From assembly GCA_024232355.1 (NCBI GenBank), contig JAAEPW010000647.1:1-49563 (forward strand): a stretch of DNA of 49,563 bases. The letters are read 5' to 3'. Below the pieces are notes generated by a model. That model saw only the letters and a program-made list of their open reading frames with translations, searched no databases and was not told the origin of the DNA. Each line of letters begins with the position of its first letter. The stretch's first letter is position 1. The position numbers were made by a program, and so were the translations under genes. Shown piece after piece: positions 1-49,563 of this stretch. The DNA is from Chloroflexota bacterium. Lineage in GTDB: Bacteria; Chloroflexota; Anaerolineae; B4-G1.

Positions 1-442
1 TGGTTGCCGGATAGTCTCCCCAAGTTTGAAAAAGTTTTTTGCACCCCTGTATATGGGATAATTCTGTGGAAAACCCCCATATACGGGGACATGGACGAGT
101 TTTTCCCGTCGCCAAGTTAGCGGAAACTAAAGTTGAACAAGATCAAGCCAAAAGTGGTTTCACTGGTTTACTACTGAGCATTGGTGCAATGGTTTCCACA
201 ACCACATCTGATGTCATTCTGAAAGCTTTGGAGACCGTTCCCACCAAGAAGGTTCTGCTCTGGTGTAAAGAAACGCTTGGCCAGTCTGTTCAAGCAAATA
301 GACAATTGGTCTTTGCTTCCCCGAAAAAATCGGAACAAAAATGGAATCAATCGTGGACTGCCGTTTGACCAATTTTCACCAGCCTACCCCACACCTGGGA
401 AGAATTATACTGATCAATTCGGGGCGACTATGATCCAACCGA
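1..442. other. Left-end region without a recognised gene
   Basis: No frame here resembles a protein family I know. A 109-codon open frame on the plus strand (39-368) is A+T-rich and has no convincing ribosome binding site. It could be a decayed gene or chance. The only structured element is the imperfect inverted repeat at 44-88. The region lies downstream of the membrane protein gene at 443-883, so it may also hold that gene's 3' untranslated region. Confidence 0.4.
44..88. repeat. Imperfect inverted repeat
   Basis: The two arms are CCCCTGTATATGGG (44-57) and CCCCCATATACGGGG (74-88). They pair over CCCATATAC plus the outer G/C run, with one base missing, around a 16-base A+T-rich spacer. 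Each arm is itself nearly palindromic (C-run, TATA core, G-run). This could be a hairpin in RNA, a repressor site, or the end of a decayed mobile element. No gene in the window clearly depends on it. Confidence 0.4.
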
Positions 443-883
443 TCATCCGTCTCGAAAAAAGCCGCGTGCTAACACAGACAAGCCAAATGCAATCAAAAGC
501 AGTGGTCCAACGACACTCCATCCTACCATATTTCCTAGCCCAACAGCTAACAAAAAGGCTGCAAAAAAGAGTGTGCCGCCCACTGCCCGCCGGTAAGCCG
601 GCACAACCAAACGAACAAGCGCCTCTAGAAACACGATCACCGCAGACCCAATAAAGATGATGGGCCAGGCATCTACATAAGACTCTCGGATTCCCAAGTT
701 CGCCAAAAATCCTAGATTCCCCGCCAGCAGTACCACCCCGGCCCACATGAGGATACCGGCCCACACGACGGCACTTAGAGGGTCTCGACGCCACTTTTCG
801 TACCCAAACCCGCCCCGTGATTTTTCCTCCTCCTTCTCGTGCTCCTTTTCTTCCTCTTTTCCGTAAAATTCTCGATCAGACAT
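443..883 (-). CDS. Small four-helix membrane protein, function unknown
   Basis: A 146-residue protein with two visible parts. Residues 1-34 are extremely charged, rich in Lys and Glu, and presumably cytoplasmic. Residues about 38-140 hold four hydrophobic segments. The arrangement resembles the small membrane domain found N-terminal in LiaF/DUF5668-type proteins, but I see no C-terminal beta domain and claim no function. The start is supported by a GGGAGGG Shine-Dalgarno 4 bases upstream and by a promoter at 937-964. It is the last minus-strand gene before the left edge and is separated from the lipoprotein gene at 994 by its own promoter, so it is probably a single-gene unit. Confidence 0.6.
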   Translation of the reverse strand: MSDREFYGKEEEKEHEKEEEKSRGGFGYEKWRRDPLSAVVWAGILMWAGVVLLAGNLGFLANLGIRESYVDAWPIIFIGSAVIVFLEALVRLVVPAYRRAVGGTLFFAAFLLAVGLGNMVGWSVVGPLLLIAFGLSVLARGFFRDG

Positions 884-936
884 GGGTCCCTCCCTTTAGC
901 TAATAATCAATCGTCAGAACGATGACTCTGCCCAAT

Positions 937-964
937 ATTATACTTGACTCTCCAACAATGTCGA
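937..964 (-). promoter_or_regulatory. Predicted sigma-70-type promoter of the 443-883 gene
   Basis: On the minus strand, TCGACA (964-959) is followed after 16 bases by TATAAT (942-937). Transcription would start near 930, giving a leader of about 45 bases that ends with GGGAGGG before the ATG at 883. The -35 box matches five of six consensus bases and the -10 box all six. Confidence 0.6.
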
Positions 965-993
965 ATCAAGACTTGCGATGATCATAAATATGC

Positions 994-2157
994 TCAATCC
1001 TTACCCAATGACCGCACCACCCCTTTCGCATCATAACGGTACCAATAAAGAGATGCCTCATTCCAATTGCCATCAGTATCAAATGTGATGGGACCCAATT
1101 CTCCCTCACGCTCGGTAGTGGGGAATGCTATCGCCATTCCATTACGTGTTGGCTTTCTATAGATGACAATGTCCTGCCCCAATACCTCCAACAATATCCA
1201 AGTGGCCTCATAGGCCGGGAGAGCCAATGGGCCAGGTGGCACACCGTTTGATATAGCCTGATAGGCAGAAACTATGTTTTTGTCAAAAAACACGGTTTCA
1301 TCGTCTGGAAAGGGCCAGGGTGTGACAAAGACCGCTCCAGCAGCCACATCCTTGGACACAGCGACAAAGTCGGACACTGCCAACTCGGGTCCACCCAAGA
1401 ATAGTCCCTCCCAGTTCATCGTCCGCAGCGCAGAAATCGTCTCACCCGCTGTTACAGGGTCGGCATCACACAAAACCACCTCCACACCCGAAACCATTAC
1501 ACTCTCCAGCCAATTCGCTTGGTCCAGTGACGCGACCGGCCATACCTGCACCTGATACGATTGCGCAATCTGCTGTAACGCTACCCCCAGCGAACCGTCG
1601 TTGGTCACAAGCGCGACTTGATCATGTTCCAATTCATCGAGGTATTCAAGCAATGCGCTCGCCACCACCTTGGCTGAAGGAGCTAGGCGATAAACATCTC
1701 CCTCTGTAAGCATCGGAGCAAACACATCCGGGGCAACCAGTGGAATACCCGCCTCAGCATAGATATCTGAGGCAGCCAAAGTCGTCTCCTCACGAAAGTG
1801 ACCAATAACGGCGACAACCTGGGGATCGGTGGCCAGTTTGCGGGCCTGCTCGACCGCCATCACGGGATCTGCTCCGTCGTCATAAGCGACCAATTCGACG
1901 TTATAGCCCCCCACTCCACCAGCCGCATTCACTTCTTGTAACGCCAGCCTAACCGCATAAATGACGTCGTAGCCAATGTAGCGATAGCGTCCTTCAAATG
2001 GAGCGACCAATCCAATCTTGATTGTGGGGCGTACTACACAGGGAAAGCTGCAAGCTGTTAACAAAAACACACAGCACGCAACACACAAAACAAGATGCGT
2101 TATGCGCGTTGCGTGCTGCGGGCTATGTGTAATATGATTATTGGATTGTGCCACCAC
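994..2157 (-). CDS. ABC-type branched-chain amino acid-like substrate-binding lipoprotein
   Basis: A periplasmic-binding-protein type 1 fold of the LivK/Peripla_BP_6 family, about 387 residues from the proposed start. After a hydrophobic signal segment comes a lipobox (LLTAC), so the mature protein should be a lipoprotein. The family pattern follows: IGLVAPFEG, then a helix ending in NAAGGVGG, then VELVAYDDG and a VAVIGHF strand. The start is uncertain. No ATG fits, and a GTG at 2157 lies inside the end of mltG, giving a 20-base overlap. The signal-coding DNA is full of imperfect GTGTGTTGCGTGCTG-like repeats. No permease or ATPase gene lies nearby, so the partner transporter is encoded elsewhere or this is a free ligand sensor. 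It appears to be the last gene of the alaS operon. Confidence 0.8.
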   Translation of the reverse strand: MVAQSNNHITHSPQHATRITHLVLCVACCVFLLTACSFPCVVRPTIKIGLVAPFEGRYRYIGYDVIYAVRLALQEVNAAGGVGGYNVELVAYDDGADPVMAVEQARKLATDPQVVAVIGHFREETTLAASDIYAEAGIPLVAPDVFAPMLTEGDVYRLAPSAKVVASALLEYLDELEHDQVALVTNDGSLGVALQQIAQSYQVQVWPVASLDQANWLESVMVSGVEVVLCDADPVTAGETISALRTMNWEGLFLGGPELAVSDFVAVSKDVAAGAVFVTPWPFPDDETVFFDKNIVSAYQAISNGVPPGPLALPAYEATWILLEVLGQDIVIYRKPTRNGMAIAFPTTEREGELGPITFDTDGNWNEASLYWYRYDAKGVVRSLGKD

Positions 2158-3295
2158 ACATCGCGTAATTACTGTTATGCTCCTCGGCAGAAACAGCAAA
2201 GAGATGGCTACCATCTTGTGTGGCACAGTCGGCGAGGAAAAAGAAATAATCGGTATCTTGAGGATATGCAGTTGCCCTAATTGAGTCGATGCCCGGGTTA
2301 CAGATAGGGCCTGGCGGCAAGCCCAGGTTCCGGTACGTATTATACAACGATGTTGATTCCAAATCATACAACGTCAACACAGGCCACCAATTATCCGCAT
2401 TGTTTAACCCATATTGGACAGTAGGATCTGCTCCCAGAAACCACCCATCATCCAGCCGGTTGTGATAAACTCCAGCGATGAGCGGACGTTCCTCAACCAA
2501 CACTGCTTCCCGTTCGACGATAGAAGCCAATGTGACCAGTCCATAGGCATCTAATCCGCGATTAGCTGCCGCTGCACGCATATCTGATGTTACGCGCGTT
2601 TCAAAAGTCTCCAACATACGGGTCAAGAGATCAATCGCCGTGGCCTCTTCGGACAAGCGATAAGTTTCGGGCAAGAGAAAGCCCTCAAGCGTCGCATTGG
2701 GGGGAATGTCAGACAGAAAACTAAAGGAGAGACCTGCAGTTCGCCATCCAGTGGTCACCAAGGACAGGAACTCGGTTTGCGCTACACCTGTCTGCTCTGC
2801 TACCAGAACAGCAATTTGCTCCAACCGCAAGCCTTCCTGAATCGTCACGGTTTGCTCAGGCCGTCGTCCCTGCTGCAAAGCCTCAGCAATCTGAGGAATA
2901 GTCATCGTCTGGCGCAAGGTGAATTCACCGACCTCAATATCAGCATCTAGCCCATGATATTGCACGTAGCGACGAAACAATTCAGCGTCAGAGATCAGCT
3001 CTTTTTCCACCAAACGAGCAGCGATATCTACGGCCGTCTCCCCAGATTCGACAATAAAGGTGACTGTGGTATCATCATTTCCAGCAGGCTGCTCCAACGC
3101 ACCCGCGTTTGCTTCCAAATAAGTACCAATGACAATATCCTCCGGTGCAGAAGACAAACCGCACAAACTAAGAGGAATACTCCCAACACCACCGCCAGGT
3201 GCGGCACTGGTAAAAAATGAACTGACACTAAGAACAGCCCCAACAATTGCCACCAACGCCACAAAAAAAACGATTATCCGACCTGCATTCTTCAT
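2138..3295 (-). CDS. mltG: Endolytic murein transglycosylase MltG (YceG-like)
   Basis: MltG cleaves nascent peptidoglycan strands and is thought to set glycan chain length. The 385-residue protein has an N-terminal membrane anchor (about residues 7-29), a LysM-like region (about 77-150, beginning VTFIVESGET), and the YceG catalytic domain. The catalytic Glu sits in LASIVEREA (E261), followed by IAGVYHNRL, GADPTVQYG and the LPPGPICNPG segment, all family hallmarks. It lies 10 bases downstream of ruvX, the common bacterial ruvX-mltG arrangement, and its 3' end overlaps the next lipoprotein gene. A Ser/Gly/Pro-rich insert of about 45 residues separates anchor and LysM-like region. Confidence 0.95.
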   Translation of the reverse strand: MKNAGRIIVFFVALVAIVGAVLSVSSFFTSAAPGGGVGSIPLSLCGLSSAPEDIVIGTYLEANAGALEQPAGNDDTTVTFIVESGETAVDIAARLVEKELISDAELFRRYVQYHGLDADIEVGEFTLRQTMTIPQIAEALQQGRRPEQTVTIQEGLRLEQIAVLVAEQTGVAQTEFLSLVTTGWRTAGLSFSFLSDIPPNATLEGFLLPETYRLSEEATAIDLLTRMLETFETRVTSDMRAAAANRGLDAYGLVTLASIVEREAVLVEERPLIAGVYHNRLDDGWFLGADPTVQYGLNNADNWWPVLTLYDLESTSLYNTYRNLGLPPGPICNPGIDSIRATAYPQDTDYFFFLADCATQDGSHLFAVSAEEHNSNYAMCGGTIQ

Positions 3296-3305
3296 ACTAC
3301 TACAA

Positions 3306-3779
3306 TCATTCTCCTATTGATCCGTTATTGTCCTGCAATCCGTCATTCCGGCTATCAAGATAGCGGCTATCAAGATAGCTTTGCAAAATCACGGCTGCTG
3401 CTATCGCATCCACCTGCCCCTTGTCACGTGCACGTTTCTTCTTTTTTTTACTACGATTCTGGGACAAGATTTCTTTTGCTGCCACTGTCGTATAACGTTC
3501 ATCCCACGAGACAACCGGCACATCAAGATCCTCGGTCAGCACAAGCGCATAGCGAGCGACTCGCCGTGCTTGCAAACCCTCCGTACCATCCAGGCTAAGA
3601 GGTTGCCCCACTACGATCAATTCCACCTTATATTCCTCAACGAGGGCCGCAATGGCAACCTTGTCTTCTTCCCGCGAACCTCGCATTAGGGTCGGCAATG
3701 GCCGAACCACAGTGCCCGAGGGATCACTGATGGCCACACCCACGCGCCGATCCCCAACATCCAATCCAAGAATACGCAC
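3306..3779 (-). CDS. ruvX: Putative pre-16S rRNA nuclease / Holliday junction resolvase-like RuvX (YqgF)
   Basis: The family matures 16S rRNA ends in E. coli and has an RNase H-like fold. In this 157-residue protein I see the first catalytic Asp in LGLDVGDRRVGVAISD (D7), the strand VGQPLSLDGTEG, the DERYTT motif and a late DAIAAAVILQSYL segment with the last acidic residue. Translation starts at a GTG (3779) with a GGGGGAAA Shine-Dalgarno. A lysine/arginine-rich loop (RSKKKKKRARDKG) between the last two motifs is more basic than usual. The C-terminal tail carries a short tandem duplication (SRYLDSR-type), matching two GGCTATCAAGATAGC-like repeats near 3350-3375. Confidence 0.93.
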   Translation of the reverse strand: MRILGLDVGDRRVGVAISDPSGTVVRPLPTLMRGSREEDKVAIAALVEEYKVELIVVGQPLSLDGTEGLQARRVARYALVLTEDLDVPVVSWDERYTTVAAKEILSQNRSKKKKKRARDKGQVDAIAAAVILQSYLDSRYLDSRNDGLQDNNGSIGE

Positions 3780-3799
3780 ACTTTCCCCCGAATACGTGA

Positions 3800-5404
3800 T
3801 TACGGTGATGTTACAGAATCGAGCGCGGTATCACCGTCGATTTCGACCATGTCCTGCTCCGCTTCCTCACCCTGAGGTAAAACACGCACCCTGATGCGCA
3901 AAGGAAGGAATGGCAAACGCTCCAACCACTCTAGCCGCTCCGGCCATTCCGGCCAGAGCACAATTTGAGGATCCTGAGCCAGTGGGAATTCGGACACCAA
4001 TCGCTCACGCGCATAGGCTATGGGCTGCCCTCGAACCAAATCAACTGCCGTATCAGTATCAAGTCCAACAGCCGCATAGCCACGAGCCGCAACAAAGAAC
4101 GTGAACCGTCCAGGTCCAATGTCCTCTTCGGCCATTTCACCCAATTCAAAATGGGCATCTACCAACGCATATCCTGGCGGCAAGCGACGCGAGAGGTTGA
4201 CGTATGCGACAGCCTCTGCATTGTCCACATCCACTGCCAGCCCGCTGACCAACAACTGCATCTCTAACCCGACCGTATCCGCCTGCTCGGTGACAAAACG
4301 ATTGTAGGACTCTTTGGGCACCGCTTCCACTCGCAGAGACTGTCGAAGAAGCATCTCGGTAGGCTCTAAAAGCTCGCTCAATGCTCCCGTGTACGCCTGG
4401 TCGAGCAGTTGGCGCATCAACTGTCTCCTCACCCGGTCATAGTCAGCCTGAATGACGACGCGCGCATCTTTGGCATCTGCACCACTCGTTGGGTTTGGAT
4501 TGATCACCCGGACGGCAGAAGCAACCACCCCCTCTACCCGGTTGATCTGGAAAGCCCCCACATTGCCAATCCCCTCTTGCAGCGCCTCGATCGGCGCGGT
4601 TGCCTGTCCGCCAGCAGGGACAACAACAGCAGCCGTGGTGCGGAATCGGATAGGATAACTGGTGGAAGAAGTGCGCACAACTGTACCAGCTGGCACGGAG
4701 TAATTCTGCACCAGCAGATTAGTAAAAAGCACCACACCGGTCGCCCGTCCCGCGACAATGCTCATCGTGCCAGTCGTTTCGATCTCGGCATAGCCCGCGA
4801 CGTTTGCTCCGATCTGTCGCGCGGGAATGGTACGGATCGCGTGATCCACCACCTCGACGTCAGGAGCCACCGACACCGGTACAATGGTGCTAAACTCCCT
4901 ACCGGCTGGTATCAGTGTTATCACTCCGCTGGGCACGACTGTGTAGGCGCTCCCAGCCAGAATCGCAAGCACCAATATAAAAACAACAAAGTGTATTCCA
5001 AACCTGATCCAGCCAAGCCATCGGGCACGAGGGCGCATAGGACGTGGCTGGAGAGCGACATCGTCATCCCACCAATGACGCGGCGGCGGCTCAACCTGCT
5101 CTAAAGACTGAGAGCGCCACACCTTGGCCTCCTTTGCCCCATCAACAGCGGCAAACGCCGGAAAGCCACATCCACGGGCCAGCATCCGTCGCTCTGGATC
5201 AGCAGAGATGATAGCGACCTCTAACTGCCGTCGTTCCGCCTCACGGCGTAAAAGGTCGAACTCTAGCCCATAGGATAAAAAGTGCATATCCCACGGAAGG
5301 ACAAGCGCGACACGACCACTATCCAGCCAACTGAGTCGGTGTCGAAGAGAGGCCAAATCGTCCTGAGGTTCTAGTTCGACAACGGAACAAGTTCCAAAAC
5401 TCAT
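3800..5404 (-). CDS. Baseplate J/gp47-like membrane protein of the alaS operon
   Basis: A 534-residue protein with three regions. Residues 1-95 are a soluble alpha/beta domain of unknown function. A single transmembrane segment follows at about 131-153. The extracytoplasmic part (about 160-510) contains the baseplate-J-like pattern: VPAGTVVRT, then FRTTAAVVVPAGG and an IEALQEGIGNVGAF segment. Proteins of this type occur in Chloroflexota chromosomes without any phage genes, and no tail or capsid genes lie nearby here. The start is two bases after the alaS stop, and ruvX follows 20 bases on, so it is cotranscribed with housekeeping genes. Its job is unknown. A wall- or envelope-associated role is my inference from the anchor and from mltG downstream. 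Confidence 0.75.
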   Translation of the reverse strand: MSFGTCSVVELEPQDDLASLRHRLSWLDSGRVALVLPWDMHFLSYGLEFDLLRREAERRQLEVAIISADPERRMLARGCGFPAFAAVDGAKEAKVWRSQSLEQVEPPPRHWWDDDVALQPRPMRPRARWLGWIRFGIHFVVFILVLAILAGSAYTVVPSGVITLIPAGREFSTIVPVSVAPDVEVVDHAIRTIPARQIGANVAGYAEIETTGTMSIVAGRATGVVLFTNLLVQNYSVPAGTVVRTSSTSYPIRFRTTAAVVVPAGGQATAPIEALQEGIGNVGAFQINRVEGVVASAVRVINPNPTSGADAKDARVVIQADYDRVRRQLMRQLLDQAYTGALSELLEPTEMLLRQSLRVEAVPKESYNRFVTEQADTVGLEMQLLVSGLAVDVDNAEAVAYVNLSRRLPPGYALVDAHFELGEMAEEDIGPGRFTFFVAARGYAAVGLDTDTAVDLVRGQPIAYARERLVSEFPLAQDPQIVLWPEWPERLEWLERLPFLPLRIRVRVLPQGEEAEQDMVEIDGDTALDSVTSP

Positions 5405-5406
5405 AG

Positions 5407-8166
5407 CTAGTTCCCAACAGCCGCCAACTGTTCCGCCAGTATCCGAGGTGCCTGGTCAAGTGCCTCGTCGAGCCGGCCCGGGTCACGGCCGCCAGCCTGG
5501 GCCAGAGTGGGTTTGCCGCCCCCGCCGCCGCCCACGACACGTGCGATCTCGCGCACTAGTTTGGCCGCATCTACACCTCGCTTTACCAAATCTGGAGTGA
5601 CCGCAGCTACAAGAGTGGGACGCTCTCCTAGCACTGTGCCAAGAACGACGACACCGGAACCTAGACGGTCGCGGGACCAATCAGTCATTTCGCGCAGCAC
5701 CTCCATATTGGGCACAGTCACCCGGGCACTCAACAACGAAACGCCATCCACAGACTGCGTCTGCTCCAACAATATCTCAAACTCGCTACGAGCTAATTGC
5801 TCTTGCAGACGCGCAATCTCTTTGCGGCCCGATTGCAACTCGTCCAACAATCCCAACACTTTGCGATCCACCTCGTCTGGCGAGATACCCAAATAAGCTG
5901 CCGAGCGCTTGAGGGTGCCCAGTTGGCGCTCGACCAGATCCACCGCCATCCGTCCCGTCACCGCTTCAATACGACGTACCCCAGACCCCACGCTCTCTTC
6001 AGAAGCAATATGAAAGAGGCCAATCTCGCCTGTCTCGTTCAGATGAGTGCCGCCACACAACTCTTGGCTGAACGGTTCATGCGGCCATCCAACACGTACA
6101 ACTCGCACAACATCACCATATTTTTCGCCAAAGAGCGCGATAACGCCCGAGTTTACCGCCTGGCGATATTTTTCCTCCGTAGCTTGCACAGGATAATTAA
6201 CCAAGATGGCATCGTTGACAGAACGCGTCACCAAATTCAACTCATCCTCGGTGAGCATAGCCGGATGTGTAAAATCAAAGCGTAGTCGATCTTGTGAAAC
6301 CAACGATCCAGCCTGCTGCACATGCTCACCCAAAACGTAGCGCAACTCGCTGTGCAACAAATGGGTAGCCGTGTGATTTCGGGCAATGTCCATTCGTCGT
6401 CCATAGTCCACCACCGCCCAAGTAGCGTCGCCAACTTGGAGCCGCCCTCGTTTGACTTTGCCAATGTGGACAATCAAACTGGGGATCGGATGAACCGCTT
6501 TAACCACATCAATCTCCCATATCGGTTCGTCCTCCCCAGGCGGATAGGACACCACAAAGCCCGTGTCAGAAACTTGTCCACCAGACTCAAAGTAAAAACA
6601 AGTCACCGGCAATATCACCTCGACCTGATCGCCCTCCTTGGCCGACTTGACCGCTTTTCCATCGCACAAAATTGCGGCCACCGTGGTTTCCAACTCGGTA
6701 GTCGAATAGAGATCATGCTCAACGCCATCCCCCCCCAAGAGACCTTGCTCCTGCAAGTCTGTCAGAATTTTTCTGTACCGCTTTTGGGATTTTTCATCAT
6801 GGGTATCGAATTTATCTGACTGCCGGGCGCGTCGACGCTGTTCCTCGAGCGCCACTTGATAACCAGCATCATCCACGCTCATACCCCGTTCCTTGGCCAC
6901 ATCCCGCGTGATCTCCAATGGCAGTCCAAAAGTATCATAGAGCCGAAAAACTGCATCACCAGGAACGACATTCTTGTCCTTTGTCTCCAGCGCGGCCAAC
7001 TCTTCGTCCAAACGTGCCAATCCCACGTCAAGCGTGCGCAAAAAGCGTTTTTCCTCTTGAGTGATTGTCGTCAGGATAAACTGGCTTCGGCTGGCAAGTT
7101 CAAGAAAATGAGAACCCATCGTACCGATCACTACTTGCGCGACTTGGGCCAAAAAGGGCTCGGTGAAACCAAGTTCACGCCCAAAACGGGCCGCGCGACG
7201 CAAAATCATACGCAGTACATAATTACGTCCCTCGTTACCCGGCAGCACACCGTCGCCTATGAGAAAAGTGATCGCCCGTCCGTGGTCCGCGATAACACGG
7301 TAAGCAATGATATTCTCTTCTACCTCGTCGTCCGTATGCTCCAACAAATCTTGCACACGGCGCACAATAGGCATAAAGAGATCGGTTTTATAGTTAGAGT
7401 CCACCTCTTGAAGTATGGCAACCAGCCGCTCAAAACCCATACCCGTGTCCACGTGCTTGGCTGGCAATGAGTGTAAGGCCCCCTCAGCATCCTTGTTGTA
7501 TTGAATAAAGACCAAATTCCACAACTCGGTGAAACGATCACAATCACCATTCACCTGGCAAACGTGACCAGACTCTCCTTGGCGGTTGCAAGTATCGGGC
7601 CCTCTATCATAGTGAATCTCACTACATGGCCCACAGGGGCCAGTATCGCCCATCTCCCAGAAATTATCCTTACGGCCGAAATAAAGAATTTGATCGGGAG
7701 AAATGCCCGTCTCGGATCGCCAAAAGCCAGCAGCCTCCTCATCCGTCTCTAACTCGTCCAGATCGTCCTTGAAAACAGTAGACCACAATCTTTCTTTCGA
7801 CAACCCCACGATCTCGGTCAAGAATTCCCAGGCCCAGGCAATGGCCTCTTTCTTATAATAATCGCCAAAGGACCAATTGCCCATCATTTCGAAAAAAGTA
7901 TGATGGGTCCCATCACGACCCACATCCTCCAGGTCATTATGTTTGCCCGAGACGCGCATACACTTTTGCGTATCAGTGGCACGAGTATAATCCCGGTCAC
8001 CTACTCCCAGAAAAACGTCTTTGAATTGGTTCATCCCAGCATTGGTGAACAACAATGTAGGATCATCCACCGGCACCAAACTGGCACTGGGGACTATCGT
8101 GTGGCTTTTAGTTGCAAAAAAATCTAAAAAGCTCTGGCGCACTTGGACGCTGGTCATTTTCTTCAT
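5407..8166 (-). CDS. alaS: Alanine--tRNA ligase
   Basis: Charges tRNA-Ala. At 919 residues this is a full-length bacterial enzyme. The class II catalytic core occupies about residues 1-245 (TNAGMNQFK, the DVGRDGTHHTFFEMMGNWSFGDY stretch as motif 2 region, and GMGFERL as motif 3). The tRNA-recognition helical domain runs to about 450. The editing domain carries the zinc ligands H598 and H602 (NHTATHLLH) and C704/H708 (CGGTH). The C-Ala domain ends in a Gly-rich GGGGGGKPTLAQAGG segment. A Cys-containing loop at about 193-209 in the core is typical of many bacterial AlaRS. It is the first gene of a five-gene minus-strand operon. Confidence 0.97.
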   Translation of the reverse strand: MKKMTSVQVRQSFLDFFATKSHTIVPSASLVPVDDPTLLFTNAGMNQFKDVFLGVGDRDYTRATDTQKCMRVSGKHNDLEDVGRDGTHHTFFEMMGNWSFGDYYKKEAIAWAWEFLTEIVGLSKERLWSTVFKDDLDELETDEEAAGFWRSETGISPDQILYFGRKDNFWEMGDTGPCGPCSEIHYDRGPDTCNRQGESGHVCQVNGDCDRFTELWNLVFIQYNKDAEGALHSLPAKHVDTGMGFERLVAILQEVDSNYKTDLFMPIVRRVQDLLEHTDDEVEENIIAYRVIADHGRAITFLIGDGVLPGNEGRNYVLRMILRRAARFGRELGFTEPFLAQVAQVVIGTMGSHFLELASRSQFILTTITQEEKRFLRTLDVGLARLDEELAALETKDKNVVPGDAVFRLYDTFGLPLEITRDVAKERGMSVDDAGYQVALEEQRRRARQSDKFDTHDEKSQKRYRKILTDLQEQGLLGGDGVEHDLYSTTELETTVAAILCDGKAVKSAKEGDQVEVILPVTCFYFESGGQVSDTGFVVSYPPGEDEPIWEIDVVKAVHPIPSLIVHIGKVKRGRLQVGDATWAVVDYGRRMDIARNHTATHLLHSELRYVLGEHVQQAGSLVSQDRLRFDFTHPAMLTEDELNLVTRSVNDAILVNYPVQATEEKYRQAVNSGVIALFGEKYGDVVRVVRVGWPHEPFSQELCGGTHLNETGEIGLFHIASEESVGSGVRRIEAVTGRMAVDLVERQLGTLKRSAAYLGISPDEVDRKVLGLLDELQSGRKEIARLQEQLARSEFEILLEQTQSVDGVSLLSARVTVPNMEVLREMTDWSRDRLGSGVVVLGTVLGERPTLVAAVTPDLVKRGVDAAKLVREIARVVGGGGGGKPTLAQAGGRDPGRLDEALDQAPRILAEQLAAVGN

Positions 8167-8246
8167 TCTGTTCCTCTTGCGAATTGCTTCAAAACAATTT
8201 TCATTTATTTCAAGTAAAATAGCGCGATATTCTAATCGCCCGGCTG

Positions 8247-8255
8247 ATTATACCA
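8247..8255 (-). promoter_or_regulatory. Possible extended -10 promoter of the alaS operon
   Basis: The minus strand reads TGGTATAAT, an extended -10 box (TGnTATAAT), about 80 bases before the alaS ATG. No good -35 box lies 16-18 bases upstream, which is common for extended -10 promoters. The leader of about 75 bases shows no T-box antiterminator architecture. Confidence 0.5.
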
Positions 8256-8411
8256 CAATCACCGTGCAATGGAAGAATAGCCGCTTTGTATGACTCGCAA
8301 GCAACCTGAACTCGCTACCTCAAGTGCAAGCAAACAGAAACGACACACTGCAACTTTGCAGATGGAGAGACTTTCTACAGGGGGATAAAGGCTTTTCTGC
8401 CAGGCTACAGT

Positions 8412-8819
8412 TTAACCAGAGATTAACCACTCTATAGCGGCGTCATGGTCAGTGAAATCTCTCATATTCCAGCCTTTGTTTCGGTAAAAGGTTTCTGTAG
8501 CTCGGGTTGCGTCGTTCAGTTCCTTGTAAACGGTTGCCACCTTGAGCGAACGTTCTGCCCCCAGATCTTCAAGTGTCCGTGGACGACGATAAGCTGGCAA
8601 AGTCTCTACAACAGACTTGCCCTCACTATAGTCCGCCAAAAGTCTTAAACAGTCATGTTCCTTGAGCTTGGCGAGCACTTGCTCCAATATGCTCGTGTCA
8701 TTTGATATAACGTGTGTGCCCGATACTGTAGCCACCAGTATATGTTTGTTGGCCAAGTACTCAAATTTTACACTCGTATGGCACCCCCTGCCGCATATCG
8801 GCCCATGCTTCCTAACCAC
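8412..8819 (-). CDS. Small STAS/SpoIIAA-like protein
   Basis: A 135-residue protein. From about residue 17 it shows the pattern of the SpoIIAA-like/STAS-related family: a strand pair (VKFEYLANKHILVATVSG), a long helix after SILEQVLAKLKEHD, then the strand LRLLADYSEG. A second alpha/beta pair follows, ending IEWLISG. Such proteins usually act in signalling or anti-sigma control, but I see no kinase or sigma-factor partner next to it. The first 16 residues are Cys/Gly-rich and may not all be translated. No better start codon is visible. It is transcribed away from the response regulator at 9055 and shares a promoter block with it. Confidence 0.6.
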   Translation of the reverse strand: MVRKHGPICGRGCHTSVKFEYLANKHILVATVSGTHVISNDTSILEQVLAKLKEHDCLRLLADYSEGKSVVETLPAYRRPRTLEDLGAERSLKVATVYKELNDATRATETFYRNKGWNMRDFTDHDAAIEWLISG

Positions 8820-8841
8820 AACGTTACTTGCTTCATATCGC

Positions 8842-8869
8842 AGTATACATCAGTCCATCCGATTCGCAA
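8842..8869 (-). promoter_or_regulatory. Predicted promoter of the STAS-like gene
   Basis: On the minus strand TTGCGA (8869-8864), a 16-base spacer and TATACT (8847-8842). Transcription would begin near 8836, only about 17 bases before the ATG at 8819. The -10 region sits inside CTGATGTATACT (8853-8842), a 12-mer repeated exactly in the opposing promoter at 8938-8949. Confidence 0.6.
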
Positions 8870-8920
8870 AATCCGTTGTGTTGTGGGCTTTTACAGTAAA
8901 TTAGATCAGGGCACTCCGAC

Positions 8921-8949
8921 TTGCCTGCTCGCTCGGCCTGATGTATACT
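8921..8949 (+). promoter_or_regulatory. Predicted promoter of the response regulator / cyclase operon
   Basis: TTGCCT (8921-8926), 17-base spacer, TATACT (8944-8949) preceded by TG. The predicted start is near 8956, leaving a leader of about 100 bases. That leader holds a small inverted repeat TTCCG-AGACT-CGGAA ahead of an AAGGAG Shine-Dalgarno for the gene at 9055. The -10 region shares the 12-mer CTGATGTATACT with the divergent promoter. Confidence 0.65.
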
Positions 8950-9054
8950 CCCTTATGATGAGCCGTTGTTGGCACTCTATCCTTTCGACACACACTTCAA
9001 ATCAAGTTATGTATTTCTTCCGAGACTCGGAAAGACACCAAGGAGTAAATCGAG

Positions 9055-9438
9055 ATGTCCCCTAAAATCCTCTTTGCCGATGATCATGACCATATTCGGG
9101 TGCTATTAGGGCAGACATTGGAGCAATTTGAAGACGACGGTGTAGAGTTATTCTCAGCGGGCGATGGCGCAGAAGCCTGGAAGATCGTTCAAGCCGAACG
9201 GCCTGATATAGTCATTCTGGACGTGATGATGCCTGGTTTAACAGGCTTTCAAGTATGCGATCACATCAAAAGCGACCCAAATTTTTCTCACGCCCACATT
9301 ATTATGCTTACTGCCCGAGGACAAGCAAGCGATCACCAACGCGGCCTCGAGGTGGGAGCCAATGAGTACATCACCAAACCTTTTAGCCCCAGACGCCTCA
9401 TCAGACGTATAACCAATTTGTTGTCAAAGGCAGAATAG
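9055..9438 (+). CDS. Single-domain response regulator (CheY-like receiver)
   Basis: A 127-residue stand-alone receiver domain. It has the acidic pair D9-D10, the phospho-acceptor D56 in VILDVMMPG, the switch Thr (T86 in IMLTAR) and the conserved K108 in ITKPF. There is no output domain. The stop is 2 bases before the start of the GAF-PAS-cyclase gene at 9441, so the two are translated from one message, and the receiver probably relays a kinase signal to the cyclase. No histidine kinase is adjacent; the nearest one lies at 36.3 kb. Start supported by AAGGAG nine bases upstream. Confidence 0.92.
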   Translation: MSPKILFADDHDHIRVLLGQTLEQFEDDGVELFSAGDGAEAWKIVQAERPDIVILDVMMPGLTGFQVCDHIKSDPNFSHAHIIMLTARGQASDHQRGLEVGANEYITKPFSPRRLIRRITNLLSKAE

Positions 9439-9440
9439 AT

Positions 9441-11372
9441 ATGGAAAGCAAGCCCCAGCTAAAGAGGCTCCTCCGCCCCAATCAAACTGCAACACTCTTG
9501 CAAGGATTCGCACCACTTTTAGGGCCAGATATCTCGCTTGCCGTAAGCGGTGCACCGGGCCACCTTTTGGTAAGCAATCGACCCTTTCCACCGGAAATTA
9601 TCCGCACTCTATGGAAGGCGGTATCAGATGCGACTGATGCAGCGGAGGTTACCATTACTTCACAGGGAGCAGCAACACCCATTTACGTGGGAGTACAACA
9701 AATAGGTATGATTATGGCTTCTGGCCCGCTGCCGTTACCAGACAAAACACAGAACATCTTGATTGCCGTAAGATATTCTCTGGAATCCATAGCCAGCGCC
9801 ACATCAGAAAAGCGAGCCGTCGCCCGCGATGCGCTGGACCGTTACCAAGAGATCAACCTACTCTATGGCATGGGAGAGACACTGGCTACTTGCCTGGATG
9901 TAGATGAACTTCCTCAACGAGCACTAACCGAGGCCAGTCAAATTGTTCACGCACGCCAAGGAGCTGTCCTGCTCTACAACGAGACAGGTGAACTGGTCAC
10001 CGTGGCCAGCACAGGGCCTGATGGCAAACTAGATACGGCCCTGGCAGGGAAACACACGTTAATATTGGCGGAAGAAGTAGCACGCACGGGCAAGTCTCAA
10101 ATAATCAATGACTTTGATCCAGCAGGAGACGGCCTGGACGAAAAACGACAAATACCCTTTATGGCTGCCCCATTGCTCACCTCCGAACGACACTTGGGTG
10201 TCATCCTTCTGGCAAACAAAGCAGGGAAAGCGCCTGCCATCTTTACAGCTGGGGATGAAAAACTGCTATTGGCCCTGGCCTGGCAAGCGGCCATCGCTCT
10301 GGATAACGCTCGGCTCTTTGATGATGTGCGCCAACAGCGAGACGAAATATCCACCATGAAACACTATATGGACAACATCTTTGCCAGTATCGCCAGCGGC
10401 GTCATCACTACTGATACAAATGATCATATCGTCACATTCAACCAAGCTGCGGAAGCAATGCTGCGCGTCCCCGCCCATCAAGCGATCAATCATTCCTATC
10501 TCAAGGCACTTGATTTTCTGCGCTACACGCCCTTGCCATCCATGATTGAAAAGGTACGCCAGCACCACAGCAGTAACGTGGCTCAAGAAATCTCCTTCCA
10601 CCTTCCACAAGGGGAACAACTTTACCTTGACCTAAACGTTTCCAGACTATTAGGAAACGAAGGGGAAACCCTCGGAGTAGCAATCGTAGTAGACGACGTG
10701 ACGGAAAAACGCAACTATGAGCGAGAGCGGGCCCTGGTCCGCCGATACCTACCATCTGGACTGGTAGACTGGCTGCCATACGACGCTGAACTAGGTCTAC
10801 GCCACGAGCGACGAGTGATCACCGTCATCTTTGCCGACATCCGCGGCTTTACGAGCTTTAGCGAAGTCACTCCCCCTGAACGGGTTATGGAAGTATTGAA
10901 CAACTACTTGACCTTGGCCGAAGCAGCCGTTCGCTTCAATTGGGGCATTGTGGACAAGTATATGGGAGATGCCGTAATGGCCCTCTTTAACACGCCGCTC
11001 TTGAAACGTCAAGATCACGCCTGGCAGGCAGTACAGATGGCCTGGACGCTAAAGCATGCCATAGAAGCCTATCACCAAGAAATCATCCCAGAAGAGAGGC
11101 TTTTCCTGGGAATTGGCATTTGTTCGGGAGAGGTCGTCGTCGGCAATGTGGGAACCGAGGATCGAATGGAATACACGGCTGTTGGAGATACTGTCAACCT
11201 GGCCCAACGCCTGCAAGCAGGTGCCAAACCCGGACAGATTCTCATCTCGCACAAAACCTGGGAATTGGTACAAAATCGAGTAAACGTAAACGCGCTACCA
11301 GCGATACAACTCAAGGGCCGACAGGCATTCACTCGCATCTACGAACTAACTGATCTGACAAAGACTGATTGA
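9441..11372 (+). CDS. GAF-PAS class III adenylate/guanylate cyclase
   Basis: A 643-residue soluble cyclase that should make cAMP (or cGMP). The order is an unassigned N-terminal domain (1-130), a GAF domain (about 135-295), a PAS domain (about 308-425, beginning HYMDNIFASIASGVITTD), and the class III catalytic domain (about 455-625). Catalytic features are visible: metal-binding D466 (FADIRGF) and D510 (DKYMGDAVM), K506 and D583 at the base-recognition positions, and N586/R590 for transition-state binding. The Lys/Asp pair favours ATP over GTP, so I lean to adenylate cyclase. No membrane segments. It is coupled to the receiver gene immediately upstream and convergent with the permease gene at 11381. 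Confidence 0.93.
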   Translation: MESKPQLKRLLRPNQTATLLQGFAPLLGPDISLAVSGAPGHLLVSNRPFPPEIIRTLWKAVSDATDAAEVTITSQGAATPIYVGVQQIGMIMASGPLPLPDKTQNILIAVRYSLESIASATSEKRAVARDALDRYQEINLLYGMGETLATCLDVDELPQRALTEASQIVHARQGAVLLYNETGELVTVASTGPDGKLDTALAGKHTLILAEEVARTGKSQIINDFDPAGDGLDEKRQIPFMAAPLLTSERHLGVILLANKAGKAPAIFTAGDEKLLLALAWQAAIALDNARLFDDVRQQRDEISTMKHYMDNIFASIASGVITTDTNDHIVTFNQAAEAMLRVPAHQAINHSYLKALDFLRYTPLPSMIEKVRQHHSSNVAQEISFHLPQGEQLYLDLNVSRLLGNEGETLGVAIVVDDVTEKRNYERERALVRRYLPSGLVDWLPYDAELGLRHERRVITVIFADIRGFTSFSEVTPPERVMEVLNNYLTLAEAAVRFNWGIVDKYMGDAVMALFNTPLLKRQDHAWQAVQMAWTLKHAIEAYHQEIIPEERLFLGIGICSGEVVVGNVGTEDRMEYTAVGDTVNLAQRLQAGAKPGQILISHKTWELVQNRVNVNALPAIQLKGRQAFTRIYELTDLTKTD

Positions 11373-11380
11373 TCAGCCTT

Positions 11381-11902
11381 TTACAACAACCGGACAAGAG
11401 CCTCAGCTACCAACCCCGCAATGGGCGGCATAACAAAAGTAATGGCATAGCGAATGAGAGCTGGCTTGGGAGCAATCAAAGCCATCTCCACAGGTAACCG
11501 CGCCACAGACCACAACCCCCACGCAGCGACAAAGCCCACCACCGCACCCAAGCTGGCTCCAGCCTGGTAAAGTGCTGCCACAAGAGGAAAAGTCGCGTAT
11601 GGCGCACCAGGCACCAAACCACCAACCACACAGCCAACAAGCACCCCTTTGACCCCAGCCTGAGATCCCACCCAACGACTGATCAAATCCTTGGGAATGA
11701 TCACCTGTGCCAGTCCGGCTATGGCAAAACCCAGTAGCAGTAAAGGTAGATTTCGCCATAACGCACGACCGGCAGTCTGCAACCCGGCTAACGGCAAGTC
11801 TCGCCCACGTAAAAAGGCAACGACTAATAACGCTATCGCAACGACCATCAACACCAGAGTCGTGGGATCCACCTTTTTACCTCCTGTCCGCTTTGATTCC
11901 AT
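11381..11902 (-). CDS. Permease-like membrane protein (YraQ/ArsP type)
   Basis: A 173-residue integral membrane protein with about five hydrophobic segments. The glycine-rich helix GVLVGCVVGGLVPGAPYATFP resembles the permease family PF03773 (YraQ, ArsP), which is usually about 300 residues long. This copy corresponds to roughly half of that family and is therefore a short variant or half-transporter. Start is supported by AAGGAG six bases ahead of the ATG. It is the last gene before the convergent cyclase. The upstream UDG-like gene is 81 bases away in the same direction. No metal-related regulator is nearby, so the substrate cannot be guessed. Confidence 0.6.
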   Translation of the reverse strand: MESKRTGGKKVDPTTLVLMVVAIALLVVAFLRGRDLPLAGLQTAGRALWRNLPLLLLGFAIAGLAQVIIPKDLISRWVGSQAGVKGVLVGCVVGGLVPGAPYATFPLVAALYQAGASLGAVVGFVAAWGLWSVARLPVEMALIAPKPALIRYAITFVMPPIAGLVAEALVRLL

Positions 11903-11983
11903 TGTAACTCCTTTGACAACGATCCATACCTCTTGATCGTCCCTTGCAAGACTAGATTCGGCATAACAATTTCTTCCAACTTG

Positions 11984-12610
11984 TTACGTACCAAGTCCCA
12001 ACACCCCATCGACAAACTTGCGCTTGCCCCCGTACGAAGGGTGCCTGATGTAAGGAGATGGCACACCAATACTTTCCAACGCCCGCTGTGCCACACGCCC
12101 AATAGCATAAGGCTGCGCTGATGGAAACAGTGAGAGCAGATAACGCAACACCTCCAATCCATCGCGCAAATCTCGTCCAGGGGCGCGGTTGGAAAGCGGG
12201 CCGGTCTTGCCAAACGGATGCCAGGGGAAAGCGTTCCACAGCATACAGTCCGTGCGATCCCCAAACGCCTCCCATACGATCTTGGCCGAACGCTCCACCC
12301 ACAGGGTATCTCGTGTGCTGCTACGGGCCAAGTTCATATCAATTGCCCAATCTAACGGTTCTGGGCCAACCAATTGCATCTCACAAGTAAACGGAATACC
12401 AGAAAAGCGACACCCAGCATATCCGGCCGCCTCACCAACCAATAAAAAGCGTGCATCGGCAAAGATTTTCAAGTATTGGCGTAGGTTCTGACAACGTGTT
12501 TGTGCCCCGTTTGGGAGATCCAACTCTTGGTCGACGTCCCGGTACTGGTTAAACGAACCACCTGTACCACAATACTCGGTCAACAACTTGAACAATTGGT
12601 CAAAAGCCAT
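11984..12610 (-). CDS. Uracil-DNA glycosylase superfamily protein
   Basis: A 208-residue protein with the two signature regions of the uracil-DNA glycosylase fold. These are a motif A-like LLVGEAAGYAGCRFSGIPF (about residues 55-75), related to the GEAPG motif of family 4/5 enzymes, and a motif B-like IRHPSYGGK near the C-terminus. Between them is NAFPWHPFG, the usual aromatic/His segment. No Fe-S cysteine set is obvious. It probably excises uracil or acts as a related DNA-repair or nucleotide-binding protein. It starts 40 bases after the FGGY kinase gene, in the same direction. Confidence 0.75.
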   Translation of the reverse strand: MAFDQLFKLLTEYCGTGGSFNQYRDVDQELDLPNGAQTRCQNLRQYLKIFADARFLLVGEAAGYAGCRFSGIPFTCEMQLVGPEPLDWAIDMNLARSSTRDTLWVERSAKIVWEAFGDRTDCMLWNAFPWHPFGKTGPLSNRAPGRDLRDGLEVLRYLLSLFPSAQPYAIGRVAQRALESIGVPSPYIRHPSYGGKRKFVDGVLGLGT

Positions 12611-12650
12611 TTTGCAGTAAAATCCCTTTTCTCAAGTATTTGGCTGATGG

Positions 12651-14183
12651 CTACCTGAACCGCACCTCGTTCACATCCCGGTACAGGCCCTTGAGGGAAC
12701 TGTAGAGACGTTGATAGGCCCGATAAAGGACATCATAGATCTCCGCGTTACCTGCTTGAGGCTCAAACTCTCGCTCCACGCGGACGACTTTTTTGAGTGC
12801 GTCAAAATCTGGGTACAACCCCAATCCAATGGCCGCCGTAAGCGCAGCCCCAACCGCTCCGGCCTCCCGCGAATTAGCGACGGTTTCTACCCGTCTGCCA
12901 ATAACGTCAGCAATGATCTGTATCCACGGTGCACCCCGTGCCCCTCCCCCGATAACACGCAATACGGGCAGTGGAAAACCAAATTGCTTTTCCACAATTT
13001 CGATCATCCAACGCAGATTGTAAGCAATTCCCTCGTAGGTCGCTCGCAAAAGGTGCTCGCGACTATGATCGGCACTCAGGTTAAAAAAGGTGGAGCGCAC
13101 CCAGGTGTCAGCGACGGGAGATCGTTCCCCGTACATCCACGGGGTAAAGATCAAAAAGTCAGATCCGGGCGATATGGTCTTTACCTTTTCATCCATCAAC
13201 GCATAAACGTTGGGAATGTTTGGATCAGCTTGCTCGTGCCGGTAGAACTCGTCAGCGATCCACTTGAGACACGCCCCGGCCGTTTCCATCTCGGAGAAAA
13301 GGAATGCCATATTGGGATCAGCGGCCTGGATGCTGACGACACCGTGGCGACCAGTGGGGGCTTTTTCGGTGGTGACCCCCACCCAACCAGAGGTTCCCAG
13401 ATAGATATGCCCATCTCCTTCACCAACTGCACCCGAGCCAACCGCCGCTCCAGGAGAATCGCCGCAACCACCAAAGATAGGAGTTCCCTCCAACAAACCA
13501 CATTCCTGCGCTGCTTCTGTCGTCAGCCCACCCACTTTGTCAATAGAACGCACGATGGGAGGAAATTTACCCACGTCCAACCCCATATAGCGTACAAGTC
13601 CTCGCGGCCAATCCTTGTTTGCCATATAGCCGACAAAAGCAGCCGCGCACGACAATTCACAAACCATTTTTCCGCTAGCCCGATGAGTAAGGTAACCATT
13701 GACATCGAGGAAACACGTCATCCCGTTGTAAATCTGCGGCTCGTTCTGCTTTAGCCAAAGTAATTTGGCCACGCCATCTTTACCAGTGATCTCTGACCCT
13801 GCAACGACGGCAAAGAGTCGGCGATGTAGGAACCGGCGCATAATTTGTTCCGCTTGCTCCGACGCACGTCCATCCAGCCAGATAATACCCGGACGCAACG
13901 GTTTGCCATCAGCGCCCATCGGGACGATACCCAACATCTGGGTGGTGTAGGTCATAGCCAGCACACCTTGGGGCGCGACACCCGACTGCTCCATCACCTG
14001 GCGCGTGGTAGCGGTGATGGCATCCCACCAACTCTCCGGTTCTTGCTCTGCCCAATCAGGTCGAGGATAGTGGATCGGGTAGGCTTGAAAAGCACTGGCC
14101 TGGATGTTACCCTCTACATCCACCAAAACCGCTTTATTGCCGCTCGTACCCACGTCGTGAGCAATGATGTATTGTATACTCAT
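12651..14183 (-). CDS. FGGY-family carbohydrate kinase (xylulokinase-like)
   Basis: A 510-residue sugar kinase with both FGGY lobes. The N-terminal phosphate loop is HDVGTSGNKAVLVD. The substrate region includes TYTTQMLGIVPM and PGIIWLDGRA. The C-terminal adenosine motif is VIGGGARGAPWIQIIADVIGR, followed by EAGAVGAALTAAIG. I chose the ATG at 14183 because the family sequence begins there; an upstream in-frame extension of 40 residues has no family character. The sugar cannot be told from sequence: xylulose-like is likeliest, but ribulose, gluconate or glycerol are possible. No isomerase, transporter or repressor gene is adjacent, which is unusual for this family. It is distinct from the kinase half of the fusion at 23345. 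Confidence 0.88.
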   Translation of the reverse strand: MSIQYIIAHDVGTSGNKAVLVDVEGNIQASAFQAYPIHYPRPDWAEQEPESWWDAITATTRQVMEQSGVAPQGVLAMTYTTQMLGIVPMGADGKPLRPGIIWLDGRASEQAEQIMRRFLHRRLFAVVAGSEITGKDGVAKLLWLKQNEPQIYNGMTCFLDVNGYLTHRASGKMVCELSCAAAFVGYMANKDWPRGLVRYMGLDVGKFPPIVRSIDKVGGLTTEAAQECGLLEGTPIFGGCGDSPGAAVGSGAVGEGDGHIYLGTSGWVGVTTEKAPTGRHGVVSIQAADPNMAFLFSEMETAGACLKWIADEFYRHEQADPNIPNVYALMDEKVKTISPGSDFLIFTPWMYGERSPVADTWVRSTFFNLSADHSREHLLRATYEGIAYNLRWMIEIVEKQFGFPLPVLRVIGGGARGAPWIQIIADVIGRRVETVANSREAGAVGAALTAAIGLGLYPDFDALKKVVRVEREFEPQAGNAEIYDVLYRAYQRLYSSLKGLYRDVNEVRFR

Positions 14184-14303
14184 TTTGATTTCTCTATGTT
14201 TTGTGCTGCTTGTTTTCTTTGGCTTGTCAACCGAGTGGTACTGTACAGGACAAAATTGGCACGAAATACAATCTACCAAGCGGAAAATATCGCCTGATAT
14301 CAA

Positions 14304-14329
14304 AACCGAGGCACTTTAATGCCTCGGTT
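14304..14329 (-). terminator. Intrinsic terminator after the lytic transglycosylase gene
   Basis: A perfect 10-bp stem, AACCGAGGCA / TGCCTCGGTT, around a 6-base loop. On the minus strand it is followed by TTTTGAT. It lies 35 bases past the stop codon of the gene at 14364-15593 and upstream of the FGGY kinase start, so it separates the two minus-strand units. Confidence 0.75.
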
Positions 14330-14363
14330 AACAACTTGATCCACAGAAAAACAATGAATTCAA

Positions 14364-15593
14364 TTAATCCCCTGTCGGTTTCAAGAGCAATCCTACCTCT
14401 ACTGTCTCACCAGCAGAGGTCACCGACGCCGTTCCCATAATGTACGCTTCAAAGTTTGGCGCGTACAGATCAAAGGTTATAGGACCAGACATCGGTCCGC
14501 CTTTGATTTCCCCCTCCCAAGTATATGTGTACGTGCAGTCTCCACCATGCCCTTGAACAAAGATTGTGGCCATCCAAGCATCACTAGTCCATTCCTTATT
14601 CAAATGCCAAGCATTGAGTTGAAGTGGACCACCCGCGCACTCGACAGTCTGAGTTGTGGGCAAAGTTTCAGTTGGCAAGGTTGTATGGGTAGTAGATACA
14701 GCGGATGCGGCTCCAGGCACTGGTATGGGAGTGCCGATCGGAGATAAGGGTTGAGACGGCTCAGTGTAGGGAACCTCAGTCGGTATGGGAGGAGCAAAAG
14801 TTGGCACAACAGACAATTCCAGAGGAGAATCATCTGGAGAAACCAACCATACATTCACCCGGCGACTGGTGCCATATTCATCCACGAATGTAATGACGGT
14901 GGCAAGGGGAGGAACCCCAACAGGCACAGTGGGGATATCAGCCTGAACCCAAGGGCGTTCAGTGTAACGGGCCAGTGTACGCTGCGGACCAATCACCGTA
15001 ATAGTGCTTGGGTCTGGTGCGCCCTCAATAGCAAAAATAGCGACCCAGTCTCCATCATCTGGCAATCCATGTCGCACAGCGACGGCACGAGTATAGTGAT
15101 TTAGAACATCAGCCGCATAACCACGTGTGACGCGCAGATGAATCTTTCCCCACCCGCCATTGTAGGCAGCCAAGGCATAGTAGAGATCCCCATTGCCATC
15201 GCGAATCGTATGAGCCAGCGCACGCGCGCCCCAGGCGACGTTTGTCCACGGATTCTCGAGTTCCTCGACACTGGGACGCCATTCAAAAGGCATGATGCCC
15301 ATCAACCCAACTGCTCCGACCGGGCCACGCTCCCACGCACGTCCCAGAGATTCTTTCCAGATCACAGCCGCAATGAGATCAGGGTCCAGTTCTCGTTCTT
15401 CAGCAGCCGAGAGGATAAAAGGTTCCCAACGAAGGACATTGGGGCTCCAGTATGAGGAAAGACCAGATCGCTCAGATAGACTCTGGCTCTGGGCAAAGAC
15501 ACTATAAAGAGATCCTAACATCACTATCACCGCCAGAATGATGGCGGTGATAACTGTACGACTAGATTGCATTTTATGTAGTTCTTCCTCCAT
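14364..15593 (-). CDS. Secreted lytic transglycosylase (SLT domain)
   Basis: A 409-residue exported peptidoglycan hydrolase. An N-terminal membrane/signal segment (about 13-35) precedes the SLT domain (about 55-205). The domain has the catalytic Glu in IAAVIWKESLG, then GPVGAVGLMGIMP and the YYALAAYNGG segment, all classic for Slt/MltC-type enzymes. A Ser/Thr/Pro-rich spacer follows (about 255-305). A C-terminal beta domain of about 90 residues (from CAGGPLQLNAW) has two Cys that could form a disulfide. Either ATG 15593 or ATG 15572 could be the start; a GGAGGA lies 13 bases before the second. A strong terminator follows. Confidence 0.85.
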   Translation of the reverse strand: MEEELHKMQSSRTVITAIILAVIVMLGSLYSVFAQSQSLSERSGLSSYWSPNVLRWEPFILSAAEERELDPDLIAAVIWKESLGRAWERGPVGAVGLMGIMPFEWRPSVEELENPWTNVAWGARALAHTIRDGNGDLYYALAAYNGGWGKIHLRVTRGYAADVLNHYTRAVAVRHGLPDDGDWVAIFAIEGAPDPSTITVIGPQRTLARYTERPWVQADIPTVPVGVPPLATVITFVDEYGTSRRVNVWLVSPDDSPLELSVVPTFAPPIPTEVPYTEPSQPLSPIGTPIPVPGAASAVSTTHTTLPTETLPTTQTVECAGGPLQLNAWHLNKEWTSDAWMATIFVQGHGGDCTYTYTWEGEIKGGPMSGPITFDLYAPNFEAYIMGTASVTSAGETVEVGLLLKPTGD

Positions 15594-15671
15594 CCCGCCA
15601 CTAGAAACGTGGGAGAAGTGTAGAAAATATACCGGAAAGTATGCAATTTGTCAAGCTTGGTAAAGTCAAGA

Positions 15672-16421
15672 TCATGCGCGGCAAAGATTGCTCTCGGTAC
15701 CAGATGGGAAACTGAGATACGTTTCTGTTGCTGCCGACAGGTCCGAGTAGAAACCCCGATAAGCCGGTGGCAACAGCGCCGCCATCTGATACATAATCTC
15801 ATCAATCATTTGTTGCCGTACTTGACCAGTTGCTCGGACACCCCCAGTATCCAGACGGAACGATTGTCCTACAGCAATGTGAAAGTCAGTGCGACGCAGC
15901 CGGGAAAAATTGTCCCAAAACACCTCTCCGCCGTGAACGGCTATGGGTAACACGGGGACTTTGCTGCGCAATGCCAGAAAAGCAATGCCAGGATATCCCT
16001 GCCGCAAACGTCCATGACCGCTTCGGGAACCTTCAGGAGCTACGGTCAAAAATTGCCCCTCTTTCAGTGCCTGAAGCCCCAAACGAAAAGCGGCCATATC
16101 GCCGCCATCGTCTCGATACAACGGTATGCCTTTCCAAAGAGTAAACAACAATGTCCCAAAAAAAAGATGTTCCAGATTCTCGGCCTTGACAAACCCCGTC
16201 ATCTTGCGTGGAAGTAAATGAGTATACAAGATAGGTCCTTCCAAAAAGTTAACGTGATTGACGACGACGAGGAATGGTCCATGTTCAGGCACCCGTGCTA
16301 ATTCGGTATCATCTATTCGGCACAAGACATGGGTCAGAAATTTAACTGTCCAGGTCGCTATCCAATAGAAGGGTGATCTCTTTTGCTCCAGAACAGCGGA
16401 AGAAGTAAATGTGGGGGTCAT
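15672..16421 (-). CDS. 1-acyl-sn-glycerol-3-phosphate acyltransferase (PlsC-like)
   Basis: A 249-residue membrane-associated acyltransferase, expected to add the second acyl chain to lysophosphatidate or a related acceptor. The LPLAT motifs are present: block I as NHVNFLEGP (H56 to E61), block III as VAPEGSRSGHG, and block IV as VPVLPIAVHGG. In block I the usual HX4D is HX4E, a conservative change of the catalytic acid partner. The start codon overlaps the stop of the upstream lipid kinase gene (ATGA), indicating translational coupling, so the two enzymes likely work in one lipid pathway. The gene ends 78 bases before the transglycosylase gene. Confidence 0.85.
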   Translation of the reverse strand: MTPTFTSSAVLEQKRSPFYWIATWTVKFLTHVLCRIDDTELARVPEHGPFLVVVNHVNFLEGPILYTHLLPRKMTGFVKAENLEHLFFGTLLFTLWKGIPLYRDDGGDMAAFRLGLQALKEGQFLTVAPEGSRSGHGRLRQGYPGIAFLALRSKVPVLPIAVHGGEVFWDNFSRLRRTDFHIAVGQSFRLDTGGVRATGQVRQQMIDEIMYQMAALLPPAYRGFYSDLSAATETYLSFPSGTESNLCRA

Positions 16422-17356
16422 TCAATATCCTCCGGCGATAAACAAATCACGTCTATCTGACTCGGCAGCAATTCAATCTCTAGTTTTTGTCCGTTGGTAC
16501 ACAACGTCTCCCCATCAGCGTGGGCAGGCAGCACGCCCTCGAGAGCCGTAATTGTGACCTTTCGCGCTTGCCCCATCTTGACCGGCTCTTGGGCAGCCTG
16601 CGTACCGCGCAGGAAATGGGGAATAAGGCCCAAAGTGCGGGTTCGACTCACTCCGTGAGTGATGCAAAGATCGAATAGACCATCATTAGGTTGAGCATCA
16701 GGGGTCACAAAGAACCCACCACCCAACCGTTGCCCGTTCATCACCGAGATCATCAGTGAAGGTTGGGTAAGGGTTTGATCATCATATTCGATTGTGGTGC
16801 GAGGGGCATTATAGTACAAAAAAACGGTCTTGAGCACAGCCGCGATATAGGATGGAAAACCGGTCAACCAGGTCATTTTAGCAGCTTCGAAACCGACGAT
16901 GGTGTCAAAGCCAATACCAACACCGTTGCCAAAGTAGCGACCTTCCGGGTAAAGACCACCAACGACACGCCCGACATCCACCGTGCGCCGACAGCCTTGA
17001 ATCAACGCCTTACAGCCTGCCTCCAATTCAGCGGGGATATTCATACCATAGGCCAGGTCATTACCTCGACCGACGCACAAAATACCCATCGCGCACGTAT
17101 TTGCGCCCGATTGTTTGGCCCGCATCAAGCCGTTGAGCACCTCGTTGGCAGTGCCGTCGCCACCCGCCGCGACCACGACGTCGTACCCTGTGATAGCTGC
17201 TTCTTGAGCCAGGTCAACAGCGTGCCACGGTCGTTCTGTGCGCACAATATCAAAATCAAGATGGTGGTCATTCATTATTTGTTCGATACGGGGCACAGAT
17301 TTCCCGCCAACTCCCCGACCAGAAGTTGGGTTGACAATGATTTTATATTTGGCCAT
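16418..17356 (-). CDS. Diacylglycerol/sphingosine kinase-family lipid kinase
   Basis: A 312-residue protein of the DAGK_cat family (YegS/DgkB type). It should phosphorylate diacylglycerol or a similar lipid alcohol. The nucleotide-binding motif GGDGTANEVLNG is at residues 65-76, preceded by IIVNPTSGRG at 6-15. The C-terminal beta-sandwich contains the Asp/Gly motif LFDLCITHG and the closing HADGETL segment. Its stop overlaps the start of the acyltransferase gene, so phosphatidate production and acylation are probably linked. The upstream methyltransferase gene lies 75 bases away in the same direction. Confidence 0.93.
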   Translation of the reverse strand: MAKYKIIVNPTSGRGVGGKSVPRIEQIMNDHHLDFDIVRTERPWHAVDLAQEAAITGYDVVVAAGGDGTANEVLNGLMRAKQSGANTCAMGILCVGRGNDLAYGMNIPAELEAGCKALIQGCRRTVDVGRVVGGLYPEGRYFGNGVGIGFDTIVGFEAAKMTWLTGFPSYIAAVLKTVFLYYNAPRTTIEYDDQTLTQPSLMISVMNGQRLGGGFFVTPDAQPNDGLFDLCITHGVSRTRTLGLIPHFLRGTQAAQEPVKMGQARKVTITALEGVLPAHADGETLCTNGQKLEIELLPSQIDVICLSPEDIE

Positions 17357-17431
17357 TTGGTTAATATCCTCAAGGAGTGTAGATACCGAAATTTATCTCG
17401 ATGCAAAACACAAGCTTGCAAGATGCGTCGT

Positions 17432-18034
17432 TTACTTACCGACCATCGCAAAGCGATTGATCCAGTTGTAGCACTGATCTTTCTCCGGTGGACTGATCCA
17501 GCCATCCACGATTTCAAAACCCGCCGCCCGGATGAACCCATCAAACTCTTCTGGCTGATAGTAGCTAAAAAATCGTTCGTAGCCTTGCTGATCAACCAGC
17601 CATTTCTCCCCGCGCCCCTCCTTTACAGCAACATAAAGCGCGCCGCCAAGATGCAGCACGCGTCGAAATTCGGTCAGTGCGTAAAGAGCTTGAGATCGAG
17701 GCAAGTGCAACAACGACGCGCAGACAAAGCAACCGTTAGCCGATTCAGTGCCGGTTGGGAGACGGCGCATATCAGCGCGTACCAAGTGGGGGGTCTCATC
17801 CATCTGCGCTTGGCAAAGCATACCATGAGAGAGGTCAAGGGCCATGACACGAAATCCCCACCCTCCCAAAACCCGCGCGTACTGGCCTGGTCCACAGCCC
17901 ACGTCGAGCACCAGGCCTCTAGATGGCACCATTTCCCTAAAGCGCGCCAGTTCCCGTTTTAGGGGATACACTACTCGCTCTGCGAAACGAACAGCCGTGT
18001 GATCGTATGCAATGGTTGTCTTGTCGGTAGTCAT
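17432..18034 (-). CDS. Class I SAM-dependent methyltransferase
   Basis: A 200-residue methyltransferase of the UbiE/Methyltransf_11 type. Motif I is LVLDVGCGPGQYARVLG (about 40-56). The acidic end of strand 2 is VMALDLSHGML, motif II is NGCFVCASLLHLP, and a post-motif strand carries LGGALYVAVKEG. No substrate-specific region is recognisable. It lies 22 bases after the peroxiredoxin gene and 75 bases before the lipid kinase gene, so it may act on a lipid, quinone or small molecule. The link to the selenoprotein upstream is only positional; methyltransferases acting on selenium or tellurium compounds exist, but nothing here proves that. Confidence 0.85.
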   Translation of the reverse strand: MTTDKTTIAYDHTAVRFAERVVYPLKRELARFREMVPSRGLVLDVGCGPGQYARVLGGWGFRVMALDLSHGMLCQAQMDETPHLVRADMRRLPTGTESANGCFVCASLLHLPRSQALYALTEFRRVLHLGGALYVAVKEGRGEKWLVDQQGYERFFSYYQPEEFDGFIRAAGFEIVDGWISPPEKDQCYNWINRFAMVGK

Positions 18035-18056
18035 TTGATAAAGTCAAAAGCCTGGA

Positions 18057-19247
18057 CTAGTCGTTTATCGCTTCTGGCAATTTCTCCAGGATTTTCTGCA
18101 CGTTGGGCCGGTCGGTGGCATTCTGGCCAATATGGCTCCACGTGATACGACCATCTGTGTCGATAATGAACACGGATGGAGCAGCAAGTCTATCGCCCAG
18201 CAGATTGTACACGTCAAAAGCCTCGGCGGTTTGATGGTCAGCGTCGGACAACATGGGGTAAGCCGCATGCACGGTCTGACGTGCTCCATCGACCGATGAG
18301 AGGGAGGCAACGGCTAGCGCGACAACCTCGGCTCCAGCGTTCTGAAACGATCCATAATTTCTTTGCAACTCGACGAGTTGCGTACGGTCAGGCCCTCAGC
18401 CACATTTCTGGAAAAAGATCAGTACCACCGGGCCCTGCGCCAACTGATCCGATAGTGTAAACGTGTCACCTCCAGCCCGATCGAGGGTAAAATCAGGAGC
18501 ACTTTCAGGCTGCGCTTGATCAGCAGATGGAAGAGGAGAGGGGGTCGGCACAGTGACAGATGTGGCAGTTGCAAGCACGGGAGTAGGAGTAGAGACCGGC
18601 GAAGTATCTGGCTGCGCAAGCGGTGACTGTAACGGAGATTGGGCAACCGCCATTGGCACCTCTGCGCCTTCAAATGCCGGTTCGATCACGATTTCCGCGT
18701 TTGCCCGCTGCTCTTCCAACCAGGTTTCCGGTTCATATCCCTGGCTCTGTAACGCCTCCAGGCTCTCTTGGACTACCAATAGTCGCCCGATCGCGCGCAC
18801 GAGGTCTGCGCGAATCAGCCCTGCATCCTTCAGCGCCGTTACCACGGTCTCGTCGTTCACCCCCCAAGCGTCCTCCATCATGGCGATTCGTTCTTCGATC
18901 TGCTCAGTTGTCGCCGCTTGCTCTGAGGGAAACGCATTCACCACTAACTCCTCGTTGACCAATCGCTGTAGGGTTTCATCGGACGTGGGGATAGGCTGTT
19001 CGGCAAGCCCGCTCAACACTTGGTCGAGCAAAACTGATTTGAACCAGACAGAGTATCGGATCGGCTGACCGTTGACGCTGGCAACAACTGGATTTTCGTC
19101 CAATTCAACAGGGCTTGTTGGCGCAACCATTGGAGTAAGAGTCGATGGCTCACGCCCCAGGAACACCAGCAACAACGCCAACCCAAGCACCGCTACAATG
19201 CCAATGCCAAAAGCGATCCAGAGACGTGGGGTGGTTTCTTGATTCAT
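18057..19247 (-). CDS. Predicted selenoprotein: membrane-anchored SurA-like / peroxiredoxin fusion (in-frame TGA as Sec284)
   Basis: Read through one TGA, this is a continuous 396-residue frame. It has a membrane anchor (about residues 9-30), then a SurA_N-like helical chaperone region (about 50-195, beginning VVASVNGQPI) without a PPIase domain. A Ser/Thr/Pro-rich spacer (about 200-245) leads to a thioredoxin-fold AhpC/TSA domain (about 250-396) that should face the extracytoplasmic side. The TGA (18398-18396) is codon 284 in the context FFQKCG-TGA-GPDRTQL. Aligned with the family pattern FFRGxWCPxCRxQL, the TGA falls on the peroxidatic Cys, and the usual second Cys is Asp. The domain continues undamaged after the TGA (AAYPMLSD, VFIIDTDGRITW). 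A matching hairpin, a near-consensus promoter and an AAGGAGG Shine-Dalgarno (7-base spacing) argue against decay. The alternative is a nonsense mutation or a sequencing error in a Cys codon. The rest of the operon may be the methyltransferase and lipid genes downstream. Confidence 0.82.
18365..18381 (-). promoter_or_regulatory. Predicted bacterial SECIS element
   Basis: Fourteen bases after the TGA, the minus strand reads GCAACTC-GTC-GAGTTGC: a perfect 7-bp stem with a 3-base loop GUC. The apical loop starts 21 bases from the TGA and has G as its first base. This fits the published bacterial SECIS model: a short upper stem, a G in the first two loop positions, and a loop about 16-37 bases from UGA, as recognised by SelB. 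The hairpin lies inside the coding frame, as in other bacterial selenoprotein genes. Confidence 0.75.
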
Positions 19248-19280
19248 ACAAATACCTCCTTGGAGATGAGAACAAGGCTT

Positions 19281-19308
19281 ATCATACTTGTCTTTGCCAA
19301 CTTGTCAA
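19281..19308 (-). promoter_or_regulatory. Promoter of the selenoprotein gene
   Basis: Minus strand: TTGACA (19308-19303), 16-base spacer, TATGAT (19286-19281). A leader of about 25-30 bases leads to AAGGAGG (19261-19255) and the ATG at 19247. It is a near-consensus sigma-70 promoter placed back to back with the promoter of the LCP gene (-35 at 19331). Confidence 0.75.
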
Positions 19309-19330
19309 CCAGTCACTTGCTCTGGCAGAT

Positions 19331-19359
19331 TTGCACAATAGCCGCGACGGGGTTAGAAT
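19331..19359 (+). promoter_or_regulatory. Promoter of the LCP-family gene
   Basis: TTGCAC (19331-19336), 17-base spacer, TAGAAT (19354-19359). The predicted start is close to 19366, which is just before the ATG of the short upstream frame at 19367. The -35 box and spacing match the promoter of the aldehyde oxidoreductase gene (21299-21327). Confidence 0.65.
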
Positions 19360-19366
19360 GGGAGGT

Positions 19367-19405
19367 ATGAATAATACAATCTGGTGCGAGTTAAAGTCAA
19401 AATGA
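19367..19405 (+). CDS. Possible 12-codon leader peptide coupled to the LCP gene
   Basis: The frame MNNTIWCELKSK starts at 19367, about where transcription should begin, so it would be read from a nearly leaderless message. Its stop overlaps the LCP start as ATGA (19402-19405). The LCP gene itself has no good Shine-Dalgarno, so translation may depend on this upstream frame. This is an inference from spacing; conservation is unknown. Confidence 0.35.
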   Translation: MNNTIWCELKSK

Positions 19406-20958
19406 CACGTATCAAATGGATGGTTCCACTGATTCTAATACTTGTGGTCTTGGGGATCTTTGGGGGCGCACTGCTGGCCAACGGCGACCCTATGACTGTT
19501 TTGAAACTACCCACATTGGTTCCTACGATCCCACTTCCCACAACACTACCACCATCAGCCACGTTCACAATTGAACCAACACTGTCCCCTCCCACACATA
19601 CACCAAATCCTCCTACCTCCACGCCAACCTTCCCCCCCACGGCTACAAGCACATCCAGACCTACCGCCACTTTTGTTCCTACCACAATTCCTGTTCCCAC
19701 CATGACCCCCACAACCATGCCTACCAACACCCCCATCCCAACTCCCGTGGCGACACCCTTCCTAATCCCCCAACCGCCAGTGGATGCAACAGCCACTCTG
19801 ACCGGCGCGCTTCCCATTCCTACACACGTACCTCCGGTCGAAACAGCTCCCAACACCATCAACATCGCTGTATTGGGCAGCGACCGTCGTCCTGATTGGG
19901 CACACTGGCGCACTGATGTCATTCAGATCGTATCCATTCAGCCAATGGTACCAGCAGTAACAGTGCTTTCGATTCCCCGCGATCTCTACGTCTATCACCC
20001 TGGGCTTTTGATGTCGCGCATCAACACGGCCGACATGTATGGAGAAATGTACGGTTACAAAGGTGGAGGGTTTGGTCTATTCCAGGATACAGTGCTTTAC
20101 AATTTAGGTATCACAGTAGATCATTACGTGCGCACCGACTTTGACGGCCTGATCGGTATTGTGGATGCACTAGGCGGATTGGAGATCCCAGTCCATTGCC
20201 AACTGTACGATCATTGGCCTTATCCCGATGAGAACGGAGAATATCCGGTCAAAACACTAGAGCCAGGCATGTACAATATGGACGGGGAAACATCGCTCTG
20301 GTACGCTCGCTCGCGCAAGACCAGCAGTGTCTTTGCCCGCGAACGCCGCCAACAGCAAGTGCTACAGGCAATTTGGCGCAAATCGCGCACCATTGACACG
20401 CTTGGCCAATTCCCCGAACTGTGGAGCCAATTCAGAGACATGGTCGTAACCGATATGGAATTCAACGACGTGGCAATGCTGATCGGAGTTGCGGCCCGGC
20501 TCGACGAACAGAACGTGCGATTTCGCAATATCGGCTACCAGCAAGTCATTCCCTGGACAACACCCCAAGGCGGCTTTGTCTTTTTACCAAACTGGGAGGA
20601 GATTGAGCCAATGCTTAACGAGGCTCTAGGGCCAGTGCCGGAGGGCCGGCTGTGGCGAAAACTTCAGATGGTAGAAGTATGGAACGGTACAGGGCACACC
20701 GTTTGGGACCAGATGGCAGCCGACCGGCTCTTCCGTGAGGGTTTTGGTGTGGTCATCGGCCAGCCCGACCGACGAGATTATGCCCAGACGCAACTGATTG
20801 ATTATACGGTATCGGCCAAAGGAGGTGCCGTGCCATATTTACAATGGATGTTCAACATCGCAGCGGAAAACGTCATCGCGGCGCCTAACCCAGATGGCGG
20901 AGGAGTAGCATATCGTCTCATTATCGGCGCCGATTATCAGACCTGCCGCAGTCCATAA
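19402..20958 (+). CDS. LytR-CpsA-Psr (LCP) family cell-wall glycopolymer transferase
   Basis: LCP proteins transfer polyprenyl-linked glycopolymers to peptidoglycan outside the membrane. The 518-residue protein has an N-terminal membrane anchor (about 5-27). A long Pro/Thr-rich spacer (about 37-135) comes next. The LCP domain (about 150-330) shows INIAVLGSDRR, TDVIQIVSI, VLSIPRDLYVY, RINTADMYG and the Arg-rich WYARSRKTSS/ARERRQQQVL motifs that hold the lipid phosphate. A C-terminal LytR_C-like domain (about 425-480) begins QMVEVWNGTG. The ATG at 19402 is chosen for the ATGA overlap with the leader frame; GTG 19384 is an alternative. Its promoter faces away from the selenoprotein promoter. Confidence 0.92.
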   Translation: MTRIKWMVPLILILVVLGIFGGALLANGDPMTVLKLPTLVPTIPLPTTLPPSATFTIEPTLSPPTHTPNPPTSTPTFPPTATSTSRPTATFVPTTIPVPTMTPTTMPTNTPIPTPVATPFLIPQPPVDATATLTGALPIPTHVPPVETAPNTINIAVLGSDRRPDWAHWRTDVIQIVSIQPMVPAVTVLSIPRDLYVYHPGLLMSRINTADMYGEMYGYKGGGFGLFQDTVLYNLGITVDHYVRTDFDGLIGIVDALGGLEIPVHCQLYDHWPYPDENGEYPVKTLEPGMYNMDGETSLWYARSRKTSSVFARERRQQQVLQAIWRKSRTIDTLGQFPELWSQFRDMVVTDMEFNDVAMLIGVAARLDEQNVRFRNIGYQQVIPWTTPQGGFVFLPNWEEIEPMLNEALGPVPEGRLWRKLQMVEVWNGTGHTVWDQMAADRLFREGFGVVIGQPDRRDYAQTQLIDYTVSAKGGAVPYLQWMFNIAAENVIAAPNPDGGGVAYRLIIGADYQTCRSP

Positions 20959-21298
20959 AGAGATATAACAACAACACGTCCGTGACTCCTGCCAGCACGA
21001 AAATCCTGACGTTGTTTTCTTTATCAGTGCTCCATACTGGCCCATCAATCCGTTGACCGCGTTCAAGAACCCTGATGCAGCCTCGCCATCATAGCAGTTT
21101 GGTCTTTGACGCAACATCGGCATCTAAACACAGCAGGCCTTGACCCAACAACTCCACACCCGATTGGTTTGACATACTGCTAGACCAGTTGGCATTCTTG
21201 ACAAATGACCAACAACAAACGTCTCTTCCCCCCCTCATACTATTCCAAATTGCTCAGCGCATCTGACTACTTGCCTGCGTCCAGACACGCAATCCATA
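20959..21298. other. Gene-free stretch between LCP and aldehyde oxidoreductase genes
   Basis: About 340 bases with no supported gene on either strand. A short minus-strand open frame crosses into the LCP gene but has no family resemblance and no ribosome binding site. I saw no strong terminator hairpin. The right edge runs into the promoter at 21299. Confidence 0.5.
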
Positions 21299-21327
21299 TT
21301 GCACAAGCGACCAAGTTGTGCTACACT
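21299..21327 (+). promoter_or_regulatory. Promoter of the aldehyde oxidoreductase operon
   Basis: TTGCAC (21299-21304), 17-base spacer, TACACT (21322-21327). The predicted start is near 21334. The leader of about 28 bases ends in GGGGGAGG just before the ATG at 21362. No operator-like palindrome was noticed around it. Confidence 0.65.
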
Positions 21328-21361
21328 TGCATTCTCATCCAAATCACAAGGGGGAGGTTCT

Positions 21362-23341
21362 ATGATCAACGGTTTTTTCGGCAAAATACTGCTGGTGGAT
21401 CTGTCGCAGGGAACAGTCGAGAAAGAGTCGTTGGATCCAACCATCTACCGGGCTTATTTGGGTGGATACGGATTGGGCATCCAGGTGCTTTACGAACGGA
21501 TGCCCCCTGGCGCGGATCCCTTGGGCGAGGAGAACATCCTTGGCTTTACCCCTGGATTACTCACCGGAACAGGCGTACCCTTTAGCGGACGCTTTATGGT
21601 CGTGGGAAAATCCCCCCTCACTGGCGGTTGGGGTGACGCCAACTGCGGCGGTCACTTTGGCCCAACATTGCGGGCCACCGGTTTTGACGGCGTGTTCGTC
21701 CGCGGTATCTCAACTGAACCTGTCTATCTGTTCATTGACAAAAAGGAAAACCGAATAGAACTGCGAGGCGCGCAGCACCTATGGGGCCTGGACTCGACCG
21801 AGACCGACCAGCAGATCAAAGAAGAACTAGGACGCGACGTTCGAGTGGTATGCATCGGCCCTGGAGGAGAAAAACTCTCCTTGGTCGCCGGAATCGTTAC
21901 CGACGGTGGACGGCTCGCTGCCCGGTCAGGACTGGGAGCCGTGATGGGGGCCAAGCGGCTCAAGGCAGTCGTGGTGCGAGGCAACCAACGGGTGCCGGTC
22001 CAGGACAAGGAAGCAATCTCTGGCCTGAACAAAGAATACCGTCAAATCTTTAGGGCCAAACCCTCTCCGATGTTCCGCTACCTCACCCGCATCACCCACT
22101 TGGTTCTCCCGATCATACGCCGGTTCGGCCTCAAGTTCCCGATGGACTCACCGCCGCCACTCGTCTATATCTACAAAGAGTACGGCACTTGCTCCGGCAC
22201 AGCCTTTTCTACCGAGATAGGCGACGCACCGGTCAAGAACTGGCAAGGATCAGGCGTACGCGATTTTCCTCTATCCCAAAGCGCCCTCATCAGTGATGAT
22301 GCCGTGATCCAACACCAAGTCAAAAACTATGGCTGCCAGCACTGTCCCCTGAGCTGTGGCGGTATTGTAAGCCTCAAGGGAAAACGGCACACAGTCAAAG
22401 AGACTCACAAGCCCGAATACGAGACACTGGCCGGTTTCGGATCGCTGCTGCTGAACGACGACCTGGAATCCATCATCGTGATGAACGATATATGTGACCG
22501 ATACGGCCTGGACACCATCTCGGTGGCAGCCATTGTGGCCTTTACTCTAGAATGCGTGGAAAAGGGCCTGCTCAGTCGAGATGAGGTCGATGGGCTGGAC
22601 CTGATATGGGGAAACGCCGACGCCATCATCGAGTTGGTGCACAAAATCGTCCGGCGGGAGGGGATCGGTGACCTCTTGGCCGACGGGGTGCAACGGGCCG
22701 CGGAGCGGATCAGGAAAGGGTCGGAAGCCTTTGCCATACACGTGGGCGGGCAGGAAATCGCGATGCACGACTCCCGGTTCGAGCCCATGATGGGCCTGGC
22801 CTACCAGGTCGATCCCACGCCAGGCCGGCACACCGTGGCCGACGGTGGCATCTACGAATTGCCATCATTGCGGGCAATCCTAGATTCGGAGAACCTGACC
22901 CCGCCGAAAAAGCACGAGTACGAGGGTAAGGGTACGCTTTTTGCGTGGGTGAACCGGTACATTCAAGTGGTGAACTGCGCGGGACTCTGCATGTTCTCGC
23001 TCGTTATGGGCCATCCACCAGTACGCGAGTGGATCAACGCGGCCACCGGATGGGACCTCAACCTGAAGGAACTGCTGCACATTGGCCACCGCATCCAGGT
23101 GCTACGATACGCTTTTAACCTGCGAGAGGGTATCCGGCCGAGGGATTTTGCTCTCCCTGCACGTGTCACCGGCAACCCGCCATTGAAGGAAGGCCCTCTG
23201 AAAGGAATCACCTTGGATATGGAGACCATGATAAAGGACTTTGATCAAGCGATGGGGTATAACGAAACAACCGGGATTCCTACTGAGGATTTATTGGAAT
23301 CGCTTGATCTGCACCAAGTGATCAAAGACTTGAGAGAGTAA
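21362..23341 (+). CDS. Tungsten-type aldehyde:ferredoxin oxidoreductase
   Basis: AOR-family enzymes oxidise aldehydes to acids with ferredoxin, using a tungsto-bispterin and a [4Fe-4S] cluster. The 659-residue protein has the N-terminal family pattern GFFGKILLVDLS, AYLGGYGLGI and the pterin region TGVPFSGRFMV with SPLTGGWGDANCGGHFG. Cluster ligands are C325, C328 and C332 (CQHCPLSC), with the fourth late in NCAGLCMF (C543). The start follows a GGGGGAGG Shine-Dalgarno. The next gene begins 3 bases after the stop. With a sugar kinase-aldolase fusion and transporter downstream, the likely substrate is a short aldehyde released by the aldolase, such as lactaldehyde or glycolaldehyde; that is inference. 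Cytoplasmic. It also implies tungsten and pterin cofactor supply elsewhere in the genome. Confidence 0.93.
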   Translation: MINGFFGKILLVDLSQGTVEKESLDPTIYRAYLGGYGLGIQVLYERMPPGADPLGEENILGFTPGLLTGTGVPFSGRFMVVGKSPLTGGWGDANCGGHFGPTLRATGFDGVFVRGISTEPVYLFIDKKENRIELRGAQHLWGLDSTETDQQIKEELGRDVRVVCIGPGGEKLSLVAGIVTDGGRLAARSGLGAVMGAKRLKAVVVRGNQRVPVQDKEAISGLNKEYRQIFRAKPSPMFRYLTRITHLVLPIIRRFGLKFPMDSPPPLVYIYKEYGTCSGTAFSTEIGDAPVKNWQGSGVRDFPLSQSALISDDAVIQHQVKNYGCQHCPLSCGGIVSLKGKRHTVKETHKPEYETLAGFGSLLLNDDLESIIVMNDICDRYGLDTISVAAIVAFTLECVEKGLLSRDEVDGLDLIWGNADAIIELVHKIVRREGIGDLLADGVQRAAERIRKGSEAFAIHVGGQEIAMHDSRFEPMMGLAYQVDPTPGRHTVADGGIYELPSLRAILDSENLTPPKKHEYEGKGTLFAWVNRYIQVVNCAGLCMFSLVMGHPPVREWINAATGWDLNLKELLHIGHRIQVLRYAFNLREGIRPRDFALPARVTGNPPLKEGPLKGITLDMETMIKDFDQAMGYNETTGIPTEDLLESLDLHQVIKDLRE

Positions 23342-23344
23342 ACT

Positions 23345-26300
23345 ATGAGCTCGAAATACTTGATGGGATTGGATGCCGGAGGCAGCGGTGGGCGTTGTCT
23401 GTTGGTCGAGGTCGAAAGCGGTCAGGTAGTGGTCGCTTCTCGCTCTTGGACGCACCGATCAGTTCCCGGTACCGGCGGCTGGGGATTCGATCTGGACCTG
23501 GGACAGTGCTGGGCCCTGCTGTCCGAAGCAGTGCACGAAGCGATGGAACAGATCGGCGCGACGCCCGATCAAGTGCTCGCCATCGCCGTTGCAAGTATGC
23601 GCCACACGGCCATCGTGCTCGACCGGGAGATCCGTCCAGTCTTGTCCACCCCCAACCGCGACGCCCGTGCCAGCGCCGAAGGAATGGGCTTGGCCGCCGA
23701 GTATGGCTCCGAGTTTCACCAACGCACAGGCCATTGGCCCAGCCCGATCTTTGCCGCTGCCCGGTTGCGTTGGCTGGCAGTCAACAACCCCGCAGGATTA
23801 GGGCGAGCGACCACCTTCCTCAGCCTCAGCGATTGGCTCAATTATAGAATGTGCGGCCGAATCGCTACTGAGGCATCTCAAGCAGGAGAGACATTGCTGT
23901 TCGACCTGGAAACCCGCGACTGGGCTTGGGACCTCATCGAATTGCTAGATTTGCCCAGACAGCTTTTCCCACCAATCCGACAGACCGGGAGCCATTTGGG
24001 TGATCTAAGCAAACGGGCCGCCAATGCCCTTGGTCTAAAGTCAGGCACACCAGTCGCCGTGGGTGGGGCCGACACTCAGTGCGGTCTACTCGGAGTGGGA
24101 TCTGTTGCGGCAGGTCAGATGGGGGCCATCGCCGGAACTAACACACCGGTGCAGCTCGTAGTGAACCAACCGCTGGTAGACCCTGATGCACGTATGTGGA
24201 CTAGCCATCACGTGATACCGAATTTGTGGGTGCTGGAAAGCAATGCAGGGACTGCGGGTGATGCCTTGGAATGGTGCGCCAGCGCGTTCTACCCGAACGT
24301 CTCCCAACCGTTGGCATGGCTCTCCGCTGAGGCAGCCCAGTCCGTACCGGGCGCTATCGGCATTCTCTCAAACGTCGGCGCCGACGTGATGAACGCCAGC
24401 CAAATGACCTTGCCCACTGAGAACCTGACAATGACGCATATAGCGGCTGCCCAAGACCCGAGCAAGCGGCGTCACCTGGCACGAGCCATCCTGGAAGGCA
24501 TGGCATACGCGCTGCGCGCAAACGCCGAACAAATCCTCTCTGTGGCCGAAAAAAAACAACCGTCACTCGGTCTGGCGGGCGGTATGGCCCATAGTTCCCT
24601 ATGGACGCAGATCGTTAGCAACGTATTGAATGTTCCCGTAGACATACCGGTAACGACGGAGGCCACGGCCTTGGGCGCAGCCATCTGTGCGGGTGTGGGC
24701 GCTGGTGTCTTTCGCAATCTGTCCGAGGGAGCCGAAACCCTGGCCCGCATTGCCCAGCAGCATGAACCAGACCCCCATCAGGCGCAGACCTACCAGGGGC
24801 TATACGCAAGTTGGACACAATTGCGAGAAACCCGCGCCACGGCCGATGATCCGTTGCTGGTCATGCCCAACATCATCACCACCCCACACGCCAACGGCAA
24901 CACCGTTAAAGTGGGCGCTCCCCAGGAGCACGTCACCGCTGATGCTGCACAACAACTGATACACGGTGAAGAACCCCATCACAGCCTCAACCCGGAAGCA
25001 ACGCTCAAGCTCCGCGGGTCAGAGCCTCGCGAGTCACCCTCTCCCGAGGCTCTGACCAAGTTGGGCAAAGAAGAGGTATCTGCCATAAGCAATTTAGAAT
25101 TAAAAGAGATGAAAGAACTGAAACAAACACCATCCACAACCCCAGAAGCACAATTAGAAAGAACCGTCGGCAAGGGATTATCCAGGCTGCGCAGTCTAAG
25201 AGATCGCCTGAGCCGCAAACCCGCGTCAGCCGCCGAACCGCCCGCCAACCCGCCTACTGGTGGATCGACGAAAGCACAAATGGAGCGTGTATTGCGGGCC
25301 TTTGTGACCCACGCGGCCAACGATCCGGCACTGCAAGACTTTAGCACCGGCCAAAAAGTGACGATGCACTATGTGGTGAGCGACCTGGGAATCGAATTCT
25401 ACACGAGCTTTCACGATGGTCAGGTTGCGGGTGACATGGGCGCACCACCCGTCCCGGCCCAAGTACGCCTCAAGATGAAAGCGAACGTGCTGGATGACAT
25501 GTTCACTGGTCGGATCAACGCCACCCGCGCCGTGATGACGGGCAAGATCTCCTTCAGTGGCGATACACGGTTGGCAATGGAGATGCAGCGCATCCAGAAG
25601 GATCTGAACCGACTCTACACCCTAGCACGAAAAAAAGTCGGCGCTGGTGATCTGGACCTGACGCCAGCGCTAGAGACAACGCCACCGCCTACACCAGCAG
25701 CAACGACGGCAGCATCGGCCATTCCCTCGCCCTCGAACGGGCTCCGAGAGCAAATGGTAAAAATCGTGACCGCACTATACACCACCGGCCTCATCACTGC
25801 CACCGGCGGCAACGTCAGTGCCAGAATCCCCGGCACTGACCACGTCTTGATCACCCCTAGCCAACTTTTCAAGGGGGATCTGCGCCCCGGCGTTTTGGTT
25901 CGCATCGACATGAAAGGCAAAGCACTGGACCCCGATGCGCTATCGCCGTCCAGCGAGTGGCCGATGCACAACACCATCTACCAGGCCCGGCCAGACGTAG
26001 AGGCCATCATTCACACCCACGCGCCCCAAGTGACCATCCTGGGACTTGCCGACCTGCCCTTTACTCCCATTTCCACCGAGGCCGCATTCCTGGGCGACCT
26101 GCCCCGGATACCGTTCATCATGCCCGGCACCAATGAGCTGGCCCAGGCCGTGATGGAGGCATTGGGAGATGGAGTGGCAGTACTGATGCAAAATCACGGC
26201 CTGACTGTAGCGGGCAGCAGTCTGCGCCGGGCCGCCATCCTGTCCGAGATTATTGAGCGGACGTCCGAAGTCATCCTAGGATGCTACGCTGTGGGCAAAG

Positions 26301-26365
26301 AGCCCCCCACTCTACCTGAGAGCGCGGTTGCAGTGCTGCGGGAGATGGGTAAGATGATGGCATAG
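23345..26365 (+). CDS. Triple fusion: FGGY sugar kinase - SCP2-like domain - class II aldolase
   Basis: A 1006-residue protein carrying two consecutive enzymes of ketose breakdown. Residues 1-500 are an FGGY kinase: MGLDAGGSGGRCLLVE at the start, GGADTQCGLLG in the hinge, and the LAGGMAHSSLWTQIVSN adenosine motif. Residues 500-640 are a low-complexity, charged linker. Residues 642-765 resemble an SCP2 sterol-carrier domain (KVTMHYVVSDLGIEFYTSF ... TRAVMTGKISFSGD). Residues 797-1000 are a class II (zinc) aldolase: phosphate-binding TGGNVSARI, the Glu in SSEWPMHN, zinc ligands in IIHTHAP and the MQNHGL His. The frame is continuous, with no stop or frameshift. Kinase plus aldolase would convert a ketose such as rhamnulose, fuculose or ribulose into DHAP and a small aldehyde. 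It begins 3 bases after the AOR gene. Confidence 0.9.
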   Translation: MSSKYLMGLDAGGSGGRCLLVEVESGQVVVASRSWTHRSVPGTGGWGFDLDLGQCWALLSEAVHEAMEQIGATPDQVLAIAVASMRHTAIVLDREIRPVLSTPNRDARASAEGMGLAAEYGSEFHQRTGHWPSPIFAAARLRWLAVNNPAGLGRATTFLSLSDWLNYRMCGRIATEASQAGETLLFDLETRDWAWDLIELLDLPRQLFPPIRQTGSHLGDLSKRAANALGLKSGTPVAVGGADTQCGLLGVGSVAAGQMGAIAGTNTPVQLVVNQPLVDPDARMWTSHHVIPNLWVLESNAGTAGDALEWCASAFYPNVSQPLAWLSAEAAQSVPGAIGILSNVGADVMNASQMTLPTENLTMTHIAAAQDPSKRRHLARAILEGMAYALRANAEQILSVAEKKQPSLGLAGGMAHSSLWTQIVSNVLNVPVDIPVTTEATALGAAICAGVGAGVFRNLSEGAETLARIAQQHEPDPHQAQTYQGLYASWTQLRETRATADDPLLVMPNIITTPHANGNTVKVGAPQEHVTADAAQQLIHGEEPHHSLNPEATLKLRGSEPRESPSPEALTKLGKEEVSAISNLELKEMKELKQTPSTTPEAQLERTVGKGLSRLRSLRDRLSRKPASAAEPPANPPTGGSTKAQMERVLRAFVTHAANDPALQDFSTGQKVTMHYVVSDLGIEFYTSFHDGQVAGDMGAPPVPAQVRLKMKANVLDDMFTGRINATRAVMTGKISFSGDTRLAMEMQRIQKDLNRLYTLARKKVGAGDLDLTPALETTPPPTPAATTAASAIPSPSNGLREQMVKIVTALYTTGLITATGGNVSARIPGTDHVLITPSQLFKGDLRPGVLVRIDMKGKALDPDALSPSSEWPMHNTIYQARPDVEAIIHTHAPQVTILGLADLPFTPISTEAAFLGDLPRIPFIMPGTNELAQAVMEALGDGVAVLMQNHGLTVAGSSLRRAAILSEIIERTSEVILGCYAVGKEPPTLPESAVAVLREMGKMMA

Positions 26366-26496
26366 CTCTCTTGAAAACGACAACATTTTTTCAGACGAGT
26401 CACGGCGTAAAAAGCGAAATGTCACCGTAACAAAATTGCAACTCGCACAAGGTGAGCAGTAGAGCATAAAAGTCCTAAATTTTCTTGGAGCTTGAT

Positions 26497-27861
26497 ATGA
26501 CACAAAATACTCTCACCAATGATTCAACCTCTATCACAGACAAACAATCTCCATCTGTAAAGATTGACCTGTTCTACGCCATGATCACGATGGGGAGCAC
26601 GGTCATTTGGTCCATCCTCAGCGGCTGGCTCTTGTACTTTTACATACCTCCCGAGGGAGAAGGTGCCGTGCTGGTACCAGCCGCGTTTTACGGTGTGGCG
26701 ATATTTGTCACACGCATCGTCAACGCCATCATTGCCCCACCTATCGGGTATCTGTCCGATCAAACCCGCAGCCGGTGGGGTCGGCGGCTGCCCTTTATGT
26801 TTGTTTCCGCATTGCCCATGCTGATCTTTTTCGTCCTGCTCTGGACGCCACCTATATCTGGCAACTCGGTCTGGAACCTCGTCTACTTGGCATTAGTGCT
26901 TTTGCTTTACAATGTCGCTTACAGTTTCAATCAGATCGCGCACACCGCGATGCTGCCCGAACTCGCCCTCACCGACCATCATCGTGTGCGGATGTCAGCT
27001 TGGTCCGCCAGCTTTTTCTTGGTGGGTATGGTCCTGGGCGGCCTCGCCGGCCCGATCATTGAAAAGGCAGGGTATACGATCTCGGCGCTAATTTTCGCAT
27101 GTGTCGCATTACCACTTTTCTATTTGCCTTTTCTCGTGCTGCGCGAGCGACCAGGACGTCAAATCACTGCGGCGGAACGGCTGGACTTGCGGCAAAGCTT
27201 TGCGGCAATGACTCGCAATCGGGCATTTTTGATCATGACGGCAACGGGCGTATTCTACTGGGGCGTCACCACGCTGATCCAGTCCGCAATCCCGTTCATC
27301 GTCACGGAAATCTGCCTACTGACCAAATCAGACACAATGTACTTTTACATTCCTGCACTGATCGGATCACTAATATGTTACCCGTTGGTAACGTGGCTTT
27401 CGGGCCGTTTGGGCAAGTGGATGGTCTTTTCCGGCTCTCTGCTAGCATCGGCCCTCGTGCTGCCCGGACTGATGCTCATCGGAGATTGGATCCCGCTGCC
27501 ACTCAATATCCAGGGCGTCATTTGGATCACACTGCAAGCTATCGCGATGTCTGGCGTCACAATGCTCCCCCCGGCCTTTGGTGCTGAAATCGTTGACCAT
27601 GACGAGACGCTGACTGGTCAACGTCGTGAGGGTACATACTATGCCACGTGGGGTCTGCTCGATCAAGTCATTAACGGCCTAACAGCCGCGCTGCTGCCGC
27701 TGTTACTATTATTAGGCCGCAGCCGCTCCGATCCGCGTGGCCCCCTCGGCGTGCGAATGATCGGAATCGTAGGTGGCATCTTGATGTTTACGGCCTTTGT
27801 GATCTTTATCAAGTATCCATTGAAAGGAGACTCGGATGACTCTCTCAAAGCAACAGATTGA
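26497..27861 (+). CDS. GPH-type (MelB-like) MFS sugar transporter
   Basis: A 454-residue transporter with about twelve hydrophobic segments. It fits the glycoside-pentoside-hexuronide:cation symporter group: RIVNAIIAPPIGYLSDQTRSRWGRRLPFMF contains the cytoplasmic loop-2 signature (D-x-T-R-S-R-W-G-R-R). The second half carries the matching loop before FGAEIVDHDE and GQRREGTYYATW, a typical GPH motif. Start ATG 26497 is preferred for a GGAG seven bases upstream. It lies 131 bases after the kinase-aldolase fusion in the same direction and probably imports that pathway's sugar or glycoside. The stop overlaps the acetyltransferase gene start by 26 bases. Confidence 0.88.
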   Translation: MTQNTLTNDSTSITDKQSPSVKIDLFYAMITMGSTVIWSILSGWLLYFYIPPEGEGAVLVPAAFYGVAIFVTRIVNAIIAPPIGYLSDQTRSRWGRRLPFMFVSALPMLIFFVLLWTPPISGNSVWNLVYLALVLLLYNVAYSFNQIAHTAMLPELALTDHHRVRMSAWSASFFLVGMVLGGLAGPIIEKAGYTISALIFACVALPLFYLPFLVLRERPGRQITAAERLDLRQSFAAMTRNRAFLIMTATGVFYWGVTTLIQSAIPFIVTEICLLTKSDTMYFYIPALIGSLICYPLVTWLSGRLGKWMVFSGSLLASALVLPGLMLIGDWIPLPLNIQGVIWITLQAIAMSGVTMLPPAFGAEIVDHDETLTGQRREGTYYATWGLLDQVINGLTAALLPLLLLLGRSRSDPRGPLGVRMIGIVGGILMFTAFVIFIKYPLKGDSDDSLKATD

Positions 27862-28642
27862 CCGAATTACCAATTTAGAGTGGGCAAACTATGCCGCATC
27901 CCTCGTCACCGCTCAGGTAACACCCGGCCTCGACGTGGTCCTAAGAGACGACGTCATCATAACCAGCAGTGATATCTTTCCCTCACCAGACGCAAACCAC
28001 GCATGCTTGCTGCGAGCCACGCCCAAGACCATAGACGGTCTGATCGCCGAGGTGATTGATCATTTCAAGCCTAAAGGCTTGCCCACGACGGTCTTTATCT
28101 CACCAGCCTGCACACCGGCAGACCTACCCGACCGTTTGTTAAAGCAGGGATTCGTAAAACAAAAAGATAAAGAAGCCTGGGTCGTTCTGGACAACCTGCT
28201 TGATCTTGAGATTCCTCCCCCTTTCTCCAACGCAGCAGTTACCTCCATCACCAAAGATCAAGTACTGACTTTTGCCGAAATATTTCTGACCGCATTTGGT
28301 ATACCGCTTGACTTTGCACCCTATATGGCTCAATTGCTGGAACCTTCCCTGGAACAACCCAGCATCCATCACTACTTGGCTCTGGTCGATGAACAGCCAG
28401 CAGGTATTATGTCCTTGTTACGTCACAAAAGCTTTGGAGTCTTTGGCAGTGGTGGTGTACTGCCGGCATATCGCAAAAGTGGCGCTGCTACGAACTTGGC
28501 GATCAGAGCCGCAACAGATGCGAAAAAATACGGCGTCGATACATTGATGGGACAAACAAAAGCCGGAACCTCTCTCGAACGGTTACTCCGTATTAGCGGA
28601 TTCAACAGAGTATTTACCAGGACATGCTATACCCTATCATGA
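27836..28642 (+). CDS. GNAT-family N-acetyltransferase
   Basis: A 268-residue protein. Its C-terminal half (about 135-268) follows the GNAT fold: ALVDEQPAGIMSLLRH as beta4, then FGSGGVLPAYRKSGAATNLAIRA as the acetyl-CoA-binding motif A, and GFNRVFTRTCYTL at the end. The N-terminal half looks like a degenerate GNAT-like lobe and may bind the substrate. Translation starts at ATG 27836 inside the end of the transporter gene, with AGGAG upstream. Its stop overlaps the start of the ABC ATPase gene (ATGA), so it bridges the sugar operon and the ABC exporter. Substrate unknown. Confidence 0.78.
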   Translation: MTLSKQQIDRITNLEWANYAASLVTAQVTPGLDVVLRDDVIITSSDIFPSPDANHACLLRATPKTIDGLIAEVIDHFKPKGLPTTVFISPACTPADLPDRLLKQGFVKQKDKEAWVVLDNLLDLEIPPPFSNAAVTSITKDQVLTFAEIFLTAFGIPLDFAPYMAQLLEPSLEQPSIHHYLALVDEQPAGIMSLLRHKSFGVFGSGGVLPAYRKSGAATNLAIRAATDAKKYGVDTLMGQTKAGTSLERLLRISGFNRVFTRTCYTLS

Positions 28643-29367
28643 ATGCCCTAGTCAAAATCGCAGACCTCCGAAAAACATACCAGATGGGTGACGTGACCTT
28701 TGAGGCACTGAAAGGAGTTTCCCTGGACATTTCTACCGGAGACTTTGTGGCGATTATGGGGCCTTCAGGCAGCGGCAAGTCCACCTTGTTGCATCTGGCC
28801 GGCGGGTTGGATAAACCGAGTGCCGGATCGGTCACAGTAGGTGCACACGCCCTTCAGACTATGAACGAAACAGCCCTGGCTAAATTCAGGCGAACGCACA
28901 TAGGCTTTGTTTTTCAATTTTTTAACCTGGTCGACAACTTGACCATTCAAGCCAACATCGAGTTGCCCGCTCTGCTGGCTGATAGAAAGAATAAAAAGAG
29001 CATTAGAAAACGCTCCGACAAACTATTGGAAAGATTGGGAATTGCCGACCAAACTCAAAAGCACCCATGGGAACTATCCGGCGGTCAACAACAACGGGTA
29101 GCCATTGCCAGGGCGCTCATCAACCGCCCCACCCTGCTATTGGCCGATGAGCCAACGGGTAACCTGGATAGTGCCAGCGGCCAAGATGTGCTAAACATTC
29201 TGACTGAATTCAACCAACAGGGCCAGACAACCCTGATCGTCACACACGATGCGCTGGCTGCTGCGCAAGCCAAACAAGTTCTGTTTCTCCACGACGGTCG
29301 TATCTTGGATCGTATGCCAGGTGGTGATGCAAAACGTATCGCCCAACGTCTGACAGATTCCAACTAA
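28639..29367 (+). CDS. ABC transporter ATP-binding protein (MacB/LolD type)
   Basis: A 242-residue ATPase with all key motifs: Walker A GPSGSGKST, Q-loop FVFQFFNLVDNLT, signature LSGGQQQRVAIARAL, Walker B LLLADEPTGNLD and the switch His in LIVTHD. It matches the MacB/LolD/FtsE-like group that works with FtsX-domain permeases. I prefer the ATG at 28639, which overlaps the preceding stop as ATGA; ATG 28624 would add five residues. The permease gene follows after 17 bases. The pair probably exports a lipid or peptide, or acts on the envelope; substrate unknown. Confidence 0.93.
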   Translation: MNALVKIADLRKTYQMGDVTFEALKGVSLDISTGDFVAIMGPSGSGKSTLLHLAGGLDKPSAGSVTVGAHALQTMNETALAKFRRTHIGFVFQFFNLVDNLTIQANIELPALLADRKNKKSIRKRSDKLLERLGIADQTQKHPWELSGGQQQRVAIARALINRPTLLLADEPTGNLDSASGQDVLNILTEFNQQGQTTLIVTHDALAAAQAKQVLFLHDGRILDRMPGGDAKRIAQRLTDSN

Positions 29368-29384
29368 ACGGATGGTGATGGTTT

Positions 29385-31724
29385 ATGGATGCAATCTGGG
29401 GAAAAATCAAAGCAGATATCACCAGTCGTCCCATCGTCTCTATCCTCATCACCATCACAATTATCGCCGCCTCTGCCTTGCTTACCCTAGCCTTGGCTAC
29501 CCTGATGAACATTGGCGCTCCTTACGACAGGTCCTTTCAAGAACTCAACGGCGCCCATCTATGGCTCTACTTTGACCGAGACAGGATTCGCTCCCGAGAC
29601 ATCGCACACATCGAAACTCTCCCCATCATCACCGGGAGCACAGGCCTACAATACAGCATCAAGAGCCGCGTGCAAATTGACGATACGCGGATTTGGACCA
29701 GCCTAAGAGTCATACCTGCGGATATACCAACCGACCTTTCCACAGTAAATCGTTTACTGGTTCAAGATGGACGTTACCTGACCGTTGGTCAAACTGAGAT
29801 TTTGGCCAGCAAGGACCTAAAAGATCTGTACCACCTGGCGGTCAGTGATACCATCAACATCACCGGACAGGATGGTAAAAAGACAAACCTGCTCGTAATC
29901 GGTCTGGCATATAATCCCATGTGGGACACCTATCGCAACAGCCAACCCCCTTATCTCTATGTCAGCAAAGAAACCTTGCGAGATCTATTTCCCGACGAAT
30001 CGACCTGGGACTGGTCCATAGGGCTGCGCTTGAACGATCCCGAATCGGTTGACGACGTACTCACGCAAATTGAGGCAATACTCCGCGCGGACGCCATTGC
30101 CAGTCACACCGATTGGCGGGATGTAAAGGAATCGGCAGTTTTCGGAGCACAGCTCAATTTTGTCTTTTTGGGCACTTTTAGCTTTTTTGCGATTCTCGCC
30201 GCCGCTCTGGTAATCGCCAGCAGTATTGGCTCATTGGTACTGTCTCAATTCCGTCAAATTGGCATTCTCAAGGCCATCGGTTTCACTCAAAATCAAATCC
30301 TGACCCTTTACATCGGGCAGTATATGATTCTGGGCCTGATCGGCTGCCCATTGGGTTTATTGCTAGGGATCGTCCTATCTCCTTTGCCGCTAAAGAGCGT
30401 GGCCGCGTCTTTGAGCACAAGCTTTCAACCTCCTGTCGATCTGTCATTGATCACCTTGGTCCTAGGCATTGTCGCCAGTATAATCACAGCAGCCACTCTG
30501 GGAGCAGCGCGCCGGGGAGCGAAAGCGAACATCATCAAAGCTATCGCCATAGGCGCAGAAGCTCCCCACAAAAAACCGTTCTGGGGAGTGAGATTGGCTA
30601 CCCACCTTGGTTTTTCAATGACCTTTATCCTCGGCTTGAACGACATCTCTGTCAGACCATTCAGGTCCTTTATGACGGGTTTGAACTTGACTCTGGGTGT
30701 AGTTGGGGTAATATTCGGCCTAACGTTAAACGAAACCCTAAAAACTTATGAAAAAAACCCCGCTCTCTTGGGAATCGTCTATGATGCCATCGTAACTAGA
30801 GAAGAAAGCAGTGACAATCGAACGCAGGGCAAATTGCGCCGAGCGCCTGGCGTGGATGCTTTTTACAGCGAGTACCTGGCCGACGTAGAAACACAACAGG
30901 GTCAATCATTTCAGATGAGAGCGGTAAAGGGAGATTTGGCCGCCTTTCCTTTTATAATATCAGAGGGAAGATTTTTTCAACCCAACACATACGAAGCCAT
31001 CGCCGGACAAGGGCTTTTAGACTGGCTAGGACTGGCAGTGGGAGATGAATTGACTTTGATTTTGGACGACAAAACAGAGAGGCCCGTTACCTGGAAGATC
31101 GTTGGCAGGTATCCTGAACCTGTAAATGCCGGGCAGATGTTGATGGTCAGTTGGCCTACCGTTGCAAGATTGATCAGGCACGCGCAGCCACAAACATATT
31201 TCTTGAAACTAGCCCCAGATACCAACACAACGCAATTAAAACAATATCTGGAACCCCGAGCAGAATCCGATTTAAACATCATCTTTGTCGGACAAACCCT
31301 TCCAGACGCTGTGTTTTATTTGCAACTGGCCATCTTTGCACTGTCTGGTATTTTGATTGCTATCGCCCTGATCAATGTATTCAACACATCTCTACTGGCA
31401 GTACAAGAGAAACTCGGAATGATCGGTGTACTCAAGACGCTGGGGATGACACCCGCTCAGGTCGTGGCGATGGTCAACACGACTGCAGGATTATTGGGAC
31501 TTTTAGCCACGGCAACAGGCGTCCCACTAGGACTGGTCCTCACCCAAGGATTGCTGACACTGCTCTCAAGAGCCTACGGGTTTGGTGAGGTAAATGCAGA
31601 TTTGAACTATTTATACGTCTTGCTATTGATTCCATTAATGATTATAATCAGTATAGTAGGCAGTATTATTCCGGGACAACGGGCAGCAAGAGTATCAATT
31701 GTACAAGTTTTGCGCAATGAGTAA
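29385..31724 (+). CDS. ABC transporter permease with two FtsX domains
   Basis: A 779-residue permease. An N-terminal transmembrane helix (about 18-40) precedes an extracytoplasmic MacB_PCD-like domain (about 45-250). The first FtsX domain (about 260-390) includes QFRQIGILKAIGFTQNQI. A second extracytoplasmic domain (about 440-620) precedes a second FtsX domain (about 640-779), with VQEKLGMIGVLKTLGMTPAQVV and the terminal PGQRAARVSIVQVLRNE. The duplicated (I/V)LKxxGxTxxQ segments are the family's coupling helices. It partners with the ATPase just upstream. The gene ends 44 bases before the methyltransferase that leads the diterpene genes, so export of a terpenoid product is possible but unproven. 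Confidence 0.9.
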   Translation: MDAIWGKIKADITSRPIVSILITITIIAASALLTLALATLMNIGAPYDRSFQELNGAHLWLYFDRDRIRSRDIAHIETLPIITGSTGLQYSIKSRVQIDDTRIWTSLRVIPADIPTDLSTVNRLLVQDGRYLTVGQTEILASKDLKDLYHLAVSDTINITGQDGKKTNLLVIGLAYNPMWDTYRNSQPPYLYVSKETLRDLFPDESTWDWSIGLRLNDPESVDDVLTQIEAILRADAIASHTDWRDVKESAVFGAQLNFVFLGTFSFFAILAAALVIASSIGSLVLSQFRQIGILKAIGFTQNQILTLYIGQYMILGLIGCPLGLLLGIVLSPLPLKSVAASLSTSFQPPVDLSLITLVLGIVASIITAATLGAARRGAKANIIKAIAIGAEAPHKKPFWGVRLATHLGFSMTFILGLNDISVRPFRSFMTGLNLTLGVVGVIFGLTLNETLKTYEKNPALLGIVYDAIVTREESSDNRTQGKLRRAPGVDAFYSEYLADVETQQGQSFQMRAVKGDLAAFPFIISEGRFFQPNTYEAIAGQGLLDWLGLAVGDELTLILDDKTERPVTWKIVGRYPEPVNAGQMLMVSWPTVARLIRHAQPQTYFLKLAPDTNTTQLKQYLEPRAESDLNIIFVGQTLPDAVFYLQLAIFALSGILIAIALINVFNTSLLAVQEKLGMIGVLKTLGMTPAQVVAMVNTTAGLLGLLATATGVPLGLVLTQGLLTLLSRAYGFGEVNADLNYLYVLLLIPLMIIISIVGSIIPGQRAARVSIVQVLRNE

Positions 31725-31768
31725 ATGACTTGAGCAAACATTTATCAGTATAACAGGAGAGGGACCGG

Positions 31769-32365
31769 ATGTTTATTGGTATTTATCAATCGGCTACGAT
31801 CTTGCTAGGAATCATTACGTTCTACATCATAGATTTTGTACTCATCACCCGTTACGATAAACAACGACAAGCCAAAGGTAGTGGGAGAAGCTGGGGATAC
31901 ACAACTATGGCCATCATTGTGGTTATATTCATCATTGTACAACCCATCGCATTGCCGCAGTTAAGCGTGCATACCAAAGCCTGGTGGGGTGCATTGACCC
32001 AAGTAATTGGCACAATGTTAATCGTCAGTGCACTGATTGTCCAAACATGGTCACGAGTACACCTGCGGCAGTTTTACGCTGAACGGGTCGAGGTCCAACC
32101 AGGACATTTTGTGGTAGACAGTGGACCGTATGCTCATGTGCGCCATCCATTCTTCACTTCATTATTCATGTTTGTAATCGGGCTATTACTGACAAACCCA
32201 GCACTACCCACACTACTGATAGCCATTTATGTTTTTTGGGATTTTCCTCGAGCAGCAAACCAGGAAGAAGCATTACTCAGCAAGAACTTGGCAGGTTACG
32301 CAGACTATATGGCTCGCGTCCCCCGCTTTTTTCCAAGGTTTCACAAACAAGCAGGAGACAATTAG
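31769..32365 (+). CDS. Isoprenylcysteine carboxyl methyltransferase-like membrane protein
   Basis: A 198-residue membrane methyltransferase of the ICMT/PEMT-like family. It has about five hydrophobic helices. The C-terminal SAM-binding part contains GPYAHVRHPFFTSLF (the H-x-x-HP motif), then NQEEALLSKNLAGYADYMARVPRFFP (paired acidic residues and the R-x-P-R-F end), all family marks. Start ATG 31769 has AGGAGAGGG upstream. The tuberculosinol synthase-like gene begins 3 bases after its stop, so the two are cotranscribed. In this setting it may methylate an isoprenoid or terpenoid acid, or it may be an unrelated lipid methyltransferase. Confidence 0.8.
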   Translation: MFIGIYQSATILLGIITFYIIDFVLITRYDKQRQAKGSGRSWGYTTMAIIVVIFIIVQPIALPQLSVHTKAWWGALTQVIGTMLIVSALIVQTWSRVHLRQFYAERVEVQPGHFVVDSGPYAHVRHPFFTSLFMFVIGLLLTNPALPTLLIAIYVFWDFPRAANQEEALLSKNLAGYADYMARVPRFFPRFHKQAGDN

Positions 32366-32367
32366 CC

Positions 32368-33279
32368 GTGGATGCCAAAGCATTTCAGAATTTGTCCACC
32401 AAAGAAATCGCCCGACTGGTATGTGAAACAGGGCCAAAGGTGTGTGTTTTTCCCATCAATGGCACCCGGCGTTGGTTTATGCTAGAACATCCAGAACAAG
32501 CAGCGACAGATTTTGCGAACACCTATCTACGAATTACGTGGCAACGACAGATCGAACTCTACAAGCTGTTCTTTGATCACGGTATTAATACATTGCTGAC
32601 TCCTATCTTTGGGCCAGATCTGCTAGAACGCGGAGATGAATACCAACGGCTTTTGGAACCAGGGCTATTGTGGTTTACGCAAAATCAAGACATGCTGGAC
32701 TTTTACGACGCGTACGACGTGCGAGTACGCGTTTATGGAGACACCCATCGTCATTTTAGAGATACCCCCTACGCCCACACGCTGGACGCCTTTGAGGAAC
32801 TAGCTCAACGGACAGCCCAGCACAAATGCCACAGACTGTTCTTTGGCATCTGTGCTCACGATCCATCAGAAACTGTGGCCGAAATTGGTGTCCGCTTTCA
32901 GCAAGAACACGATCAGCTGCCAAATAGGCGACAGATCATAGAGGCATATTATGGCGAGTACGTTGAACCAGTAGACTTTTTCATCGGCTTTGATCGCTTT
33001 ACCGCATTCGATATGCCCCTGATTTCTACTGGCAATGAAGATCTATATTTTACCATCAGTCCATCTCCGTATTTGGATACTCGTGTCCTACGAATGATCT
33101 TGTACGATCACCTATATACCCGTCGCATAGACAAAGCCAATTACGAAACCCTATCGCCCAAAGACTGGTCTTGGATGAAGGCTTTTTATCAAACGAACCG
33201 AGACAAAGTCCTAGGAATAGGAATAGAACGGGGAGGAATTTGGTATCCAGTTTGTAGAAATGAAGAGTGTAACACATAA
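32368..33279 (+). CDS. Tuberculosinol/kolavelool synthase-like protein (Rv3378c family)
   Basis: A 303-residue protein of the cis-prenyltransferase fold. It resembles M. tuberculosis Rv3378c (tuberculosinol / tuberculosinyl-adenosine synthase) and Herpetosiphon kolavelool synthase. Matching stretches are GPKVCVFPINGTRRWFMLE, LFFDHGINTLLTPIFGPDLLERGD, the REIIEAYYGEYVE-like segment (QIIEAYYGEYVEPVDFFIGF) and LYFTISPSPYLDT ... ILYDHLY. As I recall Rv3378c, it has Asp in FDGTRRWF; here that residue is Asn31. The GTG start (32368) is chosen for AGGAG ten bases upstream and for length (Rv3378c is about 296 residues). It would act on the cyclic diphosphate made by the cyclase at 33322, removing diphosphate to give an alcohol or transferring the prenyl group. 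Confidence 0.87.
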   Translation: MDAKAFQNLSTKEIARLVCETGPKVCVFPINGTRRWFMLEHPEQAATDFANTYLRITWQRQIELYKLFFDHGINTLLTPIFGPDLLERGDEYQRLLEPGLLWFTQNQDMLDFYDAYDVRVRVYGDTHRHFRDTPYAHTLDAFEELAQRTAQHKCHRLFFGICAHDPSETVAEIGVRFQQEHDQLPNRRQIIEAYYGEYVEPVDFFIGFDRFTAFDMPLISTGNEDLYFTISPSPYLDTRVLRMILYDHLYTRRIDKANYETLSPKDWSWMKAFYQTNRDKVLGIGIERGGIWYPVCRNEECNT

Positions 33280-33321
33280 ATAAAAACACAACTGACTTTT
33301 GAATAACATTGAGGACAATCA

Positions 33322-34818
33322 TTGAAATTAGAAACCCAAGTTCGTGAGTTGATAAAAGGCTTGAAGGGACGTATGGGGCCTAGCCCATACGACATTGCCT
33401 GGATGGCAAGAGTACCTGACCACACAGGAGACGGCCTGCGCTGGCCATATCTGATTGATTGGTTAATTGAACATCAGCGACAAGATGGCAGTTGGGGAGG
33501 GCCGATCTATTACTACCATGACCGAATCCTGTGTACGCTGACGACCATTATCGCACTCAAGGATAGCCAACAAGAGCCCGCCGTTGACCAAGCCATTAGG
33601 CGAGGGCAAAAATACATCTGGCACAATCTACACCGATTACATCACGACCCCTTTGAATTGGTTGGATTCGAATTGATCATGCCTACCTTGTTGATAGAAG
33701 CATTGGATCTGGGTCTGGATATTCCCAGACATACTTGTGGCTATGGACGAATTCGCAAGGAAAAGCTCAATCTCATTCCACCGGCGCTGCTCTACTCGCC
33801 CAAGATTACAATCGTTCACTCACTCGAGTTCCTAGGAAAAGACGGCAACCCCGAACAAATGCGCCAAGCAATAGCAGAAAATGGAAGCCTGGGAAACTCG
33901 CCAGCCACAACTTGCTACTATTTGCTCCGAGGAGGCGACGACGACCGGACACTGAACTATCTCGAAAACATGGTTCGTCACAACAAAGACATCATTTATC
34001 TATACCCCTGTCGTACCTTTGAACTAACTTGGGTCTTACATAATCTGTCTTTTTGCGATAGGCCGCTCACAGACCTGGTAGAAGCCTCGATCTGGAAAGA
34101 GTTACTAGACAATCTAGGAAAAAGGGGGATTGGTCTAGATTCAAGCTTTGGCATTGAGGATGGCGACATCACATCGGTAACTATGCGACTATTAACGATG
34201 GCCGGTTACTCGCTAGATCCAGAAATTCTGGCGCGATTTGAAGTCCGGGACAAATATATCTTTCGCACCTACGAGTATGAGCGGAATCCCAGCATTGGTA
34301 CCAACGTCCACGCCCTAGAAGCCCTCAGCCTGCTTCCCCACTATCCAAATAGGGATGAAAGTAAAGATCGTATTCTCGCCTTTCTCATGTCCAATCGTAT
34401 TTTCGATACGTACTGGGTGGATAAATGGCATGCATCTCCCTATTATGCGACCGCTCACGTATTGATAGGAATATCAAAATCCGCTCCGGGGATGCTCCGC
34501 GAATGCCACAGTACGGTCGAATGGTTAACACACACACAACGCAAAGATGGATCTTGGGGATTCTTTGATTGCGGAACAGTCGAAGAAACAGCTTATGTCC
34601 TAACAGCACTCTTGTATGCCACCCGACTCTTTTCTATAGACCGAGATTTGTTGCGACGAAGCGTGGCATATCTGTACCACGAAACCGGGGGACAGTTTGC
34701 CGATTACGACTATCCACCGCTCTGGCTCGGAAAACTTTTGTACGTTCCCCACGACATTGTCCAAGCCTCAGTCCTGTCGGCGCTTATGCTATATGAAAAA
34801 ACCTTTGGTCCCACATAA
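33322..34818 (+). CDS. Class II diterpene cyclase (Rv3377c-like)
   Basis: A 498-residue bacterial class II terpene cyclase, expected to protonate and cyclise geranylgeranyl diphosphate to a bicyclic (halimane- or clerodane-type) diphosphate. It resembles M. tuberculosis Rv3377c and Herpetosiphon Haur_2145. The N-terminus has YDIAWMARV and QRQDGSWGG. The acid motif is EDGDITSV (E279, D280, D282), matching the EDxDTTSV variant of Rv3377c rather than a plain DxDD. Later come DKWHASPYYATAH and QRKDGSWGFFDCGTVEETAY, with two QW-like repeats. The start is a TTG (33322) with GAGGA upstream. It follows the Rv3378c-like gene by 42 bases. No geranylgeranyl diphosphate synthase is in view. Confidence 0.92.
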   Translation: MKLETQVRELIKGLKGRMGPSPYDIAWMARVPDHTGDGLRWPYLIDWLIEHQRQDGSWGGPIYYYHDRILCTLTTIIALKDSQQEPAVDQAIRRGQKYIWHNLHRLHHDPFELVGFELIMPTLLIEALDLGLDIPRHTCGYGRIRKEKLNLIPPALLYSPKITIVHSLEFLGKDGNPEQMRQAIAENGSLGNSPATTCYYLLRGGDDDRTLNYLENMVRHNKDIIYLYPCRTFELTWVLHNLSFCDRPLTDLVEASIWKELLDNLGKRGIGLDSSFGIEDGDITSVTMRLLTMAGYSLDPEILARFEVRDKYIFRTYEYERNPSIGTNVHALEALSLLPHYPNRDESKDRILAFLMSNRIFDTYWVDKWHASPYYATAHVLIGISKSAPGMLRECHSTVEWLTHTQRKDGSWGFFDCGTVEETAYVLTALLYATRLFSIDRDLLRRSVAYLYHETGGQFADYDYPPLWLGKLLYVPHDIVQASVLSALMLYEKTFGPT

Positions 34819-34899
34819 ATAACGGTGATCTCTTATTGTTCCAAAATGTACCTTTGACAAATTCCACCACTAAAAGTTGCTCAAATCCGGCTCGAAAAT

Positions 34900-34928
34900 T
34901 TGTCAACCTATTGAAATCCTTTTATAAT
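34900..34928 (+). promoter_or_regulatory. Promoter giving a leaderless glycosyltransferase message
   Basis: TTGTCA (34900-34905), 17-base spacer, TATAAT (34923-34928). Counting 6-7 bases past the -10 box puts the transcription start at the A of the ATG at 34935. There is no Shine-Dalgarno, consistent with a leaderless mRNA. Confidence 0.65.
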
Positions 34929-34934
34929 TATACT

Positions 34935-36194
34935 ATGCGTCGAAATTTCTTATTACTTGCGATCATTTATGTGCTGGTACGCCTGGTAATACATGGCGCA
35001 TTCCTGGTTGAATTGGCGCAAGATATGGAGGATCATGATCTTGAACTTTATTTGGATGCATCCTCTCATCTCACAACTCGCCAGGACCTATACATTAGTG
35101 GTCCGGTAGACCGGATGGAATTTTTCCAATACTCTCCGGCCTATGCGCTAGCATTTACGCCTTTTCTTTGGCTTTCCATACCGGCACTTTTGATTGTGCA
35201 TACGTTGATCCATATCATTGAATATGGTCTATTCTATTGGCTATGGAGGCGGATTTTCCATCGGATGGGCTTTGATCAGGCCACTGAGGTCTTGTCCATG
35301 ACTCTGCCTGTCTGGTTAATCTTTTCGGCGTTCTGGAGTGATTTGGGATACCTCAATGTATATATCCTTATGGCACTATTAGCCACGTTACTCATTGACG
35401 CTATTTTGAACGAACGATTAGGCTGGTCATTGTTATGGCTATCCATTATTCTTCCGATCAAGCCTCAGTGGGCTTTTGCTGCTGCCGTTCCATTACTTCT
35501 TGGCAGGTACCCTTTCTTTTTCAAGTTGCTAACCCTGGCTGTAATCGTCTATGTTGCTATCGCAGGCCTGACACTACTAGTAGTAGGACCTTCCTATGGA
35601 TGGCAACAATACGTTGACTATTTTGATCTCTTGAATAGATTGCAAAATGCGAGTTACCCTTGGCGTGGCCCCGATGCGCCGTTCTTGGGCTATAATCATT
35701 CGATCGTGCAAATCGTCATCTTTGTCCTTGGCCTGACCCCACATACGATGCGTCTGGCAACAGGTATCAAAGTGCTGCTCCTGGTACCATTAGCAATAGT
35801 AAGCTTGCGCTATCTTTTTCAACCAGTCAACGAGCCTGGTCGTAATGTTCCCCAATTAGGTTTAGACTTGGGCTTTGCCTTGTACCTTGGAGCCTTTATC
35901 TGGCTAAATATGGTATGGGAAGTATCACTGGGTATCGCCATATTCACATACCTCTTGGTAACGTTGAAACAACGAAATGCAAAAATCTTGATTTGGCTTG
36001 TATTTCTTCCCTATGCCTTGATAGACTTGTTCCAGGTTTCTGCTTTGCCATTCTTTCTACTCGGTAAACCCATCATTCTTTCCGGAATATACGTTTTGAC
36101 AGATCCTAGTATTTATCTTCCACTCGTTATGATTGTCATTTTAACGTTTTATGCTTTGCTTATCAAGCGTTTGTTGCAAGTAGAAAAGCGATGA
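34935..36194 (+). CDS. GT87-like (DUF2029) integral membrane glycosyltransferase
   Basis: A 419-residue polytopic membrane protein with about ten hydrophobic helices. After the first helix comes DMEDHDLELYLDASSHL, the periplasmic loop with paired acidic residues typical of polyprenyl-phosphate-dependent GT-C enzymes, then FFQYSPAYALAFTPF and PIKPQWAFAAAVPLLLGRYPFF, both common in DUF2029/GT87 (alpha-mannosyltransferase-like) proteins. It would transfer a sugar from a lipid carrier on the outer side of the membrane. ATG 34935 is chosen because the promoter points there; an upstream in-frame extension would precede the promoter. Base composition is more A+T-rich than the housekeeping genes. Its role relative to the diterpene genes is unknown. 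Confidence 0.75.
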   Translation: MRRNFLLLAIIYVLVRLVIHGAFLVELAQDMEDHDLELYLDASSHLTTRQDLYISGPVDRMEFFQYSPAYALAFTPFLWLSIPALLIVHTLIHIIEYGLFYWLWRRIFHRMGFDQATEVLSMTLPVWLIFSAFWSDLGYLNVYILMALLATLLIDAILNERLGWSLLWLSIILPIKPQWAFAAAVPLLLGRYPFFFKLLTLAVIVYVAIAGLTLLVVGPSYGWQQYVDYFDLLNRLQNASYPWRGPDAPFLGYNHSIVQIVIFVLGLTPHTMRLATGIKVLLLVPLAIVSLRYLFQPVNEPGRNVPQLGLDLGFALYLGAFIWLNMVWEVSLGIAIFTYLLVTLKQRNAKILIWLVFLPYALIDLFQVSALPFFLLGKPIILSGIYVLTDPSIYLPLVMIVILTFYALLIKRLLQVEKR

Positions 36195-36290
36195 AACTAA
36201 TTTTGCTTGTTATTTTGCTACTTTATTTCTGAGAAGACTGTTTGATGTATTTGATTTTTTAATTAGCTCAGTATGCGCTGGGAGATAAAG

Positions 36291-37976
36291 ATGAAGACAA
36301 GATTAAGAACGGATATCAATAGATGGCTAGATGTCCCTTCAGCCGATCCCGATGATGCTCGTCGCCGAAAGCTGTTAAACATCATATTGGCAGGAATGCT
36401 AGTAATAGCCATAATCGGTTTCCTGGTAACAACTATTACTGCTATTACAGGAACAGCGGGAACCGAAATTGAAGTAATAACCCTATACATAGGGTTGGGG
36501 TTGTTGTTTCTGGGGATTATGGTAATTTTCCTAATCAATCGTACATGGTCAGGAAAAATCGCAAGCTGGATTTTTTTGTTGCTCCTATTGGTCATCTTTG
36601 TCTTTAGTGACTCGCCAGATGAATTGGTAGCGGGAAGGAGTACGTTTTTGTACTCTATTCCTATTCTTATGGCGAGTGTGGTATTATGGCCCTGGGCCAG
36701 TTTTGTTCTAGCCGGTCTAAGCAGTTTGGAATTGACCGCTCTAAGTATAGTTTCCAAAATTGTACCTCCTGTACCCGCAATGCTCAGCCTCTTTGCAATC
36801 GCTCTAGTGGCCTGGCTCGCGGCCCGCAGTTTGGAGAACGCCTTGGTCGATTTGCGCACCATCAACCAAGAACTGGACCAACGGGTAGAGAAGCGCACCC
36901 GCGACCTGGCCGAATCACTAAGCAGAAATGAGGCCATCCTCAAAGGGATCGCTGACGGCGTTATCGTCTTTGATAACGATGGTATGTCCACTATGGCCAA
37001 CCCGGCAATGATCCATATCCTGGGTAAATCTAACCAAGAGATTGTGGGACACGAACTTGGCATACTCATGCAAGACGTAAACCAAAATGATCAAGAGGTA
37101 ATCTACGATCTGGTAAAAGACAGCCTCGTAACCTATCCAAGTCTCAAATTCGAGTGGGGAATCAAAACAATCTCTGCCAGTTTTGCCGCAGTCCGGGATA
37201 ACGTGGGGAGAAGAACAGGCACGGTGGCCGTGTTCCGAGATTTCACCAGGGAAGCCGAACTGGAACGTATGAAGAGCACCTTTGTCTCTAGCATCTCTCA
37301 CGAACTGCGCACACCACTCAATGCCATCTTGGGCTATTCCGAGATATTGACAGAAAATGTCTATGGCCCGCTCTTGGATGGACAGCGTAACGCGATAAAC
37401 CGCGTGACCGTCAACAGCAAGCGGCTGCTGAGCATCGTCAACGACTTGTTGGATCAAGCTCAAATCGAGGCGGGTACATTAAAGCTCAAAGTTGCTCCAT
37501 TCTCCCCAAGCAGCCTAATAGATGGTGTCATAGACGTAATGGATGTGCTGGCACACTCCAAAGAACTCGAGTTGGTCACCCACATTGCTGATGACGTGCC
37601 CGTCACGTTGCCCAGCGATCAGCAACGACTGCATCAAATTCTGATTAACCTGGTGGGTAACGCCATCAAATTTACTGACGAGGGAAGTGTACGGATGCGC
37701 ATCTATCGGCCAAACGCAACTCAGTGGGCACTAGAAGTAGAGGACACTGGCTGCGGTATCCCGTTGGAAGCACAATCCTACATCTTTGATCCCTTTCAAC
37801 AAGTCGACAGTTCCGCCACGCGGACACATTCCGGGTCTGGGCTAGGACTGTCTATCGTCAGACAACTGACTGCTTTGATGGGTGGTGAGATCACCCTGAA
37901 AAGCCAAATAGGGAAGGGTAGCACATTCACTGTTATCCTTCCCCTCGTCCCAATACAGGAGGAAGTAGTAGTATGA
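36291..37976 (+). CDS. Membrane sensor histidine kinase with PAS domain
   Basis: A 561-residue kinase. Five or six transmembrane helices (about 30-190) form the sensor region. A coiled coil (about 195-215), a PAS domain (about 220-320), the HisKA domain with SSISHELRTPLNAILGYSEIL (phospho-acceptor H337) and the HATPase domain follow. The ATPase has its N box INLVGNAIKF, G1 VEDTGCGIP, F box YIFDPFQQVD and G2 SGLGLSIVRQL. The start at 36291 is chosen for GGGAG six bases upstream; ATG 36273 is possible. The stop overlaps the start of the response regulator gene, so the two form a two-component pair. Confidence 0.93.
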   Translation: MKTRLRTDINRWLDVPSADPDDARRRKLLNIILAGMLVIAIIGFLVTTITAITGTAGTEIEVITLYIGLGLLFLGIMVIFLINRTWSGKIASWIFLLLLLVIFVFSDSPDELVAGRSTFLYSIPILMASVVLWPWASFVLAGLSSLELTALSIVSKIVPPVPAMLSLFAIALVAWLAARSLENALVDLRTINQELDQRVEKRTRDLAESLSRNEAILKGIADGVIVFDNDGMSTMANPAMIHILGKSNQEIVGHELGILMQDVNQNDQEVIYDLVKDSLVTYPSLKFEWGIKTISASFAAVRDNVGRRTGTVAVFRDFTREAELERMKSTFVSSISHELRTPLNAILGYSEILTENVYGPLLDGQRNAINRVTVNSKRLLSIVNDLLDQAQIEAGTLKLKVAPFSPSSLIDGVIDVMDVLAHSKELELVTHIADDVPVTLPSDQQRLHQILINLVGNAIKFTDEGSVRMRIYRPNATQWALEVEDTGCGIPLEAQSYIFDPFQQVDSSATRTHSGSGLGLSIVRQLTALMGGEITLKSQIGKGSTFTVILPLVPIQEEVVV

Positions 37977-38392
37977 ACGGCAACCCAAATCCATTTGCAC
38001 TGATCGTCGAAGACGATCCCGACGCCGCTGCCATTTTTGCTGAAGCGCTAAAAGCAGCCGCTCCGTTCCAGGTCAAAATCATCGGAACCGGTGACAAGGC
38101 TCTCGAATGGTTAGCTAAACATGAACCGGATATGGTGGTGCTGGATATGCACCTCCCCAAAGTGGCCGGGCCAGAAATTTTGCGCTATATTCGTGCACAA
38201 GCCCAAGACAAAACTATAGCCACGAAACGTCTGGTAAACACCAAAGTCATCGTCGCCACCGCCGACCCCAGCACGGCCGAAACCCTTTACGATATAGCCG
38301 ATCTGGTACTTCTCAAACCCATCAGCTTTAGCCAATTACGCGACTTGGCCAAACGGCTGATAAACACACCTAGTTCAGACGAGATGCTTTAA
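37973..38392 (+). CDS. Response regulator receiver protein
   Basis: A 139-residue stand-alone receiver. Acidic pocket E13-D14-D15, phospho-acceptor D58 in VVLDMHLPK and K115 in LLKPIS. There is no DNA-binding or enzymatic output domain, so it presumably acts by protein contact, like the receiver at 9055. Its ATG overlaps the kinase stop (ATGA). A 168-base gap with a small CATCC-TGGAGT-GGATG hairpin follows before the peptidase gene. Confidence 0.92.
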   Translation: MNGNPNPFALIVEDDPDAAAIFAEALKAAAPFQVKIIGTGDKALEWLAKHEPDMVVLDMHLPKVAGPEILRYIRAQAQDKTIATKRLVNTKVIVATADPSTAETLYDIADLVLLKPISFSQLRDLAKRLINTPSSDEML

Positions 38393-38560
38393 AAACATCC
38401 TGGAGTGGATGTAACGATCGATCGCCGAAAAAGGCCGGTCCTATTGTGGCGTCCCAACCTGATCTTGTAAAGAGGCCAATCATCAGATGCCCTCTGGGCG
38501 CCGCTAGAACTTGACCGGAATTGCAGACACGATCGTCCATACCTGCAAAAGGCAACCCAA

Positions 38561-39688
38561 ATGACTGATTTGCAAACATACTTTTCCCAACGCACAGACG
38601 AAATCCTCGATCTGTTGCGTCAATTGGTGGAAATCGAGTCTCCCAGCACCGACAAATCCGCCACCGACCGTATCGGGCAATTCGTAGCTCAAGCAGCGTG
38701 TCAAACGGGCGCCAGTGTGAGTGTCGTTCCGCAAGAATTATGTGGAGATCTCGTGCTAGCTCGTTGGGGAGAGGGTATAGGGCATTTTTTGATTCTGTGC
38801 CACTTGGACACTGTCTGGCCGCTGGGCACATTGGCCGAACGTCCCTGGCGAGTGGAAGGAGGAAAAGTCTTCGCCCCCGGTTGCTTTGATGAAAAAGCTG
38901 GCACAGCCATCATCTTGATGGCGATGCAAGGGCTGCGAGATTTGGGATTGGCCCCGTGCCGCCCAGTGACAGTTCTCTTTAACTGCGATGAGGAAATAGG
39001 AAGTCACTCATCTCGCCCTTTCATCGAGGCTGAGGCACGCAAAGCAGAGGTAGTCTTTTGCATGGAACCCACTCTACCTGACGGAGCGCTCAAAGTGTGG
39101 CGCAAAGGACCTGCTCGTTACACAGTCACCGCACTAGGACGGGCGGCTCACTCTGGAATCGACCACGAAAAGGGCATCAACGCCATCGAGGAACTGGCCC
39201 ATCAAATTCTACACCTTCAAAAGATGACCAATTATGCCAGCGGCATCACGCTCAGCGTGGGTCGGGTGCAAGGAGGCACGCGACCCAACGTTGTACCTGA
39301 TCGAGCCACGCTGTGGCTCGACGCACGCGTACAAACAAAAACAGAGGGGGAACAAATAGTCGCGGCCATAGAGGGATTGCAACCCACGTTAACCGGCGCA
39401 CGGCTCATCATAGAAGGAGGAATGATCCGTCCTCCGATGGAGAAATCACCGGTGACAATGGAGCCATTCCGGCGCACGCAGGAAATTGGAACCAGCTTGG
39501 GGTTAGCACTCACAGCCGGGGGCACCGGCGGCGCTTCGGATGCCAATCTTACCGCTGCTCTAGGTATCCCCACACTGGATGGTCTGGGAGCCGTGGGAGA
39601 TGGCGCCCACAGCCTCAACGAACATGTACTGATATCGAGCCTTCCCGAACGCACAGCCCTGATGGCAGCACTACTGACTCGTTGGTAA
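38561..39688 (+). CDS. M20-family metallopeptidase (carboxypeptidase G2-like)
   Basis: A 375-residue zinc peptidase of the M20/ArgE/DapE group. Metal and catalytic residues are in CHLDTVW (His and the catalytic Asp, about residue 81-83), GCFDEKAG (bridging Asp), CDEEIGS (catalytic Glu pair), FCMEPTL, and the final GAVGDGAHSLNE His. The dimerisation lid (about 180-290) carries AAHSGIDHEKGINAI and GGTRPNVVPD. It likely removes C-terminal residues or hydrolyses an N-acyl amino acid. No signal peptide, so cytoplasmic. It is convergent with the MFS gene at 39709, only 20 bases apart. Confidence 0.92.
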   Translation: MTDLQTYFSQRTDEILDLLRQLVEIESPSTDKSATDRIGQFVAQAACQTGASVSVVPQELCGDLVLARWGEGIGHFLILCHLDTVWPLGTLAERPWRVEGGKVFAPGCFDEKAGTAIILMAMQGLRDLGLAPCRPVTVLFNCDEEIGSHSSRPFIEAEARKAEVVFCMEPTLPDGALKVWRKGPARYTVTALGRAAHSGIDHEKGINAIEELAHQILHLQKMTNYASGITLSVGRVQGGTRPNVVPDRATLWLDARVQTKTEGEQIVAAIEGLQPTLTGARLIIEGGMIRPPMEKSPVTMEPFRRTQEIGTSLGLALTAGGTGGASDANLTAALGIPTLDGLGAVGDGAHSLNEHVLISSLPERTALMAALLTRW

Positions 39689-39708
39689 CTCTTGCTTCTG
39701 AACAACGC

Positions 39709-40941
39709 TTAACCAACAGAGTCATTCTCCACCCCTCGCGCGAGCAGGACCGCCGCCACAATCGCACAGACGGCCCCCACGCCAGCGTGCAACGCAATCG
39801 GATTCTGTACGCTCACGGGTTGCCATCGCCAGAGCCATCCGCCGATCAGGGCAGCCAAAATCCGGCTGAGACCAAAGGTCATACCGATCAAAGAAAGTAG
39901 CGTGGCCCGAGCATCTGGAGCCAACTCGGTCGCTAGCGGCATGAGCGAGACGATCCCAAACTCGAACGTCAACATCATCAGCCCGATCCCAGCTAACGCG
40001 GGTACTAGTCCAAGTCTGGATAACCACGGCAACGCGAACAAACTAAGCGCCAGCCCCAAGAGACCCACCAACACACTGCGTCGTTTACCGATCCGGTCGG
40101 TGATCACCGTTGTGCTACACTCGGCAGCAGCCTCGGCCAGCCCCACGACGGCGGATGCCAATCCTAATGCAGTAAAACTCAACCCAAACGCATCCTCAAG
40201 CCACGCACCGTACACGATAAAGGGAATCTCCATCGACAATGTGAGCAACATAAACGTCAGCAAGAGCACGATGACGGGGCGACGACGCAACAAACTGCGC
40301 CAGGTGGCGATTACGGAGACAATGAACACATCATCGTCGCGACGCACAGACTGGGGAAGGGTTGACGGCAGCCCCACGCGTACAAGCCCTACACCGAGCA
40401 CTCCCAACACGGTCAAGACAGCCCACGGAGCGCGCCAGCCAAGGCGGTCGATCAGGGCCCCCGACGCTGGGACACCCAGCAGCCACGCCGCCGACCACGA
40501 AAGCTCGGCGATACCCACTGCCCGCCCGCGTTCGCGATAAGGCACGGCATCTCCCAGATAAGCGTACACAGCCGGGTCGTAAAGCGCTTTGGAGATACCA
40601 TAAAGCGCAAAGGCGATGACGGCGGCGGCAAATGTGCCAACACCCGCCAACAGTAAGCTGGCTAATGCAAAGAGAAACAGAGCTGCTTCCATCACGCGGC
40701 GGCGTCCGTAACGATCTGCCAAAGGCCCAAGGAGAGGCGACGCCATTCGTCCCATCAGCCGCAGTGTGATCAATCCACTGGCTGCCGTAAGCGAGATACC
40801 CAGACCGCGCGCGATGCTCGGCAAGAACGGGTAAATGATACGCAATGGGATGTTGATTATCGTACGAACCAGGAGGATGATCGGGAATCGAATGCGCGGA
40901 GCACCATCAACCGGTATGACGGAATTGCGTCTAGTGGTCAA
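39709..40941 (-). CDS. MFS transporter
   Basis: A 410-residue major facilitator with about twelve helices. The loop-2 motif is visible as GPLADRYGRRRVMEAALF, and helix 5 has VGIAELSWSAAWLLGVPASGALID, a pattern seen in drug and multi-ligand exporters (DHA1-like). The second half repeats DRIGKRRSVLVGLLG. Substrate unknown. It lies 3 bases downstream of the ANKH-like transporter gene and is the last gene of a three-gene operon that starts at the P-loop kinase. Confidence 0.88.
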   Translation of the reverse strand: MTTRRNSVIPVDGAPRIRFPIILLVRTIINIPLRIIYPFLPSIARGLGISLTAASGLITLRLMGRMASPLLGPLADRYGRRRVMEAALFLFALASLLLAGVGTFAAAVIAFALYGISKALYDPAVYAYLGDAVPYRERGRAVGIAELSWSAAWLLGVPASGALIDRLGWRAPWAVLTVLGVLGVGLVRVGLPSTLPQSVRRDDDVFIVSVIATWRSLLRRRPVIVLLLTFMLLTLSMEIPFIVYGAWLEDAFGLSFTALGLASAVVGLAEAAAECSTTVITDRIGKRRSVLVGLLGLALSLFALPWLSRLGLVPALAGIGLMMLTFEFGIVSLMPLATELAPDARATLLSLIGMTFGLSRILAALIGGWLWRWQPVSVQNPIALHAGVGAVCAIVAAVLLARGVENDSVG

Positions 40942-40944
40942 CGA

Positions 40945-42327
40945 TCAACCTTTGCTCAAACCCACAGGCGACACAAACAGTGCTTCGTCACGTATGTGCA
41001 AAGCTCGCATCGTTGGGCGACTGCGCCACCACAGCCAGGACGTCTGCATCAGCAGCCCCACCCCCAGTGCTGCCAGGCCAACGTACAACCCTGTTACCCG
41101 CTGCCAGAGAATGCCGATCAACAGGACCGCGACGCTGGAGAGCAGAAAGGCCGCCACCGCTTCAGTAATCGTACGCGTGTGCCGACTGTGAACGATGGTG
41201 CCCTGGTACCAACTCAGGAAAACGTTCAGACCGGGCACCGGTAGCGCAACCCACAGCGCGATACGGGCCATCACAACCAAATGCGAACTTAGTGCTGACA
41301 CCCGTCCAAACCAGAACGCAGCCAAGGGTGTGGCAACTATGGTCAGCAGCACGCCGCTCGTCAACATTGCCAGCCCAATGGCAAAGCGGCGCAACTGGCG
41401 CGTCGCGTGCGGTTCGTCTAGCAGCGCGATGACGACCTCATTGAACGCATAGCTCGTACTCCGCAGCATAAAGACAAACCCCGAGACGACCGACCACGCG
41501 GCCAACGAGTCCACCGCATTGGGCATCCGGCTCAGGCCAGCACTCACCATCGGTTGCGACAGCATACCCAGCAGCGCCGTTATCGCCAACGGGATGTAGA
41601 ATACCAGAAAAGCCCGTAGAGTAAGCGGCGGCTCAACGGATGCTGCCCCTTTGAGCGGTCCGCGCAACACAGGCCGCACACGCAGCCCAGTATAGAGGGC
41701 CTCACTGACCACTCCAGTCGCAATGGCGCAGGTCGACACAATGATACCGGGAATGGTCCCGATCAGATAGCCTATCGCCAGCACCAGCCCACCGGCAGCG
41801 AGTCGCACCACCGTCCCCAGACCCACTGCCCGCGACTGGCCAAAGCGGATCATTACTCCCTGGTTAAAACGTCGATAGGCAATGGCCCACGTCCAGGGAA
41901 CCATAATCATCATTCCCACGCGGCCCGGTTCGATGATTTCTGCCGGCACGCCAAATATACCGACGACAACAACATAGTAGAGCGGCGTGAAAGCGACCAA
42001 TATGTGCAACACGGTCAAGGCTGCACTCATAACCATCATAAAACGGCGCAGCTTGCAATACGAGTCCCAGTCTTTGCTGAGCGCGGTCGAGGCGGACAAA
42101 AGCATGATGATTGGCGATTCAATAAGCAACGCCAGGGGCCAAACAATGCCGCCCCAGGCCGCCAGGTTCATCTCGGGGTCGGCCAGCCGCGCCACAACGG
42201 CGCTCATCATTGGGCCTTCAATAGCCATAAACAACCAACTTGCGGCCAACGGCCACCAAGTCTGCACAACGTGGCGCATAGCCAGCGGTTCTCGGACATT
42301 ATTCTCGGTCATAGATCTAGTTGTCAA
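40945..42327 (-). CDS. ANKH/MATE-like membrane transporter (MOP superfamily)
   Basis: A 460-residue protein with about twelve hydrophobic helices in two similar halves. The first half contains WPLAASWLFMAIEGPMMSAVV and IVWPLALLIESPIIMLLSA, and the second FYIPLAITALLGMLSQPMVSAGLSR. This two-fold WPL/IPL...QP/EGP pattern recalls MOP-superfamily carriers, in particular bacterial homologues of the progressive ankylosis protein ANKH (linked in animals to ATP, citrate and pyrophosphate release). The match is by pattern only; a MATE or flippase role is the main alternative. It starts 4 bases after the P-loop kinase gene and ends 3 bases before the MFS gene, so the transporters are cotranscribed. Confidence 0.65.
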   Translation of the reverse strand: MTTRSMTENNVREPLAMRHVVQTWWPLAASWLFMAIEGPMMSAVVARLADPEMNLAAWGGIVWPLALLIESPIIMLLSASTALSKDWDSYCKLRRFMMVMSAALTVLHILVAFTPLYYVVVVGIFGVPAEIIEPGRVGMMIMVPWTWAIAYRRFNQGVMIRFGQSRAVGLGTVVRLAAGGLVLAIGYLIGTIPGIIVSTCAIATGVVSEALYTGLRVRPVLRGPLKGAASVEPPLTLRAFLVFYIPLAITALLGMLSQPMVSAGLSRMPNAVDSLAAWSVVSGFVFMLRSTSYAFNEVVIALLDEPHATRQLRRFAIGLAMLTSGVLLTIVATPLAAFWFGRVSALSSHLVVMARIALWVALPVPGLNVFLSWYQGTIVHSRHTRTITEAVAAFLLSSVAVLLIGILWQRVTGLYVGLAALGVGLLMQTSWLWWRSRPTMRALHIRDEALFVSPVGLSKG

Positions 42328-42331
42328 AATT

Positions 42332-42961
42332 TCACCTCAAGCCCTCTAGCCACTTGCGCGCAACCCGAGGGGAGCATAGATGCACAGTCGCCAGGTGGGC
42401 ATACTCGGGCATCTGGAAAAGAAGCGAATACTCACGTCGCTTGCGCGGATAACTGCGGAGCGCCCACAAAAAGAGCGAGTCACGGCTAAAGAACTGGGCC
42501 GAAAAAGTCTCCCGATTACCACTCCACAACTCTTCCCGGGTAAAAATGCGACGCATCGTGCGCCACGTCAGCCGTCCCAAGATGACGGGCAGGCCATAAT
42601 CAAGCCATACGATGGTGTCCGCCCGGCTCCAGACAACGTCGCGCGCGCGGCCATAGTTACCGTCCACCACCCACGCATCTTTACTCAGCGCCTGCGCTAT
42701 GCGCTCCCGAAAGATCTCTACAGGAGATTGGGTCCAGTCAGGCCCCCAAAAGAGTGCGTCCAGCTCTATGTGGGGAATATCAAGGTACTGAGATATCTGG
42801 CGTGCCAGCGTCGTCTTGCCGGAGCCGGTCGTACCAACAACAGAGATGCGCCGCCCGCCCTCAGTTTGACATCGGGGGCGGGCGATTCGCGTGTCCTCAT
42901 TTCTATCTATGTTGGCGACGCCGCCAATGCTTGTGTCGTCTTTGGCTGTTTCACTCGTCAT
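42332..42961 (-). CDS. Adenylate kinase-like P-loop NTPase (FlaR-type)
   Basis: A 209-residue protein. After about 35 charged residues comes RRISVVGTTGSGKTTLARQ (Walker A), then IPHIELDALFW and an LD/DGNY motif (WVVDGNYGRARDVVW) typical of small kinases once called DNA topology modulation protein (FlaR). These resemble adenylate or shikimate kinases but their substrate is not settled. The ATG at 42961 is chosen because a consensus promoter lies immediately upstream and would exclude the longer frame starting at a TTG (43009). It is the first gene of the operon with the ANKH-like and MFS transporters. Confidence 0.8.
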   Translation of the reverse strand: MTSETAKDDTSIGGVANIDRNEDTRIARPRCQTEGGRRISVVGTTGSGKTTLARQISQYLDIPHIELDALFWGPDWTQSPVEIFRERIAQALSKDAWVVDGNYGRARDVVWSRADTIVWLDYGLPVILGRLTWRTMRRIFTREELWSGNRETFSAQFFSRDSLFLWALRSYPRKRREYSLLFQMPEYAHLATVHLCSPRVARKWLEGLR

Positions 42962-42980
42962 TACTCGCTCACAAGGAAGC

Positions 42981-43009
42981 AGTATACCCCCAGTCGAGCA
43001 ATGTGTCAA
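42981..43009 (-). promoter_or_regulatory. Consensus promoter of the P-loop / ANKH-like / MFS operon
   Basis: Minus strand TTGACA (43009-43004), 17-base spacer, TATACT (42986-42981): a perfect -35 box, ideal spacing and one mismatch at -10. Transcription would begin near 42974, about 13 bases before the ATG at 42961. Confidence 0.8.
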
Positions 43010-43027
43010 AAGATGGACGGCCTCAAA

Positions 43028-43639
43028 TCAAAAACTACGCATCAGCAAGGGCAAGTACACCAAAGCGACAAACTGTACCTGTATCGTTCCTGTCTGCCCA
43101 CCCGCCGTGGCGGTGACGACGGCCCAGCCAGGCTCAAGGGCGGCAGTCAACAGCGCAGTGACAACACCCTCGGCAGAGGTACCAAGAGGTAAAAACACAG
43201 TGCCCGGAGAACCGCTAGAGATCGGAGAAAGCAAACCCAAGAAAGTGGTCCACGTGACGATGGTGCCCGCTTGCACCGGTCGGCTATAGATGTCGGTGAC
43301 CGTCGCCGTGAGGGTGGCGGTAGAGGTTCCGTTGGCGGACAGAATACCAGGGACCGCCTCCACCTCAACCCGATAGGACGGCAAAGGTTCGAACTCTATC
43401 CACGCCGTCCCGGTCACATCCCCGGCTGTAGCAGTGACAACTGCCAAACCAGGATCCAGACCAGCGGTGAGAATCATCATCACAGCACCGCCGTCTGTAG
43501 TGCCCGAAAGAGCAGAAAGAGAACCTAGAGACACAGTAAAGGTGACAACAGTGCCATCTTGCACCGGCTGGCTGTAGACGTCGGTAACGGTTGCGGCGAT
43601 GGTAAAAGTGGAGGACCCATCGGCAGGTAGAACGGCCCC
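43028..43639 (-). pseudogene. Truncated secreted protein with invasin-type (Big_1) Ig-like repeats
   Basis: The open frame holds the C-terminal end of an extracellular protein. It has two similar bacterial Ig-like units of about 90 residues with the ATVTDVYSQPVQDGT VVTF / ATVTDIYSRPVQAGTIVTW pattern of Big_1 (intimin/invasin) domains. It ends in VYLPLLMRSF, a tail style I associate with secreted Chloroflexota proteins. The frame continues upstream of the first ATG but is cut by TAG at 43642-43640. There IS66 transposase sequence begins on the other strand. No signal peptide or ribosome binding site remains, so this is the 3' stub of a disrupted gene. Confidence 0.75.
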
Positions 43640-43642
43640 CTA

Positions 43643-44151
43643 TGTGCTAAGTGACACAACTCTGACCGCTAGTCAGCCTACAATTGTGTGCCCATCTCCT
43701 TGCGTCAATTATGTTGGTCTCACCTCCTCCGCGACTTTCAGACGTTCGTTGATCGTGGGACAGAGTCCCAGCGCATCGGCGAAGCTATCCTTGTTCAAAG
43801 TGACCTCATGTTTGAGTGGCGGTACCAGATACAAGATGGGACAATGACTCGTGCCACCTTCCAAGCGAAAATGAAACCAGTACAGCAGAGTGGACCTTTG
43901 TGCACGTCGAAGGCGTAGAACCCACCAACAATCTGGGTGAGCGACAGGTTCGCCATGGTGTGCTCTGGCGCAAGATGTGTTTCGGAACCCAGAGCAAAGC
44001 TGGTAGTCGTTTTGCTGAACGCATTATGACAGTCGTTGCCACCCTGAAACAACAACGGCGCAATCTGCTGGGCTATCTCACTGAAGCCTGCGATGCTGCC
44101 AACTGGGGTCGACCTGCGCCGTCTTTGCTCCCCACTGCGCCGACTCCCTGA
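43643..44151 (+). mobile_element. Degraded IS66-family transposase (C-terminal part)
   Basis: The remnant reads SDR-stop-SAYN, then QLCWSHLLRDFQTFVDRG (the catalytic-core segment usually written RQLCWAHL.RDF). It jumps frame near 43886 to WTFVHVEGVEPTNNLGERQVRH ... RFAERIMTVVATLKQQ, the IS66 C-terminus. Visible lesions are TGA at 43652, TAG at 43670 (where a Trp codon is expected), and an internal deletion with a frameshift that joins MKPVQ to the WTFVHVEG block. The N-terminal half and accessory ORFs are absent. It abuts the truncated Ig-like gene on one side and the GDT1 pseudogene on the other, so it marks an old insertion with later deletions. Confidence 0.8.
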
Positions 44152-44422
44152 ACGATTGCCACCCCCCTTCTTGTGGTCCCATCATGACAAAGGCCAATGC
44201 CACAACGATACGCAACGCCCGCTCAGGAATGATCTGTCCTAAAAGCTGACCCCTGACAGCGCCTATCGCCGTGACCGGTATCAGCGCTGCGCTTGTACCT
44301 AAAAAGACAGCCCACGGACGGCGATGCTTACAAGTCTGCGTCACCACAGCAAGTTAGGTCTTGTCCCCCCGCTCGGCGATGAACACCAACCCGAAGGTAG
44401 CGATCAACGTATTCCAAGCCAC
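44078..44422 (-). pseudogene. GDT1/TMEM165 (UPF0016) family pseudogene
   Basis: The family are small membrane proteins implicated in Mn2+ or Ca2+ transport. From GTG 44422 the frame reads LIATFGLVFIAERGDKT-stop-LA. It then continues in frame with a basic loop (CKHRRPWAVFLGTSAALI) and a second helix pair (GQLLGQIIPERALRIVVALAFVMMG). The TAA at 44356-44354 sits exactly where the signature GDKTQ has its Gln (CAA to TAA), so one base change disables it. The last 25 codons overlap the IS66 remnant on the other strand and look foreign to the family. Confidence 0.75.
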
Positions 44423-44497
44423 CTTGCTTCTCTCCGATCCACGCGAACCACATACCCGATTCTCACAACCAAACACTACTCTTGACCCGGTGCTTGT

Positions 44498-44525
44498 TTG
44501 CCAGGAAACAACCTTGTGGTAGAAT
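44498..44525 (+). promoter_or_regulatory. Promoter of the hydroxymalonyl-ACP cassette
   Basis: TTGCCA (44498-44503), 16-base spacer, TAGAAT (44520-44525) with TGG before it, giving an extended -10. The leader of about 65 bases ends in AGGAG (44584-44588). All five downstream genes are close or overlapping, so this one promoter probably serves 44597-48501. Confidence 0.55.
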
Positions 44526-44596
44526 TTCCCAATATCCCGATTCTGGCAAGGTAACCGTTCAAGTTGCCATAAAGGAACACATCAGGAGAAATGAAA

Positions 44597-45457
44597 ATGA
44601 ACTTGAAACTCGTTGGCGTCATTGGTGCCGGCGTCATAGGAACTGGCGTAGCCCAGAACCTGGCGCAAACCCGGCATCAAGTCATCCTCGTCGACGTATC
44701 AGACGATGTCCTGGAACGCGCCAAAACTGAAATCCGTAACAATGCCCGCCTGGGGCGCTTGTTCGACAAATCAAATCGAGAAGGCATAGATGAGGTGATG
44801 GCGCGCATCAAACTGACCACCGATTATGATTTGCTGAAAAAGGTTGACTTTGTTATCGAGAACGTGACTGAAAAGTGGGATATAAAAAAGGACGTTTACG
44901 CCCAACTCGACACCGTCTGTCCGTCCGATTGTGTGTTTTCTTCCAACACATCCTGCATTTCGATCACGCGCATTGGCTCGGCGACGAATCGCCCGGATCG
45001 TGTCATCGGTATGCACTTTATGAACCCGGTTCCGATGAAATCCATGGTCGAGGTCATCCGTGGTTATCACACGTCTGACGAGACCATCGAGACAGCAAAA
45101 TCGCTTCTGGCGGGAATGGGCAAGGAGTGCATCGTGGTCAACGACTCGCCGGGATTTGTTTCCAATCGGGTCCTGATGTTGACCATCAACGAAGCGATCT
45201 GCCTGGTCCACGAACGGGTGGCGCATGCGAAAGAAATAGATCGGATTTTTGAGGCTTGCTTTGGCCACAAGATGGGGCCGCTCGAGACCGCTGATTTGAT
45301 CGGGCTGGATACCATCCTCCATTCTCTCGAAGCGTTATACGAAAGCTTTAGTGATAGCAAGTACCGTCCATGCCCCTTACTGAGAAAGATGGTTGACGCA
45401 GGGCTATATGGCCGCAAGAGCGGTCAGGGCTTTTACACATATCCAGAGGTGAAATGA
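44597..45457 (+). CDS. 3-hydroxyacyl-CoA dehydrogenase-family enzyme (FkbK/ZmaG-like)
   Basis: A 286-residue NAD-dependent dehydrogenase with the Rossmann motif VGVIGAGVIGTGVAQ at the N-terminus, SSNTSCISITRI, the catalytic His in GMHFMNPVPMKSMVEVI, and the C-terminal KMGPLETADLIGLD domain. By sequence alone it could be 3-hydroxybutyryl-CoA dehydrogenase. With the adjacent acyl carrier protein, acyl-CoA dehydrogenase and FkbH-type protein, it more likely oxidises glyceryl-ACP at C3 on the way to hydroxymalonyl-ACP, as FkbK and ZmaG do. ATG 44597 is preferred because AGGAG lies 8 bases upstream (2 bases from ATG 44591). Its stop overlaps the next gene. Confidence 0.9.
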   Translation: MNLKLVGVIGAGVIGTGVAQNLAQTRHQVILVDVSDDVLERAKTEIRNNARLGRLFDKSNREGIDEVMARIKLTTDYDLLKKVDFVIENVTEKWDIKKDVYAQLDTVCPSDCVFSSNTSCISITRIGSATNRPDRVIGMHFMNPVPMKSMVEVIRGYHTSDETIETAKSLLAGMGKECIVVNDSPGFVSNRVLMLTINEAICLVHERVAHAKEIDRIFEACFGHKMGPLETADLIGLDTILHSLEALYESFSDSKYRPCPLLRKMVDAGLYGRKSGQGFYTYPEVK

Positions 45458-45702
45458 TGGAAACAGAAATCAAGACCAGGATCAAACAATTCCTGGCCCA
45501 GCACTTTCGAGACTATGACTTGCAAGATAACGAGGATATTTTTGCGCTTGGTTTCGTGAATTCCCTTTTTGCGATGCAACTTGTCCTCTTTGTAGAAAAA
45601 ACATTCGAAATAACAGTCGAAGATCAGGACTTGGACATTGATAATTTTCGCACGATCAACGCTATGACTGACCTGGTGATGCGCAAAAAGAGCGCAAAAT
45701 GA
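45454..45702 (+). CDS. Acyl carrier protein (FkbJ-like)
   Basis: An 82-residue free-standing carrier protein. The phosphopantetheine Ser is S37 in FALGFVNSLFAMQLV, the NSLF variant I associate with ACPs that carry glyceryl and methoxy/hydroxymalonyl units instead of the DSL motif of fatty-acid ACPs. It would carry the three-carbon unit loaded by the FkbH-type protein while it is oxidised. ATGA overlaps at both ends (45454 with the dehydrogenase stop, 45699 with the next start) show tight coupling. Confidence 0.9.
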   Translation: MMETEIKTRIKQFLAQHFRDYDLQDNEDIFALGFVNSLFAMQLVLFVEKTFEITVEDQDLDIDNFRTINAMTDLVMRKKSAK

Positions 45703-46832
45703 AAATTGAACTCACGCCCCGGCAACGAGATGCCAAAGCCGCCTTTGGGGCATTTGTGGACAGAGAGATTATTCCCCATGCCGACCGCTTTGACCGAGAA
45801 GAACGTATCCCTCTCGAGTTGATCGACAAGATGGCGCGAGCCAAGTACCTGGGAGCCGTGATCCCACAGGAGAGCGGTGGCGGCGGTATGGATATGATCA
45901 CTTTTGGCTTGCTCAACGAACAGGTGGGTCGGGGCTGCTCTTCGGCGCGCAGTTTGCTGACTGTGCACAGCATGGTCGCCGCCGCTATTCTTCGCTGGGG
46001 CCGCCCGCATCAAAAAAAGTTCTGGCTGCCTCGATTGGCAACGGGCAAAACCATCGGGGCTTTTGCTTTGACTGAGCCTGGCGTGGGCAGCGATGCCAAG
46101 AGTATGGAAACCACAGCGGTCCGACAGGGCGATGTTTACATTCTGAACGGGAAAAAGAAATGGATCACTTTTGGGCAAATAGCGGATCTCTTTCTAGTCT
46201 TTGCCCAGTGCGACGGCAAGTCGCTTGCTTTTCTGATTGAGAGAGACTGCCCTGGCCTGGAGATCAAAGCGCAAGGCGGGCTGTTAGGTGCTCGCGCTTC
46301 TATGTTGGCCGAGGTGCATCTGAATGCGTGCGAGGTGACTGAGGAAAACCGAATTGGCGGTTTGGGTTTTGGTTTTGCAGCGGTCGCCTTGACCGGCCTG
46401 GACGTGGGAAGGTACAGCGTGGCGACGGGCTGTGTGGGCATTGGCCAGGCTTGCCTGGACGCCTGTCTGCAATACACTAGTAAGAGAAAGCAATTTGGTG
46501 TTTTGCTCAAAGAGCATCAACTCGTCCGGCGGATGGTGGCAAACATGGTCACTCAGATAAAGGCAGCTCGTCTCTTGTGTTACCGCGCAGGTTACCTGAA
46601 AGACATCGGTGACTCTACATCCACAGCAGAGACACTGATCGCCAAATATTTTGCGTCTACCATGGCCATGAAAGTAGCTAGCGACGCTGTGCAAATCCAC
46701 GGCGCCAACGGATGCGGCGGCGAGTATCCGGTGCAGCGCTACCTGCGAGACGCCAAAATCATGGAGATTATCGAGGGCAGCAACCAGATGCATCAACTGA
46801 TGATCAGCAAAGATGCTTACCTGGGGATGTGA
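45699..46832 (+). CDS. Acyl-CoA dehydrogenase-family enzyme (FkbI/ZmaE-like)
   Basis: A 377-residue flavoprotein with the acyl-CoA dehydrogenase layout: N-terminal helices, the FAD/substrate segment GAFALTEPGVGSDAKSMET, GKKKWITFGQIADLFLVFA, the beta domain, and C-terminal helices with QIHGANGCGGEYPVQRYLRDAKIMEIIEGSNQ (DAKIMEIIEG with the catalytic-type Glu). In FkbH-type cassettes this enzyme performs the second oxidation of the ACP-bound glyceryl unit, giving hydroxymalonyl-ACP. It is coupled to the ACP gene by ATGA. The acetyltransferase gene follows after about 70 bases. Confidence 0.9.
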   Translation: MKIELTPRQRDAKAAFGAFVDREIIPHADRFDREERIPLELIDKMARAKYLGAVIPQESGGGGMDMITFGLLNEQVGRGCSSARSLLTVHSMVAAAILRWGRPHQKKFWLPRLATGKTIGAFALTEPGVGSDAKSMETTAVRQGDVYILNGKKKWITFGQIADLFLVFAQCDGKSLAFLIERDCPGLEIKAQGGLLGARASMLAEVHLNACEVTEENRIGGLGFGFAAVALTGLDVGRYSVATGCVGIGQACLDACLQYTSKRKQFGVLLKEHQLVRRMVANMVTQIKAARLLCYRAGYLKDIGDSTSTAETLIAKYFASTMAMKVASDAVQIHGANGCGGEYPVQRYLRDAKIMEIIEGSNQMHQLMISKDAYLGM

Positions 46833-46901
46833 TCGGAGCTTTTGTCGAGGTTCTATGCAGATTTGTCGGGTTCAGTCAGTTACACCGTGAGGAAACGAAT
46901 C

Positions 46902-47435
46902 ATGAAAGTTGAACTTTTGATTTCACCAAGTAAAGAAGAAATGGCTCAAATTGTAAATTTGAGAGAGCAAGTGTGGTGCGACGAAGAAGGCTTGGACAGG
47001 ACGGCAGCCAGAGATGTAGGACTTGCGATTGAGGACAAGCTGGATGCTGATGCCCTACACTTTATTGTTCGGAACGAGGGAACTGTGGTGGCATGTGCTC
47101 GTTTGACACTTCATAAAAGTCCAAGCCAGGTCCCTGCGGCAAGTGTTTACAGAGATTTAGCCATTCAAGCAACGCCTCCCATAGGGGCTTTGGGCCGTTC
47201 AGTGGTCACATTGCCCTTTCGTGCTCACGGCTTGGGCGCATTACTCGATCTGGCCCGTTACCGAAAAGCCAAGCGAATTGGATGCAAAACTTTGCTAACC
47301 TATGCCCACCCTTCACGAGTCGAGACGTTGTCGCTGTTAGGCTTCAAAGTAATGGGGCACGTGAATATGTCAGCCTATCCAGATTGGCCGGCAGAGTTTG
47401 AACGAGTGGCATTAAAATGTAACCTAACCCGGTAA
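46902..47435 (+). CDS. GNAT-family acyltransferase within the cassette
   Basis: A 177-residue GNAT protein: LREQVWCDEEG near the N-terminus, FIVRNEGTVVACARLTLHK (beta-strands 2-4), a divergent acyl-CoA motif ALGRSVVTLPFRAHGLGALLDLARYRKAKRIG, and GFKVMGHVNM at the end. The start ATG 46902 has GAGGAAA upstream; an in-frame start 20 residues earlier lacks one. It sits between the acyl-CoA dehydrogenase and FkbH-type genes, where such cassettes normally have no acetyltransferase. It could acylate or offload the ACP-bound product, but that is conjecture. Confidence 0.75.
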   Translation: MKVELLISPSKEEMAQIVNLREQVWCDEEGLDRTAARDVGLAIEDKLDADALHFIVRNEGTVVACARLTLHKSPSQVPAASVYRDLAIQATPPIGALGRSVVTLPFRAHGLGALLDLARYRKAKRIGCKTLLTYAHPSRVETLSLLGFKVMGHVNMSAYPDWPAEFERVALKCNLTR

Positions 47436-47442
47436 AAAATAG

Positions 47443-48501
47443 ATGCTACAAGAACCAGATATCACAAAGGCAAAAGAAGAGCAAACCATCAAATGTATCG
47501 TATGGGACCTGGATAACACCTTGTGGAATGGCATTCTGTTGGAAGGCGACGACGTTTCTCTGCGCGATGGGGTGATGGAGGTGATCCGGGAACTGGACCG
47601 TCGAGGGATTGTACACTCGATCGCCAGCCGGAACGAGCACGCCTCAGCAATAGCCAAGTTGGAAGAGCTTGGTATCAAGGAATACTTTCTCTATCCCGAG
47701 ATAAACTGGGGATCCAAATCCTCGTCCGTTCAAGCCATCGCAAAATCGCTCAACGTTGGCCTGGATACCTTTGCGTTCGTCGACGACCAACCGTTTGAAC
47801 GTGAAGAGGTATCTTTTGCGCTACCCGAGGTGATGTGTATTGACGCTGGCGACTTGCACAAGATCTCAAAGATGCCCCGGATGATGCCGCGCTTTATTAC
47901 GCCCGAGTCACGCTTGCGGCGACAGATGTATTGGAACGACATCAGTCGCAAGCGGGATGGAAGTGAATTTTCCGGCACAAACGCCGAGTTCCTGGCAACG
48001 TTGGGCATAGTCTTTAGGATCAAAATCGCGGACGAAAGCGACCTTCAACGTGCTGAAGAGCTGACCGCGCGCACACACCAACTCAATACGACCGGCTACA
48101 TCTACTCTTACGACGAGTTGGACGAGTTCCGCCGCTCAAAGGATCACCTTTTGTTGGTCGCCAGCCTAGACGACAAGTACGGTATGTATGGCGCCATCGG
48201 CATTTCCCTGGTTGAACTCGGCGACCCGTTCTGGACGGTCAAGCTGTTGCTCATGTCTTGCCGGGTCATGTCGCGGGGTGTCGGCACGATCATGATGAAC
48301 TATATCATGTCACGGGCGAAACAGGCCAACGTGCGTCTGAGAGCCGAATTCGTTCCGACTAGTTGCAACCGTATGATGTACGTGACCTATAAATTTGGCG
48401 GCTTCAAAGAGGTGCAAAAAGAGGATGATTTGATCATACTCGAAAGCGATCTGAGCCAGATACAGCCCTTGCCAGATTACGTGAACGTTCAAATTCCCTA
48501 G
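47443..48501 (+). CDS. FkbH-like HAD-superfamily glyceryl transferase/phosphatase
   Basis: A 352-residue protein. FkbH-type enzymes take 1,3-bisphosphoglycerate, remove a phosphate and load the glyceryl unit on an ACP. The HAD nucleophile motif is IVWDLDNTLWNG (D22, D24). Later HAD motifs are SIASRNEHASA and FAFVDDQPFEREEV. The C-terminal GNAT-like half (about 185-340) includes ARTHQLNTTG and LLMSCRVMSRGVG with C273, in the position of the family's conserved SCR Cys, probably the acyl-bearing residue. It lacks the extra N-terminal domain of the longest family members. It closes the cassette with the ACP and two oxidoreductases. Confidence 0.9.
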   Translation: MLQEPDITKAKEEQTIKCIVWDLDNTLWNGILLEGDDVSLRDGVMEVIRELDRRGIVHSIASRNEHASAIAKLEELGIKEYFLYPEINWGSKSSSVQAIAKSLNVGLDTFAFVDDQPFEREEVSFALPEVMCIDAGDLHKISKMPRMMPRFITPESRLRRQMYWNDISRKRDGSEFSGTNAEFLATLGIVFRIKIADESDLQRAEELTARTHQLNTTGYIYSYDELDEFRRSKDHLLLVASLDDKYGMYGAIGISLVELGDPFWTVKLLLMSCRVMSRGVGTIMMNYIMSRAKQANVRLRAEFVPTSCNRMMYVTYKFGGFKEVQKEDDLIILESDLSQIQPLPDYVNVQIP

Positions 48502-49078
48502 CAGGCTGTCGGAGAGAAGATTAGATGTGGTAGTCAGAGAACATTACTCAATAGTTAAGAAAAAAAAGCCTGCCAAGTTGCGGTGGGCGGGGTAGTCGCC
48601 TAATCTGCCCACGCTACAGAACCGTAGATTATTACTGCCCCTGAGAACACCTCTAGCACCTCCAGTGAGGAATTGCTAGTAGCCCACCTCAACGCAACTC
48701 CCCACGCCCCCCAACAGCAAACCAAAACACCCGCACCCCCAAAAGGCACGGCATCCTCGTTCCACGCCATCCTCCTAAACACGCCTGTACCCACACCACC
48801 CACTCTCCTCGCCGCATTCCATCGCCTTGCACAAGGTTCATTACCAGGTCTTTGCACAGGGAGAAAGCAATGAAAACTGAGGTGTCGATCCTCTGTTTCG
48901 ACGAGGGGGAGCGATGGGGCAGGGTTGGGCGAAGTAGGGTTGGGCGGTAGATTAAGATTCGGGTTGGGTTGAGATTAGCTTGTTACAACTGACACCCGAT
49001 GGTCAATTATCCACGTCGTACCGAGTCACTTTCCGAGTTTGCCGCCAAGACAGTAGCGATTTTCGAGTATTGTTCCAA
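48502..49078. other. Gene-free stretch after the cassette
   Basis: About 580 bases with no supported gene. A hairpin GTGGGC (48583-48588) / GCCCAC (48607-48612) lies near the start and could act as a terminator or repeat element. The middle is C-rich. A strong run of G-triplets lies at 48905-48944. An 85-codon minus-strand frame at 48600-48857 ends with VAWAD but shows no family features. Confidence 0.5.
48905..48944 (+). other. Potential G-quadruplex region
   Basis: Six runs of three or more G occur in 40 bases: 48905-48909, 48916-48919, 48922-48924, 48927-48929, 48937-48939 and 48942-48944, with short spacers. A further GGGTTGGGTTG lies at 48961-48971. The pattern meets the usual G3N1-7 quadruplex rule on the plus strand. 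It is between genes and has no visible protein-coding role. Confidence 0.55.
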
Positions 49079-49495
49079 TCATACGTCAATCTCCAACGAG
49101 TCGAGTGCGGTACGAGTCCTTTTTGCGTCATTCATTGCGCTGCAATTCTGGAATATCTCGAGGGCGCGCGTCAAGGATGCGCGGGCGCCATTTACTTCAC
49201 CACGCTGGATTTGCATCTTGCCCTGGTGGTACAGAGCGCGGCCAAGTTCCAAGCGGCTGCCGAGTTGGTCGAGTTGGGTGATAGCGTCGTCAAAGGCGCG
49301 CGCCGCTTTGTCCCACGAATCCTGCGCGGCGAGGATTTGGGCTTGTACACGGCGGGTTACGGCCTCAATATGGGGTGAGGGCGCTTCCCGGGTCAGGGTC
49401 AGCGTCCTTTCGACAATTTTTACGGCCTTGTCGATTTGCCCTACTCTCAAACTGGCCTCGGCATCAGCAATTCCCGTTTTGAGATTGACTGCTGC
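49079..49495 (-). pseudogene. C-terminal remnant of a TPR-repeat protein
   Basis: The frame encodes about 138 residues with three TPR-like helix pairs (for example AARAFDDAITQLDQLGSRLELGRALYHQGKMQI and GARASLTRALEIF). This is the C-terminal style of large TPR regulators or cyclase-ATPase fusions. An in-frame TAG at 49498-49496 and the lack of any start with a ribosome binding site indicate a truncated stub whose upstream part is missing. The family assignment rests only on the repeat pattern. Confidence 0.5.
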
Positions 49496-49563
49496 CTATC
49501 TGCACACGATAGTAGTCAAAAAATGACCGATCAGTGAGAATTAGTTTTCCAAGAACTTGGAAA

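Follow-up and report, generated by a model that had tools for sequence, protein, structure and literature searches.

The window, by which we mean the whole 49,563-nucleotide stretch of Chloroflexota DNA analysed here, carries a minus-strand gene (19247-18057) whose product we read, with a probability of roughly 0.8, as an outward-facing, membrane-anchored fusion of a SurA-like domain with a selenocysteine (Sec)-containing redoxin domain that probably acts as a thiol-disulfide oxidoreductase through a C-G-U motif. The placement of Sec at codon 284, already proposed in a preliminary description of the sequence, is strongly supported by the conserved point at which relatives are truncated, by matching orphan C-terminal halves, by a SECIS-like hairpin that TGA-bearing redoxins of other phyla also have and by the Cys found at this position in the relative P0189. 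That description mentioned neither the membrane anchor at the N-terminus nor the SurA-like domain, nor how large the family is. The subfamily is new, within the known kind of Prx-like selenoproteins.

The frame runs from an ATG at 19247 to a TAG stop at 18059-18057 and holds one internal TGA only, at 18398-18396 (codon 284). Read through, it encodes 396 amino acids with U284, and the sequence around the interruption is VLIFFQKCG-U-GPDRTQLVELQ, in which Cys282 (18404-18402) is the sole Cys besides codon 284 and makes the C-G-U motif. In the read-through protein the Pfam AhpC-TSA profile spans the TGA (residues 249-370, E 5.1e-24, 85 bits), and the N-terminal half alone scores 19 bits against this profile, under the cut-off of 26. 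The frame and this match bear out the earlier statement that the minus-strand frame continues through a single TGA with domain character on both sides. The expression signals that had been pointed out are likewise present: the Shine-Dalgarno sequence AAGGAGG (19261-19255) lies 7 nt upstream of the ATG, and a sigma-70-like promoter, TTGACA-16-TATGAT (19308-19281), matches the consensus at 11 of 12 positions. No tRNA was found within the window.

Judging from the protein sequences in databases, gene callers appear to cut such genes in two at codon 284. A search of the read-through protein against ~5.8 billion proteins gave 160 hits, and the best 120 of these, the window's own N-half included, were analysed. 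All of the best 120 of 160 stop at the interruption within one codon and none passes it; counted from the FF-like pair, the end coincides with that of the window's N-half in 94 of the 120 and lies one residue further on in 26. The final residue of these listed N-halves was Gly in every case, the last two residues being CG in 83, GG in 29 and another residue plus G in 8. The Cys before the final Gly is thus absent in 37 of the 120, and the C-G-U motif is not universal. The 26 N-halves that end one codon later, P0027 and P0029 among them, have FFQRGGG*-like tails with no Cys just before the stop. Cys was scarce elsewhere too: apart from the tail motif, 113 of the 120 listed N-halves are free of it, as are 64 of 67 C-halves.

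These 67 C-halves, proteins of 65-105 residues that include the window's own piece, were retrieved with the 112 residues after the TGA as query. They sit in databases as orphan ORFs, several of them labelled 'peroxiredoxin'. Besides those of the window there are 119 N-half protein clusters, counted among the matches listed, and 66 C-half clusters, and the homologues with an organism in the source name are assigned to Anaerolineae, Chloroflexi or Chloroflexota. Among the 120 N-halves and 67 C-halves, 11 N/C pairs, window included, have equally long longest contigs, which is a proxy for a shared contig and not proof of one; when the lengths were shifted by 1-40 bases, the mean number of matches was 0.84 and the maximum 4. 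An additional pair, P0210 with P0164, brings the pairs besides the window to eleven. In 11 of these 11 pairs identity to the window was higher for the C-half (57-81%) than for the N-half (48-61%, P0210 being a short form of which only 93 residues aligned). The better conservation of the C-half argues against its decay or lack of translation. Conserved coding sequence on both sides of an in-frame TGA, as expected of a selenoprotein gene, is accordingly what we found, the TGA itself being seen in the window only; the stop codon of the relatives is, by extension from this one DNA sequence, probably TGA. Family-member DNA was sought in other collections: one scan of genome contigs returned two distant redoxins only, three scans of viral contigs and the search of phages returned none, and 12 plasmid records matched in the redoxin domain only, with 36-38% of the query covered in the 10 that were listed. 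Two short forms, P0198 and P0210, have an N-terminus that looks hydrophobic by eye, followed by a linker and the CG* tail of the family, with no SurA-like stretch, which indicates that the fusion partner is not obligatory.

A SECIS-like hairpin (18381-18365; GCAACTC-GTC-GAGTTGC) follows the TGA after 14 spacer bases, with the perfect 7-bp stem and the GUC loop that the preliminary description had given it. A stem-loop just downstream of the TGA with a small apical loop containing G is the criterion stated for bacterial SECIS elements in PMC1088965, and the window hairpin has this form. Of 5000 synonymous recodings, 25 produced a perfect stem of at least 7 bp in the scanned range with a G in the first two loop bases (30 if no G was required), and such stems followed 42 of 11338 codons of the 24 window ORFs taken as genes (73 if no G was required). 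The exact geometry, with the loop starting 21 bases after the TGA, a 3-nt loop and a stem of at least 7 bp, occurred at 0 of the 11338 background codons. The folding energy of the hairpin was unimpressive (z -1.50, -0.24 and -0.97 for three lengths), 4.9% of 2000 synonymous recodings folding as well as this region, and Rfam gave no family at threshold and two chance-level matches under a loose limit.

As controls we used 48 TGA-bearing redoxin loci from two other phyla, namely the rows with one TGA among the matches listed, in which Sec is itself inferred. When L012 was the query, a TGA lay in the aligned stretch of 47 of the 48 controls, at the U284 position in 29, three codons later in 17 and unplaced in 1; L016 had no TGA in the stretch aligned with L012, and a search with the window placed its TGA at U284. 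The best perfect stem had at least 5 bp and an early loop G in 24 of the 29 U284-position controls, compared with 833 of 11314 background codons, and 6 of the 29 (4 distinct sequences) reproduced the window geometry exactly, with stems of 7 bp or more. L012 has the same stem with a GTG loop. Covariation was computed for the window together with 10 of the 29 controls, chosen because their hairpin lies at the window offset or one base away from it, which amounts to 9 distinct rows, 8 of them from other phyla; L034 was omitted, its stem at this place having 5 bp and a better one lying elsewhere. In this set 95.2% of the cells pair and 5 of the 7 pairs change on both sides. The covariation score was 0.468 against 0.167 in shuffles, of which 0 of 500 reached it, and at most 0.103 when the pairing was slid. 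The count of further pair types was not unusual, being reached by 57 of 500 shuffles.

A covariance model (R1), for which 8 control rows were used and the window was left out, found the hairpin as its best match in the window (29.4 bits, E 3.9e-5; the next scored 10.2). We give this match little weight because 8 spacer bases are skipped in it and a chance TGACCGTAC takes part. This out-of-frame TGACCGTAC, at 18390-18382, resembles the start of TGA codons in the UxxC redoxins of other phyla and was taken as coincidental. Applied to 34 other loci, R1 gave 14 places up to E 1, with L027 and L028, copies of a building row, among them. From the redoxin-gene TGA onward L025, L027 and L028, which belong to three genomes, have identical bases. 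The control genome G001 contains SelA (573 bits), and its locus L031 carries a TGA where the window has codon 284. In L036, from another phylum, the redoxin TGA (220-222) lies in U-P-K-D, which means that UxxD is not unique to the window protein.

These results bear on other ways of accounting for the TGA. It might stem from a sequencing error in a TGC or TGT, or the gene might be a pseudogene with a nonsense mutation; the DNA comes from one contig only, and a single base parts TGA from TGC or TGT. But 119 other listed clusters end within one codon of the same point and the C-half is conserved, and we regard error or gene decay as extremely improbable. A real stop that yields two polypeptides, the N-half and a re-initiated C-half, would explain why gene callers report both halves. 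Such a stop, however, would fall inside the thioredoxin fold, before helix 286-296 of the structure model, no Shine-Dalgarno sequence could be seen upstream of the TTG at which the C-half would start, and the hairpin has SECIS geometry; the chance of this arrangement is minimal. Decoding of the TGA as Trp, Gly or Cys is compatible with an in-frame TGA, and Cys would fit the alignment too. Of the stops of the 24 window ORFs taken as genes, though, 11 are TAA, 9 TGA and 4 TAG, so TGA is otherwise an ordinary stop here and a code-wide change is unlikely; we consider this kind of decoding very improbable. Insertion of Sec at codon 284 is the reading that we retain, with high confidence.

The domain layout was examined with structure models. 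An AlphaFold2 model of the full-length protein, made from a 71-row alignment with U284 entered as Cys (mean pLDDT 81.5, pTM 0.52), showed a low-confidence helix at residues 9-29. A helical domain at ~50-190 and the redoxin fold were both modelled with confidence, and the linker is disordered; in the redoxin fold, residue 284 stands immediately before helix 286-296. The redoxin domain (residues 248-391; 18506-18075) was recognized by Pfam, where Redoxin matched as well as AhpC-TSA, in the AlphaFold2 model and by Foldseek, which placed Bcp4, PrxA, ResA and AhpE among the top ranks, Bcp4 and PrxA above ResA; the best PDB sequence match was an AhpC/TSA protein. The predicted N-terminal membrane helix (residues 9-29; 19223-19161) is hydrophobic by eye and is a helix in both models, with low pLDDT in the full-length model and higher pLDDT in a model of the N-half (41 rows, pLDDT 78.9). 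When the N-half model was submitted to Foldseek, the first 15 ranks comprised 13 SurA chains, one SurA-like chaperone and one hypothetical protein; SurA led with a best E of 3.4e-4, and only 2 SurA matches had E of 0.001 or lower. By Pfam profile, SurA_N_3 (PF13624, cut-off 27.2 bits) came just under the cut-off in the relatives P0115 (25.3) and P0120 (26.4), and no SurA match was obtained in the window's N-half, P0002, P0003 or P0196. The SurA-like helical domain (residues 50-190; 19100-18678) is thus assigned by fold in the models and by Foldseek, with scores below the curated PF13624 value. We consider it highly likely that the protein is a membrane-anchored SurA-like/redoxin fusion.

The residue at codon 284 was then compared with that of 47 full-length relatives (P0189-P0239 of the third protein search minus the N-half types P0192, P0196, P0198 and P0210). 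The residue aligned with U284 is Thr in 38 of them, Cys in 7 and Ser in 2, and the best-scoring full-length relative, P0189, has CxxC at this position. Of the Cys expected at position 284 in homologues, 7 of the 47, P0189 among them, give an example, and the Thr and Ser majority does not. A HMMER alignment to ResA paired U284 with the first Cys of CEPC; the second Cys of this motif was paired with Asp287 (18389-18387). The TGA had been said to align with the peroxidatic Cys of AhpC/TSA proteins, and this claim did not survive the alignment of the 47 relatives and ResA, after which we dropped it: codon 284 corresponds to the Thr of TxxC or to the first Cys of CxxC, and the peroxidatic position, the C of TxxC and the second Cys of CxxC, is occupied by Asp287. 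From the earlier label of a new selenoprotein peroxiredoxin, the Sec stands, and a peroxiredoxin with Sec at its peroxidatic Cys does not.

The second position of interest is Pro357 (18179-18177), which is aligned with the Pro of ResA LPTTF and lies in the stretch A-[AV]-P-[STA]-[VT]-[FI]. Each of the 67 C-halves has Pro there; with a stricter pattern the count was 61 of 66. In the 47 relatives a rough pattern made the residue readable in 30, with Arg in 23 and Pro in 3, and failed in 17. An active-site Arg is a hallmark of peroxiredoxins. The window protein has the AhpC-TSA/Redoxin fold of a peroxiredoxin but not these active-site residues: U is at the Thr and Asp at the C of TxxC, and the Arg position, located by pattern and ResA alignment, holds Pro. 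With respect to ResA/TlpA-like proteins, the Pro next to the active site is present, and the redox-active CxxC is replaced by U284 at its first and Asp287 at its second position.

A true Sec-dependent peroxidase of the peroxiredoxin kind, in which Sec284 would attack peroxides and Cys282 or thioredoxin would resolve the product, seems to us rather unlikely on this evidence. The Pfam matches to AhpC-TSA and Redoxin, the top Foldseek ranks of Bcp4 and PrxA and the AhpC/TSA protein that is the best PDB sequence match all agree with it, and Sec peroxiredoxins are known (PMC13188914, Table 1). Against it stand Asp287 at the peroxidatic position, Sec at the Thr of TxxC, and Pro where Arg stands in 23 of the 30 pattern-readable relatives. 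We somewhat favour a thiol-disulfide oxidoreductase over a peroxidase.

Among known systems, the Prx-like UxxC/UxxU thiol:disulfide oxidoreductase selenoproteins (PF00578; PMC13188914, Table 1; UXXC in PMC1088965) have Sec at the same aligned position, and several TGA-bearing redoxins of this type have a hairpin at the window's offset. The window protein differs from the UxxC proteins in its UxxD and C-G-U motifs, its membrane anchor and its SurA-like domain, and is 20-31% identical to the listed UxxC control rows. Its best NCBIfam match was the SelL-related redox protein NF040769 (62.4 bits, E 4e-17, below the cut-off of 120), a model of 173 positions with no room for the SurA-like domain. 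ResA has a membrane anchor. It resembles the window protein in its fold, in the first Cys of CEPC that aligns with U284 and in the kept Pro, and differs in that the window has Asp287 for the second Cys, Sec for Cys and an added SurA-like domain; the ResA model NF002854 scored 41.6 bits, below the curated 170. The SurA chaperone core has the same fold as residues 50-190, SurA_N_3 remaining just under the cut-off in two relatives, but no prolyl isomerase domain was detected in the window protein, which has a redoxin domain instead. The TxxU-type Sec peroxiredoxin PrxU has the AhpC-TSA fold and Sec in common with it; the Sec of PrxU, however, occupies the peroxidatic position, three residues further on, and the window's C-half scored 12.5 bits against NF040737, whose cut-off is 270.

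A 2026 review (PMC13188914) counts 119 prokaryotic families, including Prx-like UxxC/UxxU, Prx TxxU and CxU thioredoxin-like proteins. In its Table 1, where some rows give no motif, neither a SurA-redoxin fusion nor a UxxD motif was seen, and 'chloroflex' is absent from its main text. Among the titles listed in literature searches, none named a SurA-redoxin selenoprotein. Other Prx-like selenoprotein fusions, some with unknown domains, are described in PMC2398784, and the window fusion may be identical with one of them. Sec-specific translation factors have been reported from Anaerolineales single-cell genomes, and the Sec proteins so far reported from Anaerolineae are formate dehydrogenases (PMC4959059). 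For almost all selenoproteins, Cys homologues are numerous (PMC12013277). No Cys form of the SurA-like/redoxin fusion was present among the best 120 of 160 hits, which makes a case for asking why Sec is kept.

In the mechanism that we propose, SelB would bind the hairpin just 3' of UGA284 and bring Sec-tRNA. The predicted N-terminal helix would anchor the product, which would face outward and whose domains would follow in the order anchor, SurA-like domain, low-complexity linker and ResA/TlpA-like redoxin domain. Sec284 would occupy the nucleophilic first position of CxxC and, with Cys282 as the only sulfur, would probably cycle via a C-G-U selenenylsulfide. In this way the fusion would probably reduce or rearrange disulfides, perhaps in clients held by the SurA-like domain. 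The joining of a SurA-like domain to a redoxin suggests a role in protein folding, not detoxification. More tentatively, the family could be an obligate-Sec outward folding factor of Anaerolineae that combines a SurA-like core and a redoxin and has as redox groups only Cys282 and Sec284, or Sec alone in the Cys-less branch; if true, selenium would serve in the oxidative folding of proteins outside the cytoplasm. Rejoining the split N- and C-halves would add a selenoprotein subfamily in Anaerolineae.

Other genes in the window have features of their own. In a single ORF at 23345-26365, an FGGY carbohydrate kinase is joined to an SCP2 domain and a class II aldolase; directly before this ORF lies an aldehyde ferredoxin oxidoreductase gene (21299-23341). 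A gene at 32236-34818 has a squalene-hopene cyclase C-terminal domain and adjoins a 347-aa ORF without a Pfam match; as a guess, these two may form a terpenoid pair.
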